A stretch of 57,410 nt of DNA, taken from the IMG/VR virus record IMGVR_UViG_3300015199_000003, positions 1 through 57,410 of that record. One strand, 5' to 3'. The translations under genes and the position numbers were made by a program. The stretch comes from a virus. How positions within the stretch are numbered: position 1 is the first letter of the stretch; the number at the start of each line of letters is the position of its first letter. Shown piece by piece: positions 1-57,410 of this stretch. Below the pieces are notes generated by a model. That model made no database searches. It was not told the origin of the DNA and saw nothing but the letters and a program-made list of their open reading frames with translations.

Positions 1-47
1 TTGTTGTGGTGTTGGTGGTGGTGATGGTGATGGTGATGGTGGTTGGA
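1..47. repeat. GGT/GAT-rich low-complexity tract at left end
   Basis: The first bases are repeats of GGT and GAT triplets. In the frame used by the downstream coding region they encode Gly and Asp. The same kind of tract fills the last 35 bases of the window, so the two ends are probably the two sides of one repeat at which the assembly was opened. Confidence 0.85.
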
Positions 48-361
48 TTTGGAAGCACAAAAACGAGGCAATTGAAATGGAAAGCGGCGCGTACATTCTC
101 GCGATTCGGTCGAGCAGTTGGAATCCGTATGTGCTCGTCGGAAAGGTCGAGGTTTCCGGGTTCGATCTCATCGTTTCAAGCGGCCGAATTATCCGCCGTT
201 TCGGCGGAAATAATTCACTCGCGCAACTCTCCGAAAATGGCCCGATGTCCGGCACGCAACTTCTCGCGCCGTCAGCGGTCGAGATCATTTACCGGCCGAA
301 TGTGAGCCGCGCCATTCCGATCAGCGCCACCGTGTTGAAAAAGTTCATGGCCGCGAAGTGA
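2..361 (+). CDS. C-terminal part of a TIGR02996-like gene (5' end lies at the right end of the window)
   Basis: The frame is open from base 2 with no start codon: a Gly/Asp-rich stretch of about 15 residues is followed by a compact domain of about 100 residues ending at the TGA at 359-361. I do not recognise this C-terminal domain; it is rich in Ile, Val and Ser and looks like a small beta-rich fold. The right end of the window holds the matching 5' part (57214-57410), which finishes with two bases of a GGT codon, and base 1 supplies the third. Joined, the product is about 185 residues: TIGR02996-type domain, poly-Gly linker, and this domain. The next coding frame is already open at its stop, as is usual in this phage. 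Confidence 0.7.
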   Translation, partial: CCGVGGGDGDGDGGWIWKHKNEAIEMESGAYILAIRSSSWNPYVLVGKVEVSGFDLIVSSGRIIRRFGGNNSLAQLSENGPMSGTQLLAPSAVEIIYRPNVSRAIPISATVLKKFMAAK

Positions 362-450
362 CCATTCCCCGGCCGGCCCCGGAAGTCGCTTTGAGGAGGC
401 GATGGGGCCGGTCCAATTCCTCGAGATCTGGCGTCAGGACGTGCAACGAG

Positions 451-879
451 ATGGAGCCGACGAAAACTTATACCGAGCTTCTGCGCGATCCGCGATGGCA
501 GCGGATGCGATTGGAAGTCATGCAGCGCGACGGGTTTGCCTGCCTAGAGTGCGGGGGCGAGACTCAGACCCTAAACGTTCATCACGCTTTCTATGTCTTT
601 GGGCGCGCGCCATGGGAATACGAAAGCACGACGCTGCGAACGCTCTGTGAATCGTGCCACGAATCCATCACGGAAGCCGTCACTTATATTCGCCAATTCA
701 TCGGCGCCATGTCGATGAAGGAACTCAAACGAGTTATCGCGTTCCTTCGCTGCCCGAGGCCGGTGCCGACTGATCTGGTGACAGATCGGGAAAGGCTCCG
801 CGAGAAACTCCAAACAGCAGACCACGAAGAGGCGCTCGCCGTCTTTCGGCAGATGATGGGAGCTACGGATGGCCGCTAA
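451..879 (+). CDS. HNH-type endonuclease
   Basis: A 142-residue protein with an HNH/zinc-finger nuclease core: a CLEC knuckle near residue 32, the NVHHAFY motif near 45 carrying the metal-binding and catalytic histidines, and a second knuckle in LCESCH near 68. The start ATG at 451 is chosen because the conserved family opening (YTELLRDPRWQ) follows within a few residues. The frame is open back to a GTG at 358 that overlaps the previous stop, so a longer form is possible. A strong GAGGAGG at 392-398 serves a competing ATG at 402 in another frame. Phage HNH enzymes nick or cut DNA and may aid packaging or act as selfish nucleases. The end overlaps the next gene by 11 bases. Confidence 0.8.
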   Translation: MEPTKTYTELLRDPRWQRMRLEVMQRDGFACLECGGETQTLNVHHAFYVFGRAPWEYESTTLRTLCESCHESITEAVTYIRQFIGAMSMKELKRVIAFLRCPRPVPTDLVTDRERLREKLQTADHEEALAVFRQMMGATDGR

Positions 880-1264
880 ATACCGCAAGGTGGCATGTCG
901 AATCTGGCAAGATCCAACTTTTGAAGCGCTCTCAGTCGCCAGAAAGATTGAGGTTATCGAGGCCATCGTTCGCAACAAGCCGCCGCTCGGATTCGAGGAA
1001 TTCTGCGGGCCGTCCTTTCGAATCCGGGAAGGCCAACCAAAGCGACGGCCTGATCTGTATTCAGCCGACTGGCGACGAGTTCGCTTGGAAGTTATCGCTG
1101 AGCAGGGAACCGTCTGCGCCTACTGTGGTTGTGATTGTTCGGAAGATCCGACCGTCGATCACAAAGTGCCCGTATCGCGCGGCGGAACTCATTGCAAAAC
1201 GAATCTAGTTGTTTCTTGTCGCCCGTGCAACAGCCAGAAGGGCGGCATGGAGGGCTGGCTTTAA
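869..1264 (+). CDS. HNH endonuclease
   Basis: A 131-residue protein. The C-terminal half is a textbook HNH domain: CAYCG (about residue 91), VDHKVPVSRGG with the Asp-His pair (about 104), then NLVVSCRPCNSQKG with the Asn, the second Cys pair and the closing Lys. The N-terminal 40 residues resemble the opening of the next gene's product (both begin with a basic segment followed by Asp, Ala/Pro and a helix), as in phage replication-initiator proteins, so the gene may be a nuclease joined to a piece of that family. It overlaps its neighbours at both ends, the downstream one by TAATG, which suggests coupled translation within the early operon. Confidence 0.85.
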   Translation: MAAKYRKVACRIWQDPTFEALSVARKIEVIEAIVRNKPPLGFEEFCGPSFRIREGQPKRRPDLYSADWRRVRLEVIAEQGTVCAYCGCDCSEDPTVDHKVPVSRGGTHCKTNLVVSCRPCNSQKGGMEGWL

Positions 1265-2145
1265 TGGCACGTCACAGGAAGATCGACCTTCGTATGCACG
1301 CCGACGCAAAATACCGTCGCCTGACGCCGCCCCAGCCATGCGGACAGGCGCTATGGTGGTATTTACTCGCCGGTCCGCAAACCGACATCATCCCAGGCTT
1401 GTGTTCGGTCGGGGAGTCTGCGTTTGCCGAACTGATTGGCTGGCCGTTGAAAGGGTTTCAGGAAGCGTTTGGCGAAGTGTTTCGGGAAGGGTTAGCCAAA
1501 GCCGATTGGAAGGCTCGAATTCTCTTCGTTCCGAACGCGATCAAATACAACCCGCCAGCCAATCCAAACGTAGTAAAAAGTTGGCGCGCCGCTTGGGACG
1601 AATTGCCGGAATGCGAATTGAAAAACGAGGCGCAAGCCCTGATTTCCTCGCGTCTGAAAGGGTTAGGCAAAGGGTTTGAGGAAGCCTTTCGGGAAGTGCT
1701 TGGAAACCCTTTGCCAAATCAGGAACAGGAACAGGAACAGGAACAGGAACAGGAGAAAGAAGACGCCTCGCTCGCCGGTGAAAACGAACACATCAAACGC
1801 CACGAACGCGCGTACCAAAAGGCCCCCGAAGGCTTCGCGGAATTCTGGTCGCAGTACCCGAACCAGACCAAGCGCGCCAAAGCCATCGACGCCTGGAAGC
1901 TGGTTGCGACCAACGCCGCCGCTCGGGCGCGAATCATGTCCGGCCTGGCCCGGTGGAAAAAGTCGGCTCAATGGACCGATGGGAAAGTCGAACTCGCGGC
2001 CAATTGGTTGGCCGATCTACTTTTCGACGAGCACCCGGCACCGGCCAAAGTCGCGAAACAGGAAAGGTCCAAAGCCGAGTCGGACGAGGATGCGCGACGA
2101 ATGCTCAGGGAGAGCCGGAAGGCGGCGGGGGTGGAAAATGTCTGA
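1264..2145 (+). CDS. Replication initiator / helicase-loader-like protein
   Basis: A 293-residue protein directly upstream of the DnaB helicase. Residues 1 to about 150 look like the N-terminal winged-helix region of phage replication proteins (basic start, then a run typical of DnaD/O-type proteins). A low-complexity segment of about six Gln-Glu pairs follows near residue 155. The C-terminal part (AEFWSQYPNQTKRAKAIDAW and onward) matches the DNA- or helicase-binding tail seen in many phage initiators. The likely role is origin melting and loading of the helicase encoded next door; the 8-base overlap with that gene supports coupled expression. The exact family is inferred from position and motif style. 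Confidence 0.65.
   Translation: MARHRKIDLRMHADAKYRRLTPPQPCGQALWWYLLAGPQTDIIPGLCSVGESAFAELIGWPLKGFQEAFGEVFREGLAKADWKARILFVPNAIKYNPPANPNVVKSWRAAWDELPECELKNEAQALISSRLKGLGKGFEEAFREVLGNPLPNQEQEQEQEQEQEKEDASLAGENEHIKRHERAYQKAPEGFAEFWSQYPNQTKRAKAIDAWKLVATNAAARARIMSGLARWKKSAQWTDGKVELAANWLADLLFDEHPAPAKVAKQERSKAESDEDARRMLRESRKAAGVENV
1720..1755 (+). repeat. Hexanucleotide tandem repeat (CAGGAA, six units)
   Basis: Five exact CAGGAA units and one CAGGAG unit run in frame inside the initiator-like gene and encode a Gln-Glu linker. Replication slippage can change the number of units without breaking the frame, so linker length may differ between related phages. Confidence 0.9.
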
Positions 2146-3454
2146 ACGACAACCGCCAGTCGATCGCGAAGCCGAACGGAACGTTTTGGGAAGCATGCTC
2201 CGCGACAATGCGGTCATACCCGACGTGATGGGAATTCTGTCCGCGGAGTCATTCGCCTTCGACGCGCACGCGAAGATTTTCCGAGTTGCCGCCGACTTGC
2301 TTGCCTCGGGGAATCCGGTCGAGTGTATTCTTCTGGCGAACGAACTTCGGGCGCGAAAGCAGATCGATGATATCGGCGGCTACGGCTACCTTGCCGACCT
2401 GCTCGAATGCGCGCCCACCGCGGCGAACGCCGAATACTATTCGGCCATCGTCCGCGACAAAGCCACGCTCCGAAAGATGATTGGCATCTGCACGGAGATT
2501 TGCCGGGACGCCTACAGCCAAGTCGGCGAGGTTGACGATTTGGTGAGCTATGCGCAACGCGAATTCCTGAACGTCCAGGGCGACACGCGGCGGGCGCGCA
2601 CGGTGATTATGGCCGATCTGATCGGCGAGGTTGAGCGCGAGATTGATCGGCGTGCCAAGCACAAAGGGGAAGTCACCGGAATTCCCACCGGATTGATCGA
2701 CCTCGACATATTAACGAGCGGCTTCCATCCGGGTGAGCTTGCCATCATCGCCGCGCGGCCCTCAATCGGAAAAACCGCTCTGGCGGTCAACGTGTGTGTG
2801 AACGCATCCGATCGGCATTCGTCGGTTTTGTTCAACCTCGAAATGGCGCGGATGGAGCTCGGAACACGCATCCTCTGCGGCGCCTCCGGCGTGTCATCGC
2901 AGGCGGTTCGAAGCGGCCGTTTGAACCAAGAGCAAGTCCGCAAATTGATCAACGCCGGCTCTGTGCTTCGACCGGCACGCGTCTGGTTCGACGACTCGCC
3001 GAATCAGCGCGTTCGACAGATTCTTGCGACATGTCGGCAACTCCGAAGCCGCGAGAAGATCGACCTGGCGGTAATCGATTACCTTCAACTGATCGCCGTC
3101 GAAGATCGGCGGACCAATCGTAACGAGCAGGTCGCGGAAATTACACGATCGCTCAAATTGATGGCCCGCGAACTCGAGATCCCGGTTATTTGCCTTTCGC
3201 AACTCTCGCGTGGCTCCGAGCAGCGCGAAGATAAACGGCCGCGACTCTCCGACCTGCGCGACTCCGGCGCCATCGAGCAAGACGCCGACACGGTGATATT
3301 CCTGCATCGGCCTGGAGCGCAATCGACCGAGCCCACCGAACGGATCGACGCGATTGTCGCCAAGCAGCGCAATGGGCCGTGTGCCGATGTGCCGTTGGTG
3401 TTTCGAAAGGAAACAATGCGTTTCGAAAACTACATGCCCGGAATTCCAATGTGA
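2138..3454 (+). CDS. dnaB: Replicative DNA helicase DnaB
   Basis: A 438-residue protein of normal DnaB length. The N-terminal helical domain (about 1-130) begins with the usual PPVDREAERNVLGSML pattern. The RecA-like domain carries Walker A ARPSIGKTA at about 206-214 (Met is more usual than Ile) and Walker B LAVIDYLQL at about 310, followed by the conserved SLK, ICLSQLSRGSE and DSGAIEQDAD segments. It unwinds DNA at the phage fork as a hexamer. The ATG at 2138 overlaps the upstream stop and is preceded by a G-rich stretch. No DNA polymerase or primase was found in the window, so those are probably taken from the host. Confidence 0.95.
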   Translation: MSERQPPVDREAERNVLGSMLRDNAVIPDVMGILSAESFAFDAHAKIFRVAADLLASGNPVECILLANELRARKQIDDIGGYGYLADLLECAPTAANAEYYSAIVRDKATLRKMIGICTEICRDAYSQVGEVDDLVSYAQREFLNVQGDTRRARTVIMADLIGEVEREIDRRAKHKGEVTGIPTGLIDLDILTSGFHPGELAIIAARPSIGKTALAVNVCVNASDRHSSVLFNLEMARMELGTRILCGASGVSSQAVRSGRLNQEQVRKLINAGSVLRPARVWFDDSPNQRVRQILATCRQLRSREKIDLAVIDYLQLIAVEDRRTNRNEQVAEITRSLKLMARELEIPVICLSQLSRGSEQREDKRPRLSDLRDSGAIEQDADTVIFLHRPGAQSTEPTERIDAIVAKQRNGPCADVPLVFRKETMRFENYMPGIPM

Positions 3455-3482
3455 GCGAACTAAAACCCAAAGGAGCTTGAAC

Positions 3483-4244
3483 ATGACGACGAAAGCAAAA
3501 CCCCGAGCTGGCAACTGGCGGAATAACCGGAGCGATACTGCGCCGGACGAAGCGGGGACCGGACCCAAACCGAGCGTCAACGGGCACGCGCCCAGTGCGA
3601 ACGGCGTCCACAAGAAACCCGAGAACCAAGCCGCGGATCTGGCCGCGAAGACGTGGGCGCCGACGGGTGAAGCGATCAAGCGACTGGTCGGTTCCGACGA
3701 CAAGCGCAAGATTCTGGCGATGGACCGCAAGGACTTCGAAGAGGTCTACGCCACGATGGACACGCTGATTGCTTCGCACCATCAACACATCGTCGATTCC
3801 GAAGCCGACATCGCCTTGATCTGGCTACTGAAGCCATCGTACTCATCGGGCAAGTTGATCGTCGGCAAAACGAAGATCGCATCGGACGAAGCCAACGCGC
3901 TGATCGGCTTGACCTCGAAGAAGTCGAGCGGCTACCAGTTCGTCATTTACCTCGACGCGTCCGCGTGGGAGAAGTTCGTTCCGGACCAACGCGAAGCCCT
4001 GATGGACCATTTGCTTTGCCATGCGGTCGCGGAACTGGAAGAGCAAAGCGAGCGCGGCAACGCCGGGTGGAAATTCAAGCTCCGCAAACACGACATCGAA
4101 GAGTTCACCGAAGTCGTTCAACGCCACGGGCTCTACGTCAAGGACCTGCAGGACTTCGTTGAAATCGCGAAGGACGCAGCCAAGCCCAATTTGTTCACGG
4201 ACGTGAACGCGGAAGAGCCTGCGAGCGAAGAGGCGAGCGCATGA
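3483..4244 (+). CDS. Putative phage metallopeptidase-like protein, catalytic Glu apparently lost
   Basis: A 253-residue protein with a strong ribosome site (AAAGGAG) before the ATG at 3483. After a disordered N-terminus of about 70 residues comes a domain resembling the putative phage metallopeptidase family: QREALMDHLLCHAVAEL, and later KHDIEEFTEVVQRHGLY. In family members I recall, the first motif reads DHELCH, matching HExxH zinc proteases. Here the codon is TTG, giving HLLCH, so the catalytic Glu is absent while both histidines remain. It may bind metal without hydrolysis, or work by a different mechanism. It sits between the helicase and an XRE regulator, in the early operon. Confidence 0.7.
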   Translation: MTTKAKPRAGNWRNNRSDTAPDEAGTGPKPSVNGHAPSANGVHKKPENQAADLAAKTWAPTGEAIKRLVGSDDKRKILAMDRKDFEEVYATMDTLIASHHQHIVDSEADIALIWLLKPSYSSGKLIVGKTKIASDEANALIGLTSKKSSGYQFVIYLDASAWEKFVPDQREALMDHLLCHAVAELEEQSERGNAGWKFKLRKHDIEEFTEVVQRHGLYVKDLQDFVEIAKDAAKPNLFTDVNAEEPASEEASA

Positions 4245-4459
4245 TCTTCTCCTTCCGTCCCGATCGATTCGCGGCCGTGGTTCGCGCCGCGCGACAGTCG
4301 CGCGGCTGGTCGCTCGAAGCGCTCGCCGCGAAGATCGAGATTTCCAAGACGCATCTCTGGCAGGTCGAAACAGGCAAGTGCCTGCCATCGGTTGCAATCC
4401 TTGCTCGGCTTTGCAAGGCGTTCGAGCTCCGAGCGGATTATCTTTTGTTCGATGAGTGA
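4241..4459 (+). CDS. XRE-family helix-turn-helix regulator
   Basis: A 72-residue protein that is almost entirely one HTH_3 domain: RAARQSRGWSLEALAAKIEI, SKTHLWQVETGKCLPSVAIL, ending in a DYLLF segment. It overlaps the previous stop by ATGA. It lacks any extra domain, so it is more likely a small DNA-binding repressor or modulator than a cleavable CI-type repressor. It lies inside a run of early genes, so its target cannot be deduced from position. Confidence 0.85.
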   Translation: MIFSFRPDRFAAVVRAARQSRGWSLEALAAKIEISKTHLWQVETGKCLPSVAILARLCKAFELRADYLLFDE

Positions 4460-4462
4460 AGC

Positions 4463-4906
4463 ATGATCCAGCGCTGCGAAATACCGATCCCGATTTCGGC
4501 CAACGCCATGCACCGCACGGTATGGCCGAAAGACCCCAAGAAGCCGCCGTTTCAGGTCAATACGAAGGAATACGAATCGTGGCTTTTGCAGGCCGGCTAC
4601 AAGGTCAAGGCGGAGATGCAACCGGCCAAGACGCTGCCGATTCGCGTTCGGTTGGAAGTTCACGGCGGCGAAGGCTTCACGAAGGCTCGGGACCTCGACA
4701 ATTGTTGGAAGCCGTTGCTGGACATGCTCCGGCAGGCAGAAATCATTCCAAACGATCGGGTGAAGGAAGTGGCTTCGCTGGTGGGAGATTACTTCCCGCC
4801 GAAATGCAAGGGCGTCAAGGCGACGTGTTTTGTCGAGGTCGAAGAGTTGACCGATCGGCCGGTTCGAGGCATTCAGGGCGAATTATTCGAAGGGACGGAA
4901 ATTTGA
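4463..4906 (+). CDS. rusA: RusA-family Holliday junction resolvase
   Basis: A 147-residue protein of usual RusA length. The diagnostic block ARDLDNCWKPLLDMLRQAEI at about 75-94, followed by PNDRVKEV, contains the conserved acidic residues (two Asp in DLDN, later Asp) that bind Mg2+. RusA resolves four-way junctions produced by replication and recombination and helps prepare unbranched DNA for packaging. The end overlaps a TTG start for the next gene, which places both in one translational unit. Confidence 0.88.
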   Translation: MIQRCEIPIPISANAMHRTVWPKDPKKPPFQVNTKEYESWLLQAGYKVKAEMQPAKTLPIRVRLEVHGGEGFTKARDLDNCWKPLLDMLRQAEIIPNDRVKEVASLVGDYFPPKCKGVKATCFVEVEELTDRPVRGIQGELFEGTEI

Positions 4907-6288
4907 AGAAACGCATTCACGCCGCCGACTTGTTCTGCGGAGCCGGCGGCACTTCGACCGGGTTGCTCCAAGCGTGCGCTCGATTGGGTCGCCGTGTTGA
5001 ATTGACCGCGATCAATCACTGGGCGCTCGCGGTCGAGACGCATGCCAAGAACCACCCGAAGGCGCATCATGCCTGCGAAGATCTGGCCACGATGGACCCG
5101 CGAAAGGCCATTCCGGGCGGGAAGCTGGATCTTCTGGTTGCCTCTCCCGAATGCACTCATCATTCGGTGGCCCGTGGCGGCAAGCCGGTCAACGATCAGT
5201 CGCGTGCCTCGGCATGGTGCATACTCCGTTGGGCGACGGCGCTGCAGATCAATCGGATCATCATCGAGAACGTGCGCGAGTTCACTTCATGGGGTCCGAT
5301 CGGCAGCAACGGCCGGCCGCTCAAGAGTCGGCGAGGCGAGACGTTCCAGACGTTCCTCGAAGCGCTGCGGAGCCTGGGCTACCGGGTCGATTGGCGCGTG
5401 CTCAACGCTGCCGACTTCGGCGATGCGACGACGCGCGAACGGCTATTCGTTCAGGCGGTTCGCGGCCGACGGGCGCTTCGCTGGCCGGAGCCCACGCACG
5501 CGAAGGATCAACGGCCCGTGCTGTTCAACGATCGCCTTCCGTGGAAGCCCGCTCGCGAAATCATCGACTGGCGGATGCGCGGCCTGAGCATCTTCGGACG
5601 CAAGCGGCCGCTCAGCGAGAACACGCTGACCCGCATCGAGGCGGGTCTGAAGAAGTTCGGCGGCGCGAATGCCGAGCCCTTCCTGCTGCTGTTGCGAGGG
5701 ACAAGCAACTATCACATTGAGCACTCGGCCAAATCGATCGGTCAACCGGTTCCTACGTTCACAACAGGGAACACGCACGGCCTGATCCAGCCATTCATCG
5801 TCAACGCGGCCAATCAAGGCGGAGAAGAGCGGCGCTGCCATTCGCTGGACGATCCGTTGCCGACGGTCACCACAATTAAACGGCACGCATTGGTTCAGCC
5901 ATTCATTCTCCCGCATCGACAATTCGACCGGATGGATGTTGATTCAATCGATCAACCCATGCGCACGGTGACAGCGCAAAACGGCGGAGACAATGCTTTG
6001 GTCGAGCCGTTCCTTGTGCCCTACTACGGCGCGTGCAGCGAAGCCGATTCGATCAATAACCCCATCAGGACAGTAACGACGAAAGACCGTCTCGGCCTCG
6101 TCGAGCCCGCGCAACTGGACATCCTCTTTCGCATGTTGCAGCCGCATGAACTGGCGGCGGCGATGAGCTTTCCGGCCGACTACAAATTCGCTGGCAATCG
6201 CGGCGACATCGTGAAGCAGATCGGCAATGCCGTGCCGGTGGGAATCTCACGCGAATTGTGCGCGGCAACATTGGAGGAAGCAGCGTGA
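4903..6288 (+). CDS. DNA (cytosine-5) methyltransferase
   Basis: A 461-residue protein starting at a TTG that overlaps the rusA stop. Motif I is DLFCGAGGTSTG (about 10-21). The catalytic Cys is at about residue 84 in SPECTHHS, a form of motif IV common in phage enzymes rather than the usual PPCQ. Motif VI (IENVREF), motif VIII (ATTRERLFVQAV) and the C-terminal motifs IX/X (QIGNAVPVGI) are all present. The middle holds several imperfect repeats built on PTVTT/RTVT, the variable target-recognition region. It methylates cytosine at C5, probably to protect phage DNA from host restriction. A strong GGAGGAAG lies at its end for the next gene. Confidence 0.92.
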   Translation: MKKRIHAADLFCGAGGTSTGLLQACARLGRRVELTAINHWALAVETHAKNHPKAHHACEDLATMDPRKAIPGGKLDLLVASPECTHHSVARGGKPVNDQSRASAWCILRWATALQINRIIIENVREFTSWGPIGSNGRPLKSRRGETFQTFLEALRSLGYRVDWRVLNAADFGDATTRERLFVQAVRGRRALRWPEPTHAKDQRPVLFNDRLPWKPAREIIDWRMRGLSIFGRKRPLSENTLTRIEAGLKKFGGANAEPFLLLLRGTSNYHIEHSAKSIGQPVPTFTTGNTHGLIQPFIVNAANQGGEERRCHSLDDPLPTVTTIKRHALVQPFILPHRQFDRMDVDSIDQPMRTVTAQNGGDNALVEPFLVPYYGACSEADSINNPIRTVTTKDRLGLVEPAQLDILFRMLQPHELAAAMSFPADYKFAGNRGDIVKQIGNAVPVGISRELCAATLEEAA

Positions 6289-7484
6289 AGACTCTCTTCG
6301 ACACCGAGCGTATGCAAATGACCGATTCAATCCGCTTGACGGCCGAAAGCCTGCGCGTCCACGGCTCGACCTATGATGATTGGGTTTTCGCCTGGAGCGG
6401 CGGCAAGGATTCAACGACGTGCCTGACTCTGGTTCTCTATCTGATCGAAACGGGTCAGGTTCCAAAGCCCGAGACCATCACGGTTCTGTACGCGGACACC
6501 CGTCAAGAGATTCTGCCACTTTGGCATTGCGCGGCCGAGATCCGCACTGAACTTGGTTTCCGGTCGATCGATTCCCGCGTTGTCCTTCCGCCGCTCGATA
6601 AACGAATGTGGGTCTACATCCTCGGCCGTGGCGTTCCTCCGCCGAACAACAACACGCTTCGCTATTGCACTCGGCAGATCAAAATCGAGCCGATGGCCGA
6701 AGAGGTTCGCAAACTCGCGCAGGCCCGAGGCCGCAAGGTTTTGGTCATCACCGGCGTTCGCCTCGGCGAATCGGCGGCCCGCGACAACCGCATCGCTCTT
6801 TCCTGCTCGACCAACGGGGCCGAATGCGGGCAAGGCTACTTCCAGCAAAGTCTGGAGGGAGCGAATGCGGACACGTTGGCGCCAATCGTTCATTGGCGGG
6901 TCTGCCACGTCTGGGAGTGGCTCAAGCATTGGGCGCCGCAAGCGGAGTTCGGCGACTGGTCAACCGCTTTGCTGGCCGATGCGTACGGCGGAGACGAAGC
7001 GCAGGAAATCAACGCGCGGACTGGCTGCGTCTGCTGTCCGCTGGCAAGTCGGGATTCGGCCCTCGACGCCGTCATCAAGCTGCCGCGCTGGGATTACCTG
7101 GCTCCTCTCAAGAAGATCCGGGGCGTCTATGACGATCTTCGCTTGCCGCGCAACAGGTTGCGGAAGCCCGGCGGCGAACGGCTGAAGGACGGCACGCTTT
7201 GCAAGAATCAGCAGCGCATGGGCCCGTTGACGATGGCCGCTCGGCTGGAGGCCCTTGATCGAGTGCTGACGATCCAAGCGGAAGTGAACACGACAGCGGC
7301 CGGCCGGCCAAGCGTTGACCATCTCGACGCGCAAGAAGAATCGCGCATCCGCGACCTCATCGGAGCGAACACCTGGCCTGATGGGTGGGCAGGAACCGAG
7401 CCGACTGGCGACGTGCTTTTGCCTGGTTATCACGCCGATGGAAGTGTTCAGAATCTTCTCTGGACGGAGGATGTTTTCCAATGA
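6285..7484 (+). CDS. PP-loop ATPase / PAPS-reductase-like protein
   Basis: A 399-residue protein from a GTG start preceded by GGAGGAAG. The PP-loop is FAWSGGKDSTTCLTL at about residues 29-43. Later cysteines lie in a CTRQIK segment and in GCVCCPLASRDSALDAV (about 248), positions that could hold an iron-sulfur cluster. The family activates sulfate or adenylates substrates; members include PAPS reductase and DndC of DNA phosphorothioation. In phages such genes are common but their substrate is unknown. Lying between a C5 methyltransferase and an adenine methyltransferase, it may join in DNA modification, but this is inference. It overlaps the next gene by ATGA. Confidence 0.8.
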   Translation: MKTLFDTERMQMTDSIRLTAESLRVHGSTYDDWVFAWSGGKDSTTCLTLVLYLIETGQVPKPETITVLYADTRQEILPLWHCAAEIRTELGFRSIDSRVVLPPLDKRMWVYILGRGVPPPNNNTLRYCTRQIKIEPMAEEVRKLAQARGRKVLVITGVRLGESAARDNRIALSCSTNGAECGQGYFQQSLEGANADTLAPIVHWRVCHVWEWLKHWAPQAEFGDWSTALLADAYGGDEAQEINARTGCVCCPLASRDSALDAVIKLPRWDYLAPLKKIRGVYDDLRLPRNRLRKPGGERLKDGTLCKNQQRMGPLTMAARLEALDRVLTIQAEVNTTAAGRPSVDHLDAQEESRIRDLIGANTWPDGWAGTEPTGDVLLPGYHADGSVQNLLWTEDVFQ

Positions 7485-8287
7485 GCAATCTCACCCAACC
7501 ATTGAAGTGGCACGGCGGCAAGCATTATCTTGCGCCCAAGATCGTCGCGCTCATGCTGCCGCACATTCACTACGTCGAGCCATACGCCGGCGGGCTCTCG
7601 GTGATGTTGGCCAAAGATCCCGAGGGCGTGTCTGAAGTCGCGAACGATCTAAACGGGCCGCTAACCGGCTTTTGGCAGTGCCTTATGAATCCTGATTTAT
7701 TCGAGCAGTTTCACCGCCACGTATCCGCAATGCCGTTTTCCGAGGCGCTTTTCGACAATGCGATGGCAGCCGTCAAAGGCGATTTAGTTTCTGACGCAGC
7801 CGCCTTCTTCGTCTGCTGCCGTCAATCGATGGCCGGCCGGATGAAAGACTTTGCGCCACTGTCTCGCACGCGCACACGCCGCGGCATGAACGAACAGGCC
7901 AGCGCATGGATGACCGCAGTCGATGGCCTGCCCGCCGTTCATGCTCGCCTTCGTCGTGTTGCGATCCTGAATCGGCCCGCTCTGGAAGTCATTCGCCAGC
8001 AGGACGGGCCGGATACGCTCTTTTATCTCGATCCACCATACCTTCACGAAACCCGGGCGACAACGGGCGAGTACGCGCACGAGATGAGCGCAGACGAGCA
8101 TGAGGAACTGTTGACAACTCTCAGGCAGATCAAGGGACGATTCTTGCTCAGCGGTTATCGGTCCGATTTGTACAGCAACTTCGAGCGTGATTGCGGGTGG
8201 ACCCGGCACGACTTCGAGCTTCCGAACAACAGCGCTGGCGGCAAGAGCAAGCGCCGCATGGTTGAATGCGTCTGGTGCAACTTCTGA
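7481..8287 (+). CDS. dam: D12-class DNA adenine N6-methyltransferase
   Basis: A 268-residue protein of Dam length. It opens with PLKWHGGK (SAM-binding start of the D12 class), has the motif I segment VEPYAGGLSV near 30 and the catalytic DPPY in FYLDPPYL near 188. The following LSGYRSDLY and C-terminal CVWCNF are typical of phage D12 enzymes. It methylates adenine at N6, probably blocking host restriction or marking phage DNA. It overlaps the PP-loop gene by ATGA. Confidence 0.92.
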   Translation: MSNLTQPLKWHGGKHYLAPKIVALMLPHIHYVEPYAGGLSVMLAKDPEGVSEVANDLNGPLTGFWQCLMNPDLFEQFHRHVSAMPFSEALFDNAMAAVKGDLVSDAAAFFVCCRQSMAGRMKDFAPLSRTRTRRGMNEQASAWMTAVDGLPAVHARLRRVAILNRPALEVIRQQDGPDTLFYLDPPYLHETRATTGEYAHEMSADEHEELLTTLRQIKGRFLLSGYRSDLYSNFERDCGWTRHDFELPNNSAGGKSKRRMVECVWCNF

Positions 8288-8300
8288 GGATCGCGTGCAA

Positions 8301-8636
8301 ATGACCGTCGCTGATTCCATCCTGGCAGCACTGGTCCGCGCATCGGGCGGGTACGGCATCGAGGCCAGTTTCACATGGCCGGACTTGTGCGTTCTGGTTT
8401 GGGAGGCCGATCGCAAGCGGTTCGGGATGCGCGGCTATGAGCAGCTTTACCCGAACACCAAAGCGATTCAATCGTACGTGTCGATGATGGTCCCGCGCAA
8501 GCCGTGGCAAAAGCGCAGCGGTACGCCGACGCTGGAGCGCATCGGCGGCGGGCGCGGCAGCGACAAGCAAGGTGTTTATAGGCTGACGGCGGCGGGATTG
8601 GAACGCGGCAAAGCATGGAGTCACATCAATGGCTGA
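8301..8636 (+). CDS. Hypothetical protein, possible winged-helix
   Basis: An 111-residue protein of unknown function (GTG at 8295 is an alternative start two codons earlier, closer to the GAGGA at 8286-8290). The N-terminal half predicts helices ending in ...WEADRKRFGMRGYEQLYPNT. The C-terminal half has a Gly-rich turn and the pattern GVYRLTAAGLERGKAW, which looks like the wing of a winged-helix DNA-binding fold. It overlaps the ATG of the next, truncated gene, so the two were once co-transcribed. Confidence 0.65.
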   Translation: MTVADSILAALVRASGGYGIEASFTWPDLCVLVWEADRKRFGMRGYEQLYPNTKAIQSYVSMMVPRKPWQKRSGTPTLERIGGGRGSDKQGVYRLTAAGLERGKAWSHING

Positions 8637-8748
8637 GAACACGAAAATTCAATGGTGCCACCATACGTTCAACCACGTTCGCGGCTGCACCAAAATCAGC
8701 TCCGGCTGCGAAACCATCTTGTTGACATCAACAAAATGCTCGTTGTAG
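8629..8748 (+). pseudogene. Truncated Gp37/Gp68 (DUF5131) protein
   Basis: An ATG overlapping the previous gene opens a 39-codon frame whose first 27 residues (MAENTKIQWCHHTFNHVRGC and the TKISSGC that follows) match the start of the phage Gp37/Gp68 family. The family continues with a Cys-rich, SPL/radical-SAM-like domain of over 200 residues. Here the frame loses similarity just after the second Cys of the cluster motif and stops at 8746-8748. The remnant cannot bind the usual cluster. The break coincides with the palindrome and promoter-like sequence serving the next gene, so a deletion or insertion probably brought that gene in. Confidence 0.75.
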
Positions 8749-8749
8749 T
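8720..8749 (+). promoter_or_regulatory. Candidate promoter with palindromic operator for the HerA-like gene
   Basis: TTGACA at 8722-8727 and TGTAGT at 8744-8749 are separated by 16 bases. The -35 box lies inside a perfect inverted repeat, TTGTTGA-CA-TCAACAA (8719-8734), so a dimeric repressor bound there would cover the -35 element. The next gene begins at 8780 with a GAGAG ribosome site. Confidence 0.4.
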
Positions 8750-8779
8750 GCCCTGTGGAAATCTGAGAGAGCCAAACGA

Positions 8780-10453
8780 ATGAACAAGTTGCAGATTGGC
8801 GACAACCTGACGCTGCCCGTCGAGGCGGTCACTCAGACTTTCGCGATCCTGGCCAAGCGCGGCGTAGGCAAGTCTTACCTCGCCAGCGTAATGGCCGAAG
8901 AGATGCTCAAAGCCGGACAGCAGATTATCGCGATCGACCCGACGGGCGCTTGGCATGGCTTGCGCTCCAGTGCGGACGGGAAGTCGCCCGGATTTCCAAT
9001 CGTCGTCATCGGCGGCGAGCAAGCCGACGTGCCATTGAACGAATCGGCCGGGGAGATCATCGCGCAGGCCATCGTCGAGAACCGCTTCAGCGCGATCATT
9101 GACCTTTCGCTGCTCCGCAAGGGACAGGTTCGCCGCTTCCTTTCGCCGTTCCTCGAGACTCTCTACCGGCTGAACCGCGAGCCGCTCCACCTGTTCGTTG
9201 ACGAGGCGGACGACGTCGCCCCGCAAAAACCATTCGGCGACGAAGCCCAACTCGTCGGCGCCCTGGAGGACATCGTCAAGCGCGGCCGCAAGAAGGGAAT
9301 CGGTTGCACCCTGATTACGCAGCGGCCGGCCGACCTGGCGAAGCAGGTCCTCACCCAATGCGAAGTGCTGGTCGCCATGCGGATCGTCCACCCGCGCGAC
9401 ATTGCCGCGATCAAGGAATGGGTCAATGTTCATGGCGACCCGGCGATTGCCAAGACGATGATCGACTCGCTCGCGGCTCTGCCGATCGGCACCGCATGGT
9501 TCTGGTCTCCTGGCTGGCTCGGCGAGATGCGGCAGTCGCGAATCCGCCGACGCGAGACATTCGATAGCTCGGCAACGCCCAAAGTCGGCGAACAGCCCAA
9601 GAAACCCAAAGCTCGGGCCGCGATCGACATCGCAGCGCTGGGTCGGCAGATCTCGGACGCGGCCGAACAATCCAAGGCCAATGATCCCAAGGAACTCAAG
9701 AAGCGAATCGCCGAACTGGAGAAGCAGCTTCGCGAGAGGCCGGCAGAGACGAAGACGATCGAAGTGGAGAAGATCGTCGAAGTGCCGATGTTCCAGAACG
9801 GCGAACTCGACCGGACGGAGAAGATCATCGGCCATCTGATTGCGATTGCGGATAAAGCATCGGACGCGGCCGGCAATCTGCGGAGCGCCTTTGCTCCGGC
9901 TGTTAGCCGGCCGGGGCCAATGGTTCAACCAAAGCCATTACTTGACACGTACAAGCATGTCAAGCAAACAACACAAAAGCCTCAAATTGTCAAGCAGCCG
10001 ATCGCTCCGACCGGCGATCTGACCGGGCCACAACAAGCGATCCTCGATACCGTTCTGATGCTCGACGCGCGCGGGATTGCCGCAAACCGCGATACCGTGG
10101 CCCGCTGGCTCGGCATCCATCCCAACGGCGGGAGTTATGGCGCCAATCTCGGCAGGCTCCGCGGTGAAGGGTATCTCGACGGCTTTCGACTGACCGAACT
10201 CGGCACGTCAACGGCGCGCCAGCAAACAACCGGCGTCGAAGCCGCTCTTGCCGCGCTGGACGAAGAACCCAAACGCCGGATCATCCGAACGCTGATCGAA
10301 GTCGGCCGCCCCGTTTCGCGCGACGAATTGGCTGAGATCCTCGGCTTGCATCCGAACGGCGGCAGTTACGGGGCAAACCTTGGATGGCTTCGCACGATGG
10401 GGATCATCACTCCGAAAGGGCTGATCGCTCCGACTGATGGGCTGTTTCGCTGA
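8780..10453 (+). CDS. HerA/FtsK-like P-loop ATPase with duplicated C-terminal HTH
   Basis: A 557-residue protein. Walker A AKRGVGKSYLAS lies at about 25-36, Walker B LHLFVDEADDVAP near 138, and TLITQRPADLAKQVLTQCEV (sensor region) near 175, the layout of HerA-type ATPases that pump or process DNA. Residues 290-345 form a charged coiled coil. The C-terminus contains two copies of a winged-helix-like unit around HPNGGSYGANLG, near residues 445 and 523, which likely binds DNA or a partner. It starts its own transcription unit after a remnant gene. It could be a DNA translocase in replication or a defence-type protein; no NurA-like partner is visible nearby. Confidence 0.78.
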   Translation: MNKLQIGDNLTLPVEAVTQTFAILAKRGVGKSYLASVMAEEMLKAGQQIIAIDPTGAWHGLRSSADGKSPGFPIVVIGGEQADVPLNESAGEIIAQAIVENRFSAIIDLSLLRKGQVRRFLSPFLETLYRLNREPLHLFVDEADDVAPQKPFGDEAQLVGALEDIVKRGRKKGIGCTLITQRPADLAKQVLTQCEVLVAMRIVHPRDIAAIKEWVNVHGDPAIAKTMIDSLAALPIGTAWFWSPGWLGEMRQSRIRRRETFDSSATPKVGEQPKKPKARAAIDIAALGRQISDAAEQSKANDPKELKKRIAELEKQLRERPAETKTIEVEKIVEVPMFQNGELDRTEKIIGHLIAIADKASDAAGNLRSAFAPAVSRPGPMVQPKPLLDTYKHVKQTTQKPQIVKQPIAPTGDLTGPQQAILDTVLMLDARGIAANRDTVARWLGIHPNGGSYGANLGRLRGEGYLDGFRLTELGTSTARQQTTGVEAALAALDEEPKRRIIRTLIEVGRPVSRDELAEILGLHPNGGSYGANLGWLRTMGIITPKGLIAPTDGLFR

Positions 10454-10485
10454 TTGCCGGCAAGCGTCGCAGGATTGAACGGCTG

Positions 10486-11340
10486 ATGACGTCGAGAGGG
10501 CATTCCGTGGGCTTCCCTGGCGGCAAGGCGGGCGCTGGCACATATCAGAAGATCATCAACCAGATCCCACCGCACGAAATCTATGTCGAGGCGTTCCTCG
10601 GCGATGGGGCGATCATCCGGCGCAAGCGGCCTGCGCTTCGCAATATCGCTATTGAAATCGATCCAGCGACGGCCGCCGCATTCGACGGCACTGCCGGCCA
10701 CGTCGCAGGATGGAGCGGCGAGGACCTGAGCATCGAAATTTACAACTGTTGCGGCATCGAGTGGTTGAAGCACACGTTCGGGCTTTACCTGGTGGGGACG
10801 CCGGATCGAGCGGCCTCAGCTGATGGCGCATCATCTCGCGTCGGCGGCCGCCCAACCGTCGGCCGGGTCGCGTCATCACCAGTCGCCGGATCCGCTGTCG
10901 CCGGATCCGCTGGCCCGGTACCGCGCTGGTTCGTCTACTGTGACCCACCCTATCTGCTCAAGACGAGAAGCTCGGGCCGGATCTATCGGCATGAAATGAC
11001 GGAGGCTCAGCACGTCGAACTACTCGCCGTTCTCAAACGGCTTCCCTGCCCCGTGGCGATCTCGGGTTACTACTCGTCGCTCTATGCCGAGTCGCTGCAG
11101 GGATGGCGGCACATTAGTTTCGATGCGATGACGCGCGGCCGGCGCATGGGTCGGGAATATGTCTGGATGAACTATCCCGAGCCCGAAGCCCTTCACGATT
11201 ACGCATATCTTGGGAACAACAAACGGCAGCGCGAACGCGTTCGCCGCAAGGTAGAGACCTGGGCGGCTGGGCTTGCGCGGTTGCCTCGATTGGAGCGGCA
11301 AGCGATTCTGGCCAAGCTGCCTCGGGATCCGGACGCGTGA
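10486..11340 (+). CDS. D12-class adenine methyltransferase-like protein
   Basis: A 284-residue protein. It starts with a form of the D12 opening, FPGGKAGAGTYQKII, has YVEAFLGDGAI in place of motif I, and the catalytic DPPY in YCDPPYLL near 149, followed by LKRLPCPVAISGYYSSLYAESL. Between them is an Ala/Gly/Ser-rich insert of about 35 residues with a 15-base direct repeat (GTCGCCGGATCCGCT twice near 10882-10911). This is a second, divergent adenine methyltransferase besides the one at 7481. The start could also be the GTG at 10507. Confidence 0.82.
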   Translation: MTSRGHSVGFPGGKAGAGTYQKIINQIPPHEIYVEAFLGDGAIIRRKRPALRNIAIEIDPATAAAFDGTAGHVAGWSGEDLSIEIYNCCGIEWLKHTFGLYLVGTPDRAASADGASSRVGGRPTVGRVASSPVAGSAVAGSAGPVPRWFVYCDPPYLLKTRSSGRIYRHEMTEAQHVELLAVLKRLPCPVAISGYYSSLYAESLQGWRHISFDAMTRGRRMGREYVWMNYPEPEALHDYAYLGNNKRQRERVRRKVETWAAGLARLPRLERQAILAKLPRDPDA

Positions 11341-11483
11341 TTGTGCGACCGCAGCTGCATCCGCCTGATCCTGCGACCCTCGAGCGGCGCATGATCCGGA
11401 GGCGTTTCCCGGGCTGGCGAATCTGGTATAGAGGGCCACTGTGGGGCGCTCTATTAGAGGGCTCTAATAGAAGGCTCTATTGA
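11337..11483 (+). CDS. Small basic protein, possible
   Basis: A 48-codon frame from a GTG that overlaps the upstream stop (GTGA). The product is rich in Arg and Trp, with RRRFPGWRIWYRGPLWGALL, a pattern seen in small planctomycetal and actinobacterial hypotheticals. The overlap and codon use support it, but the 3' third runs through a palindrome at 11451-11470, so it may be chance. Confidence 0.45.
   Translation: MIVRPQLHPPDPATLERRMIRRRFPGWRIWYRGPLWGALLEGSNRRLY
11451..11470. promoter_or_regulatory. Perfect palindrome CTATTAGAG-GG-CTCTAATAG
   Basis: Nine-base arms separated by GG. A partial third copy (CTCTATTGAGGG) follows at 11474. There is no T-tract, so a terminator is unlikely; an operator for the following gene is the simplest reading. 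The regulator is unknown. Confidence 0.45.
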
Positions 11484-11609
11484 GGGCCTGTATATGGCGC
11501 AGGATGAGAACGGGATGGGTCCTTCCCGATGGTTTTTCGGGCGCGACGGCGTGGGGAACAGTCGCGAGGTTGCACTCAGTTTGTTTGTCCCAATTTTGGC
11601 AGGCTCCAA

Positions 11610-11939
11610 ATGGTCGAGTGGACGCAAAAATCGCTGACGAATCTCGTTCGGTCGATACGCTCCCGCGCGCCAAAAAGCGCTTGGGTCGAGTTCGCCCAAA
11701 GCATCGCCAAAAGCATATCGCGCCGCAGAAGGCAACGTATTGGTTCAATTGCACTTGCGGCATTTCGACAAGAAGGCTGGATACGTGTCGCGGAAGCGCT
11801 TGCTGGAAGGCTAAATAAGTGTGCCCGTCTCGAAGTAGAAGCCCCATCGAGCCTGAAAGACTTTAAGCGGAAATGGGCAAATCGAGCCGCGAGAATTTGC
11901 TCCAATCTGAAGATCAGGAGAATGCCGAATGCCGACTAA
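11610..11939 (+). CDS. Hypothetical basic protein upstream of an HNH gene
   Basis: A 109-residue frame overlapping the next gene by 11 bases. It is rich in Arg and Ala, with helical segments such as AWVEFAQSIAKSISRRRRQ and EGWIRVAEALAGRL. No family is recognised. The overlap and helix-forming composition favour a real gene, although other frames are open across the same stretch. Its base composition is slightly lower in GC than its neighbours, as is the following HNH gene, so the pair may have arrived together. Confidence 0.5.
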   Translation: MVEWTQKSLTNLVRSIRSRAPKSAWVEFAQSIAKSISRRRRQRIGSIALAAFRQEGWIRVAEALAGRLNKCARLEVEAPSSLKDFKRKWANRAARICSNLKIRRMPNAD

Positions 11940-12483
11940 AAGCGTTACGACCAAAGACATCCTCTCCCTGTTGCATCGGCAGGGGTTTCACTGCGCATAC
12001 ACCGGAGAGCAACTCACGCCCGAGAATGCCGGAGCGGATCATAAGATTCCGGTGGGCCGCGGCGGGTCAAATCAAATTGAGAATATCGCGATTGTGAAGC
12101 GAGAAGTCAACTCGGCAAAGGGCGCGATGACGGTCGAGGAATTCGTGGAAATGTGCCGCAAGGTCGCGGCTTATTTCTCGGACGGAAAGTTGTCTCAGGC
12201 CGCGATCCCGTTTCCGGAAGTCGCAAGTGGCGTTCCTCCGCATGCCGATGCGAGTGAGATTCTGATGCGACTCGGATACTTGGATGCGGCGGAGAATGTT
12301 CACAAAATGCGTGAAAAACTAAAGCGGATGGAAGCATACCATCGAGGTCAAGGCGGAAGGCGGCTGTCGTTCGAGGAATACACAGAAGAGCGCGTTCAAG
12401 AGATTGCTAAATTGAATGAACAGATTGCGGCGCTCCGTGTGACCCGCGCCCAGTTGAGAGCGAAAACGGGCACGGTGCTTTAA
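11929..12483 (+). CDS. HNH endonuclease with C-terminal coiled coil
   Basis: A 184-residue protein. The nuclease core is N-terminal: HCAYTGEQL near 21, ADHKIPVGRGGSNQIENIAI near 36 and VNSAKGAM near 59. The second Cys pair of classical HNH domains is missing, so structural zinc binding may be lost, but the DH...N...K catalytic residues remain. Residues 130-180 form a charged coiled coil, likely for dimerisation. It is probably a free-standing mobile nuclease. Confidence 0.8.
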   Translation: MPTKSVTTKDILSLLHRQGFHCAYTGEQLTPENAGADHKIPVGRGGSNQIENIAIVKREVNSAKGAMTVEEFVEMCRKVAAYFSDGKLSQAAIPFPEVASGVPPHADASEILMRLGYLDAAENVHKMREKLKRMEAYHRGQGGRRLSFEEYTEERVQEIAKLNEQIAALRVTRAQLRAKTGTVL

Positions 12484-12850
12484 TTCGAAGCCGGCGTCCG
12501 ATATACTCATTTCGAGTTCCATTCCGCATGCTCCCGGTTGAGCAAATCGCGTCCACTGTGCGAGGGCTTCCTACTGGCCCGCAGCGTGTGGGGGTTTCGC
12601 GGCCCGGTCCGCGAGTTTTGATGCAGAGATGCGCAGAACAACCGGAAGAGATCATAAGACCTGCCCAAGGCAATCTCAATGGAGGGCCGCTCACGAGTGG
12701 GGCGGGACGCAGCCGGGGCCAGAGATGGCCGAAAAGATGTGGCAGTTCTTGGAGTTCTGCGCGCCGAACTGAGGAGAGGTCCAATGCCCCCCCCATAATC
12801 ACCCCCGAAATCACCCCGGCAGCCCACCGTCTCCTTGCTACCCTTCCGCG
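12484..12850. other. Non-coding stretch with degraded coding fragments
   Basis: No frame here looks intact. One short frame reads like a gene end (MAEKMWQFLEFCAPN, stop near 12772), and another holds a fragment QPEEIIRP near 12635-12665 without continuation. The stretch lies directly before a truncated ParB-like gene, so it probably contains remains of deleted genes. A CACCCCCG-rich patch lies at 12795-12820. Confidence 0.5.
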
Positions 12851-13054
12851 ATGGAATCTCATCGCAATCGGATAGTCGATCGCCGCCGCATGAAGGCGGG
12901 CGAGATACTTCCCAATCAACGAAACTGGCGCGATCATCCAGAAGAGCAGCGGCGCGCAGCGCTCGCAATCCTCGAGGATCTCGGCCAGGCTGGCGAACTG
13001 CTCGCGTACCATTCCGTGCGCAACGATGACAAATTGACCCTGACCGCGCCGTGA
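12851..13054 (+). pseudogene. Truncated ParB-like protein (N-terminal remnant)
   Basis: A 67-codon frame beginning MESHRNRIVDRRRMKAGEIL, followed by PNQRNWRDHPEEQRRAALAI and a GELLAYHSVRNDDKLTL segment. This is the start of the ParB-like nuclease/transcription-regulator domain in phage proteins, where it normally continues into the GHLR motif. Here the frame stops at TAP immediately before that motif, so the protein would have no active centre. Together with the fragments upstream, it marks a deletion scar between two HNH genes. Confidence 0.65.
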
Positions 13055-13062
13055 AAGTGCCA

Positions 13063-13090
13063 TTGAGTCGGAACGAGAAGTGAATATAAA
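13063..13090 (+). promoter_or_regulatory. Candidate promoter for the homing-endonuclease gene
   Basis: TTGAGT (13063-13068) and TATAAA (13085-13090) are separated by 16 bases. A GAAGG...CCTTC stem with an inner GGG...CCC pair lies at about 13099-13127 in the leader, and CAAGGAG precedes the ATG at 13160. Confidence 0.45.
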
Positions 13091-13159
13091 AACGAGCGAA
13101 GGCATGGGCTGTTACCCCACACCTTCACTCTAAACACAATCAGCTTCAAGGAGCCGATC

Positions 13160-13747
13160 ATGCCTGAATTCGATTCTACGATTGCGTACTGTCCCATCAG
13201 CGGATTTTCTGGATATGTCGTCGGCAGCGACGGAACGGTTTGGAGCAACCACCAACAAACATCGCCTAACGTGAATGGGAAATGCGTTGGCGCTCGATAC
13301 GTCGAAGGTTCGACATGGCGGGAGCTGGCGCTCACAAATAACCGGACCGGATACCCGCGCGCTGCCCTGTACCGCAACGACGGCAAACAGGTAAAGGCAC
13401 TGGTTCACCTGTTGGTTCTGGAAGCGTTCGTCGGACCGCGCCCGGATGGGATGGAGGGACTTCACGGCAACGGCATCAAGTCCGACTGCCGCCGCGATAA
13501 TCTTCGCTGGGGAACGCCAGTGGAGAATTGGGAGGATCGAAGGAAGCACGGCGCGGCCGCGAACATGGCGAAAGGCGAGGGGCATGGAATGGCCAGACTT
13601 ACCGAAGTGGAAGTCCGCGAGATGCTATCGATGAGCAGCAGCGGGTACTCGCCAACATCCATCGCCAACCGGTTCCACATCAGCCTTGCGCACGCTTGCC
13701 GAATCGTGGATCGAAAGGCGTGGAAGCACATTTCTACGATTGGTTGA
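13160..13747 (+). CDS. HNH homing endonuclease (NUMOD4-like)
   Basis: A 195-residue protein with a good CAAGGAG ribosome site. The N-terminus has the NUMOD4-type pattern GYVVGSDGTVWS. The HNH_3-type nuclease core is VHLLVLEAFVGPRP, GLHGNGIKSDCRRDNLRWGT and PVENWEDRRKHG. A C-terminal HTH region (about 145-190, LTEVEVREML ... GYSPTSIANRFHIS) likely recognises DNA. This is the classic layout of a free-standing homing endonuclease. Its stop lies next to the repressor promoter, so it may have been inserted beside the immunity region. Confidence 0.9.
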   Translation: MPEFDSTIAYCPISGFSGYVVGSDGTVWSNHQQTSPNVNGKCVGARYVEGSTWRELALTNNRTGYPRAALYRNDGKQVKALVHLLVLEAFVGPRPDGMEGLHGNGIKSDCRRDNLRWGTPVENWEDRRKHGAAANMAKGEGHGMARLTEVEVREMLSMSSSGYSPTSIANRFHISLAHACRIVDRKAWKHISTIG

Positions 13748-13772
13748 CAGGCAACATATTGCCGCGTATAAT
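13744..13772 (+). promoter_or_regulatory. Consensus promoter of the XRE repressor, with operator O1 in the spacer
   Basis: A perfect TTGACA (13744-13749) and a perfect TATAAT (13767-13772) are exactly 17 bases apart. The spacer contains the palindrome GGCAACATATTGCCG (13750-13764), which recurs in variant form at 14048 and 14076. The repressor ATG begins at 13779, where transcription itself should start, so the message is predicted to be leaderless. A repressor bound at O1 would block its own promoter. Confidence 0.8.
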
Positions 13773-13778
13773 CGCTGC

Positions 13779-13997
13779 ATGAAAGCCAAGTTCAAATCCG
13801 CTGCTGCCATCTTTCCTAAGCGCTTACGCGAACTCCGCACGGCCGCCGAGATGAGTCAGCCGGCTTTCGCGCTCGCGGTGGGCATTGGCGAGCGATCAGT
13901 TCGCCTCTATGAGTCTGGCGAGATTCCGCCGACGCTGGAAACTCTCGACTCAATGGCCAAAGTGCTGGGAGTCCAGCCTGCCGACCTCATTTCCTGA
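13779..13997 (+). CDS. XRE-family repressor (candidate immunity regulator)
   Basis: A 72-residue single-domain HTH_3 protein: LRELRTAAEMSQPAFALAVG, IGERSVRLYESGEIPPTLET, ending in VLGVQPADLIS. The ATG at 13779 follows the -10 box by only six bases and has no ribosome site, consistent with leaderless translation. The downstream promoter region at 14046-14098 carries two more copies of the operator found in this gene's own promoter, which suggests it controls the following small-gene operon. It has no RecA-cleavable tail, so induction would need an antirepressor or loss of synthesis. Confidence 0.85.
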   Translation: MKAKFKSAAAIFPKRLRELRTAAEMSQPAFALAVGIGERSVRLYESGEIPPTLETLDSMAKVLGVQPADLIS

Positions 13998-14045
13998 AAA
14001 TATTTCCGCTCGCCACGCCAATAAATAATTGGGTTACAGATAAAT

Positions 14046-14098
14046 CCGGTAAAATCTTGCCGTCTCATCTTGACCGGTAAGATATTGCCGGTTATATT
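14046..14098 (+). promoter_or_regulatory. Second promoter with operators O2 and O3
   Basis: TTGACC (14070-14075) and TATATT (14093-14098) are 17 bases apart. O2 (CCGGTAAAATCTTGCCG, 14046-14062) lies upstream of the -35, and O3 (CCGGTAAGATATTGCCGG, 14074-14091) fills the spacer. They share GGYAANATNTTGCCG with O1 and their centres are 28 bases apart, close to three helical turns and suited to cooperative binding. The target is the operon beginning at 14141. Confidence 0.75.
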
Positions 14099-14140
14099 TA
14101 TCTACGTGATGGCGAACGAAACAAGAAACGGAGAAACGAA

Positions 14141-14233
14141 ATGCGAACGATCAAGACTTTCCTGATGAAGTGCCTCGAAGCCTTTGTGAGCGGTGTGATC
14201 AAAGGCCACGACAAAGTCCGAAGCCGAAAGTAG
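14141..14233 (+). CDS. Small basic peptide
   Basis: A 30-residue product (MRTIKTFLMKCLEAFVSGVI, then a basic tail) with the block ACGGAGAAACGAAATG as ribosome site and start. The same block precedes the gene at 14309, so both were probably copied from one leader. The first 20 residues would form an amphipathic helix. It is the first gene after the O2/O3 promoter. Function unknown. Confidence 0.55.
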   Translation: MRTIKTFLMKCLEAFVSGVIKGHDKVRSRK

Positions 14234-14247
14234 GCCGCCGAATGGAA

Positions 14248-14270
14248 CGCCGGGGTTCGACTCCCCGGCG
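14248..14270 (+). other. Hairpin resembling a tRNA T-arm
   Basis: CGCCGGGG-TTCGACT-CCCCGGCG is a perfect eight-pair stem with the seven-base loop typical of tRNA T-loops. No acceptor stem or anticodon arm can be built around it. It separates two small genes and could pause or attenuate transcription, or be a leftover of tRNA-targeted recombination. Confidence 0.6.
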
Positions 14271-14308
14271 GCGGAATGTTGGACAACCTTAACAAACGGA
14301 GAAACGAA

Positions 14309-14491
14309 ATGCTGACCGCACTGCTCATCCTCGCCATTCTGCTCGCGATCGTGACCGTCACGGGCTTCGTGTCCGTCTGCCTGTACGAAGGGGGCTTCTT
14401 TTGCTGGTGGTTCGTCGTGCCCCAGGTCGTCAAAGGTTTCGGCTACGCGATCGCCTTCCTGTTCACGCTGATTGGCGACATCAACAGCTAA
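14309..14491 (+). CDS. Small membrane protein
   Basis: A 60-residue protein made of two hydrophobic segments: residues 2-24 and about 30-56, with FFCWWF between them. The start is chosen for its duplicated ACGGAGAAACGAAATG block; an in-frame ATG at 14276 would add 11 polar residues. It lies in the repressor-controlled operon, so a role in exclusion or in the lysis-lysogeny response is possible but not shown. Confidence 0.75.
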   Translation: MLTALLILAILLAIVTVTGFVSVCLYEGGFFCWWFVVPQVVKGFGYAIAFLFTLIGDINS

Positions 14492-14504
14492 CCGGAGATC
14501 AGCC

Positions 14505-14933
14505 GTGACTGCGATCAACCCCGCTTGGCTTTCATCGACTGTCCTCGACGTGGCCAGTACCGCCAAGAAGCGGCCGCGCGGCACCATGCAGCAACGTCAT
14601 GCGGCGATGGAGATAGGCCCGATCCTCGCCGACGCGCTGATGGATGCCGGCTGCGACGACGAAGAAGTCATTGCCAACCTGCGAACGGCCGGGCTTTGGG
14701 CCGAAGAAATCGTTCTTCTGATTTGCCGGCCGCACGCGGAAATCGTGGAGAAGTGGGAAGCGCAAGAGGGCAGACGGCGATCGCTCAGCCGCAGTCGCTT
14801 CCCTTTCGCGCGGATCGAAGCCGACGGCGTGAAGTTCCATCGCACGCTGGAGGCCGCGACGAAAGCCGCGGATCGCAGTTTCGGGAAAGAGATCTTCGAG
14901 TGTTCGACCGGAAAGATTGTCACACGAAAATGA
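14505..14933 (+). CDS. Hypothetical protein
   Basis: A 142-residue protein from a GTG with GGAG eight bases before it. The N-terminal 35 residues are disordered and basic. A helical middle contains MEIGPILADALMDAGCDDEE and a WAEEIVLLICRPHAEIVEKW segment; the C-terminal third is basic. No family is recognised. It is third in the O2/O3-controlled operon. Confidence 0.65.
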   Translation: MTAINPAWLSSTVLDVASTAKKRPRGTMQQRHAAMEIGPILADALMDAGCDDEEVIANLRTAGLWAEEIVLLICRPHAEIVEKWEAQEGRRRSLSRSRFPFARIEADGVKFHRTLEAATKAADRSFGKEIFECSTGKIVTRK

Positions 14934-14966
14934 ACAACATCGCCCTTACTTCTCTGGAGAAAGATC

Positions 14967-15191
14967 ATGACTCTGAACCCATTCACGCTCGCCGCCAAGG
15001 CCTTCTACACGCCCTTCAAGGGGGCGATCCTGGCCGCCTTCCGTGCTGCCAAGGCTGACGCCCTGGAAGAGATCAGGCAGGAACTGCCCACTGATGCTGA
15101 CTTCGCGGAAGTGGCAACCGCCCTCGCGGAACTTCGCGACAGCACGGCCAAACCGGAAGAGGGGAAACGCGGCCGCAAGGCCTTGGCTTGA
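14967..15191 (+). CDS. Hypothetical helical protein
   Basis: A 74-residue protein with GGAGA before the ATG. It is Ala-rich and predicted to be mainly alpha-helical (PFTLAAKAFYTPFKGAILAA), with a basic end. No family is recognised. It ends 10 bases before a strong terminator, closing the operon. Confidence 0.6.
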   Translation: MTLNPFTLAAKAFYTPFKGAILAAFRAAKADALEEIRQELPTDADFAEVATALAELRDSTAKPEEGKRGRKALA

Positions 15192-15201
15192 CAGCCCCAC
15201 C

Positions 15202-15242
15202 TTCCCGCCGCGCCGGCTCGACCGGACGGCGGGAATCTTTTT
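15202..15242 (+). terminator. Rho-independent terminator
   Basis: TTCCCGCCG (15202-15210) pairs with CGGCGGGAA (15227-15235); an inner CCGG...CCGG adds stability, and TCTTTTT follows. It ends the repressor-controlled operon. Confidence 0.85.
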
Positions 15243-15302
15243 CAGAAATTCCCATCCGACGCAAGTCGTTGCTGGCCACGCATCAGCCACGAAACCGCAG
15301 GG

Positions 15303-15326
15303 AAAGCCGAGTAATTCGGCCTTTTT
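15303..15326 (+). terminator. Second terminator-like hairpin
   Basis: AAAGCCGA (15303-15310) pairs with TTCGGCCTTT (15315-15324) around a short loop, and the stem runs into a T-tract. It may back up the terminator 100 bases earlier or work for the opposite strand, since A-residues precede it. Confidence 0.6.
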
Positions 15327-15369
15327 CATCCTTCACTTCGCATAAACCACGGCTTATATTTGTGTGAGT

Positions 15370-15436
15370 AACGGGCCAACGTGGCTCGTTGAAATGAAGA
15401 TGGCCGGAAGTGTTGTAGCACTTCCGGCCTGCCACG
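15370..15436 (+). ncRNA. Structured RNA element with alternative stems
   Basis: A perfect 11-pair hairpin GGCCGGAAGTG-TTGTAG-CACTTCCGGCC (15402-15429) is enclosed by an outer stem CGTGGC (15380-15385) / GCCACG (15431-15436). The left arm of the outer stem can instead pair inside another hairpin, AACGGGCC-AACGT-GGCTCGTT (15370-15390). Two exclusive folds suggest an attenuator or leader element. The gene remnant downstream lacks its 5' part, so the element may have lost its original gene. This 15192-15507 interval contains no convincing frame. Confidence 0.5.
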
Positions 15437-15507
15437 CTCGTTGAGGGAGCATGACGAAGATGAATCTTACAGAGAAATAACAGACGGGCGAGACGGTACG
15501 GCGCGCG

Positions 15508-16161
15508 GTGGACAATCTCAGGACGCGACCTTGGCAGGGCAGCGGCTGGAAGGTGTTGATCGTCAACGAAGCCGATTGCATGTCGCCTAACGCGGCCTAC
15601 GTTTGGCTGGACGTGCTCGAATCGCTGCCGTTGATGACGGTGGTTATCTTCACGACGAACAACGGAGAGAAGCTTCCGGCCCGTCTCCGCGATCGATGCG
15701 AGCGGTTCATGTTTCAGTCGGGCGGCCTGTTGATGCGCGGACCGGCGCAAGAACTGGTCAACCGAGTATGGTTCGCTGAGACGGGCCGAACCGACGCTCC
15801 GGACATTGACGAACTCGGCAAGGTGGCCGACGACAAGGGCGACGTTTCTCTCCGTCGAGTTCTTCAACTGCTGACGCCGCATGTTCGCACGGCTGCGGAT
15901 CCGGTTAAGTCGAGTCGGCCGACGCCGCCGAATGTCGCGCCAACAGCTCCGGTCGCAGGATCAAGCGCCGCGACCGTCGTCAAGCTGCGCGAGATTCGGG
16001 AGCGGTTCAACTGCCCGGCCGAAAAGTTCGCCCTTCTCGCGCAGTGCGGAGTTTCGACGCTGTACGCAATCGAACGCGGCAAGAGGGAGCCGGCTCCGTC
16101 ACTCGCGCGTCGAATTCAGGAAGCAATCGTTATCGTCGAACGGGAAGGGATCGCAGCATGA
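15508..16161 (+). CDS. N-terminally truncated clamp-loader-like AAA+ protein ending in an HTH
   Basis: A 217-residue frame from a GTG. It starts in the middle of a DnaX/RFC-like AAA+ domain: GWKVLIVNEADCMSPNAAYV includes Walker B, then IFTTNNGEKLPARLRDRCER includes sensor 1 and the arginine-finger region. The P-loop part that should precede it is missing: a TAA stop lies eleven codons upstream and no Walker A is seen before it. The C-terminal 60 residues (LREIRERFNCPAEKFALLAQ, then STLYAIERGKREP) look like an XRE-type HTH. The protein cannot bind ATP normally, so it is either a decaying gene or one reused for its HTH. Confidence 0.6.
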   Translation: MDNLRTRPWQGSGWKVLIVNEADCMSPNAAYVWLDVLESLPLMTVVIFTTNNGEKLPARLRDRCERFMFQSGGLLMRGPAQELVNRVWFAETGRTDAPDIDELGKVADDKGDVSLRRVLQLLTPHVRTAADPVKSSRPTPPNVAPTAPVAGSSAATVVKLREIRERFNCPAEKFALLAQCGVSTLYAIERGKREPAPSLARRIQEAIVIVEREGIAA

Positions 16162-16553
16162 AAGCGTTGACCGTCAAGCAGCCGTGGGCGGCGCTCATCG
16201 CCCACGGCCTTAAGCCGATCGAAAACCGGACCTGGGCAACAAGGCACCGCGCGCCGCTGCTGATCCACGTCTCGGCCCGCATGCCCTTTAGGCCGGCGGC
16301 ATGGTTGCAATTCTGCCGAGAGCGATCCCTCCTCGATGCACCCGATTACGATGCGCTGGCCGCGCAATGCGGGAAGATTATTTGCAGGGTGGAACTCGTT
16401 GATTGCGTTCCGATCGCAAGCCTGCCAACGGACCTGCGCGGCCATTGGACGGCTGAAGGGCCGATATGCTGGCTCGTCGAGAATCCCGTTGCAGTCGATG
16501 GAACGCCGTCGGTGAAAGGTCGGCTTGGAATTTGGGAGTATAATCCGGAGTAG
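16158..16553 (+). CDS. ASCH-domain protein
   Basis: A 131-residue protein overlapping the previous gene by ATGA. It begins with the hallmark of small ASCH proteins, MKALTVKQPWAALIAHGLKP, followed by IENRTWATRHRAPLLIHVSA, and ends in GRLGIWEY. ASCH folds resemble PUA domains and bind RNA or modified nucleotides; phage versions are common near packaging genes. The specific ligand is unknown. Confidence 0.88.
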   Translation: MKALTVKQPWAALIAHGLKPIENRTWATRHRAPLLIHVSARMPFRPAAWLQFCRERSLLDAPDYDALAAQCGKIICRVELVDCVPIASLPTDLRGHWTAEGPICWLVENPVAVDGTPSVKGRLGIWEYNPE

Positions 16554-16602
16554 TTCGGCTCTCGTCGGCCGAATCCACTATCCGCCAGGAAGCGGCCGGG
16601 CA

Positions 16603-18783
16603 ATGAGCGACTCCAAAGAGAAACTCCGCGAAGCACGCAAGAAACTCCGCGAGCAAGCGAAGAAACTGCGCGACGCGGAGAAGATGGCCGACGGGCAGCC
16701 GGACGACTCCTACGGCCGGCACAAAGCGGACGCGGCGGCCAGGTCGAAAGCCAAGTCCACGTCCGGGCGCGACATCGGACCGCTGCCTTCTGTCGTCAAT
16801 CCCGAGCGCAAAGAAGCCTGCCGACTCAATTTCCAATTGGCCTGCGAAACCTATTGGGCCGATCGTTTCCCGCTGCCCTGGTCTCCTGATCATCTCGACG
16901 CGATCAGAATCCTTCAGCAGACGATTTTGGCCGGCGGTCTGTACGCTTTCGCGATGTACCGCGGCGGCGGGAAGACTACGCTGTGCGAAAGCGCCGACGA
17001 GTGGGCGCACATCTACGGCCACCGGAGATTTAGCGTAATCATCGGTTCGACAGGCGATGCCGCGACGGACATTCTCGAAACGATCAAACTCGACCTCGAA
17101 ACGAACGAGTTGCTCTACGATGATTTTCCGGAGGTCTGCCACGCCATCCGAGCGCTCGAGGGAATAGCGAACCGCTGCAACGGCCAGACGCTGGAGGGCC
17201 ACAGCACGCAACTGGAATGGGGGCAGGATGAGATTGTTTTTCCCACCGTGTCTGGCGCTCCATCATCCGGGTCGATTATTCGCGTTACTGGAATCACTGG
17301 CCGCATCCGTGGCATCAAGCGAGGGAAGCTCCGTCCGGATCTCGTTCTACTGGACGATCCACAAACCGACGAATCTGCGGCCTCGCCCATGCAAAACAAG
17401 AAGCGCATGCGGATCGTTCAGCGCGCCGCTCTTAAGCTCGCGGGGCCAAAGAAGCGCATAGCATGCATGATGCCTTGCACGATCATCTATCCGGGCGACA
17501 TGGTCGATGAGTTCACGAACCGGGACAAGCATCCGGAGTTCAACGGCGATCGCCGCAAACTGGTGCATGCCTTCCCGACGAACAAGAAGCTCTGGGATCA
17601 GTATCGAGAGATTCGCGCAGATGGTTTGCGAGTTGGCGATGACGGGAGGGCCGGGACTGACTTTTATCTTGAGAATCAGACGGCGATGGACGAAGGCGCC
17701 GCCATCGCCTGGCCAGAGTACACCAAAGGCAAGGTGACCGCTGTCCAATATGTAATGGACGAATTCATAGACGATCCTGAAGGCGCCGCCGCCGAATTAA
17801 ACAATGATCCCAAGCAAACCGCGATCCTTACCAGCCTCCGTCAACTTGCCGAAGAGGATCTGGCCGTGCATCAAAACACGCTCCCTCTTGGCATCGTTCC
17901 GCGCGATTGCAACAAGCTGACGGCTTTCGTCGACCTGGGGCAAGAAGTTCTGTACTGGATGATCTGCGCATGGTCGGACAAGTTCGGCGGCGCTGTCATC
18001 GACTACGGGACGTTCCCCGAGCAATCTGGAATTTTCGAGTCCGCGAACGTCCCGCGCCCCCTGTCGCAACTCTACCCCAATCTCGAAGAAAAGGCCCGGA
18101 TTTACAAGGCGCTCGGCGAAGTCGTCGGCGCTTTGACCGCCAAGTCCTATCCGCAGCAGGACGGCGATGGACGTTTTACAATCTCCGTCGGCATGATCGA
18201 CGCCGGCAAGTGGACCGACACCGTTCACGAATTCATCGGCCGCTCGCCGCTCAAAGCGCTCTGGCGCGCGAGCAAAGGCCGCTCGATTGATCCAAACTCC
18301 AAGCCGCTGAACGAGTACCGCAAAGAACCCGGCGATGAAGTGGGTTGGAATTGGCGCGTCGATATGAAGACAAGCGCTAAGGGTCGATTCGTCAGTTTCG
18401 ATACTCGCCCCTGGAAGTCTCAGGTCTGCAATTCGCTGCTCGCCGCGCCGGGGTCGGCGACGTGCATCTATCTCCCTGGGAGCAAGCTGATCGAGCATCC
18501 GCTTTTGGCAATCCATCTACTGAGTGAGTATCGCGCGGAACTGATTGGTTCGTTGAGTGGCAGAAAGGTCGAAGCCTTCTACGTTCGACCCGATAACAAA
18601 GAAAACCATCTATGGGATTGCCTTGTCGGATGCGCTGTAGGCGCGAATGTCATCCGGATACAATTCTCCTCGGCGACGGCTGCCGGAGAAGCGCCCGAAC
18701 CGGAGAAGGCAAAATCCAAGGTTGATGCGCGGGCCGATTATGAGCAAAGGCGTCGCGCCTTCGAAGCGAAAAGAGGAAAGTGA
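16603..18783 (+). CDS. terL: Terminase large subunit
   Basis: A 726-residue protein. After a coiled-coil N-terminus (about 1-50) the ATPase has Walker A MYRGGGKTTL at about 118-127 and Walker B PDLVLLDDPQ near 240, with the conserved RGIKRGKLRP just before. The RNase-H-like nuclease half contains AFVDLGQ, VGMIDAGKWTD and ENHLWDCLVG with acidic residues in the expected places. It cuts concatemeric DNA and drives it into the capsid through the portal. No small terminase subunit was recognised nearby. Confidence 0.92.
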   Translation: MSDSKEKLREARKKLREQAKKLRDAEKMADGQPDDSYGRHKADAAARSKAKSTSGRDIGPLPSVVNPERKEACRLNFQLACETYWADRFPLPWSPDHLDAIRILQQTILAGGLYAFAMYRGGGKTTLCESADEWAHIYGHRRFSVIIGSTGDAATDILETIKLDLETNELLYDDFPEVCHAIRALEGIANRCNGQTLEGHSTQLEWGQDEIVFPTVSGAPSSGSIIRVTGITGRIRGIKRGKLRPDLVLLDDPQTDESAASPMQNKKRMRIVQRAALKLAGPKKRIACMMPCTIIYPGDMVDEFTNRDKHPEFNGDRRKLVHAFPTNKKLWDQYREIRADGLRVGDDGRAGTDFYLENQTAMDEGAAIAWPEYTKGKVTAVQYVMDEFIDDPEGAAAELNNDPKQTAILTSLRQLAEEDLAVHQNTLPLGIVPRDCNKLTAFVDLGQEVLYWMICAWSDKFGGAVIDYGTFPEQSGIFESANVPRPLSQLYPNLEEKARIYKALGEVVGALTAKSYPQQDGDGRFTISVGMIDAGKWTDTVHEFIGRSPLKALWRASKGRSIDPNSKPLNEYRKEPGDEVGWNWRVDMKTSAKGRFVSFDTRPWKSQVCNSLLAAPGSATCIYLPGSKLIEHPLLAIHLLSEYRAELIGSLSGRKVEAFYVRPDNKENHLWDCLVGCAVGANVIRIQFSSATAAGEAPEPEKAKSKVDARADYEQRRRAFEAKRGK

Positions 18784-19076
18784 TGAAGCCACATACTCAC
18801 GAATTCGATTCGTCGCTGACCTGCAACTATTGCGGGAGAACGGCGGAGTCGTTGAATCTATTGAACCCGGCATCGGATATCGAAGTTCTTCCAGGCAAAG
18901 GCGTGATTGTGCATCCTCCAACCCAAACGCGGCCGCTCTATGCCTGCACCCAATGCGGCAGAGGCACTCCAACAACAACCGCGCAAGGCTGGTGTCTCAA
19001 TTGCTTCCAAGGCGCTCGCATCGTGGAGCCAACGGGCAAAGAGATTCCGTTCAGTCCGCCGGCGAATAACGGTTGA
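18783..19076 (+). CDS. Small double zinc-ribbon protein
   Basis: A 97-residue protein overlapping the terminase stop (GTG 18780 or ATG 18783 can start it). It has CNYCG near 14, then CTQCG and CLNC near 57 and 75, forming one or two zinc ribbons. Such proteins often lie beside terminase genes. Function unknown. Confidence 0.75.
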   Translation: MKPHTHEFDSSLTCNYCGRTAESLNLLNPASDIEVLPGKGVIVHPPTQTRPLYACTQCGRGTPTTTAQGWCLNCFQGARIVEPTGKEIPFSPPANNG

Positions 19077-19101
19077 GCTGGTGGACGTTTCGCGATAGAA
19101 T
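19073..19101 (+). promoter_or_regulatory. Candidate promoter
   Basis: TTGAGC (19073-19078) and TAGAAT (19096-19101) are 17 bases apart. Transcription would begin near 19108, ahead of the ATG at 19148, and could supply the capsid operon. Confidence 0.45.
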
Positions 19102-19147
19102 GCCCGTGGATTTTCGCAGCCACGTTCGCTGCGGAAGAAACGACCTC

Positions 19148-19378
19148 ATGACGAGGGCGAACGACGTGAAGAAGCGTCTGAAGGGTTTTTTCTGCCCAGA
19201 ATGTTACGGCCAGCGACTGCACGTCATCACGGTCGCCCGCAAACTCCCCATGTTGATCGTCCGGTATCGCACCTGCACGGCGTGCGATTATTCCATTCGC
19301 ACCGAAGAGCGCCAGACCCCCAAGCGCGAGAAAGCTCCCAAGCGCAAAAAGAAGTTCGCGAAACTGGCGGCGCGCTGA
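19148..19378 (+). CDS. Zinc-ribbon protein
   Basis: A 76-residue protein. FFCPECYGQRLHV and RYRTCTACDYSIRTEER form a four-Cys ribbon resembling those of NrdR and phage transcription factors; the tail is a Lys/Arg-rich segment. The frame is open upstream to a TTG at 19073, but the promoter at 19073-19101 supports the ATG at 19148. It may bind nucleic acid near the head of the structural operon. Confidence 0.65.
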   Translation: MTRANDVKKRLKGFFCPECYGQRLHVITVARKLPMLIVRYRTCTACDYSIRTEERQTPKREKAPKRKKKFAKLAAR

Positions 19379-19383
19379 AAGTC

Positions 19384-19398
19384 TACTACGTCGTAGTA
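19384..19398. promoter_or_regulatory. Palindrome TACTACG-T-CGTAGTA (site 1)
   Basis: Perfect seven-base arms around one base, six bases after the preceding stop. The same palindrome with C at the centre occurs at 37029-37043, also right after a gene block. The interval to 19609 has no gene; it holds GC-rich stems (CTCAGC...GCTGAG near 19537-19561, and GGGGCCG...CGGTCCC followed by a T-rich stretch near 19560-19596) that could end transcription before the capsid genes. Confidence 0.5.
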
Positions 19399-19609
19399 TT
19401 CCACCCACTCCGATTCGCTTTGCCGCTTGCGGTTCTCGTGAGTGGCCATCTATGATCCCAACAGACATTCAGAAGGGGCCGCACTCTCGCGCGGTTCTGA
19501 TCGGGACATAACCGGGAATAAGCTCCCCGGTAGAGTCTCAGCAGCTCGACGACCCGCTGAGGGGCCGCGCGAAAGCGTCGGTCCCTTCGTGTTTTCCGGG
19601 TCAGACCAA

Positions 19610-19855
19610 ATGGCAACCCCCGCCGATATCGAAGCCGCAATCGCGACCGCTGCCGTAGAGGGCATCGCGGAAGCTATTTCGGATGGCCAGTCCGCCAAAG
19701 CGATTTCGGCTGATGATCAGATCAAGCTCGCCGATCGCGCCGCGGCGGTGACCAACATCGGGGCCGGCTCGGCATGGGGCGGCGCGATTCGACCCGCTCG
19801 CGCTTTGCCGAATTGGACCGAGATTGACACGCCAAGCGATCCGTTCGGGCGCTGA
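19610..19855 (+). CDS. gpW-like head-tail joining protein
   Basis: An 81-residue protein, MATPADIEAAIATAAVEGIA and onward, with DGQSAKAISADDQIKLADRA. The opening helix, the short DGQS turn and the position immediately before the portal match the gpW-type head completion proteins, though the usual C-terminal end is altered. It would plug the head-tail connector and stabilise packaged DNA. Confidence 0.6.
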   Translation: MATPADIEAAIATAAVEGIAEAISDGQSAKAISADDQIKLADRAAAVTNIGAGSAWGGAIRPARALPNWTEIDTPSDPFGR

Positions 19856-19861
19856 GGAATT

Positions 19862-21550
19862 ATGGCAGGCATCTTCCGACGCATGGTGGACGCACTTCGC
19901 GGACGCAATCCCGAAGCCGATCGCGTGCGCGAACAGAAGCGCAATCTGCATACCGAAATTCGGGGCATGCATGCCAAGGTGGATGCGGCCAGCTCGGACG
20001 AATTCAGCAAGCGATTATGGCGCGATGCCGACTCGCTTGGACCAAACGCGGCCTTCAACCAAGGCGTCCGCCAGAAGGCTCGCGATCGGGCCCGGCTCGA
20101 ATTCGTCAACAACAACTACGCGCGCGGGATGGTTCGCACCAGCGCTTACGATCTGATCGGCACCTGCCCGCGCCTGCAACTGAGCATTCCCGGTGACAAA
20201 TCGGGCGCGATGGCCAAGAAGATCGAGCGGAGTTTCGCGCGCTGGGGAAAAGCCGTCGGTCTCGGGCTCAAGTACCGGCTGATGGAAAAAGCCAACGGCC
20301 ATAGCGGCGGCGCAATCGCGCTTTTGCAAACCAATCCGGAAATCAATCACAAGGTGAAGCTCGATCTTCGATTGATCGAGATCGAGAGAAATCAAACGCC
20401 CTGGGACAAGCTGACCGATCCGACGATCTGGGACGGCATCAAGGTCGACGAGCACGGGAACCATGTCGAGTATTATTTCCTGCGCTATCACCCGGGCGAA
20501 TGGCGCGGGCTCGTTGCCATGACGATCGCCGGCGTGTTCGACACCGTGGCCGCCCGCAATGTGATTCATTGGTACGAACAAGATCGCTGCGATCAGTGGC
20601 ACGGCATTCCAAAAATTTCGGCATCGCTGCCGCTCTTCTCGCAACTCCGCCGCTACACGCTGGCCACACTGACCGCTGCCGAATTCGCGGCAATGCTCGC
20701 CGGCATCATGAAGACGAATCTGCCGCCGGCCAGCGGCGTCGCGCAGGAAGTGGACAACTGGAGCTTCTTCGAGCTGGTTCGCGGCGCTTTGATGAGCTTG
20801 CCTGAAGGATGGGAGGCCACCCAATTCGACGCCAAGCAGCCGACGACGACCTATCCGCAGTTCAAATCCGAGCTGTTGGCGGAGTGCGGGCGCGGCTCAG
20901 GAACTCCGCTCAATGTTGTGTCGGGCAGCTCGAAAGACATGAACTACAGTTCGGGCCGTCTCGACCATGTCCCATACCACCGCGAGAAGCGCATCGACCG
21001 GTTCGACTTCGAATCCATCGTCGCGGATCGAGTCCTGAGCGCGTGGGAGCAAGAGGCCCGCTTCGTCGATGAAGTTCCGCTCGACGCGCCCGCCATTGAG
21101 GAATGGAGTTGGAGTTGGAACTATGACGGCTTCGAGGGGATCGACCAGCAGAAAGACGCCAATGCCGACGACATCCGTCTAAAGAACGGCACCAGCACAC
21201 TGAAAGAAATCCTTGCCGAGTATGGGCAGGATGTTTACGAGCACATGGACCAGCTCGCCAAGGAGCGCGACTACGCGATCTCCAAAGGCTTGCCCTGGCC
21301 GATGCTGTTCAGCGCTCCCATTCCTTCCGGTCAACCTGACCAGGCTCCTGACGAGGCTCCCGATCAGAACGCCGATCCCAAAGCGCAAAGCAGGCTCCTC
21401 GACGCGCTCACTGAAAACGGCATCTCTGAAACCGTCGCCGAAATGGTTGTCGCCGAATTCTTCGCGATGCCAGCTCCCCGGCCGAGCACTCCGAAGCCAA
21501 GCCGCAATGGGTTTCACCGCAACGGTCATTACGCAGGAGGTCGATCATGA
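19862..21550 (+). CDS. Portal protein (lambda family)
   Basis: A 562-residue protein. ARDRARLEFVNNNYARGMVR near 75 begins the portal core, with NVIHWYEQDRCDQWHGIPKI near 237 and GTPLNVVSGSSKDMNYSSGR near 350 being typical of lambda-type portals. The C-terminal 80 residues are Pro/Asp-rich with a final helix. Twelve copies form the ring through which DNA passes and on which the procapsid starts. It overlaps the protease gene by ATGA. Confidence 0.92.
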   Translation: MAGIFRRMVDALRGRNPEADRVREQKRNLHTEIRGMHAKVDAASSDEFSKRLWRDADSLGPNAAFNQGVRQKARDRARLEFVNNNYARGMVRTSAYDLIGTCPRLQLSIPGDKSGAMAKKIERSFARWGKAVGLGLKYRLMEKANGHSGGAIALLQTNPEINHKVKLDLRLIEIERNQTPWDKLTDPTIWDGIKVDEHGNHVEYYFLRYHPGEWRGLVAMTIAGVFDTVAARNVIHWYEQDRCDQWHGIPKISASLPLFSQLRRYTLATLTAAEFAAMLAGIMKTNLPPASGVAQEVDNWSFFELVRGALMSLPEGWEATQFDAKQPTTTYPQFKSELLAECGRGSGTPLNVVSGSSKDMNYSSGRLDHVPYHREKRIDRFDFESIVADRVLSAWEQEARFVDEVPLDAPAIEEWSWSWNYDGFEGIDQQKDANADDIRLKNGTSTLKEILAEYGQDVYEHMDQLAKERDYAISKGLPWPMLFSAPIPSGQPDQAPDEAPDQNADPKAQSRLLDALTENGISETVAEMVVAEFFAMPAPRPSTPKPSRNGFHRNGHYAGGRS

Positions 21551-22491
21551 ACCTCCTGCAAGTTCCCCTGTTCGCGCGCCTTGACGACTATGTCGGACCG
21601 TGGTTGTGCGAACCAATCACGTTTTCGGGGATCTGGAATGCCGCCCGGCAGATGGACTTTCTCGCGCATATGGCCGAGCCGCTCGAGCAGCGCGCGGCGA
21701 TCGACAAGCAATCAACGGCGAGCGGAAAGAGCATTGGCGTTATCCGTTTGACCGGCCTGCTGATGAAAGCCCAATCCTCGATGGGCGGAACCTCGACGAT
21801 TCAGATTCGTCGCGACATCCGCAACGCGGCAGCCGATTCGGACATTTCCGCGATCCTTCTCGCGATTGATTCGCCTGGGGGAACTGTTGCCGGCACGTCC
21901 GACCTGGCCGACGAAGTGAAAGCGGCCCGGAAGAGCAAACCGGTCTGGGCGCACATCGACGACCTCGGAGCATCCGCAGCGTACTGGATCGCATCCCAAT
22001 GCGAACGCATCACCGCGAATTCGCCCACGGCTTTGGTCGGCTCCATCGGCACCGTCCAAGTGATGCAAGATCAATCCGAAGCGGCCGCGAAAGAAGGCGT
22101 CAAGACGCTCGTTTTTGCCACCGGGCCAATGAAGGGCATGGGTACGCCGGGCAGCAAGGTAACCGACGAACATATCGCCCACGTCCAAGCGCTGGTCGAT
22201 TCAGTCCAAAAGTCATTCGACGCGGCCGTGCAGAAGGGCCGATCGCTGACCGACAAGCAGCTTGCCGCGGTTCGTCATGGCGGCGTCTTCACGGCGGAAG
22301 ACGCCCTCAAAAACAAGCTTATCGATGCCATTCAACCGCTTTCCAAGACGATCAGCGAATTAACACGTTCACTCGCCGGCGATGGCCGGGGACAGGTGCG
22401 GGCGGATGCCGGATCGGCCGGCGTCGCGAGTCAGTTCCCAATGGTTCAGCGCAGGCGCTTGCCCGTGCTGGCGCAGGAGATCCAACGATGA
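21547..22491 (+). CDS. S49-family capsid maturation protease
   Basis: A 314-residue protein of the SppA/ClpP fold. Key stretches are LLAIDSPGGTVAGTSDLADE near 101 and DDLGASAAYWIASQCERI near 136, where the Ser of GASAAYW is the nucleophile; SKVTDEHIAHVQALVDSVQ contains the expected Lys. The short C-terminal tail after about 265 may be the scaffold-like part. It matures the head by clipping capsid precursors. It overlaps both neighbours by ATGA. Confidence 0.9.
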   Translation: MNLLQVPLFARLDDYVGPWLCEPITFSGIWNAARQMDFLAHMAEPLEQRAAIDKQSTASGKSIGVIRLTGLLMKAQSSMGGTSTIQIRRDIRNAAADSDISAILLAIDSPGGTVAGTSDLADEVKAARKSKPVWAHIDDLGASAAYWIASQCERITANSPTALVGSIGTVQVMQDQSEAAAKEGVKTLVFATGPMKGMGTPGSKVTDEHIAHVQALVDSVQKSFDAAVQKGRSLTDKQLAAVRHGGVFTAEDALKNKLIDAIQPLSKTISELTRSLAGDGRGQVRADAGSAGVASQFPMVQRRRLPVLAQEIQR

Positions 22492-24056
22492 ATTTTAGCC
22501 AATGGCTCGCGGCCAACTCTTACGACGAAGCCGGCCTTAGCGATTCGCAGCGCAAGCACCTCGAAGCCGCTTGGAAGGCCGAGACCGCTCCTCCGGCTCC
22601 GGCGCCCGATCCCGATCCGGCCCCCGCTCCCGCGCCAAGCGCTGTGGAGGCCGATGAAGCCGAATACCGGCACCGTATGGCCACTCAGCGCCGTCGCGTC
22701 GATCAGATCGGCAAGATCTGCAAAGATTACGACAACCCGCAGATCGAGGTCTCTCAGAACGGCGAGAAATTCAAGGTCAGCCTTGAAGAACACGCCATCG
22801 AAAGCAACTGGGATTCCCAGCGCACCGAACTGGAAGCGCTCCGGTTGAGCCGGGCGAAGGTCCACGTCAGCGCACGCAATCCGCAACGGCAGTCGATGAC
22901 GGCCGAGCTCGTTGAGGCGGCAATGTGCCAGACGGTCGGACTGCCCGACATCGACAAGCACTTCAAGGCCGAGACGCTCGATTTGGCCCGCAAGACATTC
23001 CGCGGCGGCGTCGGCCTTCAGCAACTGCTGCTGATGGCCGCCGGCGAGAACGGGTACAGCGCACACCCCGGCCAGCGCATCAACACCAGCAACGTCCGCG
23101 AGGTGATGCGGTATGCGTTCGGTCAGAACGGCAACGGCGGTCAGATGATGGCCGGCTTCTCGACCGTCGGCCTGTCCGGCATTCTGGGCAACATCGCCAA
23201 CAAGGAATTGCTGATCGGCTACATGCAGGATAGTCAGGAATGGCGCGAGATCGCCCAAATCAAGACGGTCGCCAACTTCCAGCAGCACACCAGCTACCGC
23301 ATGCTCGATTCCTCCGAGTATGAGGAGCTCGGGCCGGGCGGCGAGATCAAGCACGGCACGCTCGATCAAGAATCCTACACCCGACAGGCGAAGACCTACG
23401 CAAAAATGTTCGCCCTGACACGAGAGGCCATCATTAACGATGACCTCGGGGCCTTCGATGATCTTCGCGCCCGGATCGGACGCGGCGCCGCGCAGAAGTT
23501 CTCCAATCTGTTCTGGACGAACATGATGGCGAACCACGCGACGTTCTTCACCGCGGCGCGCGGCAACTACATCACCGGGGCGACGACAACCCTTCTGACC
23601 GACGGCATCGGCATGGAGACGGCCGTCAAGGCCTTCCGCCAGATGAAATCGGGCGCGGCGGACGGCTCGAAGCGCATCGGCGGCATTCCGGCGATTGTGC
23701 TGGTGCCTCCCGAACTCGAATGGGCCGCCGATCAACTGTTCATGGGCGAGAAGCTCAACATCGGCTCAGCCGCCGGCGAAACCAACGTCTACCGCGGCAA
23801 ATACCGTCCCGTCGTCGTTCCGTGGCTGTCTGACCCCGCCTTCACTGGCAATTCGACGACCGCCTGGTACTTGCTTCGCGAGCCGGGCCTCTCGCCGATG
23901 ATGGTCGTCTCGTTCCTCAACGGCATGGAAGCGCCGACGGTGGAGAGCGCGGAAGCCGACTTCGACACGCTCGGCATTCAGTTCCGCGGCTATCACGATT
24001 TCGGTTGCGATCAGGCCGAGTATCTCTGCGGCGTGAAGAGCAAGGGCGCGGCATAA
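22488..24056 (+). CDS. Major capsid protein with N-terminal scaffold-like region
   Basis: A 522-residue protein. Residues 1-130 are Pro/Ala-rich then charged and helical, as expected of a removable scaffold (delta) domain. From about 150 the sequence has the look of HK97-fold/Mu-type head subunits: RINTSNVREVMRYAFGQNGN, LTREAIINDDLGAFDDLRAR, TFFTAARGNY and a C-terminal WYLLREPGLSPMMVVSF. It forms the icosahedral shell. Position behind portal and protease makes the call firm, even though similarity could not be measured. Confidence 0.88.
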   Translation: MNFSQWLAANSYDEAGLSDSQRKHLEAAWKAETAPPAPAPDPDPAPAPAPSAVEADEAEYRHRMATQRRRVDQIGKICKDYDNPQIEVSQNGEKFKVSLEEHAIESNWDSQRTELEALRLSRAKVHVSARNPQRQSMTAELVEAAMCQTVGLPDIDKHFKAETLDLARKTFRGGVGLQQLLLMAAGENGYSAHPGQRINTSNVREVMRYAFGQNGNGGQMMAGFSTVGLSGILGNIANKELLIGYMQDSQEWREIAQIKTVANFQQHTSYRMLDSSEYEELGPGGEIKHGTLDQESYTRQAKTYAKMFALTREAIINDDLGAFDDLRARIGRGAAQKFSNLFWTNMMANHATFFTAARGNYITGATTTLLTDGIGMETAVKAFRQMKSGAADGSKRIGGIPAIVLVPPELEWAADQLFMGEKLNIGSAAGETNVYRGKYRPVVVPWLSDPAFTGNSTTAWYLLREPGLSPMMVVSFLNGMEAPTVESAEADFDTLGIQFRGYHDFGCDQAEYLCGVKSKGAA

Positions 24057-24144
24057 GGCTGCACAGTTTCGACACAGTTTCGCTACTGTTCTCCGAGCGC
24101 TCAGACGGAACGACGATCAATCGCCCAACTAAGAGGATGGCTCG

Positions 24145-24411
24145 ATGCTCGACAAAGGAAAGGCCGCCACCGGAACGCCACTTCGCCGACTCCAATCGGA
24201 GTTGGAGAGCAACCCCGGGGCGAAGGATATTGCCGTCATGATCGGCGACGTGGCGGATGTTTATCGCTGGCTCGGCTACGCGGATAGCGAGATCGCCAAG
24301 GAATTCTCAGGCAAGCGCCCAGGCCAGATTGTCCGCGTCCCGATTGACGAGCTGGGCGAGCTTGTCGAATTGGCGCTTGCCGGAGCGGCGCCCATCGAAC
24401 CGACACTGTAA
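24145..24411 (+). CDS. Hypothetical virion-region protein
   Basis: An 88-residue protein with AAGAGG before the ATG region. It is acidic and helical (LRRLQSELESNPGAKDIAVM, then EIAKEFSGKRPGQIVRVPID). No family is recognised. It lies between capsid and decoration genes and may be a minor head protein or a head-tail factor. Confidence 0.65.
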   Translation: MLDKGKAATGTPLRRLQSELESNPGAKDIAVMIGDVADVYRWLGYADSEIAKEFSGKRPGQIVRVPIDELGELVELALAGAAPIEPTL

Positions 24412-24494
24412 AACCAAGCCGCTCAAGAGGCGGACTCAGTTGTAATTTCGCGAACCAAACTGCGGCATAGCCGCCTCGACTCAGGAGTCTCGCA

Positions 24495-25940
24495 ATGTCG
24501 CAATCCCAAGTTCCCAGCACGTTCCGGCAAGACGGCGACATCGTCGATTACACGCCGGCCGCCGCGGTCTACGCTGGCGACATCATCCTGCTCGGCTCTA
24601 TGGTCGCCGTGGCCAAGCGGGACATTGCCGCGAACGTGAAGGGCTCTCTCGCGCTCGATGATACCGTGACCCGCTCTCCGAAGGACGCTTCGGTGTTCTC
24701 GGCCGGCGATCCGGTCTACTGGAATCCAACTGGCAACCCGACGGGCGGGACGGCCGGTACCGGTTGCATGACCTCGACCGAGGCCGGCAACTACTTCGCG
24801 GGCACGGCGATGGCCGCGCAATTGACCGGCGATGCAACGGTCGATGTGAAGCTACTCGGTTTCGCGCAACGGAATGCCGAGGCTGGCCGCGATCCCATCA
24901 ACACGGCGATAACGACTGTGGGCGCTGGCGTTTTGACGGCCGCAGGGCTTGTTGGGGGCGTCATTACCCGAAGCGGACCGGTCGCCGCCTACAGCGACAC
25001 AACGGCTACGGCGGCACTGATCGCCGCCGCCATGCCCGGCGCGCCGATTGGCCAGGCATGGTATCTCGTCATCAAAAACACCGTGGCCTTCCCGCAGACG
25101 ATCGTGGGCGGAGTGGGCGTAACCGTTTCGGGCAATAGCATCATTCCGCACAACAGCGCGGGCGTGTTCCTGGTGACCTTGACCGGCGCGGCGACCGTCA
25201 CGATGGTCGGGCTTTACTGTGTTACGCTGGCTCAATTCGTGCCCGAGGTCAGCACGGCCCTGAATACAGTCGGCGCCGGCGTCATCAGCGGAGCCGGCAT
25301 TGCCGGTCAGTTCACTCCGCGCGGCGGCGCTCAGGCGGGCGCGGGCTTTACGGACACGACTGACACGGGCGCGAACATCGCCGCGGCGCAGCCGAATCTG
25401 AACATCGGCCAGGCGTGGGAATGGACCTACCAGAACAACACCAACGCGCCGGCCACATTGACCGGAGGCGTGGGCGTGACGGTTTCGGCGATTACGATCG
25501 TTCCGCAAAACTGTTATGCCCGGTTCCTGGTGACCTACACGGCCCTCAACACTTTCACGATTGTCGGCATGGAAGCCGGCCCGAACACCGTCCTGCCATC
25601 AACGCAGTTCACGTCGGTCGCCGCTGGCAACGGCACGCTTGCCGCCGGCAACATCGAAGGCGCCGACAAGGTAATTCTTGCCAGCTCCGGGGCGACGGCC
25701 TTCACGACCCGAACCGCCGCCCAGATGATCGCGCAGATCCCGAATGCTCAGGTGGGCATGTCCTACTTCCTGCGCGTCTACAACACGAACGCGGGAACCC
25801 TGACTCTCACGGGCGGGGTGGGTGTCACGATCACGGGCACGGCCACGATCGCCACGGCCAAGTATCGCGATTACTCCGTCACGATCACCGGGGCCGCGAC
25901 GATCACGCTGCAAAACTTGGGCAGCGGAACGGCTGACTGA
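24495..25940 (+). CDS. Capsid decoration protein: DUF2190-like plus three beta repeats
   Basis: A 481-residue protein. Residues 1-130 resemble DUF2190 capsid cement proteins (VYAGDIILLGSMVAVAKRDI, then DDTVTRSPKDASVFSAGDPV). The rest is three related units of about 105 residues, each with a TVGAGV-like start, an ALIAAA/GANIAAA/AQMIAQ helix, a TGGVGVTV hairpin and a FLVTLTGAATVTMVG-like end. The repeats are probably projecting beta domains that bind host surface glycans or strengthen the shell. It is followed by a strong hairpin. Confidence 0.72.
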   Translation: MSQSQVPSTFRQDGDIVDYTPAAAVYAGDIILLGSMVAVAKRDIAANVKGSLALDDTVTRSPKDASVFSAGDPVYWNPTGNPTGGTAGTGCMTSTEAGNYFAGTAMAAQLTGDATVDVKLLGFAQRNAEAGRDPINTAITTVGAGVLTAAGLVGGVITRSGPVAAYSDTTATAALIAAAMPGAPIGQAWYLVIKNTVAFPQTIVGGVGVTVSGNSIIPHNSAGVFLVTLTGAATVTMVGLYCVTLAQFVPEVSTALNTVGAGVISGAGIAGQFTPRGGAQAGAGFTDTTDTGANIAAAQPNLNIGQAWEWTYQNNTNAPATLTGGVGVTVSAITIVPQNCYARFLVTYTALNTFTIVGMEAGPNTVLPSTQFTSVAAGNGTLAAGNIEGADKVILASSGATAFTTRTAAQMIAQIPNAQVGMSYFLRVYNTNAGTLTLTGGVGVTITGTATIATAKYRDYSVTITGAATITLQNLGSGTAD

Positions 25941-25956
25941 GGCGCGATTGATCGCC

Positions 25957-25985
25957 GGAGAGCGAAGCGCGTAACTTCGCTCTCC
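25957..25985 (+). terminator. Strong hairpin after the decoration gene
   Basis: GGAGAGCGAAG-CGCGTAA-CTTCGCTCTCC is a perfect 11-pair stem with a seven-base loop. The following sequence lacks a T-tract, so it may act as an mRNA 3'-end stabiliser or partial terminator that lifts head-protein output above that of downstream genes. Confidence 0.6.
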
Positions 25986-26004
25986 ATTCATTCATTGGGC
26001 CGCG

Positions 26005-26961
26005 ATGAACGACACGTCACTGATCCGCGATTGGGATGAGATCGTCAAGACGGCCGCGCAGGCGATCGGCGTCGGCGACCTTCACCAATTGGCGGATGGC
26101 TGGCCGGCTAGTTACACGGGCGAGATCGCGGCAACGACGGGAACGCGAACTGTCTGGAGGGAATCGGGTCAATACACGCTGCCGAAGACGGTCGGGATCG
26201 TGCTGCTCAATGGCGGGCCGGCCTACTGGGACCGCTCGGCGCGATTGGTCCATTACAAGAAGGTCAACGATCAGGATTACCTTCTCGGCTCGATCGTCGG
26301 CGACGCGGCATCGGCAGCGACAACCTGCGCCGTCAACATCGGCCGGATGCCGCGATATGAAGTCGATTTGCTCCGCGATTCGTTCCGAAGCGCATTGATT
26401 GGAACGCTGGCCCTTGGAGGGTGTGGGCTCTGGCAGCGCGGCGGGGCACTCAAGCTCCAACTGGATGCAACCAACCAAGCGCAAAAGATCGACGCGCTTT
26501 CCAAGGACGGCTTTTCGAACATCGCTCATGCGATCGTGGAATTCGCGGTTGAAGTCGTCAATGGCAGCGCTGGCGCCAGTCCGAAGTTGAGTATCGGGCT
26601 GGCGAGTGGAACGCATGCAACGAACGCCAGCGCCATCGCGCAGCGGCTGTTCATGCACATTGACGGCAACGCGGCGAAGATCAACTTCGAAAGTGCGGAC
26701 GGCACGACGACGGTGGCGATCACGGACAGCTTGCAAACGTATACGACGGGGACCCGATTTGAAATCTGGATCGACTGCCGCGATCCAACGAGCGTGAAAT
26801 TCTACGTGAACGGGGTCCAAGTGCTCAGCGGGACGACGTTCAACATCAACGCGGCGGCCTCGACCTGGTTGCTGCTTGCTCACCTGGTGAAGGCGGCAGC
26901 GACGGATACGTGCGAAATCGATATTGACTGGGCGCGCGTGCGCATCGCCGAACAGTTGTAA
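26005..26961 (+). CDS. DUF2190-like / lectin-like virion surface protein
   Basis: A 318-residue protein. Residues 30-125 carry a DUF2190-like core (GIVLLNGGPAYWDRSARLVH, then NDQDYLLGSIVGDA). The C-terminal 170 residues look like a beta-sandwich of the LamG/concanavalin type (GDFNF-style repeats are absent; TTTVAITDSLQTYTTGTRFE and EIWIDCRDPTSVKFYVNGVQ are typical). This is a second capsid-cement protein with a possible carbohydrate-binding head. Confidence 0.65.
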   Translation: MNDTSLIRDWDEIVKTAAQAIGVGDLHQLADGWPASYTGEIAATTGTRTVWRESGQYTLPKTVGIVLLNGGPAYWDRSARLVHYKKVNDQDYLLGSIVGDAASAATTCAVNIGRMPRYEVDLLRDSFRSALIGTLALGGCGLWQRGGALKLQLDATNQAQKIDALSKDGFSNIAHAIVEFAVEVVNGSAGASPKLSIGLASGTHATNASAIAQRLFMHIDGNAAKINFESADGTTTVAITDSLQTYTTGTRFEIWIDCRDPTSVKFYVNGVQVLSGTTFNINAAASTWLLLAHLVKAAATDTCEIDIDWARVRIAEQL

Positions 26962-26975
26962 AAGCGAGGAACGTC

Positions 26976-27266
26976 ATGAGCGAAGCAGTGAAGCGAATCA
27001 GCGAAGCCCTAACCGCGCAGAAGTGCGAAAAGGGATCGAGCAAGAGCTACATGCGGACCATGCCCGATGGCCGGACAGCCCATGCCGAGGAGCATCAGCA
27101 CGTCAAGCTGCTCGCGGGCGACGTTGTTGAGGCTTGCGACCTGGTTGCCGAGCCATCGCAAATTGTAAAAGACCTGCGGATGGGCAGCGCGGCCGTGCCT
27201 CAGAAAACCGTTGTGACGATCCAAGCGGACGACGCCTTCCACCTGATCGAGCATCCGACGATATGA
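26976..27266 (+). CDS. Hypothetical protein in head-tail operon
   Basis: A 96-residue protein with GAGG before the ATG. It has a basic start and a beta-rich second half (HVKLLAGDVVEACDLVAEPS, ending DAFHLIEHPT). Overlap by ATGA with the adaptor gene indicates coupled translation. No family is recognised. Confidence 0.65.
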   Translation: MSEAVKRISEALTAQKCEKGSSKSYMRTMPDGRTAHAEEHQHVKLLAGDVVEACDLVAEPSQIVKDLRMGSAAVPQKTVVTIQADDAFHLIEHPTI

Positions 27267-27622
27267 GCTTGTTCAGCCGAGCCGCGACGTTCCTGAACCG
27301 GGCCATGAAGGACGCCGATCCTTGCTCGGTCAGTTACACGCGCGGCGCGACAACACTCTCGTTCACGGCCTGGATCGGCCGAACCGTCTTCGCGAGCAAC
27401 CGTCAGAATGCCGCTCGTATCGAGTTCGGAGAGATTGACTTCCTGATGGAGCCTTCCGACCTGGGCAGCTTGAGCGAGCCGACAGTCGGCGACCGCATCG
27501 CCTGCACGCTCAACGGGGTGGCCTTGACGTTTGAGATCATGCCGATTCCGGGCGAACCGGCTTGGCGTTACAGCGATCCGCAGCGGACGCGGCTTCGGGT
27601 CCATGCGAAGCGAGTGGTCTGA
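27263..27622 (+). CDS. Head-tail adaptor-like protein
   Basis: A 119-residue beta-rich protein with YTRGATTLSFTAWIGRTVFA, a central EFGEIDFLMEPSDLGSLSEP and a closing RYSDPQRTRLRVHAKRVV. This is the usual form of short connector or stopper proteins (gpFII/head-tail joining class) at this place in siphovirus operons. Exact family uncertain. Confidence 0.6.
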   Translation: MSLFSRAATFLNRAMKDADPCSVSYTRGATTLSFTAWIGRTVFASNRQNAARIEFGEIDFLMEPSDLGSLSEPTVGDRIACTLNGVALTFEIMPIPGEPAWRYSDPQRTRLRVHAKRVV

Positions 27623-28104
27623 TGTCCAACGCTCGAATTGTCGAAGTGGCCGATGGCGTCGTGGCGCGGATCAACACGGTATGGGCTCCGGTTGCTCCGA
27701 ACACGGTTTCGCGTCAGTACGAATTGCCGATGCACGAAAACGACTTGATTGTCAGCGGCCGGCAAGTGTGGGTGTTTCCCGATGGATATCTGCGAATCGA
27801 GCCGGCGACTCGCGCGAGCTACCTGAACGAGTACCGCATCCGGGTCGTGATTGCCGAGCGATACGCGGACGCGGCGGGGCCAGCGCCGACGGCGTGGCTG
27901 GATGCCCGGCTGTATTTTGTGGCGTCGATGATCGTGGACGCATTGGACTATGCCGCGGCGGCAACGGGAATGCCGACCGGCCTGCTGCTCAACAATCTTT
28001 GGACGGAGTCGATCGAGGTCGTCGAAGCCTACGCGCACGACCTGCTGGCTGAAAACAAGCTGTTCTTCTCGGAAGTCATCTTTGCCTTCCGAGAGATTGC
28101 ATAA
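27622..28104 (+). CDS. Tail completion / minor tail protein
   Basis: A 160-residue protein, overlapping the previous stop. VWVFPDGYLRIEPATRASYL and RIRVVIAERYADAAGPAPTA, then a final SIEVVEAYAHDLLAENKLFF, resemble tail-terminator proteins that cap the tail tube and join it to the head. Position directly before the tail tube gene agrees. Confidence 0.6.
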   Translation: MSNARIVEVADGVVARINTVWAPVAPNTVSRQYELPMHENDLIVSGRQVWVFPDGYLRIEPATRASYLNEYRIRVVIAERYADAAGPAPTAWLDARLYFVASMIVDALDYAAAATGMPTGLLLNNLWTESIEVVEAYAHDLLAENKLFFSEVIFAFREIA

Positions 28105-28114
28105 GGGGTGAAAC

Positions 28115-28609
28115 ATGGCCGCCGCATCCGCCGCAAAACTCGGCATCAAGTGCAACGCCTATCGGAATACGGGCTCGTACGGCACGCCCGTCTGGTCGGC
28201 CATGACGGCAGTCGTCGATGCCTCCGTCAACCCGAGCTGGAAGGAAGGCGACTCTTCAAGCCGCGCCTCCCGTGCCGAGCTGGCGGAAGCGACGATGCTG
28301 GCTCTGGCACTCGAACTGAACGTCAAGGCTGACGACCTATTCGCCGATTACATCGCGCTCTGGAACCAATTTGCGGCGGCTACAGCCGGCGGCATGGATT
28401 TACTTGTCCTCAACGGCGATCAGGCCGTCGAAGGGGTGCGCGGTTGGCGCGCTTTCTTCCAGATCTTCGGCGCCCCGGAAGAACAGGGCAAGGATAACGT
28501 CGTCTATGACAAGTTCAGCCTGAAGCCATGCTTCAACGTCGGCGGCTACCCGAAGTACGCGGTCGTCGGCCCGGCCTCGGCAATCACATACACGGCTGTC
28601 GGTTCCTAA
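28115..28609 (+). CDS. Major tail (tube) protein
   Basis: A 164-residue protein with GGGG before the ATG. LGIKCNAYRNTGSYGTPVWS and DASVNPSWKEGDSSSRASRA at the start, and DNVVYDKFSLKPCFNVGGYP near the end, are features of the planctomycetal and other siphovirus tail-tube proteins. The gene order (adaptor, terminator, tube, then chaperones and tape measure) supports it. Hexameric rings would stack to form the tail. Confidence 0.72.
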   Translation: MAAASAAKLGIKCNAYRNTGSYGTPVWSAMTAVVDASVNPSWKEGDSSSRASRAELAEATMLALALELNVKADDLFADYIALWNQFAAATAGGMDLLVLNGDQAVEGVRGWRAFFQIFGAPEEQGKDNVVYDKFSLKPCFNVGGYPKYAVVGPASAITYTAVGS

Positions 28610-28620
28610 GCGAGTCGCGC

Positions 28621-29115
28621 GTGGCCGAATTTCGTACTCGATATGCGTTCTTCGACTCACCCGAAGTCATGGCTCGGGTGGACAAGGGGAAGCGCAAGGT
28701 CTTCTCGAAATTCGGCGCGTTCGTTCGCAGGCGCGCCAAGTCGTCGATCCGTTACAAGGCCAAAGGAATTTCCGCCCCGGGCGATCCGCCTTTCGCGCAT
28801 CGATCCAAAGGGTTCACCAAAAAGAAGTTCAGCAAGAAGACGGGCCAGACAACTCAGCAGCCGGCAAGCCCGATACGCGAACTGATTTTCTTTTCGTGGG
28901 ATGAGCGAACGAAGAGCATGGTTGTCGGGCCGATCCCTTTTCGGGGCAGCGGAGAGGGCGCGAGACGACTAGAGAAGGGCGGGACGATGACGAAACTCCG
29001 CAAGAATGGTTCGACGCGGACCCTGCACTATCGCCCGCGCCCGTTCATGAATCCAGCCTTGGAAGCCGAGAGGCCGAGCTTCGCCGATCAGCTTCGGGGC
29101 ATGATGGGGAAATAA
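28621..29115 (+). CDS. Tail-associated basic protein (gp10-like)
   Basis: A 164-residue basic protein from a GTG. FGAFVRRRAKSSIRYKAKGI, the PGDPPFAHRSKGF segment and a C-terminal YRPRPFMNPALEAERPSFAD are typical of HK97 gp10-like tail/neck proteins, in which the last motif is conserved. It would act in head-tail joining. The ATG at 28669 is a possible shorter start. Confidence 0.65.
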   Translation: MAEFRTRYAFFDSPEVMARVDKGKRKVFSKFGAFVRRRAKSSIRYKAKGISAPGDPPFAHRSKGFTKKKFSKKTGQTTQQPASPIRELIFFSWDERTKSMVVGPIPFRGSGEGARRLEKGGTMTKLRKNGSTRTLHYRPRPFMNPALEAERPSFADQLRGMMGK

Positions 29116-29197
29116 GTGGGCCCGGTCGCAGAATGTTGCGGCGGGGACCGGGACGCATAATTCGGCGGCGCTGGATCCAAACAACAGGGAGACTCTC

Positions 29198-29665
29198 TTG
29201 GCGAAGTTCAAAGATGCAATGGGCCGGGAATGGGAACTGGCGCTCAATGTCGGCCTGCTCGGCAGGCTGCGGCGCGATGCCGACTTCGATCTGGGGAAGA
29301 ACACCAATAAAGAGCGGCTCGCCGAAACGCTGTTCGCCGATCCCGAGACCATCGTGAAGGTGCTCTGGGTGATCGTCGAAAAGCAGGCGGAAAAAGCCAG
29401 CGTCTCACCCGAAGAGTTCGGCTATGGTTTCGACGGCTCCGCAATCGAGTCGGCGGCGACAGCCTTCATGGAAGCGATCATCGATTTTTTCCACCGCCCG
29501 GCAGTAGCGAAGGCGCTGACGATGCAACTGCCGGGGATGCTGACGGAGTTCGATGCGCGGATGGTGGGAGCGACGGAGAAGGCAATCGAGAAGCTGAAGC
29601 GTTCGACCTTGAACGATTCTGCTGGCAACTCGCCGGAGTTGTCGGAGTCGATCCAAGCCCCTTGA
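29198..29665 (+). CDS. Tail assembly chaperone G-like protein
   Basis: A 155-residue protein from a TTG with AGGGAG seven bases upstream. It is helical and acidic (MAKFKDAMGREWELALNVGL, ETIVKVLWVIVEKQAEKASV). Position between tail tube and tape measure identifies it as the lambda-G-type chaperone that holds the tape measure during tail assembly. The -1 frame stays open from 29485 to the downstream partner, so a G-GT-type frameshift product is likely. Confidence 0.72.
   Translation: MAKFKDAMGREWELALNVGLLGRLRRDADFDLGKNTNKERLAETLFADPETIVKVLWVIVEKQAEKASVSPEEFGYGFDGSAIESAATAFMEAIIDFFHRPAVAKALTMQLPGMLTEFDARMVGATEKAIEKLKRSTLNDSAGNSPELSESIQAP
29485..29491 (+). promoter_or_regulatory. Candidate -1 frameshift site T_TTT_TTC
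   Basis: In the frame of the upstream chaperone the codons read GAT TTT TTC, giving the slippery heptamer T TTT TTC. After a -1 slip the frame is open through 29943 without a stop and includes the conserved-looking LAGVVGVDPSPLTLRVLWWM segment, part of which lies upstream of the only start codon (29662). The precise slip point could also be further downstream. Confidence 0.45.
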
Positions 29666-29943
29666 CGCTTCGGGTTCTTTGGTGGATGGCGCGTGAACGC
29701 AAACGCGTTGATGGGGAATTGGTCGCCTACGAAATCGCCTGGATCGTCCAGCTAATCACGGGCGAGCAGATCGACCCCGATGCGATCAACCCGTATCGGA
29801 CTGGCAAGCCGATCAAAAAGCGTCAGCGCTCCAGGGCTCGAATCAATGCTGAGAACAACGCGGGATGGGCTCTGATGGATCGGTTTATGGGTGGCGGACA
29901 TGCGCTGCCGGATAAGCCGGCCATTGTCGAAGCGAAAGGTTGA
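29662..29943 (+). CDS. Tail assembly chaperone T-like part
   Basis: The frame can start at a TTG overlapping the G-like stop (93 residues: TLRVLWWMARERKRVDGELV and a C-terminal basic, Gly-rich end). The bases before this TTG, in the same frame, encode AFDLERFCWQLAGVVGVDPS, which looks like true family sequence, so the natural product is more likely a frameshift fusion with the upstream gene. TLRELxWMA-type sequence is the common core of GT chaperones. Confidence 0.65.
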   Translation: MTLRVLWWMARERKRVDGELVAYEIAWIVQLITGEQIDPDAINPYRTGKPIKKRQRSRARINAENNAGWALMDRFMGGGHALPDKPAIVEAKG

Positions 29944-29946
29944 CCT

Positions 29947-31860
29947 GTGGCGCTTGGATCTTCTGAAGGTGGAAGCGGAGCGTCGGCCGGGGCAGTCCGG
30001 GCGGGAGGCGCGTTCGTCGAGATTTCAGGCAGCGATTCGCTGCTCAAGTCCGCTCTCGAGTCGGCGAAGGCCCGTGTCGAAGCGTTCGGAAAACACATTC
30101 AGAGTGTCGGCAAGAGAACGGCTGCGATTGGCAGCGCGATCGCGGCGCCGCTAACGAAACAGTTCTGGGCCACGGTCAGTCACGATGCTGAGATAGACAA
30201 GTTGCAAAGGAAGTTTGGCGGCACAACTGAAGACATGTCCAAGCTCGCCTATGCCTTCAAGACAACCGGCGTCGATGTGGACGAGTTCACCAAGTTGGTT
30301 TCTCATTTGCAAAAATCCATCTCGGGAGAAGCCGCTGGCCAGGGCGGCGTTCTCGCCGAAATTGGGCTGGATGCCAAGAAACTGCTCAACATGCCGCTGG
30401 AAGAGCAAATCCTAACTATTTCCCGCGAAATGGTTAGGCTCAAGCATAGCTCCGACGCGACGGCCGACGCCATGCACCTGTTCGGCAAAACTGGCCAAGA
30501 GGCCCTTGCTCTGCTCAAAGAAGGGCCGGCCGGAATCAAGAAGCGAATGCAGGAAGCGGAAGAGATGGGGGCGGTTGTCAGCGGCGAGCATGCCAAGATG
30601 GCGAGAAACATCAAACGGACGTGGGGGCAAATTGAAAACGCTATCCATTACGCCGTGATGTCTATAGGCGAGGCCCTGCTCCCGGCAGGCGATCAGGTCG
30701 CGAATTATGCCAAGCAATTCGTTTTCATGATTCAGTCTGCGCGCGGCTGGATTCACGAACATCGGGTAATGATCCAGCTCATCGCCGCGTTTGGTGTCGG
30801 CCTCATCGTCGCCGGGACAGCGTTATCCGTGTTCGGTGGGTTGCTCTCGAAGGTGTTTTTGCCATTCACAATTGCAATCAAGATTGCCGTGGCCGCGCTG
30901 GGGTTGTTGTTCTCGCCAATTGGCCTGATAGTCGCGGCTATTGGTGGATTAACCGCTGTTTGGATTACGCAGACGGCGTCGGGACAGGCGTTCTCTGATC
31001 GCATCTGCGCGCTGTTCGGCGAGATCGCCAAGACGGCCAAGGATGCTTGGGGCGGCATCGTTGAGGCCATCAAAGCCGGCGATATGGAGCTCGCGTTTGA
31101 AATTGGCGCGAAGGGAATCCGCGTGCTCTGGCTTGAGATGGTTGGTTTTCTCGAAAAGGAGTGGAACAACTTCAAATCCGGATGGATGAAGGGGCTCGGC
31201 GAGATGGTCATTGCAGCGCGGTCGGCGCTTTTGGCGATGGCCGGCAAGGACAAGAACGACATCATGGGCGCGGTCGCCGGCGGCTATCTCGGCTTCCGGG
31301 TCGGCCGAATGTTTGGCCCAGTTGGTGCAGTCATTGGCACGGCCCTTGGCGCGGCTGGCGGAATCATAATCCAAGAAGTGGCCGCCGCCGAGGAAAAGCT
31401 GGAAGCGGAATTGAAGGCGCGCGGGCTGCAAAAGCCGGGGCCGGTCGGCGACATCGGCGGCGCGCTGAACGAATTAGAGCAGGCCAAGAAAGACCTTCAA
31501 GACGCGATCAATAAGGGGATAAGGAAGCGCGCCATGCCGCCGGGGGCGAATGCGGTCGATCCACTGGCCGCCTCGATGCTTGGCGGTGCGGGAATCTTGG
31601 TCAATAGCCGACCGAACGCGATGGCTGATCATCTGGAAATGGAGCGCAAACTGGCCGCCGCCGATCGGGCTGCGAAGACGCTGCCGATCGATTATGCGAA
31701 GGGCCTGTTCCAGTCTCCCAACTTCGCACAGGCGCTTGGGATCGGCGATCATCGCACAAAGATTCAGGAGAAGATCGCCGACAACACCGGCGAGGCTCTC
31801 ACGATTCTCCTCCAGATAGCTACAGGAATCAAGAACGTCCCGTTTGGAAAATTCAAATGA
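29947..31860 (+). CDS. Tail tape measure protein
   Basis: A 637-residue protein from a GTG. It shows the expected pattern: Ala/Lys-rich helices (SLLKSALESAKARVEAFGKH), the TMP-type KLQRKFGGTTEDMSKLAYAF region, and central membrane-like segments (about 270-345 and 435-475) that would insert into the host envelope during DNA entry. Length predicts a tail of about 95 nm if each residue spans 0.15 nm. It overlaps the next gene by ATGA. Confidence 0.88.
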   Translation: MALGSSEGGSGASAGAVRAGGAFVEISGSDSLLKSALESAKARVEAFGKHIQSVGKRTAAIGSAIAAPLTKQFWATVSHDAEIDKLQRKFGGTTEDMSKLAYAFKTTGVDVDEFTKLVSHLQKSISGEAAGQGGVLAEIGLDAKKLLNMPLEEQILTISREMVRLKHSSDATADAMHLFGKTGQEALALLKEGPAGIKKRMQEAEEMGAVVSGEHAKMARNIKRTWGQIENAIHYAVMSIGEALLPAGDQVANYAKQFVFMIQSARGWIHEHRVMIQLIAAFGVGLIVAGTALSVFGGLLSKVFLPFTIAIKIAVAALGLLFSPIGLIVAAIGGLTAVWITQTASGQAFSDRICALFGEIAKTAKDAWGGIVEAIKAGDMELAFEIGAKGIRVLWLEMVGFLEKEWNNFKSGWMKGLGEMVIAARSALLAMAGKDKNDIMGAVAGGYLGFRVGRMFGPVGAVIGTALGAAGGIIIQEVAAAEEKLEAELKARGLQKPGPVGDIGGALNELEQAKKDLQDAINKGIRKRAMPPGANAVDPLAASMLGGAGILVNSRPNAMADHLEMERKLAAADRAAKTLPIDYAKGLFQSPNFAQALGIGDHRTKIQEKIADNTGEALTILLQIATGIKNVPFGKFK

Positions 31861-32729
31861 GCATTACGGTTGTTGAAACCCCACGATCGCAAGGAGCGAG
31901 CCTCGACCCCAAAGGCGCAACGCTGACGCTCGATTTCTGGGCGCGTTCAACGTTCATCGACGACACGCCGGACAACATCTGCGCGGCTGTTTTGTCCGTT
32001 GCATCTCCCATTTATCTTGGGCTCATTCGCAAGAGCATCAAGCCTGATCCAAGCGGCGGAGGCTTCTGGACGGTCAAAGTCGAGTACGGCACGCTAGAAG
32101 GCGGGGCAATGATCGATCAGACCGGCGATCAAAAGGCGGATGTGCCAGAATTCAAAGGGCTCGACACGCTCAAGCCCGAGATTAGTTTCAGCACGTCGGG
32201 CGGTACACAGCACATTACCCAATCTTTCGAGACTAAAGAGAAGCAGGCCAGGGCGGGCTTGATCGCTCCAGACAACCAGCGCGCCATTGGCGCCACGCGG
32301 GAACATGTTGATGGGTGCGACATCGTCGTCCCGAAATTCGAGTTTTCGATCACCAAGCGCCCAGCAACTATCAATTGGGATTACGCCTACGGCCTGATGA
32401 CTCTTACCGGTCGCACCAATTTCAGAAAGTGGGGTGTGTTTGAACGTGGCGAACTGCTTTACCTCGGCTGCGATGGCAAGTTTGATGGCGACGGTATTAC
32501 CGATTTCTCTTGGCTGCTCACCCACAAGTTCGCATTTTCGAGAAACCGATCTGGTATCACGATTTGCGACGGGCTGATTGTGGCGAGTAAGCGTGGGCAC
32601 GATTATCTATGGGTTGGCTTTGCCGAAGCTGCGGACGCGGCGGCGGCCGTGACAATCCAAAGGCCGAGTTATGCCTACGTCGAACGCGTGTATGAAGAGC
32701 GCAACTTTCGATCTTATCTTGGATTCTAA
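31857..32729 (+). CDS. Distal tail / baseplate protein
   Basis: A 290-residue beta-rich protein. Near the start is ATLTLDFWARSTFIDDTPDN, later FKGLDTLKPEISFSTSGGTQ and a final RPSYAYVERVYEERNFRSYL. The position after the tape measure, before the adhesin, fits a distal tail or baseplate hub. No enzyme motif is visible. It overlaps the adhesin gene by one base (TAATG). Confidence 0.6.
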   Translation: MSITVVETPRSQGASLDPKGATLTLDFWARSTFIDDTPDNICAAVLSVASPIYLGLIRKSIKPDPSGGGFWTVKVEYGTLEGGAMIDQTGDQKADVPEFKGLDTLKPEISFSTSGGTQHITQSFETKEKQARAGLIAPDNQRAIGATREHVDGCDIVVPKFEFSITKRPATINWDYAYGLMTLTGRTNFRKWGVFERGELLYLGCDGKFDGDGITDFSWLLTHKFAFSRNRSGITICDGLIVASKRGHDYLWVGFAEAADAAAAVTIQRPSYAYVERVYEERNFRSYLGF

Positions 32730-34744
32730 TGGCAGACCCCCTACAGGATGTGTCTCCTGGCCAACCGCTCGAAATCCAAGCGGCTTCGGTCAATGCTTGG
32801 AATGCAATGGCCCGCCGTCGTGCCGACGATGGCGGCGCGCAGCGCATCAACGATCCCATAACCCCGTCGCTCGAAGTCATCATCCGCAACGACACCGGCT
32901 CAAACATGCCAGCGCGTTCGGTTCTGCGCATCACCAACTGGGTAGTCACTCCCGTAACCTTTCCCTTTGAGGTCGCAGCGCGGCCGACGTTCTCCGCCGA
33001 TACGCCGGACAACGCGACGAATCTGATCGTCATCCTGCGCGACGCGATACCCGCCGGCCAACTCGGTCGAGCGATTCTCAGCGGACACGCCGTCGTCGAT
33101 GTGAAGGTCAACAGCTCGGTCCATGTCTATGCGCGGCCGATCGCTGGCGACAACACAAAATTGGAGAGCGCAACTAGCGGATCAATCCGAGTCATCAACT
33201 GGGAAACGAGTGGGGCGACGCGACGGGCGAGTGTCTGCATCCAGGACTTGCTCGGGGCGACGACGCGCGAGATGGTTTCCTGCGTCATGCCGATCTACGC
33301 GAGCGGCGGCGGGATGACCGGCATCAAAGTTGAGAAAGTGCCAGTGACAGGGATCTTCGGCAAGGCGGTCTGCTACACCAATCCAACTGATTGTTGCCCC
33401 TGCACCGATGCCGATGCCCCGCCGACGATGCCCTTCAATCTCACGTCCAGTTGCAGCGACTTGAATGGGACGAATCTCACACTCACTTACAACGCCGGGA
33501 CGAATGAATGGTTCGGCTCGGCGGTGACGGCCGGCGGAAGATCCGTCGCGGTCCATGTCACGTGGGATTCAACGAACGGCTGGCTGGCCAAAGTCTACTA
33601 CGCCGGCGTGCTGGTCAATGTGCTCAAGGGCACGCCGAGTCAATGCGCGCCGCTCATCATCGCGTGGGCGACTGGCTACGATCCCTGTTTTTCCTGTAAT
33701 GGCGGCGCGACTGGCGGGTATACGCTGAGCAGCACTACCACCAACACGCCCAATGTTACCGTTTGCTGTCCCGGCTCATCCGTGGCCAATGTGCTCTGCC
33801 TAAAGACTTCGATTGTGTCGGGCGCTTGCGCGGACCTGGCCGGCTGGAAAGACAGGCTCACCAACTCGGGCAGTCAGTGGACGACGCCAACAACGCACGC
33901 CTACTGCGTTTCGCCCTTCCATGCCGCCTGTAATGTGCTGCCCGTTTCACCCAAAATTGTTTGTGATGGAGCGACGTTCAAACTCTACTTTGCGTATGCC
34001 GGTTATCTGGACTTCTTCGTCGCCGATCTGCCAACTCTTTGCGGCGGCGGAACTGTCACGGTTGACGTGCCGTTCGATTCGTCAGGTGCGACGTTCCCGC
34101 CCGGCGTTGATACGACCTGCTGCGTTGCCACGGTTCGATTCACGATCACCAACAATCCGCTCGACTGTAATCCGTGCTGCTCTGGCGTAGTAGTCCCGGC
34201 TACCGTCTGCCTCACCGATGGAACTGGCCACAAGGGCGATTTGACCGGAGGCGGACCTTGGAGCGGCACGATCAACTCGGTGGCCTATGTGTTGAGTTGC
34301 AACGCGGCCACGGGCAATTACCAACTCACTGCGAACGGCGGTGCGCCAAGCGTTGCCATCACGACGGTCTGTAGTCCGTTCGCTCTTACTTTTGCTGGCA
34401 GCGTCTCCGTCGCGACTGGTTCGTGTACGAAAATCGCTACAGGATGCTGCGGGAGCAGCATTCCACAGACGCTATATTTCACCGGCTCTGACGGCAGCAG
34501 CGGCTCAATCGAGTGGAACGGCACGGACTGGGAAGTGACGATTGGCGCAGTCATGTATCAGCTTGTTTGCGTATTCGCGGGCGGAGTCTATACGTGGCTT
34601 TGGAATATCTTTGAGAGCGGCGTTTTGAAGTGTAAGGACTCTCCACCCGATTCGTTCAATTGCGCGACGGCGCACTTCCAATTCACGAGCGCTGGCGGCT
34701 GCCCCGCACCCTACGGCGGAGTTGTTTACACAATCACCCCATGA
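32729..34744 (+). CDS. Cys-rich tail adhesin
   Basis: A 671-residue protein. The first 200 residues are a regular beta-rich part (EVIIRNDTGSNMPARSVLRI, then GRAILSGHAVVDVKVNSSVH), probably the tail-binding base. From about 215 the sequence has roughly 40 cysteines, many in CC or CxxCC clusters (NPTDCCPCTDAD, NPLDCNPCCSG), in a Thr/Gly/Ser-rich beta background with repeated units such as CLTDGTGHKGDL. The composition suggests disulfide-knotted surface modules for host recognition in an oxidising environment. Confidence 0.7.
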   Translation: MADPLQDVSPGQPLEIQAASVNAWNAMARRRADDGGAQRINDPITPSLEVIIRNDTGSNMPARSVLRITNWVVTPVTFPFEVAARPTFSADTPDNATNLIVILRDAIPAGQLGRAILSGHAVVDVKVNSSVHVYARPIAGDNTKLESATSGSIRVINWETSGATRRASVCIQDLLGATTREMVSCVMPIYASGGGMTGIKVEKVPVTGIFGKAVCYTNPTDCCPCTDADAPPTMPFNLTSSCSDLNGTNLTLTYNAGTNEWFGSAVTAGGRSVAVHVTWDSTNGWLAKVYYAGVLVNVLKGTPSQCAPLIIAWATGYDPCFSCNGGATGGYTLSSTTTNTPNVTVCCPGSSVANVLCLKTSIVSGACADLAGWKDRLTNSGSQWTTPTTHAYCVSPFHAACNVLPVSPKIVCDGATFKLYFAYAGYLDFFVADLPTLCGGGTVTVDVPFDSSGATFPPGVDTTCCVATVRFTITNNPLDCNPCCSGVVVPATVCLTDGTGHKGDLTGGGPWSGTINSVAYVLSCNAATGNYQLTANGGAPSVAITTVCSPFALTFAGSVSVATGSCTKIATGCCGSSIPQTLYFTGSDGSSGSIEWNGTDWEVTIGAVMYQLVCVFAGGVYTWLWNIFESGVLKCKDSPPDSFNCATAHFQFTSAGGCPAPYGGVVYTITP

Positions 34745-35904
34745 TTCACCCCTGCACAAATGCCGGCCACGAGCCGCGCACACAGCCGGCGACATGTCAC
34801 TGGTGCGCCAAGGATCTGACCGGCGGCGCGCATCATCGCAACCTGAACCACGGCGGGGACGTTGATCCGACGTGTGCAGTCTGCCGACGTGGTGAACTCG
34901 GCCAGCAAGCCGCGCCGCCGGAAGCTGTGTGCGGCCATCGCGGCGACCTGACCGGCGACGTGGTGGAGTGCCCGACGTGTTCGGGAACGGTCAGGCTCAA
35001 GCTACGTGCTTGCACGATCCACGGGACTTGCACCGAGGCCAAGCCGGTCACCGGGCATGGATGCTGCCAAGGCTGCCCGGATCGCAAAGCCGCCGAAATC
35101 CCCCCTACGCAAGTCCAGCCCGAACCGAGATCGGCCGTAAGAAGCGATCCTGGCGCGTCAGTTGGCGTCGTCATTGGCAGCTACAAGTGGCCGGCGCTCA
35201 TCGACCTGCAAATTCGACTGATCCGCGAAACGTGCGGGCCGGTGCCGATCCTGGTGAGTGACGACTGCTCGCCGGGCTTCCCGGATTCGGACCGCTATGC
35301 GCGACTGACGGCAATCTGCGGGTCTCATCCAGACGTGATGCTTTGGCCAAACGCGGAGCGGATCGGCCACACTGGCGGCGACATCGCTGCTTATTGGAAG
35401 GGCGTCGTCTGGGGCGCTTCGCGCGGGCTCTCGGTTGTTGCCAAACTCTCACAGCGATTTTTCGTAACGCGTCCGCGATGGCTTCAGGAAGGCGCCGACG
35501 ACTTGCTGGCCAGTGGACTCCCTCTCGCAACTCAACGTTGCCGAGGCGTGGAGAACTTCGACTTGAGAACTGAGGCCGCTCTGTTCAACGTCGATCACTG
35601 GAACGGGCCTGACGTGCTCGAAAGGATCAAACCGCGTCGCTACTGGAACGATTCACCCAAGGGGCTAAGCGCTGAGACGGTCATCTATCGAGTGCTCCAG
35701 GATCTTCGTGGCGGAATCTTCTGGCCGTGGAGCTTGTTCGGGGAAGAGCGATACGCGCAGAATCCCGGCGTGCTCTGGCACACGGGCGCAAGCGTGGAAG
35801 CGTATCGAGACTTGGCGACTCGGCATGGCGTCGAACTGGACGACGGCTTCCACGTCTCGGGCTGGCAGGGTGAACTTGCAGCGGGGACATACCTGCATGG
35901 ATAG
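34741..35904 (+). CDS. Zinc-ribbon / GT-A glycosyltransferase-like protein
   Basis: A 387-residue protein overlapping the adhesin stop by ATGA. Residues 1-125 hold several Cys pairs (CHWCAKDL, CAVCRRG, CPTCSG, GCCQGCPDR), probably two zinc knuckles. From about 140 it looks like a GT-A fold: VGVVIGSYKWPALIDLQIRL with ILVSDDCSPG for the nucleotide-sugar site. No clear DxD follows. It may modify the adhesin encoded just upstream or host surface glycans. Confidence 0.62.
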   Translation: MIHPCTNAGHEPRTQPATCHWCAKDLTGGAHHRNLNHGGDVDPTCAVCRRGELGQQAAPPEAVCGHRGDLTGDVVECPTCSGTVRLKLRACTIHGTCTEAKPVTGHGCCQGCPDRKAAEIPPTQVQPEPRSAVRSDPGASVGVVIGSYKWPALIDLQIRLIRETCGPVPILVSDDCSPGFPDSDRYARLTAICGSHPDVMLWPNAERIGHTGGDIAAYWKGVVWGASRGLSVVAKLSQRFFVTRPRWLQEGADDLLASGLPLATQRCRGVENFDLRTEAALFNVDHWNGPDVLERIKPRRYWNDSPKGLSAETVIYRVLQDLRGGIFWPWSLFGEERYAQNPGVLWHTGASVEAYRDLATRHGVELDDGFHVSGWQGELAAGTYLHG

Positions 35905-36484
35905 GCCGACCATTAGCCTGATAATCCCGACAATCTCCCGAGCGACGCTCGCGCGCTGCCTTGTCTCCGTTCGCCAGCAGCAATGGCAGGCCGGTGATGA
36001 GGTTTTTTTGGTTGGCGACGGCGCGCAGCCCATTGCACGGGCGCTATGGGAGCAATTCGGTTTGCCCGGCCGATACCTGGAAGTGCCTGGACCGTCGAAC
36101 GATTGGGGGCACTCCGTTCGCAATGCCGTGATGCCGCAAGCCAAGGCGGACTACATCGCTGGCCTGGACGATGACGATGAATGGGTGCCCGGTGCGCTGG
36201 CGACGATTCGCGCGACCATCGCCGAGAATCCCGATCGGCCGCATATGTTTCGAATGCGCGGTGCGCCGTGTCATGGGACTGCTTGGAAGACGCGCGAGAT
36301 TGCCGAGAAGAATGTCGGTACGCCAATGTTCGTTGTTCCTGCCGCTGGTCAACGCTGGGCGCAGTACACACCCAGACACGGCGGCGACTTCAATTTCATC
36401 CACAACACGGCCGCGCTCTGGCCGGCCGATGCGCTGGTCTGGCGAGAGGAAGTCATTGCGCTGATCCGACCGACGGAGAAGTGA
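35897..36484 (+). CDS. GT2-family glycosyltransferase
   Basis: A 195-residue protein, the usual short single-domain form. MDRPTISLIIPTISRATLAR at the start, then EVFLVGDGAQP and ADYIAGLDDDDEWVPGALAT, where DDDDEW provides the DXD-type metal and sugar-nucleotide site. It overlaps the preceding gene by eight bases. It likely transfers a sugar to a virion or envelope acceptor together with its neighbours. Confidence 0.85.
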   Translation: MDRPTISLIIPTISRATLARCLVSVRQQQWQAGDEVFLVGDGAQPIARALWEQFGLPGRYLEVPGPSNDWGHSVRNAVMPQAKADYIAGLDDDDEWVPGALATIRATIAENPDRPHMFRMRGAPCHGTAWKTREIAEKNVGTPMFVVPAAGQRWAQYTPRHGGDFNFIHNTAALWPADALVWREEVIALIRPTEK

Positions 36485-36966
36485 TGCACGCCAATTGTCT
36501 CCGAATAGCGCAAGGGTTCGCCGATCTTTACGGAGATGAGTTCCGCGGCGGGCGCATCCTGGAAGTTGGCAGTTACTACATCAACGGTTCGGCCCGTGAG
36601 ATATTCGAGCCTCTTGCGATTGAGTATGTCGGTATCGACCTTCAGCCGGGGCCGGGCGTTGACTATGTCTTCGATGCTGAGAAGCCGTTGCCGACGCCGG
36701 GCCTGTTTGATGCGGCGATTTGCCTCAACACATTAGAGCACTCACGCCGGCCTTGGCGAGTCGTTCTCTCGATCGCGGAAGCGTTGCGACCTGGCGGGCT
36801 TGTGCTGATCGTCGCGCCATGGCAATGGGCAGAACATCGCTGGCCAATCGACTGCTGGCGCATCCTTCCCGATGGAATGCGTGTGCTGTTCGAAGATGCT
36901 GGCATGGAAGTGCTTATTGCCTGCACCGACGAGAACGATTGCATCGGAGTTGGACGACAAGGTTGA
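36484..36966 (+). CDS. SAM-dependent class I methyltransferase
   Basis: A 160-residue Rossmann-type methyltransferase. Motif I is GGRILEVGSYYINGSAREIF (about 23-42), then YVGIDLQPG, FDAAICLNTLEHSRRP and EALRPGGLVLIVAPWQW, a full set of class I motifs with the HS pattern of Methyltransf_11. Because it follows two glycosyltransferases, it probably methylates a sugar in the same decoration pathway. A perfect hairpin follows. Confidence 0.85.
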   Translation: MHANCLRIAQGFADLYGDEFRGGRILEVGSYYINGSAREIFEPLAIEYVGIDLQPGPGVDYVFDAEKPLPTPGLFDAAICLNTLEHSRRPWRVVLSIAEALRPGGLVLIVAPWQWAEHRWPIDCWRILPDGMRVLFEDAGMEVLIACTDENDCIGVGRQG

Positions 36967-36980
36967 TCCTTCACTTCCCC

Positions 36981-37008
36981 GAGCCGGGCGAACGAAGCCG
37001 CCCGGCTC
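36981..37008 (+). terminator. Hairpin after the methyltransferase gene
   Basis: GAGCCGGGCG-AACGAAGC-CGCCCGGCTC is a perfect 10-pair stem with no T-tract, probably closing the adhesin and sugar-modification operon. Confidence 0.6.
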
Positions 37009-37028
37009 CATCTCTCGCCCTCAAAAGC

Positions 37029-37043
37029 TACTACGCCGTAGTA
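37029..37043. promoter_or_regulatory. Palindrome TACTACG-C-CGTAGTA (site 2)
   Basis: The same 15-base palindrome as at 19384-19398, again preceded by AAAG and a C. Here it lies between the hairpin at 36981 and the membrane-protein gene at 37111, where an operator would be expected. A TTGACA (37064-37069) follows, but no good -10 lies at the right distance. Confidence 0.5.
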
Positions 37044-37110
37044 ATCGGACCCATCCAAGGCGCTTTGACAATTCCCAACTCGCGGCCGGTGGGTTAAAAG
37101 TGCAAGCGTT

Positions 37111-37314
37111 ATGGAGCCAATCGCACTAGCACTGATCGTCGGTTTTGTCGCGTTGCTTCTCGGCGCGACTGTCGGCTGGCGCGTTTGCAATTTGCGCTGG
37201 GTCGATGCGGCGAAAACGGGCAATTCCGTTCGGGTCGGACGGGAAACGTACTTCGCTCTGCGCGACGACGCTCGATACGAACCGACCGATATGAACCATC
37301 TTTCTGCAGAATGA
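37111..37314 (+). CDS. Small membrane protein
   Basis: A 67-residue protein: residues 3-25 (IALALIVGFVALLLGATVGW) form one transmembrane helix, followed by a short polar domain (DAAKTGNSVRVGRETYFALR). It is encoded ten bases before the metzincin gene, so the two may act together at the membrane. Confidence 0.72.
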   Translation: MEPIALALIVGFVALLLGATVGWRVCNLRWVDAAKTGNSVRVGRETYFALRDDARYEPTDMNHLSAE

Positions 37315-37323
37315 AAGCGCAAC

Positions 37324-38298
37324 ATGGAAAACAGATTCATCGCATGCATCGAAAAGCGGCTGCCGGCCAACCTGCTCGTTGCGGCGGCGGCAACGGCGGT
37401 CAAGCAGAACCCGACCAACCACCCGATTCTGGGCGGTCTATTGAAGCTGCTCGGTGGCCTGCTGCTGAACAAGCTCGGCGTTTCCGACCCGTCCAAAGCG
37501 AGCGACGTGATACCGGTTCTGACCCCGGAAGATCTGGCGCTGCTCACGACGAAGTATTGGGGGGCCAAGGGCGTTACGCTTACCGTCGGTTTCCCGTTTG
37601 ACAGCACGCCAAGCGACCTGCAAAGCCGCATCCTGCTGCACATGAACGCGTGGGGTGATTTTGCCAATGTCAAGTTTGCGCTCACCAACACCGACCCGCA
37701 AGTCCGCATCACGCGCGCTGGCGATGGCTATTGGTCCTACCTCGGGACCGACATTCTCCACATCCCGGCCAATGAGCCGACGATGACGCTGCAAGACTTC
37801 ACGATGAGCACGCCGGAGAGCGAGTTCCATCGCGTCGTTCGTCATGAGACCGGCCATACGCTCGGTTTCGCTCACGAGCACATGCGCAAGGAGATCGTCA
37901 GCCGTCTCGACCCGACCAAGACGATGATTTATTTCATGCAGACGCAGGGCTGGAGCCCGACCGAGATTCAGCAACAAGTGCTAACTCCACTTGATGAATC
38001 GACGCTGAAGGGGACCGCGCACGCCGATCAAGATTCGATCATGGCCTACCAGCTTCCCGGCAGCATCACCACGGATGGACAGCCGATTCGCGGCGGCCTC
38101 GACATCGACGACATGGACAAGGCTTTCGCGGCAACGTTGTATCCACTCGCCGTCGCGCCGATTGTTGTCCCGAATCCGCCTCCGGTCGTCAATCCGCCGA
38201 CGCCGGCAGTGACGGGCAAGATCCGCGTTACCGTGCTCGCCAATGCGGATGGATCGTTCGCGGCCGTGGAGAGCATCGCGCCCGTCGCGGACTCCTGA
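37324..38298 (+). CDS. Metzincin zinc protease (astacin/M12A-like)
   Basis: A 324-residue protein. HETGHTLGFAHEH at about 174-186 is the extended metzincin site HExxHxxGxxHE, and SIMAYQ near 238 is the Met-turn. The N-terminal 55 residues are hydrophobic (LLVAAAATAVK, ILGGLLKLLGGLLLNKL) and may be a membrane or pro-region. The C-terminal Pro-rich tail follows residue 270. No classical signal peptide is evident. Planctomycetes have thin or unusual walls with much surface protein, so a protease could serve entry or release in place of a peptidoglycan lysin; that is inference. Confidence 0.85.
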   Translation: MENRFIACIEKRLPANLLVAAAATAVKQNPTNHPILGGLLKLLGGLLLNKLGVSDPSKASDVIPVLTPEDLALLTTKYWGAKGVTLTVGFPFDSTPSDLQSRILLHMNAWGDFANVKFALTNTDPQVRITRAGDGYWSYLGTDILHIPANEPTMTLQDFTMSTPESEFHRVVRHETGHTLGFAHEHMRKEIVSRLDPTKTMIYFMQTQGWSPTEIQQQVLTPLDESTLKGTAHADQDSIMAYQLPGSITTDGQPIRGGLDIDDMDKAFAATLYPLAVAPIVVPNPPPVVNPPTPAVTGKIRVTVLANADGSFAAVESIAPVADS

Positions 38299-38364
38299 AG
38301 AGATCTGTACGAACCGGCGTTTGGTCTGCCTCGCTCTCCGAAGTGGCCAAAGTTTCTTGACGGA

Positions 38365-38643
38365 TTGATCGCCGCGCATCCCTATTGCTCGGTCTGCGGA
38401 ATCACGGAAGAGGATGCACAAAAGAAGGGCGGGTTCCTGACTGGGCATCATCGCGAAAGCTTTCATGAACATCCCGAATTGGAGTTAGAACCCGACAACA
38501 TCGAAATCATTTGCGAGACACGTGGCCTTCGGGACTGCCATTTCCTCTGGGGCCACCTGGGAATCAGTTGGGCGGTCAACAATCCGCACGTTCGCGAAAT
38601 GGCGGCGGCGATGCTCAAGGAAGTGATGAGGGCCGACAAGTGA
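38365..38643 (+). CDS. HNH-like zinc protein; true start unclear
   Basis: From the TTG at 38365 a 92-residue product shows CSVCG near 8, a GHHRESFHEHPELELEPDNI block with the HH pair, and IICETRGLRDCHFLWGHLG with two further Cys: an HNH fold. The conserved-looking family N-terminus (LYEPAFGLPRSPKWPKFLDG) lies upstream in the same frame and begins right after the metzincin TGA without any ATG, GTG or TTG. Either a rare CTG (38305) starts it, the metzincin stop is read through, or the start has been lost. Confidence 0.6.
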   Translation: MIAAHPYCSVCGITEEDAQKKGGFLTGHHRESFHEHPELELEPDNIEIICETRGLRDCHFLWGHLGISWAVNNPHVREMAAAMLKEVMRADK

Positions 38644-38681
38644 ACAACAAGCAATACCAGAGCCTATTCGGAGGAAAGCTC

Positions 38682-38990
38682 ATGTGGAGCCCGTTGGCGA
38701 CGTCCATCCTGATTGGCGGTCTGTTCGTGGCGCTGATCGCCTTCGACGTGGTCCTTGCGATCTGTTGGGGCAATGAGGCAACGCTTTCGCGCTCGATGCT
38801 GCGGATCGGCAAGGCGTGGCCAATCGTGATCGTGGCGTGGGGCGGATTGTCCGCTCACTTCTTCCTGCCCAAGAACGATGTCTGGGGCGGCTGGTGGAAT
38901 GAAACCAAGCCGCTCGTCGCCCTGATTATCGGGTTCGTCGCCTTTCGGCTTTTCTGGGCTCAGACGATCGCCAACGTCGCGGCGAAATGA
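38682..38990 (+). CDS. Three-helix membrane protein, holin candidate
   Basis: A 102-residue protein. The ATG at 38682 follows a strong CGGAGGAAAGC ribosome site. Segments at about 6-29, 43-62 and 80-98 are hydrophobic, a typical size and layout for a class I holin, with a short polar loop (PKNDVWGGWWNE). It lies 400 bases after the metzincin gene. The holin role rests on size, topology and place only. Confidence 0.65.
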   Translation: MWSPLATSILIGGLFVALIAFDVVLAICWGNEATLSRSMLRIGKAWPIVIVAWGGLSAHFFLPKNDVWGGWWNETKPLVALIIGFVAFRLFWAQTIANVAAK

Positions 38991-39027
38991 AGACGACGTT
39001 TGGACAGGCAAGAGAGGCCGTGAAGTG

Positions 39028-39297
39028 ATGAAATGTTTCAAGTTGTTTTTCGGACCGGATTACGTCGGCTGGTTCGATTCGCAAAAGCGAGCGGAAGAAG
39101 CCATTCCGCGACTTCGGGAGCAATTGGTCAAAGATGGAGTGATTCGGTTTGTCAGTCATACCGACGCGAACAGCGGAAGAGTGTATGAAGTGTTTGCTGA
39201 GAAGCCGCCATACGACTTGACAATCGAAATGGTGGAAATGACCGAAGCCGAGTACATGGCGATTCCCGCGACAAATGGATGGGTGTCAGGCTGGTGA
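39028..39297 (+). CDS. Hypothetical small acidic protein
   Basis: An 89-residue protein (GTG at 39025 one codon earlier is possible). MKCFKLFFGPDYVGWFDSQK and RFVSHTDANSGRVYEVFAEK look like a compact alpha/beta fold. No family is recognised. It ends in overlap with the start of the haem-protein gene, suggesting coupled translation. Confidence 0.6.
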   Translation: MKCFKLFFGPDYVGWFDSQKRAEEAIPRLREQLVKDGVIRFVSHTDANSGRVYEVFAEKPPYDLTIEMVEMTEAEYMAIPATNGWVSGW

Positions 39298-41060
39298 TCG
39301 AACTGCTTCTCCTAATCCTGATCGCACTCCAATTCTGGGGCAACCTCCAGAACCGGAAGATCCTGCGCAAACTGCCGCTGCTGTTCGTGCCGTTCCTGCC
39401 GGCTGCCGCGAGTGCCCAGCCGAAGGAAGTCGTCGGCCCTCAGCCGAAGGTCGAACTCAAGCGGCTCTGGACGCCAGCAGACGCTCAGGCCGCGGCGCTG
39501 GCGGACTTGATGACGCTGCCGGTGGAGCAGCGGCTGCTTACGCGCTACATCTGGATTCAGACTCCGGACCCGGAAGCGGTCAAGAGCGTATCGGCTACGC
39601 TCAATCGAATCAGCCGATCCTCGATCATCTTCCGGCCCGTGCCGTTGGCCGACAATCGCCTGGTGCGCTTCAGTCTCGCGCAACTCAGCTTCGACATCGA
39701 CAAGGACCTGGCCGAGATCGTCTCGACATGGGAAGCCTTGCGGTTCGATCCAAAGTTTAATCTGCTGCTGACGCCCGACACGCTCAAAGTCGTGCTGGGC
39801 CTGCCCGTCACTCAGCAGCCGGTGGCGACGGTGCGGAACGGCAACACGTTCGAACCGATGGCGCTGGGCAATCTGTCCGCGCAAGACGTGGTTCGCGTCG
39901 TCGCGGGGCACTTGGACGCCAAGACGGCTTTCAGCCTGCAACTGGCCACGCTGTCGGCCGCTCCGATTGTGACCAAGGAATATCTCGAGTTCCGGGCGCT
40001 CTCTTCGATCAAGGACAAGGGGCCGTTCGCGACGATCTTCGGGGGCTTGTATTATGAGTTCCGCGGCATCGGGAAGGCTGCCAAGAAGGGACAAACTGAT
40101 CTTGATGCTCTTCTCGATAGCGTGGGGGCCACTGGTAAGCGCGTCGCTGAACAACGGGTCGGAATGTTCCGCTCGGGAATTACTGGCAAACCAAGAGCCG
40201 TGGATTTTCTACCCGCGACGAACCTCCGCGTCGGGGACGGGCAAGCCTTCATCCTTGTGACCGACGATGTGAAGGATGAATCGATCGATGCGACCCAGCA
40301 CGCGATGCAGACCTTGAGGAAGCAGAGTTTCAAACCGGATGGGCATGAGGTTATCTTTTCCGCCAACAACGGACTGCAAGCCTATGCGCTCTTCAATGGC
40401 GACGGGGGCTTGGTGGATGAAGTTCCGCCAGACATCGCGGCCGATACGACGATTCCCGCCCAGTTTCCGAAGCGCCTGCAATCTGCGTCAAGTTGCATTC
40501 GTTGTCATGAGGCCGAGGGATCGGATGGCCTTAAAAACGTCAGCAACGACGTACAGACACTGCTCGAACGCGGCCTCGATGTGTTCGGTGATGTTAGCGA
40601 TCTTAACCGGCCGATTTTCCGAACCGTTCAAGAGTTAGGGTCTCAATACAAAGGCCGGCCCGACAAGTTCATCAAGCAGGCCCGTTTCCAGTTCCAATCG
40701 GCGATGCTCGATGCGACGGGGCCTTGGGAAAAGACCAAGCCGACCGACATCGTGAAAGTGACGGCCGCGCGGCTGGAAAAGGACACCAGCGCATATTGGT
40801 ACGGTCAGGTCGATGCGCCGACGGCGCTGCGCGAACTGGGATTCGTCGCCGTTCCAAAAACCGAGGCCGGGCCGTTCCTGCGTCGGTTGCTTCGACCCGA
40901 TGCCGATGCGCGAGCCTTTGGAATTCAGCCCGAAGACGTGCGCCTCGGGGCCCTGCTGATGGACCTGCCGATCTCTCGCGTGGAGTGGAGCTTGGTATTC
41001 GCCTATGCCCAGAGTCGGGCGAACAAACAACTACTTTTGATGAAGGACAACAAACCATGA
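39294..41060 (+). CDS. Exported protein with a CXXCH haem-binding motif (588 aa)
   Basis: A 588-residue protein from a GTG overlapping the previous stop (an ATG five codons earlier is possible). The N-terminus has a hydrophobic stretch (2-17), a basic patch (RKILRK) and a second hydrophobic part ending in PAAASAQ, a plausible signal peptide. SCIRCHEAEG near 401-405 is a c-type haem site. The first 350 residues, with VIFSANNGLQAYALFNGDGG, look like a beta-rich domain of unknown type. It overlaps the second haem gene by ATGA, so both form one unit. Haem attachment would need the host cytochrome c maturation system. Confidence 0.7.
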   Translation: MIELLLLILIALQFWGNLQNRKILRKLPLLFVPFLPAAASAQPKEVVGPQPKVELKRLWTPADAQAAALADLMTLPVEQRLLTRYIWIQTPDPEAVKSVSATLNRISRSSIIFRPVPLADNRLVRFSLAQLSFDIDKDLAEIVSTWEALRFDPKFNLLLTPDTLKVVLGLPVTQQPVATVRNGNTFEPMALGNLSAQDVVRVVAGHLDAKTAFSLQLATLSAAPIVTKEYLEFRALSSIKDKGPFATIFGGLYYEFRGIGKAAKKGQTDLDALLDSVGATGKRVAEQRVGMFRSGITGKPRAVDFLPATNLRVGDGQAFILVTDDVKDESIDATQHAMQTLRKQSFKPDGHEVIFSANNGLQAYALFNGDGGLVDEVPPDIAADTTIPAQFPKRLQSASSCIRCHEAEGSDGLKNVSNDVQTLLERGLDVFGDVSDLNRPIFRTVQELGSQYKGRPDKFIKQARFQFQSAMLDATGPWEKTKPTDIVKVTAARLEKDTSAYWYGQVDAPTALRELGFVAVPKTEAGPFLRRLLRPDADARAFGIQPEDVRLGALLMDLPISRVEWSLVFAYAQSRANKQLLLMKDNKP

Positions 41061-42025
41061 TTCGTTTTGTGCTTGCTCTTTTAGTGGGCCTGTCCATCGC
41101 AGTTTCGGTCAAGGCGGACAGTTACGTCCAAGGAACCGACGGCTACTTCTACTTGAACGGAACCGCCCACTCGCGCACTTGGGTTGCCGGTTCGACATAC
41201 CTCAATTGCGGACGCTACTACCAGAGCGCGGGGTATTACAGCTACACGCCGGTTGTCGTTGCCGCCGCCCAGGTGCCGGCCTTCACGCCGAACTGGAAGA
41301 GCGATCTGATCAAGTTCCTTGCTCACCGCGAGGATGAGCAGTCTTACGTTGCCGCGCTCAAAGCCATCGGTCTGAATCCGCCGGGCTACGTCGTTCCGCA
41401 ACAGTCGGCTCTCTATGGGACGTTCGGAGTGAACACCAGCACGGTCTACGGCTATCAGCAATCGTTGGCTCAGTACGCCGATCCGTTCAAGCCGAACTTG
41501 GACCAATACTTCCTGCAGGCGTTCCAGTTGAGCCAAGGCGCTCAAGACGCATCCAAGGACGCTCTCCAAGCCTTTCACGGCACGGTCCAGTTGACGGCCG
41601 AGCAAGCGGCCCGGATCGCGGCAATCAACGCGCGGCGGGATGCGCACGTCGCCTTTGCCAAGATTCTGGATGGTCCGCCATCGGCAAGCTCCAGCTCGAC
41701 TTTGTTCCAATTGAAAAACGGAGCCTTATCGCCTGTGGAAGTGCTGCCGAGTCCGAAGGGCGAGGCGCTGACTGGAAGTCTTCAACAGCGATGGAACATG
41801 AGCGCGCAACGCTGCTCCGCTTGCCATTACGGGAACAAAGTCGAAGGCGGCTTCTCGGTAGACAAGTTCCCTTCGATGCCGGCCGACAAGCAACTTCCCG
41901 TGGTCAGTCGGTTGATGCTCCCGAAGAGCGACCCGAAGTTCATGCCCAAGGGCGGCGATCCGATTCCCCCTGAAGAGTTGCGGGCATGGATCGAAGTGCT
42001 GAGTCAACCCAAAGATCGGAAGTGA
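41057..42025 (+). CDS. Exported c-type cytochrome-like protein (322 aa)
   Basis: A 322-residue protein. MIRFVLALLVGLSIAVSVKA is a clear signal peptide. QRCSACHYGNK near 253-257 is the CXXCH haem site, and FMPKGGDPIPPEELRAWIEV near the end offers a Met ligand and final helix in the usual cytochrome c arrangement. The region before it (residues 22-230) is Tyr-rich then helical. With the gene upstream it forms a co-translated pair of predicted exported haem proteins, very unusual for a phage. Neither is a typical virion protein. Confidence 0.75.
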   Translation: MIRFVLALLVGLSIAVSVKADSYVQGTDGYFYLNGTAHSRTWVAGSTYLNCGRYYQSAGYYSYTPVVVAAAQVPAFTPNWKSDLIKFLAHREDEQSYVAALKAIGLNPPGYVVPQQSALYGTFGVNTSTVYGYQQSLAQYADPFKPNLDQYFLQAFQLSQGAQDASKDALQAFHGTVQLTAEQAARIAAINARRDAHVAFAKILDGPPSASSSSTLFQLKNGALSPVEVLPSPKGEALTGSLQQRWNMSAQRCSACHYGNKVEGGFSVDKFPSMPADKQLPVVSRLMLPKSDPKFMPKGGDPIPPEELRAWIEVLSQPKDRK

Positions 42026-42142
42026 AAGCCCGAGACGTTGAGTCCTGAGTGGGTCGAAGGTTTGCCCATCCGGTGTGTTGCCGGCTCTGATTAGTGTCGC
42101 TTTTTTGTGACTACAACAATTCGCCCATCAAGGAGATTTCTC

Positions 42143-42508
42143 ATGCGTAAGTGCATTCTTCTCGCCGTCGCCGTCCTGGGCGCTTCTCTCTTATGGGGCA
42201 GCAGCGCCAAGGCTCAGGTGATCTTCGTCCAGGCCCAGCAGCCCCAGGGCGTGATCCTCAATCAGGGCTTCAGCGCCGTACCGAACGCGACGTTCCAGTC
42301 GTTCGGGGCCTTCTCCACCGTAGTCCCGACCAATGGGGTGTTCTTCAATCAGGGCGTCGGGTTCGGTTCGAACGTGATCGTCGCGGGCCGTGGCCTCGGA
42401 GCTCGAAACGTCGCGGTTGCCAATCGCGGAGTCATCGGCGCCGGCCGCCAAACGATCATTCAGCGGAATGGTTTGTTCGGCAGCCGGACGACCATCATCA
42501 ACCGCTGA
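42143..42508 (+). CDS. Small secreted Gly/Asn/Val-rich protein
   Basis: A 121-residue protein with AAGGAGA before the ATG. MRKCILLAVAVLGASLLWGS is a signal peptide (cleavage likely after SAKA). The mature part is poor in charged residues with repeating FGxN/VVxxxG patterns (VGFGSNVIVAGRGLGARNVA). Such proteins occur on planctomycete surfaces. It stands alone between the cytochrome pair and a perfect 11-pair hairpin, so it may be expressed separately. Confidence 0.7.
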   Translation: MRKCILLAVAVLGASLLWGSSAKAQVIFVQAQQPQGVILNQGFSAVPNATFQSFGAFSTVVPTNGVFFNQGVGFGSNVIVAGRGLGARNVAVANRGVIGAGRQTIIQRNGLFGSRTTIINR

Positions 42509-42531
42509 GACTTGTGAAAGCAAGACGTACC

Positions 42532-42571
42532 GCGGCCGGCTGGCCATGACGGTGATGACACAGCCGGCCGC
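42532..42571 (+). terminator. Perfect hairpin after the secreted-protein gene
   Basis: GCGGCCGGCTG (42532-42542) pairs with CAGCCGGCCGC (42561-42571), with an 18-base loop and no T-tract. It may stop or slow transcription before the PAS gene. Confidence 0.55.
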
Positions 42572-42609
42572 ATTACATCTCACCGATCCCGCATGGAAGG
42601 CGGTCAGTA

Positions 42610-43200
42610 ATGCTCTTGGCTCTTTCGACTGGCGATCCGATCTGGGACGTGCTGACCGCGATCCTCGCTTCGGTGATAGGGGCGGGCGGCGCGGCAAAAA
42701 TCGTCGCCAAGTTCCGAGGACTGCTCCGCGAGATCGGCCGCGCGATGGAAGTCTCTGCGCGGATCGATGCGCTGGAGCAAAAATTCGCGAAGTACGAACA
42801 AGAAGATGCGATCCAAAAACTGATCTATTTTGGCTTCCTTGAGGCCGGCGAAGAAGCTTGCATAATCGCGAACGAGCAGGGCAAGACCGTCTTAATCTCG
42901 CCAGCGCTCGCGAAGCTGATGGGGGTCTCCAACGAAGAAGCGACGAATGGCGCGTGGAAAGACGTATTGCATCCCGAAGATAAAAGCAAAGTGCTGATCG
43001 CCTGGGATGGGTTTGTGCAGGGCGCTTTACAGTGGCTGACGCTCTCGTTTCGGTTCCTCACGCCATCGGGCAGAATCGTGCCGGTAGTGATGAAGGCCGT
43101 TCGCAAGAAGATCGTCCAGGGCGGCGTGATGCGGATTGTCGGGCTGGTTTGGCGTCAAGATTCTGCGCCTCCGAAGGTGCCCGACACCGCGACTTCTTAA
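42610..43200 (+). CDS. PAS-domain protein
   Basis: A 196-residue protein. Residues 10-30 are a moderately hydrophobic helix, 30-70 a coiled coil (ARIDALEQKFAKYEQEDAIQ), and 72-185 a PAS domain: ACIIANEQGKTVLISPALAK, LMGVSNEEATNGAWKDVLHP and FLTPSGRIVPVVMKAVRKKI. No kinase, cyclase or DNA-binding part is attached, so it is a stand-alone sensor or adaptor. Phages seldom carry PAS domains. It could sense redox or oxygen, which would fit the haem-protein pair nearby, but this is speculative. Confidence 0.8.
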   Translation: MLLALSTGDPIWDVLTAILASVIGAGGAAKIVAKFRGLLREIGRAMEVSARIDALEQKFAKYEQEDAIQKLIYFGFLEAGEEACIIANEQGKTVLISPALAKLMGVSNEEATNGAWKDVLHPEDKSKVLIAWDGFVQGALQWLTLSFRFLTPSGRIVPVVMKAVRKKIVQGGVMRIVGLVWRQDSAPPKVPDTATS

Positions 43201-43229
43201 TCCCTCTCATGAATTGGAGGAATTCGGCG

Positions 43230-43346
43230 ATGAAAACGATCAAACGTTTTGTTCTGGGAGATTGGTGGATCGGTGCCGGAGCTGTGCTCGCAGCCTATGT
43301 GTTGCTGATTCCGGTCGCGGCATTCGTCCACCGCCTGACTCATTAG
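43230..43346 (+). CDS. Very small membrane protein
   Basis: A 38-residue product with GGAGGA before the ATG. MKTIKRFVLGDWWIGAGAVL and the AAYVLLIPVAAF that follows make one transmembrane helix with a basic N-terminus. Function unknown. Confidence 0.65.
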   Translation: MKTIKRFVLGDWWIGAGAVLAAYVLLIPVAAFVHRLTH

Positions 43347-43355
43347 GGAGTGACG

Positions 43356-43535
43356 ATGCCCGCTGAAACTCTGCTCGAATGCCCCGAATGCAAATGGCGC
43401 GGCCAAGTCCAAGCCGCAATCGTTCATCCATACGAAATCATCCGCTGCCCATTGTGCGGCGCGCCGACCGAAGAGCTATGCGAGCCGCCGAGCATCGTTG
43501 ATTCGCTCATACCCGAACTCGCCGAGACACGTTGA
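43356..43535 (+). CDS. Small zinc-ribbon protein
   Basis: A 59-residue protein with GGGAG before the ATG. CPECKWRG and CPLCGAPTEEL form a four-Cys ribbon typical of tiny planctomycetal proteins. It follows the membrane gene by nine bases. Function unknown. Confidence 0.7.
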   Translation: MPAETLLECPECKWRGQVQAAIVHPYEIIRCPLCGAPTEELCEPPSIVDSLIPELAETR

Positions 43536-43566
43536 AACGCGGCCGAAAGAGTCGGCTTGCTGCGCT

Positions 43567-43598
43567 CCGGTCGAATGGCCTCGGCCGGGGCGTTTTTT
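43567..43598 (+). terminator. Rho-independent terminator
   Basis: CCGGTCGA-ATGGCC-TCGGCCGG (one G-U pair) is followed by GGCG and a run of six T. Confidence 0.75.
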
Positions 43599-43613
43599 CT
43601 CAGGAGGACAGCC

Positions 43614-43982
43614 ATGCAGACGCTTCTCTTGATCCTCATCCTTGTTCCAGCGCCCGCTCCAAAGATCGAGCAGGCCCGCGCGCATCCGATCGTCGGCGTG
43701 TGGGCCATCAACTGGGGATCGTGCCTGACCCAGACAACGACATTCTACGCGGATGGCACGTGTCATTCGCCCGAGTATGGCGGTGGAACGTGGGCTGAGG
43801 ACGCGGACGGGCGGATATGGTTCTCGGAGCAGGATGGCACTGAGCAGTACATGATTGAGAGCGCGACGTTTCTCGATCGTACCGGCTCGGTCTGGCACTA
43901 TTTCAATGGCCAGCGATGCTTGTCGGCTGAACTGCGGATGCGTCCGGGCGAATGGCTGCCCATGCCGCGAGAAATCAACTGA
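43614..43982 (+). CDS. Secreted beta-rich protein
   Basis: A 122-residue protein with CAGGAGG before the ATG. A short signal peptide (MQTLLLILILVPAPAP) is followed by GVWAINWGSCLTQTTTFYAD and FSEQDGTEQYMIESATFLDR, which look like an eight-stranded lipocalin-like or AVL9-type small barrel. It lies between two terminators as a single gene. Function unknown. Confidence 0.68.
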   Translation: MQTLLLILILVPAPAPKIEQARAHPIVGVWAINWGSCLTQTTTFYADGTCHSPEYGGGTWAEDADGRIWFSEQDGTEQYMIESATFLDRTGSVWHYFNGQRCLSAELRMRPGEWLPMPREIN

Positions 43983-44046
43983 TTCCCCGCCGGTTGCTCG
44001 CGGGGAACTTCGCGGCCCCGGTCAGTTGTGAGACTGGCCGGGGTTT
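43983..44046 (+). terminator. Double terminator at end of late region
   Basis: TTCCCCGC...GCGGGGAA (43983-44007) is followed by an 11-pair stem CCCCGGTCAGT (44016-44026) / ACTGGCCGGGG (44033-44043, one G-U) and TTT. The pair separates late genes from the integration module. Confidence 0.75.
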
Positions 44047-44259
44047 CAACTCGGCCGACGCCGCGAGATGATGCGACCACGCCGGCAGAGGTCTGTATTG
44101 ACCGATCAGTCCGTGTTTGATTACCATTTCGAACGTACCCACGAAACGCGAAAGTACCCACATTTTTCCAGCCGATCGCGGCGGATCAGGTGAGTGAATT
44201 CGCGGGAAATCCCTGAAGATATCGAGTTTTCTCGGCGTTTGATCGACGCGCTTTGCCTG

Positions 44260-44302
44260 CCTTCGGAACCGAAGGTTACAGGTTCGACTCCTGTGGGGCG
44301 TA
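44260..44302 (+). other. Candidate phage attachment site (attP), tRNA-Arg 3' half
   Basis: The sequence reads as the 3' half of a tRNA: anticodon loop CTTCGGA (44261-44267, anticodon TCG), 3' anticodon strand ACCGA, variable loop AGGTT, T-arm ACAGG-TTCGACT-CCTGT (44278-44294) and acceptor strand GGGGCGT plus A. There is no matching 5' half upstream, as expected of attP. It lies 120 bases before the integrase gene in the same direction. Integration here would rebuild a complete tRNA-Arg(TCG) gene. The anticodon stem contains the palindrome CCTTCGG-AA-CCGAAGG. Confidence 0.65.
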
Positions 44303-44421
44303 TTGATCGTAAACCGTGCCGAGACTGGGATTTCCGGATTGCCGCTCAGGAAGAGCGGTCGGCCAACCTGGCCGGGATTGTGGGTACGCATACCCGCGCT
44401 CTCGGCATGGAGGCCGTTCCG

Positions 44422-45732
44422 ATGGTTCATCCACTTCGCGTTCCCAAGCTCCGTTTTCACGCTCCAACCAAGCAACACTACATCTATCTCGGCAAAGGAC
44501 AGGGCAGAAAGTATTTCGGCCGCGACCTGGTCGAGGCTGAGCGGCAATATGGGATTTGGAAGGCGCGGCACATTCTGGCGGGGCCCGGCGCGGCGCCGGC
44601 GATCCAGGCCGGGGACCAAACCATCACGGTCTCAGAAGCGGTCGTCGCCTACCTCCGGCACGCCGACAACTACTATCGAGATCCGCGCGACATCAACCGC
44701 GTCGGCCACGCGATGGCCGTCGTCATGGACGAATTCGGGGCGCTGCCTGTCGGTGAATTCAAATCGAAGGCCCTCAAGCATATCCAAGCCAAGCTGATCG
44801 AACGGCCGGTGATGCGGCGCTTCAAGGCGGGAACCAAGGCAACCGCAACGAAGATCAGCCGCAAATACGCGAACAAGCTCCTCGTTGACGTCGTTCATTG
44901 CTGGCAATGGCTCGTCAGTGAAGAGGTCGTTCCCCCGGAGAACCTGCACGCGATGGAGACGGTGACCCTCATCCACCTTGGCCGGGGCGGCCGCGAGACT
45001 CCACGCGTTCCGCCGGTCGCCCCAGAGGTTGTCGAGGCCACGCTCGCCTATTGCCCTTCGCTGCTCGCAACGATGATTCAAGTCCAACGTCTTACCGGCA
45101 TGAGGCCCGGGGAACTGTGCCGAATGCGTCGATGCGACATCTCGCTTCATCCAAAGGAACGATTGTCGATGCCCGGCATGGAGGATTGGCGGGTGTCGGC
45201 GATGGAGTCGGGGGCCGTGCTCTGCTGGGTCTATGCGCCATCGAAGCACAAGAACCTTCACCGCGGCCAGCCGCGCGCCGTGCTGATCGGCCCGCGCGCC
45301 CAAGAGCTTTTGCGTCCGCTGCTCGATGGGAGGACGGGGGAGGATCATATCTTCGTCCCGCGCGAATCGATGCAGGCATGGCGAGCGATTCAGCGCGAGA
45401 GCCGAAAGACTCGAGTCCAGCCATCCCAAAAGAACCGGGCCAAGCGCCATCCAAGAAAGGGGGCTGGCGATCTCTACCCGGTCAACAGCTACGCCCAGGC
45501 GGTCGAACGCGCGATTGCCCGCGCGAATAAAGCGCGAGCCAAGGAAGGATTGGAGCTTCTACCCAAATGGCGGCCCAACCAGCTCCGCCATTCGGCCGCC
45601 ACGTCGGCAAGCGAGCGCTTCGATGAAACGCACGCGGCGGCAATGCTCGGCCATGCTGGACTCGATGCGGTCCGGATTTATGCCGAACAAGCGCTCGGCA
45701 AAGCGGCAAAGACGGCCGCCGAACTTGGATAG
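44422..45732 (+). CDS. int: Tyrosine integrase
   Basis: A 436-residue site-specific recombinase. The N-terminal part (about 1-130) is a SAM-like core-binding domain; the catalytic part has TGMRPGELCRM (first Arg), PNQLRHSAAT (second Arg region, with Asn where a His is more common) and LGHAGLDAVRIYAEQ (His and the Tyr nucleophile). The start at 44422 follows GGAGG by eight bases. The same frame is open back to 44194, but that stretch translates a tRNA half (the peptide contains VTGSTPVGR, typical of misread T-arms), so it is not coding. Confidence 0.9.
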   Translation: MVHPLRVPKLRFHAPTKQHYIYLGKGQGRKYFGRDLVEAERQYGIWKARHILAGPGAAPAIQAGDQTITVSEAVVAYLRHADNYYRDPRDINRVGHAMAVVMDEFGALPVGEFKSKALKHIQAKLIERPVMRRFKAGTKATATKISRKYANKLLVDVVHCWQWLVSEEVVPPENLHAMETVTLIHLGRGGRETPRVPPVAPEVVEATLAYCPSLLATMIQVQRLTGMRPGELCRMRRCDISLHPKERLSMPGMEDWRVSAMESGAVLCWVYAPSKHKNLHRGQPRAVLIGPRAQELLRPLLDGRTGEDHIFVPRESMQAWRAIQRESRKTRVQPSQKNRAKRHPRKGAGDLYPVNSYAQAVERAIARANKARAKEGLELLPKWRPNQLRHSAATSASERFDETHAAAMLGHAGLDAVRIYAEQALGKAAKTAAELG

Positions 45733-45904
45733 TTCGAACGCGCGCCAGCTCTTTGATGCGTTCGCCTGAGCAACTATTTTGCCAAATTCCGTCCAGAATG
45801 CCTCAACTGACTTTCCCGAGAACAGGTGAACAGTGGGTACACTCAGTCGCGAAGGAGAGACCCGCAAGAATGCACAACCTGATCCCCGTGAAAGAGAGCA
45901 AGTC

Positions 45905-46390
45905 ATGCCAGAGCCCAAAGACCCTCGACGGATCGTAGACACGCTCCGTCAGTTACTCGCCGAGCAGCCGCCCGACTCGGTGACCATGCAGTTTCAATTG
46001 AGTCAGAATGGAGGCTCGATACTCAGGCCGCAAGGCGATCCCGTCCCAACCCCGCCAGCGAAGGCGATGCAGGGGCCGGCCGGGAAGATCTCGCACTCGC
46101 CCGACTTCAGCGCCGTTCATTGGCACGATGGGAACACCTACCCATTTACGCCGCATCAGCGGCCCGTCGTCGCGATGCTCTGGAAGGCGATGGAGGAAGG
46201 CGTCCACTTTGTCGGCTCGGGTGCGCTGCTCGAAGCCGCGGAAGTAAACAGCACACGGATGCGCGAATTGTTCCGCGCCAGCAAGGCGTGGGGCAAAGTC
46301 ATCGTGCAAGGGATCATGCACGGCGGTTCGGTGGACACGTACCGGCTGGCGCCGCTCGGCGACGAAGCCGAAAGGAATGGTGCAGCATGA
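45905..46390 (+). CDS. Winged-helix-like protein downstream of integrase
   Basis: A 161-residue protein (GTG at 45833 would add 24 residues). The N-terminal part is disordered and Pro-rich. From about 70, SAVHWHDGNTYPFTPHQRPV, then LEAAEVNSTRMRELFRASKA and GSVDTYRLAP, resemble a planctomycetal winged-helix domain. Beside an integrase it may be an excisionase-like or regulatory factor. It overlaps the next gene by ATGA. The interval 45733-45904 has no gene. Confidence 0.65.
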   Translation: MPEPKDPRRIVDTLRQLLAEQPPDSVTMQFQLSQNGGSILRPQGDPVPTPPAKAMQGPAGKISHSPDFSAVHWHDGNTYPFTPHQRPVVAMLWKAMEEGVHFVGSGALLEAAEVNSTRMRELFRASKAWGKVIVQGIMHGGSVDTYRLAPLGDEAERNGAA

Positions 46391-46626
46391 AACCATTGAC
46401 CGTCGGCGAGCTTCAAGTTTTCCTGAAGCGGCTCATTGGCCTCCGGGAAGGGGAGACGGAATGCGCGGTTGCATCCGTAGAGTTCGGGCCGGATGGCGGC
46501 GGAGTCATCCTCACGTCCTGGGACCGGTTCGAAGAGCGGCTTGAACTGGCGCACGAATTCGAGAACCCAACGGAGCTCGCGTTGATGGTGCGAACGGGAT
46601 GGATGCCTGTAGCGGTCGAGATCTGA
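46387..46626 (+). CDS. Hypothetical protein
   Basis: A 79-residue protein: MKPLTVGELQVFLKRLIGLR followed by ECAVASVEFGPDGGGVILTS. It looks like a compact alpha/beta protein with no known family. It is the last gene before a strong terminator, so it and the winged-helix gene form the tail of the integrase operon. Confidence 0.62.
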   Translation: MKPLTVGELQVFLKRLIGLREGETECAVASVEFGPDGGGVILTSWDRFEERLELAHEFENPTELALMVRTGWMPVAVEI

Positions 46627-46632
46627 TCCTGT

Positions 46633-46666
46633 GCGGCCGCCGCCCTCAGACGGCGGCCGCGTTTTT
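46633..46666 (+). terminator. Rho-independent terminator
   Basis: GCGGCCGCCG (46633-46642) pairs perfectly with CGGCGGCCGC (46651-46660), followed by GTTTTT. Confidence 0.85.
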
Positions 46667-46786
46667 CTTCGCGCAAGCTACCCCCACAATTCCCGCGCAT
46701 TCACCCTCCAAATCACCCCCGTATCTCACACCCCGCCAATTACATTCTCTTCGTTGGCATCACGCTCCATCGAAGGGAATCTCATC

Positions 46787-47173
46787 GTGTCGATTGTTGC
46801 TCCACCCAAACCGAAACGAGACTGGTCGGCCGTCGTCGCGCGGCTGGACAAGGAAGCCAAGATCAAACTGGCGGAAGCCGCGAAGCTGGTCCCGTGCGAT
46901 CGCGGACGGCGCGGCTACGCCTCGATCGCTCTGCTGGTCAAGTGGATCGTGAAAGGCAAGCGAGGCGCTTTCCTCGATGGCGTGCGCTGTGGACCGGGAA
47001 CGACCTGGTTCACGTCCCGGGAAGCGATCAGGCGGTTCTTCGCCGTGCTGTCGGAGATTGAAGCCAACCGGGCTGGCGGCATCGAGACCGCTGCGGATTT
47101 GTCGCCTTCGGAGCTGGAGCGGAAGGCAAAGCGGGCGCGGGACGCGTGGGAGAAAGAGAGGGCGAGCCGATGA
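46787..47173 (+). CDS. DUF1580-like planctomycetal protein
   Basis: A 128-residue protein from a GTG with GAAGGGA upstream. RRGYASIALLVKWIVKGKRG, then GTTWFTSREAIRRFFAVLSE match the planctomycetal DUF1580 pattern of a short HTH-like fold whose central WI..G and TS.EA are conserved. It may bind DNA, as AlpA-type regulators do. Its presence in the phage supports a planctomycete host. It is convergent with the minus-strand gene at 47182, only eight bases away. Confidence 0.75.
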   Translation: MSIVAPPKPKRDWSAVVARLDKEAKIKLAEAAKLVPCDRGRRGYASIALLVKWIVKGKRGAFLDGVRCGPGTTWFTSREAIRRFFAVLSEIEANRAGGIETAADLSPSELERKAKRARDAWEKERASR

Positions 47174-47181
47174 ATGCGAAC

Positions 47182-47538
47182 TTACTTCTTACGGGCTGCG
47201 ATTTTGCTGCCGACAAGAAACACCGAGCCGATCAAGGCGATGCCGAGCCCGAAGAAGGCCGAAATCACATCTCGCAGCGCGAGCGCGTAGAGCGTGAACG
47301 ATGCGCCGCCAACAATGAGGATGCCGCCAGCGAGGGCTATTCCACTACCAGACCATCGCGGCTTCGCGGATTGAGAAGTTTGGGCGGTCGGCGTGCCAGA
47401 TGGTTTCAGATTGTCGAGCGGAAGGAATTGCTCATTGCAGTGAGCGCAGCACCATTCCGCCATGAGGTTGCTCCCATGCACAGACATGGTCTGAGAACAT
47501 GCAGGGCAAGCGACGCGAACCATTCCGGATTCGGACAT
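47182..47538 (-). CDS. Zinc-ribbon membrane protein
   Basis: A 118-residue protein. Residues 8-40 carry CPACSQTM and CCAHCNEQF, a zinc ribbon; two transmembrane helices follow (about 66-90 and 93-110). It is the last gene of the minus-strand module-1 operon. Such ribbon-plus-helix proteins are common in planctomycetes. The long plus-strand frame across this region is a shadow. Confidence 0.72.
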   Translation of the reverse strand: MSESGMVRVACPACSQTMSVHGSNLMAEWCCAHCNEQFLPLDNLKPSGTPTAQTSQSAKPRWSGSGIALAGGILIVGGASFTLYALALRDVISAFFGLGIALIGSVFLVGSKIAARKK

Positions 47539-47553
47539 TGCTCAAACTCCGGT

Positions 47554-48267
47554 CTATTTCTTATCGAGCTTCGCAAGCCTCTCGCGGGCCTTCTTTGCGG
47601 CCATCGTATCCGGGTACTTCTCGATCAATTCGAGCAAGTGGATGCGAGCGGTGATTTTGTCGTAGAGTCTCTGGGCTTCGACTTCGTCGCTGGCTTTCTT
47701 GGCGATGGCCGCTTCGGCGTCGGCTCTCTCTTTGGCGATTCGCTCGGCTTGAGCCTTGATCGCAGCCAGGCGAGCCGCTTCCTTGTCTTTCGCAATCCGG
47801 TCAGCTTCATCCTTCGTCTTCTGTTCCGGAGTTCGCTCGGCAAGTCGTTTTTCTTCGGCCGCTTTGCCATCAGTGATTTTCTTTTCCTTCTTCTGTGCAA
47901 ATTCCTTGATCGCAGCGTCAACCCATCTTTTGCGCTCGCCTTCCTTGAGAATCTTCCGCGCCTGGTCCTCGGTTATTCCGTATTTCGCGGCGATGTTTTT
48001 CAGCGCTTTTTCGTGACCTTCGCGGACATGCTCAACAAGATCTTTATCAGAGATGCCCGGCTTCGCTTCGCGCTGAGCCTCCATAAAGAGGCCGATTACG
48101 ATGGAATAATCGACGTAGAACTTTTTGCGGTTCGGCTCTGGGACCTCGGCCGCGACATCATCATCCTCGGCTTTGCCGCCAGTACCACCGTTCTGGCTTG
48201 TACCGCAAGCGCAGAGCATCGCGATGAAAATCGCCTGGATTCCGAAGCGTCGAATGATGGTGAACAC
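47554..48267 (-). CDS. Lipoprotein with coiled coil
   Basis: A 237-residue protein. MFTIIRRFGIQAIFIAMLCA with C at 21 is a lipoprotein signal (lipobox MLCAC). The mature part is Lys/Glu/Ala-rich with a coiled coil from about 90 to 205, ending in a ILELIEKYPDTMAAKKARER-like helical repeat. It would be anchored in the cytoplasmic or outer membrane facing the periplasm. Exposed lipoproteins are typical superinfection-exclusion factors in other phages. It is in the RHH-headed operon. Confidence 0.75.
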   Translation of the reverse strand: MFTIIRRFGIQAIFIAMLCACGTSQNGGTGGKAEDDDVAAEVPEPNRKKFYVDYSIVIGLFMEAQREAKPGISDKDLVEHVREGHEKALKNIAAKYGITEDQARKILKEGERKRWVDAAIKEFAQKKEKKITDGKAAEEKRLAERTPEQKTKDEADRIAKDKEAARLAAIKAQAERIAKERADAEAAIAKKASDEVEAQRLYDKITARIHLLELIEKYPDTMAAKKARERLAKLDKK

Positions 48268-48288
48268 GTTCAGTTCCCCGCGAGAGCG

Positions 48289-48666
48289 CTAACGGCCATA
48301 CCTGAAAACCACAAAAAGTATAAACGCGAGAATAGCGGCCACCGTAAAAATGCAGCCGGCCAAATTCTCGCCGAGTCCTTTTCCAAAGCCGAATCCGAAT
48401 CCAGTCGAGAAGCTGTTTTCGACCCGATGGACGTTGCGCACGGTTCGCGGCGCGGGATCGTCGTCGAACTCGAAGTCAACCGCCTGCATGGGAAGCGGTT
48501 GAATGATCGGAGCCGGGCGGACGGGGATCGGCTCTGGTGGTGCCACGTGGTCAGACGGTCGAAGCGGCCCGCGACAAGTCGGGCAAATGGTATCGACCGT
48601 CAGGAATCGCGGATCGACTTGCATCCGGCCTTGGCAGTGGGGGCACTGAACAATAACGGGGTTCAT
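48289..48666 (-). CDS. Zinc-ribbon protein with C-terminal membrane helix
   Basis: A 125-residue protein. MNPVIVQCPHCQGRMQVDPR and TICPTCRGPL make one ribbon; a Pro-rich linker and a Gly/Phe-rich segment follow, and the C-terminus (AGCIFTVAAILAFILFVVFR) is a transmembrane helix. Start chosen at MNPV, where the typical ribbon opening lies. It begins two bases after the RHH stop, so the two are translated together. Confidence 0.7.
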   Translation of the reverse strand: MNPVIVQCPHCQGRMQVDPRFLTVDTICPTCRGPLRPSDHVAPPEPIPVRPAPIIQPLPMQAVDFEFDDDPAPRTVRNVHRVENSFSTGFGFGFGKGLGENLAGCIFTVAAILAFILFVVFRYGR

Positions 48667-48668
48667 GT

Positions 48669-48872
48669 TTACCGTTTTGGTTTTGGCTTGGGGCTGGCTT
48701 GGACCTCTGCACGAAGCCGCGCGCGTTCGGCCTGCGACTGGAGCATGAACTTGTTGAGGGCGTACCGAATCCAATTGGAGAGATCCATCCCGTTCTCTTC
48801 CGCCTCAAGCCGCCATTGCTCAATCGAATCGGAAGGCGCTTGTAGGTCTATTCGGTTCTTCGTCTTGGACAT
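48669..48872 (-). CDS. Ribbon-helix-helix regulator, long form (module 1)
   Basis: A 67-residue protein. RIDLQAPSDSIEQWRLEAEE and NGMDLSNWIRYALNKFM give the beta strand plus two helices of an RHH (Arc/MetJ-type) DNA-binding domain; a Gln/Arg/Glu helix and basic tail follow. It shares the WxxxAE(E/Q)xGxxLSxWIR pattern with three other proteins at 49066, 50031 and 50407. It heads the minus-strand operon with three envelope proteins, and would repress both divergent promoters. Confidence 0.8.
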   Translation of the reverse strand: MSKTKNRIDLQAPSDSIEQWRLEAEENGMDLSNWIRYALNKFMLQSQAERARLRAEVQASPKPKPKR

Positions 48873-48968
48873 TGACGGCATTTCCAAAGTAGCGATCACG
48901 GTAATTCTCCGGGTCTGTTACGGAAAGCGTACACAGGTTATTCGTCCAAAGCGATACAGGATATTTGC

Positions 48969-49038
48969 GGGAAATTCCCGGTTCTGATACAAAATCAGAA
49001 AATAGCGCTTGACAAGATCCGGGCTAGACCCGTATATT
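48969..49038. promoter_or_regulatory. Divergent control region of module 1
   Basis: On the plus strand TTGACA (49009-49014) and TATATT (49033-49038) are 18 bases apart. CGGGAA-A-TTCCCG (48969-48981) is a perfect palindrome and TTCTGAT-ACAAA-ATCAGAA (48982-49000) another, both placed between the divergent genes. They are candidate operators of the RHH proteins. The minus-strand promoter could not be placed with confidence. Confidence 0.6.
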
Positions 49039-49065
49039 TCCCGTGTCTCATATGGAGCCAATCGG

Positions 49066-49221
49066 ATGAACCAGACAGCGTTAAAGCAGCGGGTGGAAGT
49101 GCAGGCCGACAAGAAGCATGTCGATTCGTGGAAGAAAGCCGCCGAGCAAAACGGCCAAGATCTGACGAATTGGATTCGCTCGACCCTCATCCGTGCCGCG
49201 AAAGAATGCGCAAAGAAGTGA
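49066..49221 (+). CDS. Ribbon-helix-helix regulator, short form (module 1)
   Basis: A 51-residue RHH protein with GGAG nine bases before the ATG: KQRVEVQADKKHVDSWKKAA, then EQNGQDLTNWIRSTLIR. It matches the minus-strand neighbour in its WIR core but lacks the long tail. The downstream duplicated block begins at its stop codon. Confidence 0.78.
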   Translation: MNQTALKQRVEVQADKKHVDSWKKAAEQNGQDLTNWIRSTLIRAAKECAKK

Positions 49222-49456
49222 ACCATTAACGGGGCAGCGCTGGACGCTCAAGGGTAAACGAAGGAACGCCCGGCTGCTGCCCCACCAAACAAGGAATCGA
49301 CCGATGATCGCTTTCCTGATTATTCTCGCGGTCTGCATGCCGCTCACCTACCTGCTCACGCGGTTGATCTACCGCGACTGGCGCGACTGGAATGATTGGT
49401 GCGAGAAGCATGAGGCTCGTGGTCGCGAAGCTCGCCGGGTTGATGCCCTGATCGGA
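49216..49456 (+). repeat. Duplicated block, copy 1 (leader plus small membrane gene)
   Basis: This 241-base block is about 91% identical (roughly 21 differences by hand count) to 50560-50801. Both copies begin at the stop codon of a short RHH gene and end inside the same codon region of a small membrane gene (CTGATCGGA). Both hold a leader with the stem GGGGCAGC...GCTGCCCC enclosing about 37 bases. Copy 1 ends abruptly against the 3' side of a minus-strand gene. Confidence 0.9.
49304..49456 (+). pseudogene. Small membrane protein, copy 1, natural C-terminus lost
   Basis: MIAFLIILAVCMPLTYLLTR and the WCEKHEARGREARRVDALIG end match the intact copy at 50649 with only three amino-acid changes, but the last seven residues (LMKDKRY) are missing. 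The frame instead runs on to 49879 through the antisense of a secreted-protein gene. It may still give a working membrane helix with a junk tail. Most base changes from copy 2 are at third codon positions, so the protein was under selection for some time after duplication. Confidence 0.75.
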
Positions 49457-50028
49457 CCGCCAACGGGCCCGGCTCCGGATGCCGGGAATCTCCTTATGCC
49501 CTCCAAGAGAACCTCATCCGCGGTGAGGATCTCGATCGCTTTGAAGGAATCGACCGCGAGCCAATTCTTTTGGTCGCCGATGCCCTGGGGCCCGAATTTG
49601 CCAACGGCTTCGAATTCCCATTTGAATGGCTCGACCTTGGGCGCTTCAAGCTGCGCTACTTCCTTTTTCTTCTTCGAAACGATCTTAGCCCCAGGGACTG
49701 CTTGGAGTGTGAATTCGCCGCGCTCAAACGACTTGACCTCAAATTCGCCATCGAAACCGATGGGCTCGTTTGCGTCGATTCCTTTGGTCGGAATTCCTTT
49801 GACAACGAATGCGAAGCCAGTCGAGCGGAGAACGCTTGCCCGAAGCGAGTTTTCGGACAGAACTTTGTCGCAAGCATAGCTGATGTCGCTGAGCGGTCCC
49901 TTGGTGCCGACAACGAATTTGTAAACGAAGGCGTTTGTCGCCGATCGAAACGCGGGGCCAATCGGCCGCGGGTCATCCGCCGAACAAACCGCCGCGGTCA
50001 ACAAGAAAATGAATGCAGCAGTTGGCAT
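49369..50028 (-). CDS. Secreted protein of module 2, 3' end replaced
   Basis: A 219-residue frame. MPTAAFIFLLTAAVCSADDP is a signal peptide. The middle (SYACDKVLSENSLRASVLRS, FDGEFEVKSFERGEFTLQAV) is beta-rich with no known family. From about residue 190 onward the frame reads the antisense of the duplicated block, so its true C-terminus was cut off when copy 1 was joined here (junction near 49457). It starts two bases after the RHH stop, as in module 1. Confidence 0.65.
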   Translation of the reverse strand: MPTAAFIFLLTAAVCSADDPRPIGPAFRSATNAFVYKFVVGTKGPLSDISYACDKVLSENSLRASVLRSTGFAFVVKGIPTKGIDANEPIGFDGEFEVKSFERGEFTLQAVPGAKIVSKKKKEVAQLEAPKVEPFKWEFEAVGKFGPQGIGDQKNWLAVDSFKAIEILTADEVLLEGIRRFPASGAGPVGGPIRASTRRASRPRASCFSHQSFQSRQSR

Positions 50029-50030
50029 GT

Positions 50031-50228
50031 CTACCTCTTTGTTCTTGGCGGCTCAGCTTCGCGGTCGAGCCGGGCCCGCTCGGCTCTTCCGATTCGCATC
50101 GCCGTGTTCAGGGTGTCCCGAATCCAAGCGGATAATGACAAGCCGCGCTCGGTGGCCTCATCTTCCCATTTGGCCTTCGTTGATTCAGGAACCCGAATTT
50201 CGACGCGCGTTTCGCCAGTCTTCGGCAT
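50031..50228 (-). CDS. Ribbon-helix-helix regulator, long form (module 2)
   Basis: A 65-residue RHH protein: ETRVEIRVPESTKAKWEDEA, TERGLSLSAWIRDTLNTAM and a tail RIGRAERARLDREAEPPRTK resembling the tail of the module-1 long form. It leads the minus-strand operon with the secreted protein. A good TATAAT on the minus strand lies at 50285-50290, before the gene. Confidence 0.8.
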   Translation of the reverse strand: MPKTGETRVEIRVPESTKAKWEDEATERGLSLSAWIRDTLNTAMRIGRAERARLDREAEPPRTKR

Positions 50229-50284
50229 AGCGAGGGTACTCAGTTGCACCGTAAATTCTCCGTACAAGGAAAGATCGTAGCACA

Positions 50285-50376
50285 ATTATATTCGGATACC
50301 ATCCCGCACTATTCCGTACGTTGTTAGGAATTTTGTCGGAATTGTTCTTGACGCGTTGTAACAATGAACGTACTCT
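50285..50376. promoter_or_regulatory. Divergent control region of module 2
   Basis: Plus strand: TTGACG (50348-50353), 17 bases, TACTCT (50371-50376). Minus strand: a TATAAT at 50285-50290 without a clear -35. Between them lie the repeated elements CCGTACGTTGTT (near 50313) and TCCGTACAAC (near 50378), and the small palindrome TTGTAACAA, which may be RHH binding sites. Confidence 0.55.
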
Positions 50377-50406
50377 GTCCGTACAACTGACGGAGAGGAA
50401 AGACAA

Positions 50407-50565
50407 ATGCCAGCGACAGCAGAGAAGAGAGTCGAATTGCGAACGAGCGATAAGCAATTGCGAGAGTGGCGACGCGCCGCCGAAGAACGCGGCCTCGGAC
50501 TATCCGCATGGATTCGCGACACACTCAACGCAAAAGCCCGTGAGCAACGACAAATAAGAAAGTGA
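50407..50565 (+). CDS. Ribbon-helix-helix regulator, short form (module 2)
   Basis: A 52-residue protein with GGAGAGGAAAG upstream. MPATAEKRVELRTSDKQLRE and the GLGLSAWIRDTLN core make an RHH domain; the GLxLSAWIRDTLN stretch is identical in spirit to the module-2 long form. Copy 2 of the duplicated block begins at its stop. Confidence 0.78.
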   Translation: MPATAEKRVELRTSDKQLREWRRAAEERGLGLSAWIRDTLNAKAREQRQIRK

Positions 50566-50801
50566 AACCATTAACGGGGCAGCGTCGGACGCTCAAGGGT
50601 AAACGAAGGAACGCCCGGCCGCTGCCCCACCAAACAAGGAACCGACCGATGATCGCCTTCCTGATCATTCTGGCAACCTGTATGCCGCTCACTTACTTGC
50701 TCACGCGGTTGATCTACCGCGACTGGCGGGAATGGAACGAGTGGTGTGAGAAGCACGAAGCTCGTGGTCGCGAAGCTCGCCGGGTTGATGCCCTGATCGG
50801 A
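50560..50801 (+). repeat. Duplicated block, copy 2 (leader plus intact small membrane gene)
   Basis: The second copy of the 49216-49456 block. The leader stem is GGGGCAGCG...CGCTGCCCC; one position that is G-U in copy 1 is G-C here, so pairing is kept. ACGAAGGAACG in the loop and CAAGGA before the ATG both carry the GGA core that CsrA recognises. Confidence 0.88.
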
Positions 50802-50825
50802 CTGATGAAGGACAAGAGGTATTGA
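50649..50825 (+). CDS. Small membrane protein, intact copy
   Basis: A 58-residue protein: one transmembrane helix (MIAFLIILATCMPLTYLLTR, 1-20), then WREWNEWCEKHEARGREARR and a basic end. The CAAGGA site before the ATG follows a conserved leader hairpin. It would sit in the membrane with its charged tail inside. Its association with RHH repressors suggests a product whose level must be limited. Confidence 0.75.
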   Translation: MIAFLIILATCMPLTYLLTRLIYRDWREWNEWCEKHEARGREARRVDALIGLMKDKRY

Positions 50826-50898
50826 TCGGGGATCCGCCATGCCGCTGAAGTGAGGGTCAACGGTTCTGGTGGACCCCGATCTATTTGGAGATGCGAAT

Positions 50899-51075
50899 AT
50901 GCTCAGTTACGGAAACCTGTTTTTCGCCATCCTCGGAATCACCGTTGGCCTACCGCCGGTGTACCCCGTGCTTTCCATCTTGGCGGCCGCACTCAGCTTC
51001 GCGATGGCCAGGGCCGACGCCGTGGATCACGCAAAACACGTCGCCCGCATGGCTGAGTTTCGCTCGCAGCACTGA
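50899..51075 (+). CDS. Small membrane protein
   Basis: A 58-residue protein with GGAG eight bases before the ATG. LFFAILGITVGLPPVYPVLS and ILAAALSFAMARADAVD form one or two short membrane helices. It probably belongs to the same plus-strand transcription unit as the previous gene. Function unknown. Confidence 0.6.
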   Translation: MLSYGNLFFAILGITVGLPPVYPVLSILAAALSFAMARADAVDHAKHVARMAEFRSQH

Positions 51076-51095
51076 ATCACGAGTGACGCGCGTCT

Positions 51096-51194
51096 CCCCG
51101 ACGTAAAGGGGCGGGTTTTCCGGTGCAAACCGTTTCGCACTGGCGCTAGCTGCCCTTGCGTTAAAGAGGTAGTGACGGCCGGAAAAAGACCGGC
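51096..51194 (+). ncRNA. Structured RNA upstream of the tRNA-like gene
   Basis: Three stems follow each other: CCCC-GACGTAAA-GGGG (51096-51111), CCGGTGC-AAACCGTTTC-GCACTGG (51120-51143, one G-U) and GCCGG-AAAAAGA-CCGGC (51178-51194). No convincing frame crosses the region (51076-51399). The stems could be a leader, a processing region of the tRNA transcript, or part of a larger RNA. Confidence 0.5.
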
Positions 51195-51198
51195 AATT

Positions 51199-51281
51199 CG
51201 GGGAGTAGCTCAGACAGGTTAGAGCGGCGAGTTTTAGGCAATGGGACTCGCAGGTCGGAGGTTCAAACCCTTCCTCCCTGA
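51199..51281 (+). tRNA. tRNA-like gene with a 15-base anticodon loop
   Basis: All arms fold: acceptor CGGGGAG (51199-51205) with CTCCCTG (51274-51280, one G-U); TA; D-arm GCTC-AGACAGGTTA-GAGC (51208-51225); anticodon stem GCGAG/CTCGC (51227-51231, 51247-51251); variable AGGTC; T-arm GGAGG-TTCAAAC-CCTTC (51257-51273, one G-U). The anticodon loop is 15 bases (TTTTAGGCAATGGGA) instead of seven. Extra pairs T-A and three G-U could extend the stem and leave the seven-base loop AGGCAAT. CCA is not encoded. Amino acid cannot be assigned. Confidence 0.7.
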
Positions 51282-51282
51282 T

Positions 51283-51336
51283 TCGCGGTCCGCAAGTGGC
51301 GGGAGCGCCAAGGCGTTGAGGCAGAGCCTTCCGCGA
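51283..51336 (+). ncRNA. Three-way-junction RNA after the tRNA-like gene
   Basis: An outer stem TCGCGG (51283-51288) / CCGCGA (51331-51336) encloses two hairpins: GGCG-GGAG-CGCC (51298-51309) and AAGGC-GTTGAGGCAGA-GCCTT (51310-51330). A GGA in a small hairpin loop is the form CsrA binds, and csrA lies 850 bases downstream, but a single site makes a CsrB-like titrating RNA uncertain. Confidence 0.5.
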
Positions 51337-51399
51337 CAACATCCCGATTAGATCGACAGACAGCAACGCGCCTCGGTGCGCGCATGGAGACTTGCCGAC

Positions 51400-51792
51400 A
51401 TGAGCGGACAAAACGGCGAATGGATGAACGAAGACCAGCGCTCGGCGGTCAAGGCCGATGCGGATGCGATGACGCCAGCGGATGTTGCCGTCGCGTACAT
51501 GCTCGGTCGCATCCAAGAAGATCCTGACCTACGGCACGTCATGCTGCACACCGAAGCATTCCACAAGCTCTGCATCGCGGAGGCGTCGCGCAAACGCTTT
51601 ATGGCTCCTGGAGAAACGGCGGAACAAGTTGAAACGCGTCGCTCCATGGACCGGCAGCCGGCGCATCGCAAGTTCAAGCCCCGCATTCCCGAATTCAGGC
51701 GGCTTATCGAAGCCATCGCGAACCGAGTTGTAGAAATGCGATTCAGCGACGACTTACTGGCAGAATTGATCGACGAAGCTCAGCGCCTCTAA
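51400..51792 (+). CDS. Hypothetical helical protein
   Basis: A 130-residue protein (a GTG at 51376 is a possible longer start). It is charged and helical: VAVAYMLGRIQEDPDLRHVM, then KPRIPEFRRLIEAIANRVVE. No family is recognised. It opens the operon that leads to csrA and the recombination genes. Confidence 0.6.
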   Translation: MSGQNGEWMNEDQRSAVKADADAMTPADVAVAYMLGRIQEDPDLRHVMLHTEAFHKLCIAEASRKRFMAPGETAEQVETRRSMDRQPAHRKFKPRIPEFRRLIEAIANRVVEMRFSDDLLAELIDEAQRL

Positions 51793-51810
51793 AGCGAAAG
51801 GACTTCCAGC

Positions 51811-52098
51811 ATGATTCCCGATTTGTCCTCTCTGTCGAGCGCCCAACGCGAGCGCATCGCGCGCTTACTCGCGGCCATTGTTCGCAATGGAAGAGCGCTT
51901 GTAGTTCGCGCTGAAGGCGCTTGCGAGGCCGTGAATTTTGGCCACCATCATGCACCTCAAGACCTCGACCTTTTGGGCAACGAATGCAAGCGGCTCTATG
52001 AATCCTGGCTCGCCATCGGCTACACGATCAATGAATCCGAACCGGAAAACGAAGCCGATCTCGCAGAACTGACGCGCGGGCAGAAGTCGGCGTTTTGA
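51811..52098 (+). CDS. Hypothetical protein
   Basis: A 95-residue helical protein: RERIARLLAAIVRNGRALVV then DLDLLGNECKRLYESWLAIG. No family is recognised. It lies 18 bases after the previous gene and 90 bases before csrA. Confidence 0.6.
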   Translation: MIPDLSSLSSAQRERIARLLAAIVRNGRALVVRAEGACEAVNFGHHHAPQDLDLLGNECKRLYESWLAIGYTINESEPENEADLAELTRGQKSAF

Positions 52099-52188
52099 TC
52101 CATCCCGGCGGGCCGCTTGTTGCGGCATGAAGTGGCCTCAATGTGTATGGCTGGCGCTTCACCGCCGGGGATTTTTCACGGAGGAAAC

Positions 52189-52383
52189 ATGCTCTGTCTC
52201 ACTCGAAAGATCGGTCAGGAAATCATCATCGACGGCAACATTGTGGTAACCATAGTGGCCGTGAAAGGTGATTCTGTGCGGATCGGCATAAGCGCCCCAA
52301 AAGAGACGCGCGTCGATCGCGCCGAAGTCCATGAAGCGCGGAAGCGCGGTTTCGATGGCGCTCAAGCCTGCGGAGAATCGTGA
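52189..52383 (+). CDS. csrA: Carbon storage regulator CsrA
   Basis: A 64-residue protein of full CsrA length. MLCLTRKIGQEIIIDGNIVV, then VKGDSVRIGISAPKETRVDR contains the conserved Leu4, Arg6 and the GISAPKE strand with Arg44, which bind the GGA motif of RNA. The strong ribosome site CACGGAGG in its own leader has the CsrA core (CANGGA), so it may regulate itself. Several phage genes have CAAGGA ribosome sites (13160, 42143, 50649), possible targets. CsrA would alter translation of host or phage messages after infection. Confidence 0.93.
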   Translation: MLCLTRKIGQEIIIDGNIVVTIVAVKGDSVRIGISAPKETRVDRAEVHEARKRGFDGAQACGES

Positions 52384-52589
52384 TGCCGCTAGGTTCCCGG
52401 GTCCGCCTGATCTCCGCAGCGGACCACCTGCCCGCGACCTTGCGGCCCCAAAGCGGGCAGATTGGCGTGGTGGTCGGTTGGGAGAATGTTGGCGCGGAGA
52501 AGGCTGAGCCTCTTTGCATGGTCGATTTCGGGACCGTCCGACTGCTTGTCGCCGCCGGGCACCTCCAGTTGGAAGCGAGGGCATCATGA
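52383..52589 (+). CDS. Small SH3/KOW-like protein
   Basis: A 68-residue protein overlapping the csrA stop by TGATG. GSRVRLISAADHLPATLRPQ, GQIGVVVGWENVGAEKAEPL and CMVDFGTVRLLVAAGHLQLE form a small beta barrel of the KOW/SH3 type. Co-translation with csrA suggests a linked role, for example RNA binding, but this is not shown. Confidence 0.62.
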   Translation: MPLGSRVRLISAADHLPATLRPQSGQIGVVVGWENVGAEKAEPLCMVDFGTVRLLVAAGHLQLEARAS

Positions 52590-52810
52590 GCGACCGCGCC
52601 GAACCAATCGAGAAAACATGCCGATCGTGTGGCAAAGAGTGGATCAGCCACGACGGCATGATTCGGACGTGCGCGGCTTTGCAGGCCGCGCAGAAGCGAA
52701 TCGAGACGCTTGAAGCGCTGACGATTTCCCAAGCCGAGCGGATCGCAGCACAATCGGAACTGCTCGGCAAAAAGGCCGAGAAACCATCCAAGAGAAAGGC
52801 GAGCAAATGA
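52586..52810 (+). CDS. Zinc-knuckle coiled-coil protein
   Basis: A 74-residue protein overlapping by ATGA. CRSCGKEW is a Cys pair, with a third Cys in RTCAALQAAQ; the remainder (KRIETLEALTISQAERIAAQ) is a coiled coil with a basic tail. It leads into the SMC-like gene by overlap and may be its partner. Confidence 0.62.
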   Translation: MSDRAEPIEKTCRSCGKEWISHDGMIRTCAALQAAQKRIETLEALTISQAERIAAQSELLGKKAEKPSKRKASK

Positions 52811-54336
52811 GCGCGACAGCAACCAAACCGAGAGCAAAGAAGGCGTCTTCGGAAGAAGTCGTCATTCGGAACGCGGGCGCTATCGAGGGAGAGTTTCGAT
52901 TCCCTCTCGATAGTTTCGGGGTCTATGAATTCCAGGGCAGCAACGGTGTTGGCAAATCGACCGCCCTTCGAATGCTCAGACTTCTTACCGGCCACAAGGT
53001 CGATGTGACGGTGCATCACGGGGCCTTGGATGGGTCAATCGAAGCGCTCGGGGCCGTCGCGCCGCTCGGTCGAAAACAAGTTCGCGGCGAACTCGAAATC
53101 GGCAATATCGAAAGCGACAAATGGTCGATCGACGACGTGACCGACCCGGCGGGCGAACGACCAGAAGTCCGCGACGCGAACCGCATCAAGGCGCTCGCCG
53201 CTTTGTCCGGCACGAAAGCCGATCCGGCGCCATACCTCGAAATCATGCCCAACGAACTGGATCGGCTCATCGACCGCAAGAAGCTGGAGACCGATGATCC
53301 GCTGATCCTGCAATCGCGCGTCAAGGATGCTTTCGAGTCGGCCGCTCGGCAGTCTGAGGCTGAATGCAGCAACGAAAAGACTCGCGCGGCTCAATGTCGA
53401 GCAGCCTTTGAGGGCATCGACCTGGACGCTCCGCACGACGCGAAGGAGCTGGCTGGCCATTCGGAGCGAGCGGCCGCAGCGCTTTCCGCGCTGGAATCCC
53501 AATCGCTCGCCGCGGTGAACGCCAAACGCAAGAGCACTGAAGCTCGCGAGAATCTGAGGATCGCTCGGGAGAACTACAAGGGCAAGACTCTGGAGCAAGC
53601 GCGCGAGGATTCGAGCACGGCGGTGCATTCGCGTCAGGCGGCTGCGGATGAGGTCGCTAAGTTGGATCGCCAGTTGGCCACGGCGAAAGAGTTACATCGA
53701 GCAGCCTGCGCGCATGAAACGGCAGCGGCACAAGCCGTCGCCGCCGCCGAGCAGCACGAAAAGGTAGCCGCCCATTTCGAGGCCTTGATCCAATCATCCG
53801 CCGACGTTCCCGAACCGACGTCCGCTGAGATCGAAGCCGCTCGCGAAACCTTGAACGCCGCCCGTCTGGCTGCCGAGCAAGGCGTTCGTGTCCGCGACGG
53901 CATCGCGAAGGCCGCTGAGCATGCCCGCCACGCGGAAGCTGCCACGGAAGCGGAGAAGGTAGCGATCAGCTTCCGTGGCGCGGCCGCGATGACGTTCGAC
54001 GTTCTCACGCAATCGGTCAAGCTCACCGGCATCCGGATCGAGAACGTCGATGGCAGTCCAAGATTGATCGTCGATCATCCGAAGACCGGCAAGCCGTGCT
54101 TCTTCGATGGGGACCGAGGCGGCTTGTCCGACGGCGAGCGCTCCATCTTCGCCATGCGGACGCTCAGGCATTTGATTCCGAGCCCCGGTCTTTTCGCGGT
54201 TCCGCAGCGCGTTTGGGAATCGCTCTCACCTGCAGCGCGGGCTCAGTTTCACCGGGAAGCTGTCGAGCAGAAGGTTTATCTGTTTTGCGCCCTGCCGACT
54301 GACGGGGCGCTCCGAGTTGAGAGGCCATACCGATGA
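52807..54336 (+). CDS. SMC/RecN-like P-loop ATPase
   Basis: A 509-residue protein. The N-terminal half-site has YEFQGSNGVGKSTALRML (Walker A, about 40-57). A long coiled coil covers about 190-400, rich in Ala and Glu. The C-terminal half-site has GGLSDGERSIFAMRTLRHLI (ABC signature, about 440-460). A normal Walker B (hhhhDE) is not evident: the expected stretch reads GLFAVPQRVWESL. It may hydrolyse ATP poorly or use other residues. Genes of this form in phages work with exonucleases in recombination; the PD-(D/E)XK gene follows. Confidence 0.78.
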   Translation: MSATATKPRAKKASSEEVVIRNAGAIEGEFRFPLDSFGVYEFQGSNGVGKSTALRMLRLLTGHKVDVTVHHGALDGSIEALGAVAPLGRKQVRGELEIGNIESDKWSIDDVTDPAGERPEVRDANRIKALAALSGTKADPAPYLEIMPNELDRLIDRKKLETDDPLILQSRVKDAFESAARQSEAECSNEKTRAAQCRAAFEGIDLDAPHDAKELAGHSERAAAALSALESQSLAAVNAKRKSTEARENLRIARENYKGKTLEQAREDSSTAVHSRQAAADEVAKLDRQLATAKELHRAACAHETAAAQAVAAAEQHEKVAAHFEALIQSSADVPEPTSAEIEAARETLNAARLAAEQGVRVRDGIAKAAEHARHAEAATEAEKVAISFRGAAAMTFDVLTQSVKLTGIRIENVDGSPRLIVDHPKTGKPCFFDGDRGGLSDGERSIFAMRTLRHLIPSPGLFAVPQRVWESLSPAARAQFHREAVEQKVYLFCALPTDGALRVERPYR

Positions 54337-54758
54337 GCAATTACATTCCGGTTGGCGTTGCCAGAGCGCAGGCCATTGCTGACGAATGCGAGAAGGACGT
54401 GGTTGTCATCGTGTCGTTCGACCGCGCATTCGACCTTCTTCACACGACGACATTCGGCAGGACGCCGATTGATAAGGACTCGGCTGCCGCGCTCGGCGAA
54501 TTGCTGTCAACGGCAGCGGGCGGAGAAAACGGACTCGCGAAGTTCTTCGAGGACTTCCGGACGCCGAGCGCGGCAGCATTGATGAAGGCCCAGCGCGACG
54601 AACTTCTTGAAGCGCTTGACCGAATCGAGATCGAAGCGGAAGCCCTTACCAAATTCGTCCACGGCTCGCATTGGTTGGCAAGCGACCACGCCTGCTCCGC
54701 TTGCGAAATACTCCATGTAGCCCGTGTGGCTATCGCCAAAATGAAAGGCCAATCATGA
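54333..54758 (+). CDS. Hypothetical protein of recombination operon
   Basis: A 141-residue protein overlapping both neighbours by ATGA. VVVIVSFDRAFDLLHTTTFG near 23, then helical (MKAQRDELLEALDRIEIEAE) and an SDHACSACEILHVARVAI end with a Cys pair. Part of it resembles small Mg-binding or regulatory phage proteins; no firm family. Confidence 0.62.
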   Translation: MSNYIPVGVARAQAIADECEKDVVVIVSFDRAFDLLHTTTFGRTPIDKDSAAALGELLSTAAGGENGLAKFFEDFRTPSAAALMKAQRDELLEALDRIEIEAEALTKFVHGSHWLASDHACSACEILHVARVAIAKMKGQS

Positions 54759-55681
54759 TCGACCGACCCGGCATCTACTTCGACATCGACCCAAAGAACT
54801 ACTTTGCCGATCCGTGCAAAGAGCCCTCGCTCAATCAGTCGCTCGCCAAGCTACTTCTGGAGAAGTCGCCATTGCACGCGAAGTACGCGCATCCGCGCTT
54901 GACTCCGCAGTCGGCAGAGGACGAAGACGACAAGCCAGAGAAGTACGACAAGGACAAGGCCATCGGCAACGCGGCTCATGCGTTGATCCTCGGGCGCGGC
55001 AAGGATCTGGCCATCGGGGAGTTTGACGCCTGGACAACCAAGGCCGCGAAGGAATTCAAGCTGGACGCTTACCGCTCCGGTGAAGAGCCGATCCTCCGGA
55101 AGCATTATCAGGCCGCTTGGCGATTGGCCGCATCGGTGAAAGAGCAGTTGAGCGCCCATCAGTGCAACGACTGCTTCATCGGTGGGAAGTCTGAGGCGGT
55201 GATTGCGTGGCAAGAGGAAGGCTTTTGGTTCCGTTCGATGATCGACTTCGTTCACGATGATCTGCGCGTCTTCGACGACCTCAAGACGACTGGCATGAGC
55301 GCTTCTCCGCAGTCGATCCCCTGGATGATCGACGATATGGGCTGGGACATTCAGGCGGCCATGTGGGAACGCGGGCTCAACATCATCGACCCGGAGAATG
55401 CGGGACGTCGGCGCTATCGGTTCATCGCGGTCGAGAACGAGCCGCCGTTCGCGCTGACGGTCAACGATCTGTCTGAGGCGGTGCTGACGATCGGACGTCG
55501 GCGACTCAGGGCGGCAATCGAGCGGTGGAAGCGCTGCATGAAGTTGAACGACTGGCCGGCTTATCCGACGACCTGTTTGTATCCCGAGTTCCCCGGCGCC
55601 CGCGCTATTCGCTGGGAAGAGCGCGAGCGCGAACTGGCAGACGCGGGGATGGATCTGCCCGCGACAAAGGAGATGGTCTAA
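54755..55681 (+). CDS. PD-(D/E)XK exonuclease (RecE/DUF3799-like)
   Basis: A 308-residue protein. YFADPCKEPSLNQSLAKLLL at the start, AHALILGRGKDLA, SEAVIAWQEEGFWFRSMIDF and VFDDLKTTGMS carry the PD-(D/E)XK core (Asp of MIDF, D..K of DDLKTT). The family digests double-stranded ends 5' to 3' to expose single strands for annealing. Placed with the SMC-like ATPase and the Sak4-like gene, it forms the phage recombination system. Confidence 0.85.
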   Translation: MIDRPGIYFDIDPKNYFADPCKEPSLNQSLAKLLLEKSPLHAKYAHPRLTPQSAEDEDDKPEKYDKDKAIGNAAHALILGRGKDLAIGEFDAWTTKAAKEFKLDAYRSGEEPILRKHYQAAWRLAASVKEQLSAHQCNDCFIGGKSEAVIAWQEEGFWFRSMIDFVHDDLRVFDDLKTTGMSASPQSIPWMIDDMGWDIQAAMWERGLNIIDPENAGRRRYRFIAVENEPPFALTVNDLSEAVLTIGRRRLRAAIERWKRCMKLNDWPAYPTTCLYPEFPGARAIRWEERERELADAGMDLPATKEMV

Positions 55682-56292
55682 TGCCACGCGAATTTACTGA
55701 CTCTCCTGCTGTGCGCTCGCAAGTGCCGTTGCTGCGCGCTAAGCGCAAGCCGTCGATCGTCAGTAAATGCGAGCGCTGCTCGAAAGAATTCAAGCACCGT
55801 GCGAGCAGAGCGTCGAGATTTTGTTCTGCGCGATGCCACAATGAGGCAAGGCGAACTCGCCCAATTCCTATCGCGAGACCATGCGAAGTTTGTGGAACAG
55901 AATTCACGCCGGCGCGGCATCGCGGCGACGCGCGTTATTGCTCAAAGCCGTGCATTTGGAAGGCAACCAAAGGGCCTGAGTTTAATGCTCGAATTGCCAG
56001 AGAGACGGCTGCCAGTCGTGCTGATGCTCAACGCGGAACTGGCAAAAATGGATACGTCAAACTAAACGGGCGACATGAGCATCGCGTAGTCGCGGAGAAG
56101 ATGCTCGGCAGACCGCTGGCTGACAGTGAGATCGTCCATCATATCGACGGCAACAAGCACAACAACGACCCATCGAATCTGATGGTGATGACGCAAGGCG
56201 AGCACATGCGCGAGCATGGATTAGGCATCCCCGGAAAGAAGTTGTCTTGGAAGCCTTGGGAAAAGCGAGGGAAGAAAAATGCGAACGTTTGA
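55681..56292 (+). CDS. HNH endonuclease with N-terminal zinc ribbons
   Basis: A 203-residue protein. CERCSKEF and CSARCH near 32 and 50, CEVCGTEF and CSKPC near 73 and 91 are two zinc ribbons. KNGYVKLNGRHEHRVVAEKM, then SEIVHHIDGNKHNNDPSNLM is a classic HNH_3 core as in homing endonucleases. It starts with TAATG overlap and runs 14 bases into the Sak4-like gene. It is inserted between two recombination genes, typical of mobile nucleases. It splits the module without breaking it. Confidence 0.88.
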   Translation: MPREFTDSPAVRSQVPLLRAKRKPSIVSKCERCSKEFKHRASRASRFCSARCHNEARRTRPIPIARPCEVCGTEFTPARHRGDARYCSKPCIWKATKGPEFNARIARETAASRADAQRGTGKNGYVKLNGRHEHRVVAEKMLGRPLADSEIVHHIDGNKHNNDPSNLMVMTQGEHMREHGLGIPGKKLSWKPWEKRGKKNANV

Positions 56293-57217
56293 CGACAAGC
56301 CGGCAGAGAGAACCCAAGTGCCTCTGTTGATTGGTTTGGTTTCCCCGTCAGGGGGTGGCAAGACTATGAGCGCCCTGAGGCTCGCGACCGGAATGCAACA
56401 GGTTTGCGGTGGGCTGATCTTTGGAATCGACACCGAAGCGCGGCGAATGTGCCACTACGCCGACATGTTCAAGTTCCAACATGTTCCGTTTTCGGCACCC
56501 TTCGATCCGTTGTCTTACCTCGCGGCGGTCGAGCATTGCGCCAACAAGGGCGCGAAGATCATCATCATCGACTCAGCTTCCCACATGCACGAAGGACCTG
56601 GCGGCACATTGGAAGCGCATGCGGCCGAGGTCGAGCGCATCGCGGCCGCTTGGAAGTGCGATCACAACAAGGCGCTCATACCCGCCTGGGCGAAACCCAA
56701 AGCCGATCTAAGGCGCTTTCTCAACTCGATCCTGCAATTGGAAGTCAATCTAATCTTCTGCTTCCGCGCCAAGGACAAGATCAAGGTGCGACCCGGCAAG
56801 CAACCCGAGCAGCTTGGCTATATGCCGATCGCCGGGGAAGAGATGATCTTCGAGATGACGCTGAATTGTCTTCTCTATCCGAACAGCGGCGGGGTTCCGA
56901 CGTGGCAACCCGATGAACTTGGCGAGAAGGCGATCATCAAGTTGCCGCAGCAGTTCCGCGACGTCTTCGCGACCAAGCAACCGCTCAGCGAGGACATTGG
57001 CAGAGCGCTCGCCGAATGGGCGCGCGGCGGAGCAACCACGAAAGCCGATCCCCTGGAGGCCGGTCATGCGGCTGCGGAGAAAGGCTCTGAGTCGCTCAAA
57101 GTGTTCTGGAAGACTCTCACGTCGGCTCAGCAGAAAGAACTCAAGCCGACGCTGGACAGCGAATGGAAGTTTCTGGCCAGTGTCGCGGATGATAAAGCCG
57201 CGAAGCGAGCAACATGA
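56279..57217 (+). CDS. Sak4/RecA-like ATPase
   Basis: A 312-residue protein. GLVSPSGGGKTMSALRLATG (Walker A, about 19-38), KIIIIDSASHMHEGPGGTLE (Walker B) and LEVNLIFCFRAKDKIKVRPG fit the AAA_24/Sak4-type phage single-strand annealing ATPases. It likely pairs with the exonuclease encoded upstream to recombine phage DNA. Its stop overlaps the ATG of the TIGR02996-like gene (ATGA). Confidence 0.85.
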   Translation: MRTFDDKPAERTQVPLLIGLVSPSGGGKTMSALRLATGMQQVCGGLIFGIDTEARRMCHYADMFKFQHVPFSAPFDPLSYLAAVEHCANKGAKIIIIDSASHMHEGPGGTLEAHAAEVERIAAAWKCDHNKALIPAWAKPKADLRRFLNSILQLEVNLIFCFRAKDKIKVRPGKQPEQLGYMPIAGEEMIFEMTLNCLLYPNSGGVPTWQPDELGEKAIIKLPQQFRDVFATKQPLSEDIGRALAEWARGGATTKADPLEAGHAAAEKGSESLKVFWKTLTSAQQKELKPTLDSEWKFLASVADDKAAKRAT

Positions 57218-57410
57218 ACTCAGACTACGAATGCTTCGTGCGGACAATCATGGCGAATCCGGCCGATCAGCTCGCGCGGCTGGTGTTCGCGGATTGGCTG
57301 GAGGACAACGCTGATTGGCTGCCGAGTCACGGCTATCTGATCGCTGGCGATATGCGCAGTACGCCGGCGCTTTGTGGTGGTGGTGGTGGTGGTGATGGTG
57401 GTGGTGGTGG
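57214..57410 (+). CDS. TIGR02996-like N-terminal part (gene continues at base 2)
   Basis: A partial gene of 65 codons. MNSDYECFVRTIMANPADQL, then ARLVFADWLEDNADWLPSHG matches the start of the short TIGR02996 domain (LVFADWLEE.D-type) found in large numbers in Gemmata-like planctomycetes. It then runs into a Gly-rich stretch and off the end with two bases of a codon. Base 1 completes GGT and the frame continues to the TGA at 361. The domain is of unknown function. In a phage it suggests exchange with a planctomycete host. Confidence 0.75.
   Translation, partial: MNSDYECFVRTIMANPADQLARLVFADWLEDNADWLPSHGYLIAGDMRSTPALCGGGGGGDGGGG
57376..57410. repeat. GGT-rich low-complexity tract at right end
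   Basis: Eleven GGT or GAT codons in a row, mirroring the tract at 1-47. Its true length is uncertain because assemblers shorten such repeats. Confidence 0.85.

Follow-up and report, generated by a model that had tools for sequence, protein, structure and literature searches.

Two paired RHH gene modules in a probably temperate phage resemble the immI region of phage P22

Two divergent RHH modules lie side by side

The window, by which we mean the whole stretch of DNA analysed, is a virus record of 57,410 bases that carries an integrase gene at 44377-45732, and the phage is therefore probably temperate. We found that two divergent units adjoin each other in this record, module A at 48669-49457 and module B at 50031-50825, where a first-pass annotation of the sequence had placed them. 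As that annotation had also proposed, a long and a short ribbon-helix-helix (RHH) gene share a divergent control region in each unit, with envelope genes beside them. The modules consist of the following parts.

48669-48872, minus strand: LongA, 67 aa, with a C-terminal AERARL tail, in the Mnt-like position (ORF, phrog_6506, alignment)
48873-49065, between the divergent genes: module A control region, 193 nt, with CGGGN5CCCG at 48968-48980 and 49020-49032
49066-49221, plus strand: ShortA, 51 aa, in the Arc-like position (ORF, alignment, phrog_6506)
49222-49303, plus strand: leader A, 82 nt, with a hairpin of 13 bp whose loop region holds AAGGA, and with ACAAGGA at the ribosome site
49304-49457, plus strand: copy A of the small membrane protein, conserved for 51 residues, after which its own stop is lost
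50031-50228, minus strand: LongB, 65 aa (alignment, phrog_6506, AlphaFold model, PDB matches)
50229-50406, between the divergent genes: module B control region, 178 nt, with GTAC at 50236, 50262, 50316, 50370 and 50381
50407-50565, plus strand: ShortB, 52 aa (ORF, alignment, phrog_6506)
50566-50648, plus strand: leader B, 83 nt, 95% identical to leader A, with the same hairpin
50649-50825, plus strand: copy B of the small membrane protein, intact at 58 aa

Several other features of the record were noted. A tRNA-Leu gene (51198-51282, plus strand) lies directly downstream of module B, and no partial copy of it of at least 14 nt was found elsewhere in the record. GGT/GAT-type simple repeats occupy both record ends (1-80 and 57331-57410), which may reflect a circular or permuted genome cut within a low-complexity stretch. 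A Cro/C1-type HTH protein encoded at 13776-13997 on the plus strand (Pfam HTH_3, E 1.2e-11), distant from the RHH modules, is a candidate for the main immunity repressor. At 4957-7484, a DNA cytosine methyltransferase-like ORF is followed by a PAPS-reductase-like ORF, both identified by reading only; in Burkholderia phage JC1, PAPS reductase occurs alongside CsrA (PMC9144972). A planctomycete host for the phage was confirmed by none of the searches.

Four related RHH genes

The four RHH proteins are similar to one another far above chance, with pairwise z values of 9-22. Both long proteins end in the AERARL-type tail that had been described for them. The motif WxxxAEExGxxLSxWIR had been ascribed to all four proteins; it fits LongA and ShortB exactly but not the whole set, of which the four-way invariant core is W-A-G-L-WIR-L. 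Between modules A and B, the RHH genes have 54-55% DNA identity.

To place these proteins in a family, we compared them with profile libraries. The PHROGs family phrog_6506, named 'Arc-like repressor', has its only matches in the record at these four genes, with modest E-values of 7e-5 to 5e-4. The Pfam RHH models all scored below their cut-offs on the four genes, and we therefore tested the fold directly with a structure model. Predicted with AlphaFold at a mean pLDDT of 81, the LongB model contains helices at residues 15-27 and 32-58, with the strand unassigned in this monomer. Its PDB matches include CopG, Arc, AtaR, NikA, TacA1 and VapB with probabilities of up to 1.00, although their E-values are weak, none being below 0.001, as is expected for 65 residues. 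Together, the structure matches and the phrog_6506 profile support the RHH identity given to these proteins at first pass.

DNA and protein scans of viral_contigs, genome_contigs, phages and plasmids, whose reach is limited to close relatives, found neither a close relative of these RHH genes nor a related RHH pair. Among the loci inspected, one (L003) was a chance match within a clamp-loader-like gene, and three others (L004, L006 and L015) were rejected as paired relatives, their RHH genes being single, unpaired and in other contexts.

Envelope genes on the minus strand

In both modules, the next minus-strand ORF starts exactly 2 nt behind the long RHH gene, at 48666 and 50028, as had been noted. 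The products encoded on this strand are the following.

47182-47523, minus strand: zinc-ribbon protein with two C-terminal TM stretches (from the sequence)
47554-48267, minus strand: lipoprotein-like protein, 237 aa, with the lipobox LCAC
48289-48666, minus strand: zinc-ribbon protein with CxxC pairs and a C-terminal TM stretch at residues 102-120, behind LongA
49369-50028, minus strand: exported protein with a signal-like start, behind LongB; its C terminus is antisense to membrane gene A

No family match for the exported protein was found in Pfam, PHROGs or NCBIfam, and its structure model was uninformative (pLDDT 37). We took a 613-aa plus-strand ORF at 47146-48987 for an artefact lying antisense to the minus-strand genes.

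A conserved payload behind divergent repressors

The small membrane protein has a single N-terminal transmembrane stretch and no family match in Pfam, PHROGs or NCBIfam. Its two copies differ at 15 codons but in only 3 amino acids (dN 0.035, dS 0.45, dN/dS ~0.08), a pattern of substitution that indicates a real gene under selection. The expectation of one such protein per module was borne out in that both copies are present, but copy A is damaged, its last codons and stop codon being missing. Past residue 51, the frame of copy A continues antisense through the exported-protein gene; the tails of these convergent genes overlap at 49369-49480, with the C terminus of each antisense to the other gene. 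The damage looks like a deletion that removed the stop codons of both convergent genes. Behind the intact membrane gene, a strong hairpin at 50824-50881 (GATCGGGG...CCCCGATC), which has no T run, is a possible processing or termination element.

The leader and membrane ORF together form a cassette of 237 nt that is 92% identical between the modules, far above the identity of the RHH genes, and identity breaks off abruptly where the short RHH gene ends, at its stop codon. This comparison indicates that the repressor pair and its payload evolved separately: the cassette may have been copied from one module to the other, or it may have received different repressor pairs by recombination.

The leader as a putative RNA element

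The structured leader reported at first pass was recovered as a 13-bp hairpin common to both copies, with a z value of about -2.5. It carries 4 changes in 82 positions, compared with 13 in the 51 third codon positions of the membrane ORF (Fisher p 0.0009), a constraint close to that of first and second codon positions, although with two sequences patchy gene conversion could also make the leader look slow. Because it changes more slowly than silent positions and keeps a common hairpin, the leader is probably a functional RNA. It has no Rfam family (a 16-bit match to ALIL lies far under the gathering score), and the record holds no third copy. Lacking a T run, the leader is absent from the intrinsic terminators listed.

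The phage encodes its own CsrA.

52189-52383, plus strand: CsrA gene (Pfam PF02599, E 1.9e-20; TIGR00202 marginally below the family cut-off)

Each leader contains two ANGGA sites 30 nt apart, one of which is the ACAAGGA over the ribosome site. The form ACARGGA at a ribosome site occurs at 2 of the 70 Shine-Dalgarno-bearing starts in the record, and these are the two leaders, which as duplicates count as one event. A phage CsrA gene together with paired ANGGA sites recalls CsrA-controlled leaders and csrA morons, the latter known from phages such as Burkholderia phage JC1 (PMC9144972). The likeness is incomplete in that folding predicts a mostly paired GGA at the upstream site. We regard binding of the leaders by the phage's own CsrA as putative, a guess that makes this protein a candidate regulator.

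Candidate operators differ between the modules

The control regions of modules A and B are 45% identical, and each contains a motif of its own. In module A, the inverted repeat CGGGN5CCCG occurs twice, and these are its only two occurrences in the whole record; some repeated 4-nt inverted repeat is found in 4% of 193-nt windows. The 178 nt of the module B control region hold five copies of GTAC, where the record as a whole predicts 0.23, and no other 178-nt window has five; against a composition-matched random model, the enrichment is weaker (expected 1.16, p 0.007 uncorrected). Three of the five GTAC sites lie within CCGTAC, a hexamer present four times in the entire record. Both motifs coincide with promoter-like sequences of the short genes.

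49009-49038, plus strand: strong ShortA promoter, TTGACA-18-TATATT, with the spacer filled by CGGGN5CCCG at 49020-49032
50348-50376, plus strand: ShortB promoter-like sequence, TTGACG-17-TACTCT, with a GTAC pair 11 bp apart that overlaps and follows the -10

No leftward promoter at consensus level was found in the control regions. We consider CGGGN5CCCG and CCGTAC candidate operators for modules A and B, respectively.

The DNA-contacting residues of Arc are Q9, N11 and R13 of its strand. The residues aligned to them are R-E-R in both LongB and ShortB, and R-D-Q and R-E-Q in the module A proteins. Motifs and contact residues are thus alike within modules and different between them, which suggests that each module may have its own insulated DNA specificity. 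Matching contact residues within a module are compatible with shared operators, bound by homodimers or heterodimers alike.

The modules share the anatomy of P22 immI

The mnt/arc arrangement, familiar from textbooks as a switch, has been described mainly in P22-like Salmonella phages. The first-pass annotation had known of no described system with the present layout, a claim contradicted by the immI region of Salmonella phage P22, which has the same anatomy. In P22 immI (X01916), mnt (83 aa, minus strand) is separated by 90 nt from arc (53 aa, plus strand), which is followed by 68 nt containing a hairpin and then by ant. Gene order and orientation are the same here and sizes are similar: long genes of 67/65 aa, control regions of 193/178 nt, short genes of 51/52 aa, hairpin gaps of 82/83 nt and then the membrane ORF. 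In both modules, as in P22, divergent long and short RHH genes share one control region, and the short gene lies upstream of the effector. The likeness extends to the envelope or exclusion gene on the side of the long gene: in a P22 relative a SieA-like exclusion gene lies farther along on the mnt side, and sieA belongs to the immI region (PMC2629481, PMC8022706). Mnt of P22 is a repressor of arc and ant; Arc in turn represses mnt and moderates ant, whose mRNA is bound by the antisense RNA sar (PMC11016777). The 'ant moron', comprising sieA, mnt, arc, sar and ant, is highly variable among P22-like phages (PMC2629481, PMC8022706).

The modules also differ from immI. In place of an Ant-type antirepressor, the effector here is an unrelated 58-aa single-TM protein, and no Ant homologue was found in the modules. 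The module is doubled, with two apparent specificities. The leader is conserved between the copies, and no sar-like antisense promoter common to both leaders was recognised; a minus-strand promoter matching 9 of 12 positions is present in copy B only. The first contact residue differs between P22 Arc and Mnt (Q/H), whereas the long and short proteins of module B match at this position. At the level of sequence, P22 Arc matched phrog_6506 with an E-value of only 0.034, a profile built from our four RHH genes scored P22 Arc at E 2.3 in a scan of fetched loci, and tblastn of LongB and ShortB in phages gave no match reaching P22. As judged by these comparisons, orthology of the RHH genes to Arc or Mnt cannot be demonstrated. 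The modules are therefore described, by analogy, as ones that may work like immI, and because Ant has no counterpart in them we do not call them members of the mnt/arc/ant family. Relative to P22, the controlled gene, the doubling of the module and the strongly conserved RNA hairpin are new.

Proposed working of the modules

We think it probable that the two units are paralogous P22 immI-type (mnt/arc-like) regulatory modules in a temperate phage that work as follows. A strong rightward promoter would first express the short RHH protein together with the small membrane protein, and the short protein would then shut this promoter as an Arc-like autorepressor. In the lysogen, a weaker leftward promoter would express the long RHH protein and the envelope proteins, and the long protein would hold the rightward operon off in the prophage, as Mnt does. 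The membrane protein would thus appear as a short burst upon infection or induction. With its own operator, each module would be free of cross-regulation by the other. In the place where P22 uses sar, the hairpin leader may regulate the membrane protein a second time, at the level of RNA, with the phage CsrA as the candidate binder.

A different possibility is that the small membrane protein is a toxin whose antitoxins are the RHH proteins, in a type I-like or RHH-controlled addiction module. RHH antitoxins are common, and AtaR, TacA1 and VapB are among the fold matches of LongB; a 58-aa transmembrane protein with a charged tail behind a hairpin leader may also be said to resemble small membrane toxins. 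The fold is indeed that of type II RHH antitoxins such as AtaR, TacA and VapB, but a toxin partner was not found: searches of Pfam, PHROGs, NCBIfam and PADLOC detected no known toxin family beside the four genes. Moreover, each module has two RHH genes facing apart, which is atypical of an antitoxin-toxin operon. We consider this explanation unlikely.

Quite improbable, in our estimate, is a strict form of the first-pass interpretation, in which long and short RHH proteins would dimerise only with each other and the module products would be superinfection-exclusion factors. Arc and Mnt of P22 function separately, which argues against obligate mixing. The equal or nearly equal DNA-contact residues of the long and short proteins of one module would suit mixed dimers, and homodimers equally well. 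As for exclusion, sieA sits in the same region of P22 (PMC8022706), and by analogy a role of the products in superinfection exclusion is plausible, but no protein-family or defence-library (PADLOC) match was found for them.

It is very improbable that the modules are unconnected moron cassettes, in which each RHH protein autoregulates the operon of its own strand and the layout arose by tandem duplication of the region; the unequal identity of cassette (92%) and RHH genes (~54% in DNA) does indicate that parts were exchanged separately, but both modules agree in the order of their parts, in the 2 nt that follow the long gene and in the length of the leader (82-83 nt), and contact residues match within modules.

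The immI-type interpretation can be extended in a way that we regard as tentative and somewhat unlikely: the leader would be a new regulatory RNA under the phage CsrA, and the RHH pair a swappable specificity cartridge placed before a fixed RNA and membrane-protein payload. If this is true, the small membrane protein would be under three layers of phage control, namely the short RHH protein, the long RHH protein and RNA.

The finding of two copies of the mnt/arc anatomy in an unrelated phage, with different apparent operators and another payload, suggests that pairs of a long and a short RHH gene placed back to back serve generally as a control cartridge. The slow change of the leader points to regulation at the RNA step, which is testable. 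Two such modules in one genome offer a direct test bed for how paired RHH repressors separate their specificities.

Follow-up and report, generated by a model that had tools for sequence, protein, structure and literature searches.

Two adjacent gene modules in the window (the complete IMG/VR virus record IMGVR_UViG_3300015199_000003, 57,410 bp) each carry a divergent pair of genes for a long and a short ribbon-helix-helix (RHH) protein, and they are laid out like the immI region of Salmonella phage P22. The modules are a real and selected variant of that known plan and may also work like it. On balance, and by a modest degree, we think it probable that they are two tandem, separately addressed, autoregulated switches of the P22 immI type, driving envelope moron genes in a temperate-type planctomycete phage. 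To our knowledge, the control circuits of planctomycete phages are largely undescribed.

Layout of the modules and their cargo

The region contains the following features:

47182-47538, minus strand: module A cargo 3, a zinc-ribbon protein of 118 aa with two hydrophobic segments
47554-48267, minus strand: module A cargo 2, a lipoprotein-like protein of 237 aa with a GTG start (lipobox LCAC, read by eye)
48289-48666, minus strand: module A cargo 1, a zinc-ribbon protein of 125 aa with a C-terminal transmembrane (TM) segment
48669-48872, minus strand: A-long, a putative RHH repressor of 67 aa with tail QAERARL (PHROG 'Arc-like repressor', E 0.005)
48873-49065: control region A, between A-long and A-short
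49066-49221, plus strand: A-short, an RHH protein of 51 aa
49221-49457, plus strand: copy 1 of a 237-bp direct repeat (copy 2 at 50566-50802)
49222-49303, plus strand: spacer A, with a hairpin (49231-49283)
49304-49457, plus strand: module A copy of the small membrane protein gene, 3' end lost, frame running to 49879
49369-50028, minus strand: module B cargo, a protein of 219 aa with a signal-peptide-like N-terminus
50031-50228, minus strand: B-long, a putative RHH repressor of 65 aa with tail RAERARL
50229-50406: control region B, 178 bp, between B-long and B-short
50407-50565, plus strand: B-short, an RHH protein of 52 aa
50566-50648, plus strand: spacer B, with a hairpin (50576-50628), near-identical to spacer A
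50649-50825, plus strand: the intact small membrane protein gene, 58 aa, with one N-terminal hydrophobic segment and a charged tail

This arrangement agrees with the original prediction, which had described two side-by-side divergent units, each with a minus-strand long RHH protein of 65-67 aa ending in a RAERARL-type tail and followed within two bases by exported or membrane proteins. The long/short pairs lie at 48669-49221 (A) and 50031-50565 (B), the tails read QAERARL in A and RAERARL in B, and the first cargo gene begins 2 nt after the long gene (48289-48666 in A, 49369-50028 in B). The plus-strand elements expected in each module, a short RHH gene (51-52 aa) and, beyond a spacer with a hairpin, the gene of a small membrane protein, were all found. 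Module A does carry envelope-type cargo as described, but the genes number three (48289-48666, 47554-48267, and 47182-47538) and not one.

An envelope destination for the cargo, also proposed earlier, is supported at the sequence level by the predicted lipobox, the TM or hydrophobic segments, and the signal-peptide-like start. No relatives or family of known function were found for the cargo proteins; the secreted protein of module B matched no family and had no counterpart in 53 planctomycete genomes. The small membrane protein had no convincing relatives, and a match to it at L004 was spurious. The cargo most likely consists of envelope-altering moron genes, and a putative role of the products in superinfection exclusion is plausible.

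The RHH proteins and their control regions

The four genes are the only strong RHH matches in the window, with E-values of 1e-16 to 1e-19 and the next match at 0.006, in an iterated profile built partly from these same four proteins. They align across the RHH core, and the best pair is identical at 22/42 positions. The motif WxxxAEExGxxLSxWIR, which was said to be in all four, holds exactly for two of them; AEQ and LT replace the corresponding residues in A-short, as ATE does in B-long, and the pattern common to all is WxxxA[ET][EQ]xGxxL[ST]xWIR. Matches to the PHROG Arc-like repressor family are weak for each of them (E 0.002-0.007), and Pfam RHH matches fall under the curated cut-offs (RHH_1 15.7 vs 20.5 bits; NikA-like 19 vs 27).

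B-long alone among the four was modeled. AlphaFold gives it an RHH topology (pLDDT 91) with helices at residues 15-27 and 32-58, the second reaching through the RAERARL tail; the beta strand of such proteins forms only in the dimer. The nearest solved folds in Foldseek are CopG and Arc chains, with probability 0.99-1.00, rmsd of about 1 A, and a best E-value of 0.1, and the matches also include AtaR, TacA1, and VapB. We therefore place the proteins in the RHH (MetJ/Arc) superfamily by predicted fold and not by Pfam membership.

Two other functions were weighed for these proteins. The RHH proteins could be antitoxins, the toxin being either a cargo protein or the small membrane protein; we consider this very unlikely. 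RHH is the commonest antitoxin fold (the solved-fold matches include AtaR, TacA1, and VapB), and a single-TM small protein with an upstream hairpin bears a resemblance to type I membrane toxins. However, none of the neighboring genes belongs to a toxin family, there are two RHH genes per module, and the short RHH protein has little beyond the DNA-binding domain with which to contact a toxin. A search for toxin partners in place of the envelope genes, the outcome that would have made these ordinary antitoxins, found none beside the RHH genes, which makes ordinary antitoxins unlikely. The second function, as NikA/CopG-like accessory proteins in the relaxosome or partition system of a prophage that resembles a plasmid, would account for CopG as a top fold match and for a NikA-like match of B-long that is below the cut-off (E 0.0016). 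It is extremely improbable given that neither a relaxase nor ParA adjoins the RHH genes, that the window has an integrase gene (44194-45732), and that the RHH genes flank promoters.

RHH proteins read DNA through their beta strand (PMC3325190). At the contact positions, aligned with Arc, both A proteins have R-D/E-Q and both B proteins have R-E-R. The third residue is Q only in A-long and A-short among twenty-four aligned sequences, and R in 20/22 of the others. Three alignment columns group the proteins by module and two by length class, and the poorly resolved RHH tree establishes neither within-module nor within-class descent. As the contact residues are common within each module and different between A and B, they fit a scheme in which each long/short pair would act on one operator, with that of A differing from that of B.

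Control region A contains a strong plus-strand promoter, TTGACA-18-TATATT (49009-49038), overlapped by an opposed -35 element, TTGTCA (49015). Palindromes lie at 48968-48980, 48982-49000, and 49020-49032, and operator-motif enrichment in this region was not above chance. Control region B has a promoter-like TTGACG-17-TACTCT on the plus strand (50348-50376) and a -10 element, TATAAT, on the minus strand (50290-50285). It also holds all copies in the 57-kb phage of the heptamer TCCGTAC, at 50259, 50313, and 50378. The last of these adjoins the plus-strand -10 box, while the copy at 50313 adjoins the minus-strand -35 position. Among 2862 overlapping windows of 178 bp, only two, both over region B, contain a 7-mer that occurs at least three times there and nowhere else. 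Because multiplicity alone was matched in 81/2000 shuffles, the weight of TCCGTAC rests on its uniqueness.

The repeat, the small membrane protein, and the hairpin spacer

Modules A and B are paralogous, since both carry the 237-bp repeat (92% identical), which begins at the stop codon of the short RHH gene and spans the hairpin spacer and the membrane protein gene. The fifty-one membrane-gene codons common to both copies differ by twelve silent and three replacement changes, with a fourth replacement at the junction. This excess of silent changes identifies the small membrane protein as a product under purifying selection. In the module A copy the original 3' end is missing beyond codon 51, and the frame continues antisense through the secreted-protein gene to 49879; conversely, the C-terminal ~30 residues of the secreted protein are the antisense of the module A membrane gene. 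This reading of one gene into the antisense of the other suggests that a deletion between two convergent genes (49304-50028) fused their ends.

The 'structured leader' of the original prediction stands as a real hairpin, with a 62-nt core that folds better than shuffled sequences on both strands (z of -3.2 to -3.6 on the plus strand and -3.5 to -4.2 on the minus strand). Over 86 nt, however, it is not extreme for this GC-rich phage: 14-20% of GC-matched windows fold equally well. The hairpin had no match in Rfam, and thus corresponds to no known RNA element there. With two copies available for covariation, the substitutions are compatible with the stem and none is compensatory. Copy B alone has a promoter-like minus-strand site (50676-50649) where the membrane gene begins; it matches at 9/12 positions. 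About 1.3 kb downstream of module B is a CsrA gene (52117-52383, plus strand; PF02599, E 4e-20). In the spacers, AAGGA occurs both in the loop and ahead of the membrane-gene start, and the phage CsrA could therefore act on the membrane-protein mRNA. The hairpin may belong to an antisense RNA, mark a site of processing, or be bound by this CsrA.

We infer a mechanism in which two RHH proteins, one long (Mnt-like) and one short (Arc-like), would be expressed divergently and act on the control region that separates their genes. Leftward, the long repressor would be co-transcribed with the envelope genes; rightward, the short repressor would be co-transcribed, across the hairpin spacer, with the small membrane protein. 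The two repressors of one module would bind the same operator, either in competition or together, and modules A and B would be separately addressed, because both the recognition residues and the repeats differ between them. The cargo would be moron genes that alter the envelope and are active in the lysogen or at an early stage of infection. A more elaborate version makes the modules orthogonal switches in which long and short RHH proteins sit as mixed oligomers on one operator, and an antisense- or CsrA-bound hairpin gates a putative small membrane exclusion protein; this we regard as quite unlikely.

Wider occurrence, host, and comparison with known systems

We looked for the long/short pairing among planctomycete genomes, named phages, and viral contigs. 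At least eighty viral stretches matched a DNA pattern written for the RHH core, and seventy-one of those listed hold an RHH gene; among these listed matches, none of the seventy-one viral loci has a close divergent partner. RHH matches were present in 24/392 planctomycete genomes, none of them paired within 1.5 kb, and a scan of the genome collection with the RHH alignment gave no match. The expectation that such pairs recur elsewhere thus fails within this sample, as no close divergent pair was seen at the seventy-one other viral or the approximately thirty planctomycete RHH loci. One candidate for a second pair (L236) was rejected: its two RHH genes are separated by ~1 kb and an HNH-like gene, and so do not share a control region.

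Two observations from this search concern RHH genes of other kinds. At L131 (G001:C478, 5611-8600) an RHH gene is followed on the same strand by membrane and exported proteins, without a divergent partner, and the contig also carries a portal relative. In addition, a recurrent viral protein with the RHH core VDKQVLIRASE..W..AAEKSG.TLSAWIRDSLNK and then a C-terminal cysteine motif is nearly identical across many contigs (L173, L180, L181, L194, L210, L242, and others).

The solitary state of WIR-type RHH genes in phages, common as they are at the listed viral loci, and the unpaired genes of the twenty-four planctomycete genomes would also be expected if the window simply held two ordinary autoregulators of the solitary type, duplicated by chance beside unrelated morons and paired without joint function. 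That reading is rather unlikely, in our estimation: the pair is found twice, in paralogous modules, its recognition residues are common to each module and partly unique, and a motif is repeated in region B only. For the immI-like switches we counted the RHH fold, the weak PHROG matches, the confinement of TCCGTAC to region B, the Q residue of module A, the match in layout to P22, the presence of an integrase, the portal relatives in Planctomycetota, the overlapping promoters of region A, and the paralogy of the modules; against them we counted the absence of divergent pairing outside this phage at the loci searched and of an ant homologue among the module genes, the chance-level motif content of region A, the 81/2000 shuffles for region B, the poorly resolved RHH tree, and the cargo proteins without relatives.

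The window also contains terminase-like and portal-like genes and a tRNA-Leu. Portal relatives, with up to 45% identity, occur in 52/392 sampled Planctomycetota genomes, and for this reason a planctomycete host is likely. (Planctomycetota were picked for searching through an integrase alignment seeded with planctomycete-like variants, a choice that is not itself host evidence.) The portal (19862-21550, plus strand) and its relatives at loci L094-L123 represent a lineage in ~13% of the sampled Planctomycetota genomes, often in multiple copies, and so a widespread planctomycete prophage group. The terminase, used as a query for the nearest phage, gave remote matches only. Elsewhere on the plus strand are a protein whose N-terminus is hydrophobic and which has a PAS fold (42610-43200, E 8e-9), unusual in a phage, and an astacin-like metalloprotease (37324-38298, E 5e-6).

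Among known systems, the solitary CopG/Arc-like regulators (WIR type), many of them in phages and others in planctomycetes, have the same RHH core but are single genes or have same-strand neighbors, whereas the genes in the window form close divergent pairs. RHH antitoxins (AtaR, TacA, ParD, RelB) share the fold, but the RHH genes in the window have no toxin partner. The original prediction knew of no described system with such a layout. This was wrong, as the sieA-orf59a-mnt / arc-[sar]-ant arrangement of P22 matches closely. In P22 immI (NC_002371), sieA, orf59a, and mnt (83 aa, leftward) are separated from arc (53 aa, rightward) and then ant by a control region of 90 bp, in which opposed promoters overlap and the operators for Arc and Mnt lie, and the sar antisense RNA sits in the 68-nt gap between arc and ant. 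Mnt acts as repressor of arc and ant, Arc as repressor of mnt and moderator of ant, and the ant mRNA is the binding target of sar RNA (PMC11016777). SieA is an inner-membrane exclusion protein (PMC10883804), and among P22-like phages immI, or the 'ant moron', is a moron that changes rapidly (PMC2629481).

Gene order and orientation agree with immI, and lengths and spacing do so roughly. The window shares with immI a long and a short RHH gene that diverge from a common control region (here twice), the overlapping opposed promoter elements (region A), a membrane-protein gene beyond the long repressor on the same strand (the exclusion gene sieA in P22), and a short spacer after the short repressor (82-83 nt, against 68 nt). 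The P22 spacer encodes sar, and that of the window folds better on the antisense strand. Traceable similarity of the RHH proteins themselves to Arc and Mnt is mainly at the level of fold: B-short has 21% identity with Arc and 10% with Mnt, and Arc scores E 0.78 in a profile search, beside the weak PHROG Arc-like matches. Unlike P22, the window has two tandem modules with other cargo genes, control regions of 178-193 bp, and cargo 2 nt after the long repressor, where sieA has its own promoter. Arc and Mnt use separate operators, whereas the two repressors of each module in the window have contact residues in common. There is no ant or sieA homologue, and downstream of the short repressor is the 58-aa membrane protein, which has no family match. 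If the immI-like reading is true, the P22 plan built on Mnt and Arc is found again, doubled and with unrelated cargo, in a phage from a distant phylum, and envelope genes stand in for ant. Morons of the immI type would then be a general design, and the two modules would offer a naturally occurring pair of small repressors with separate addresses.
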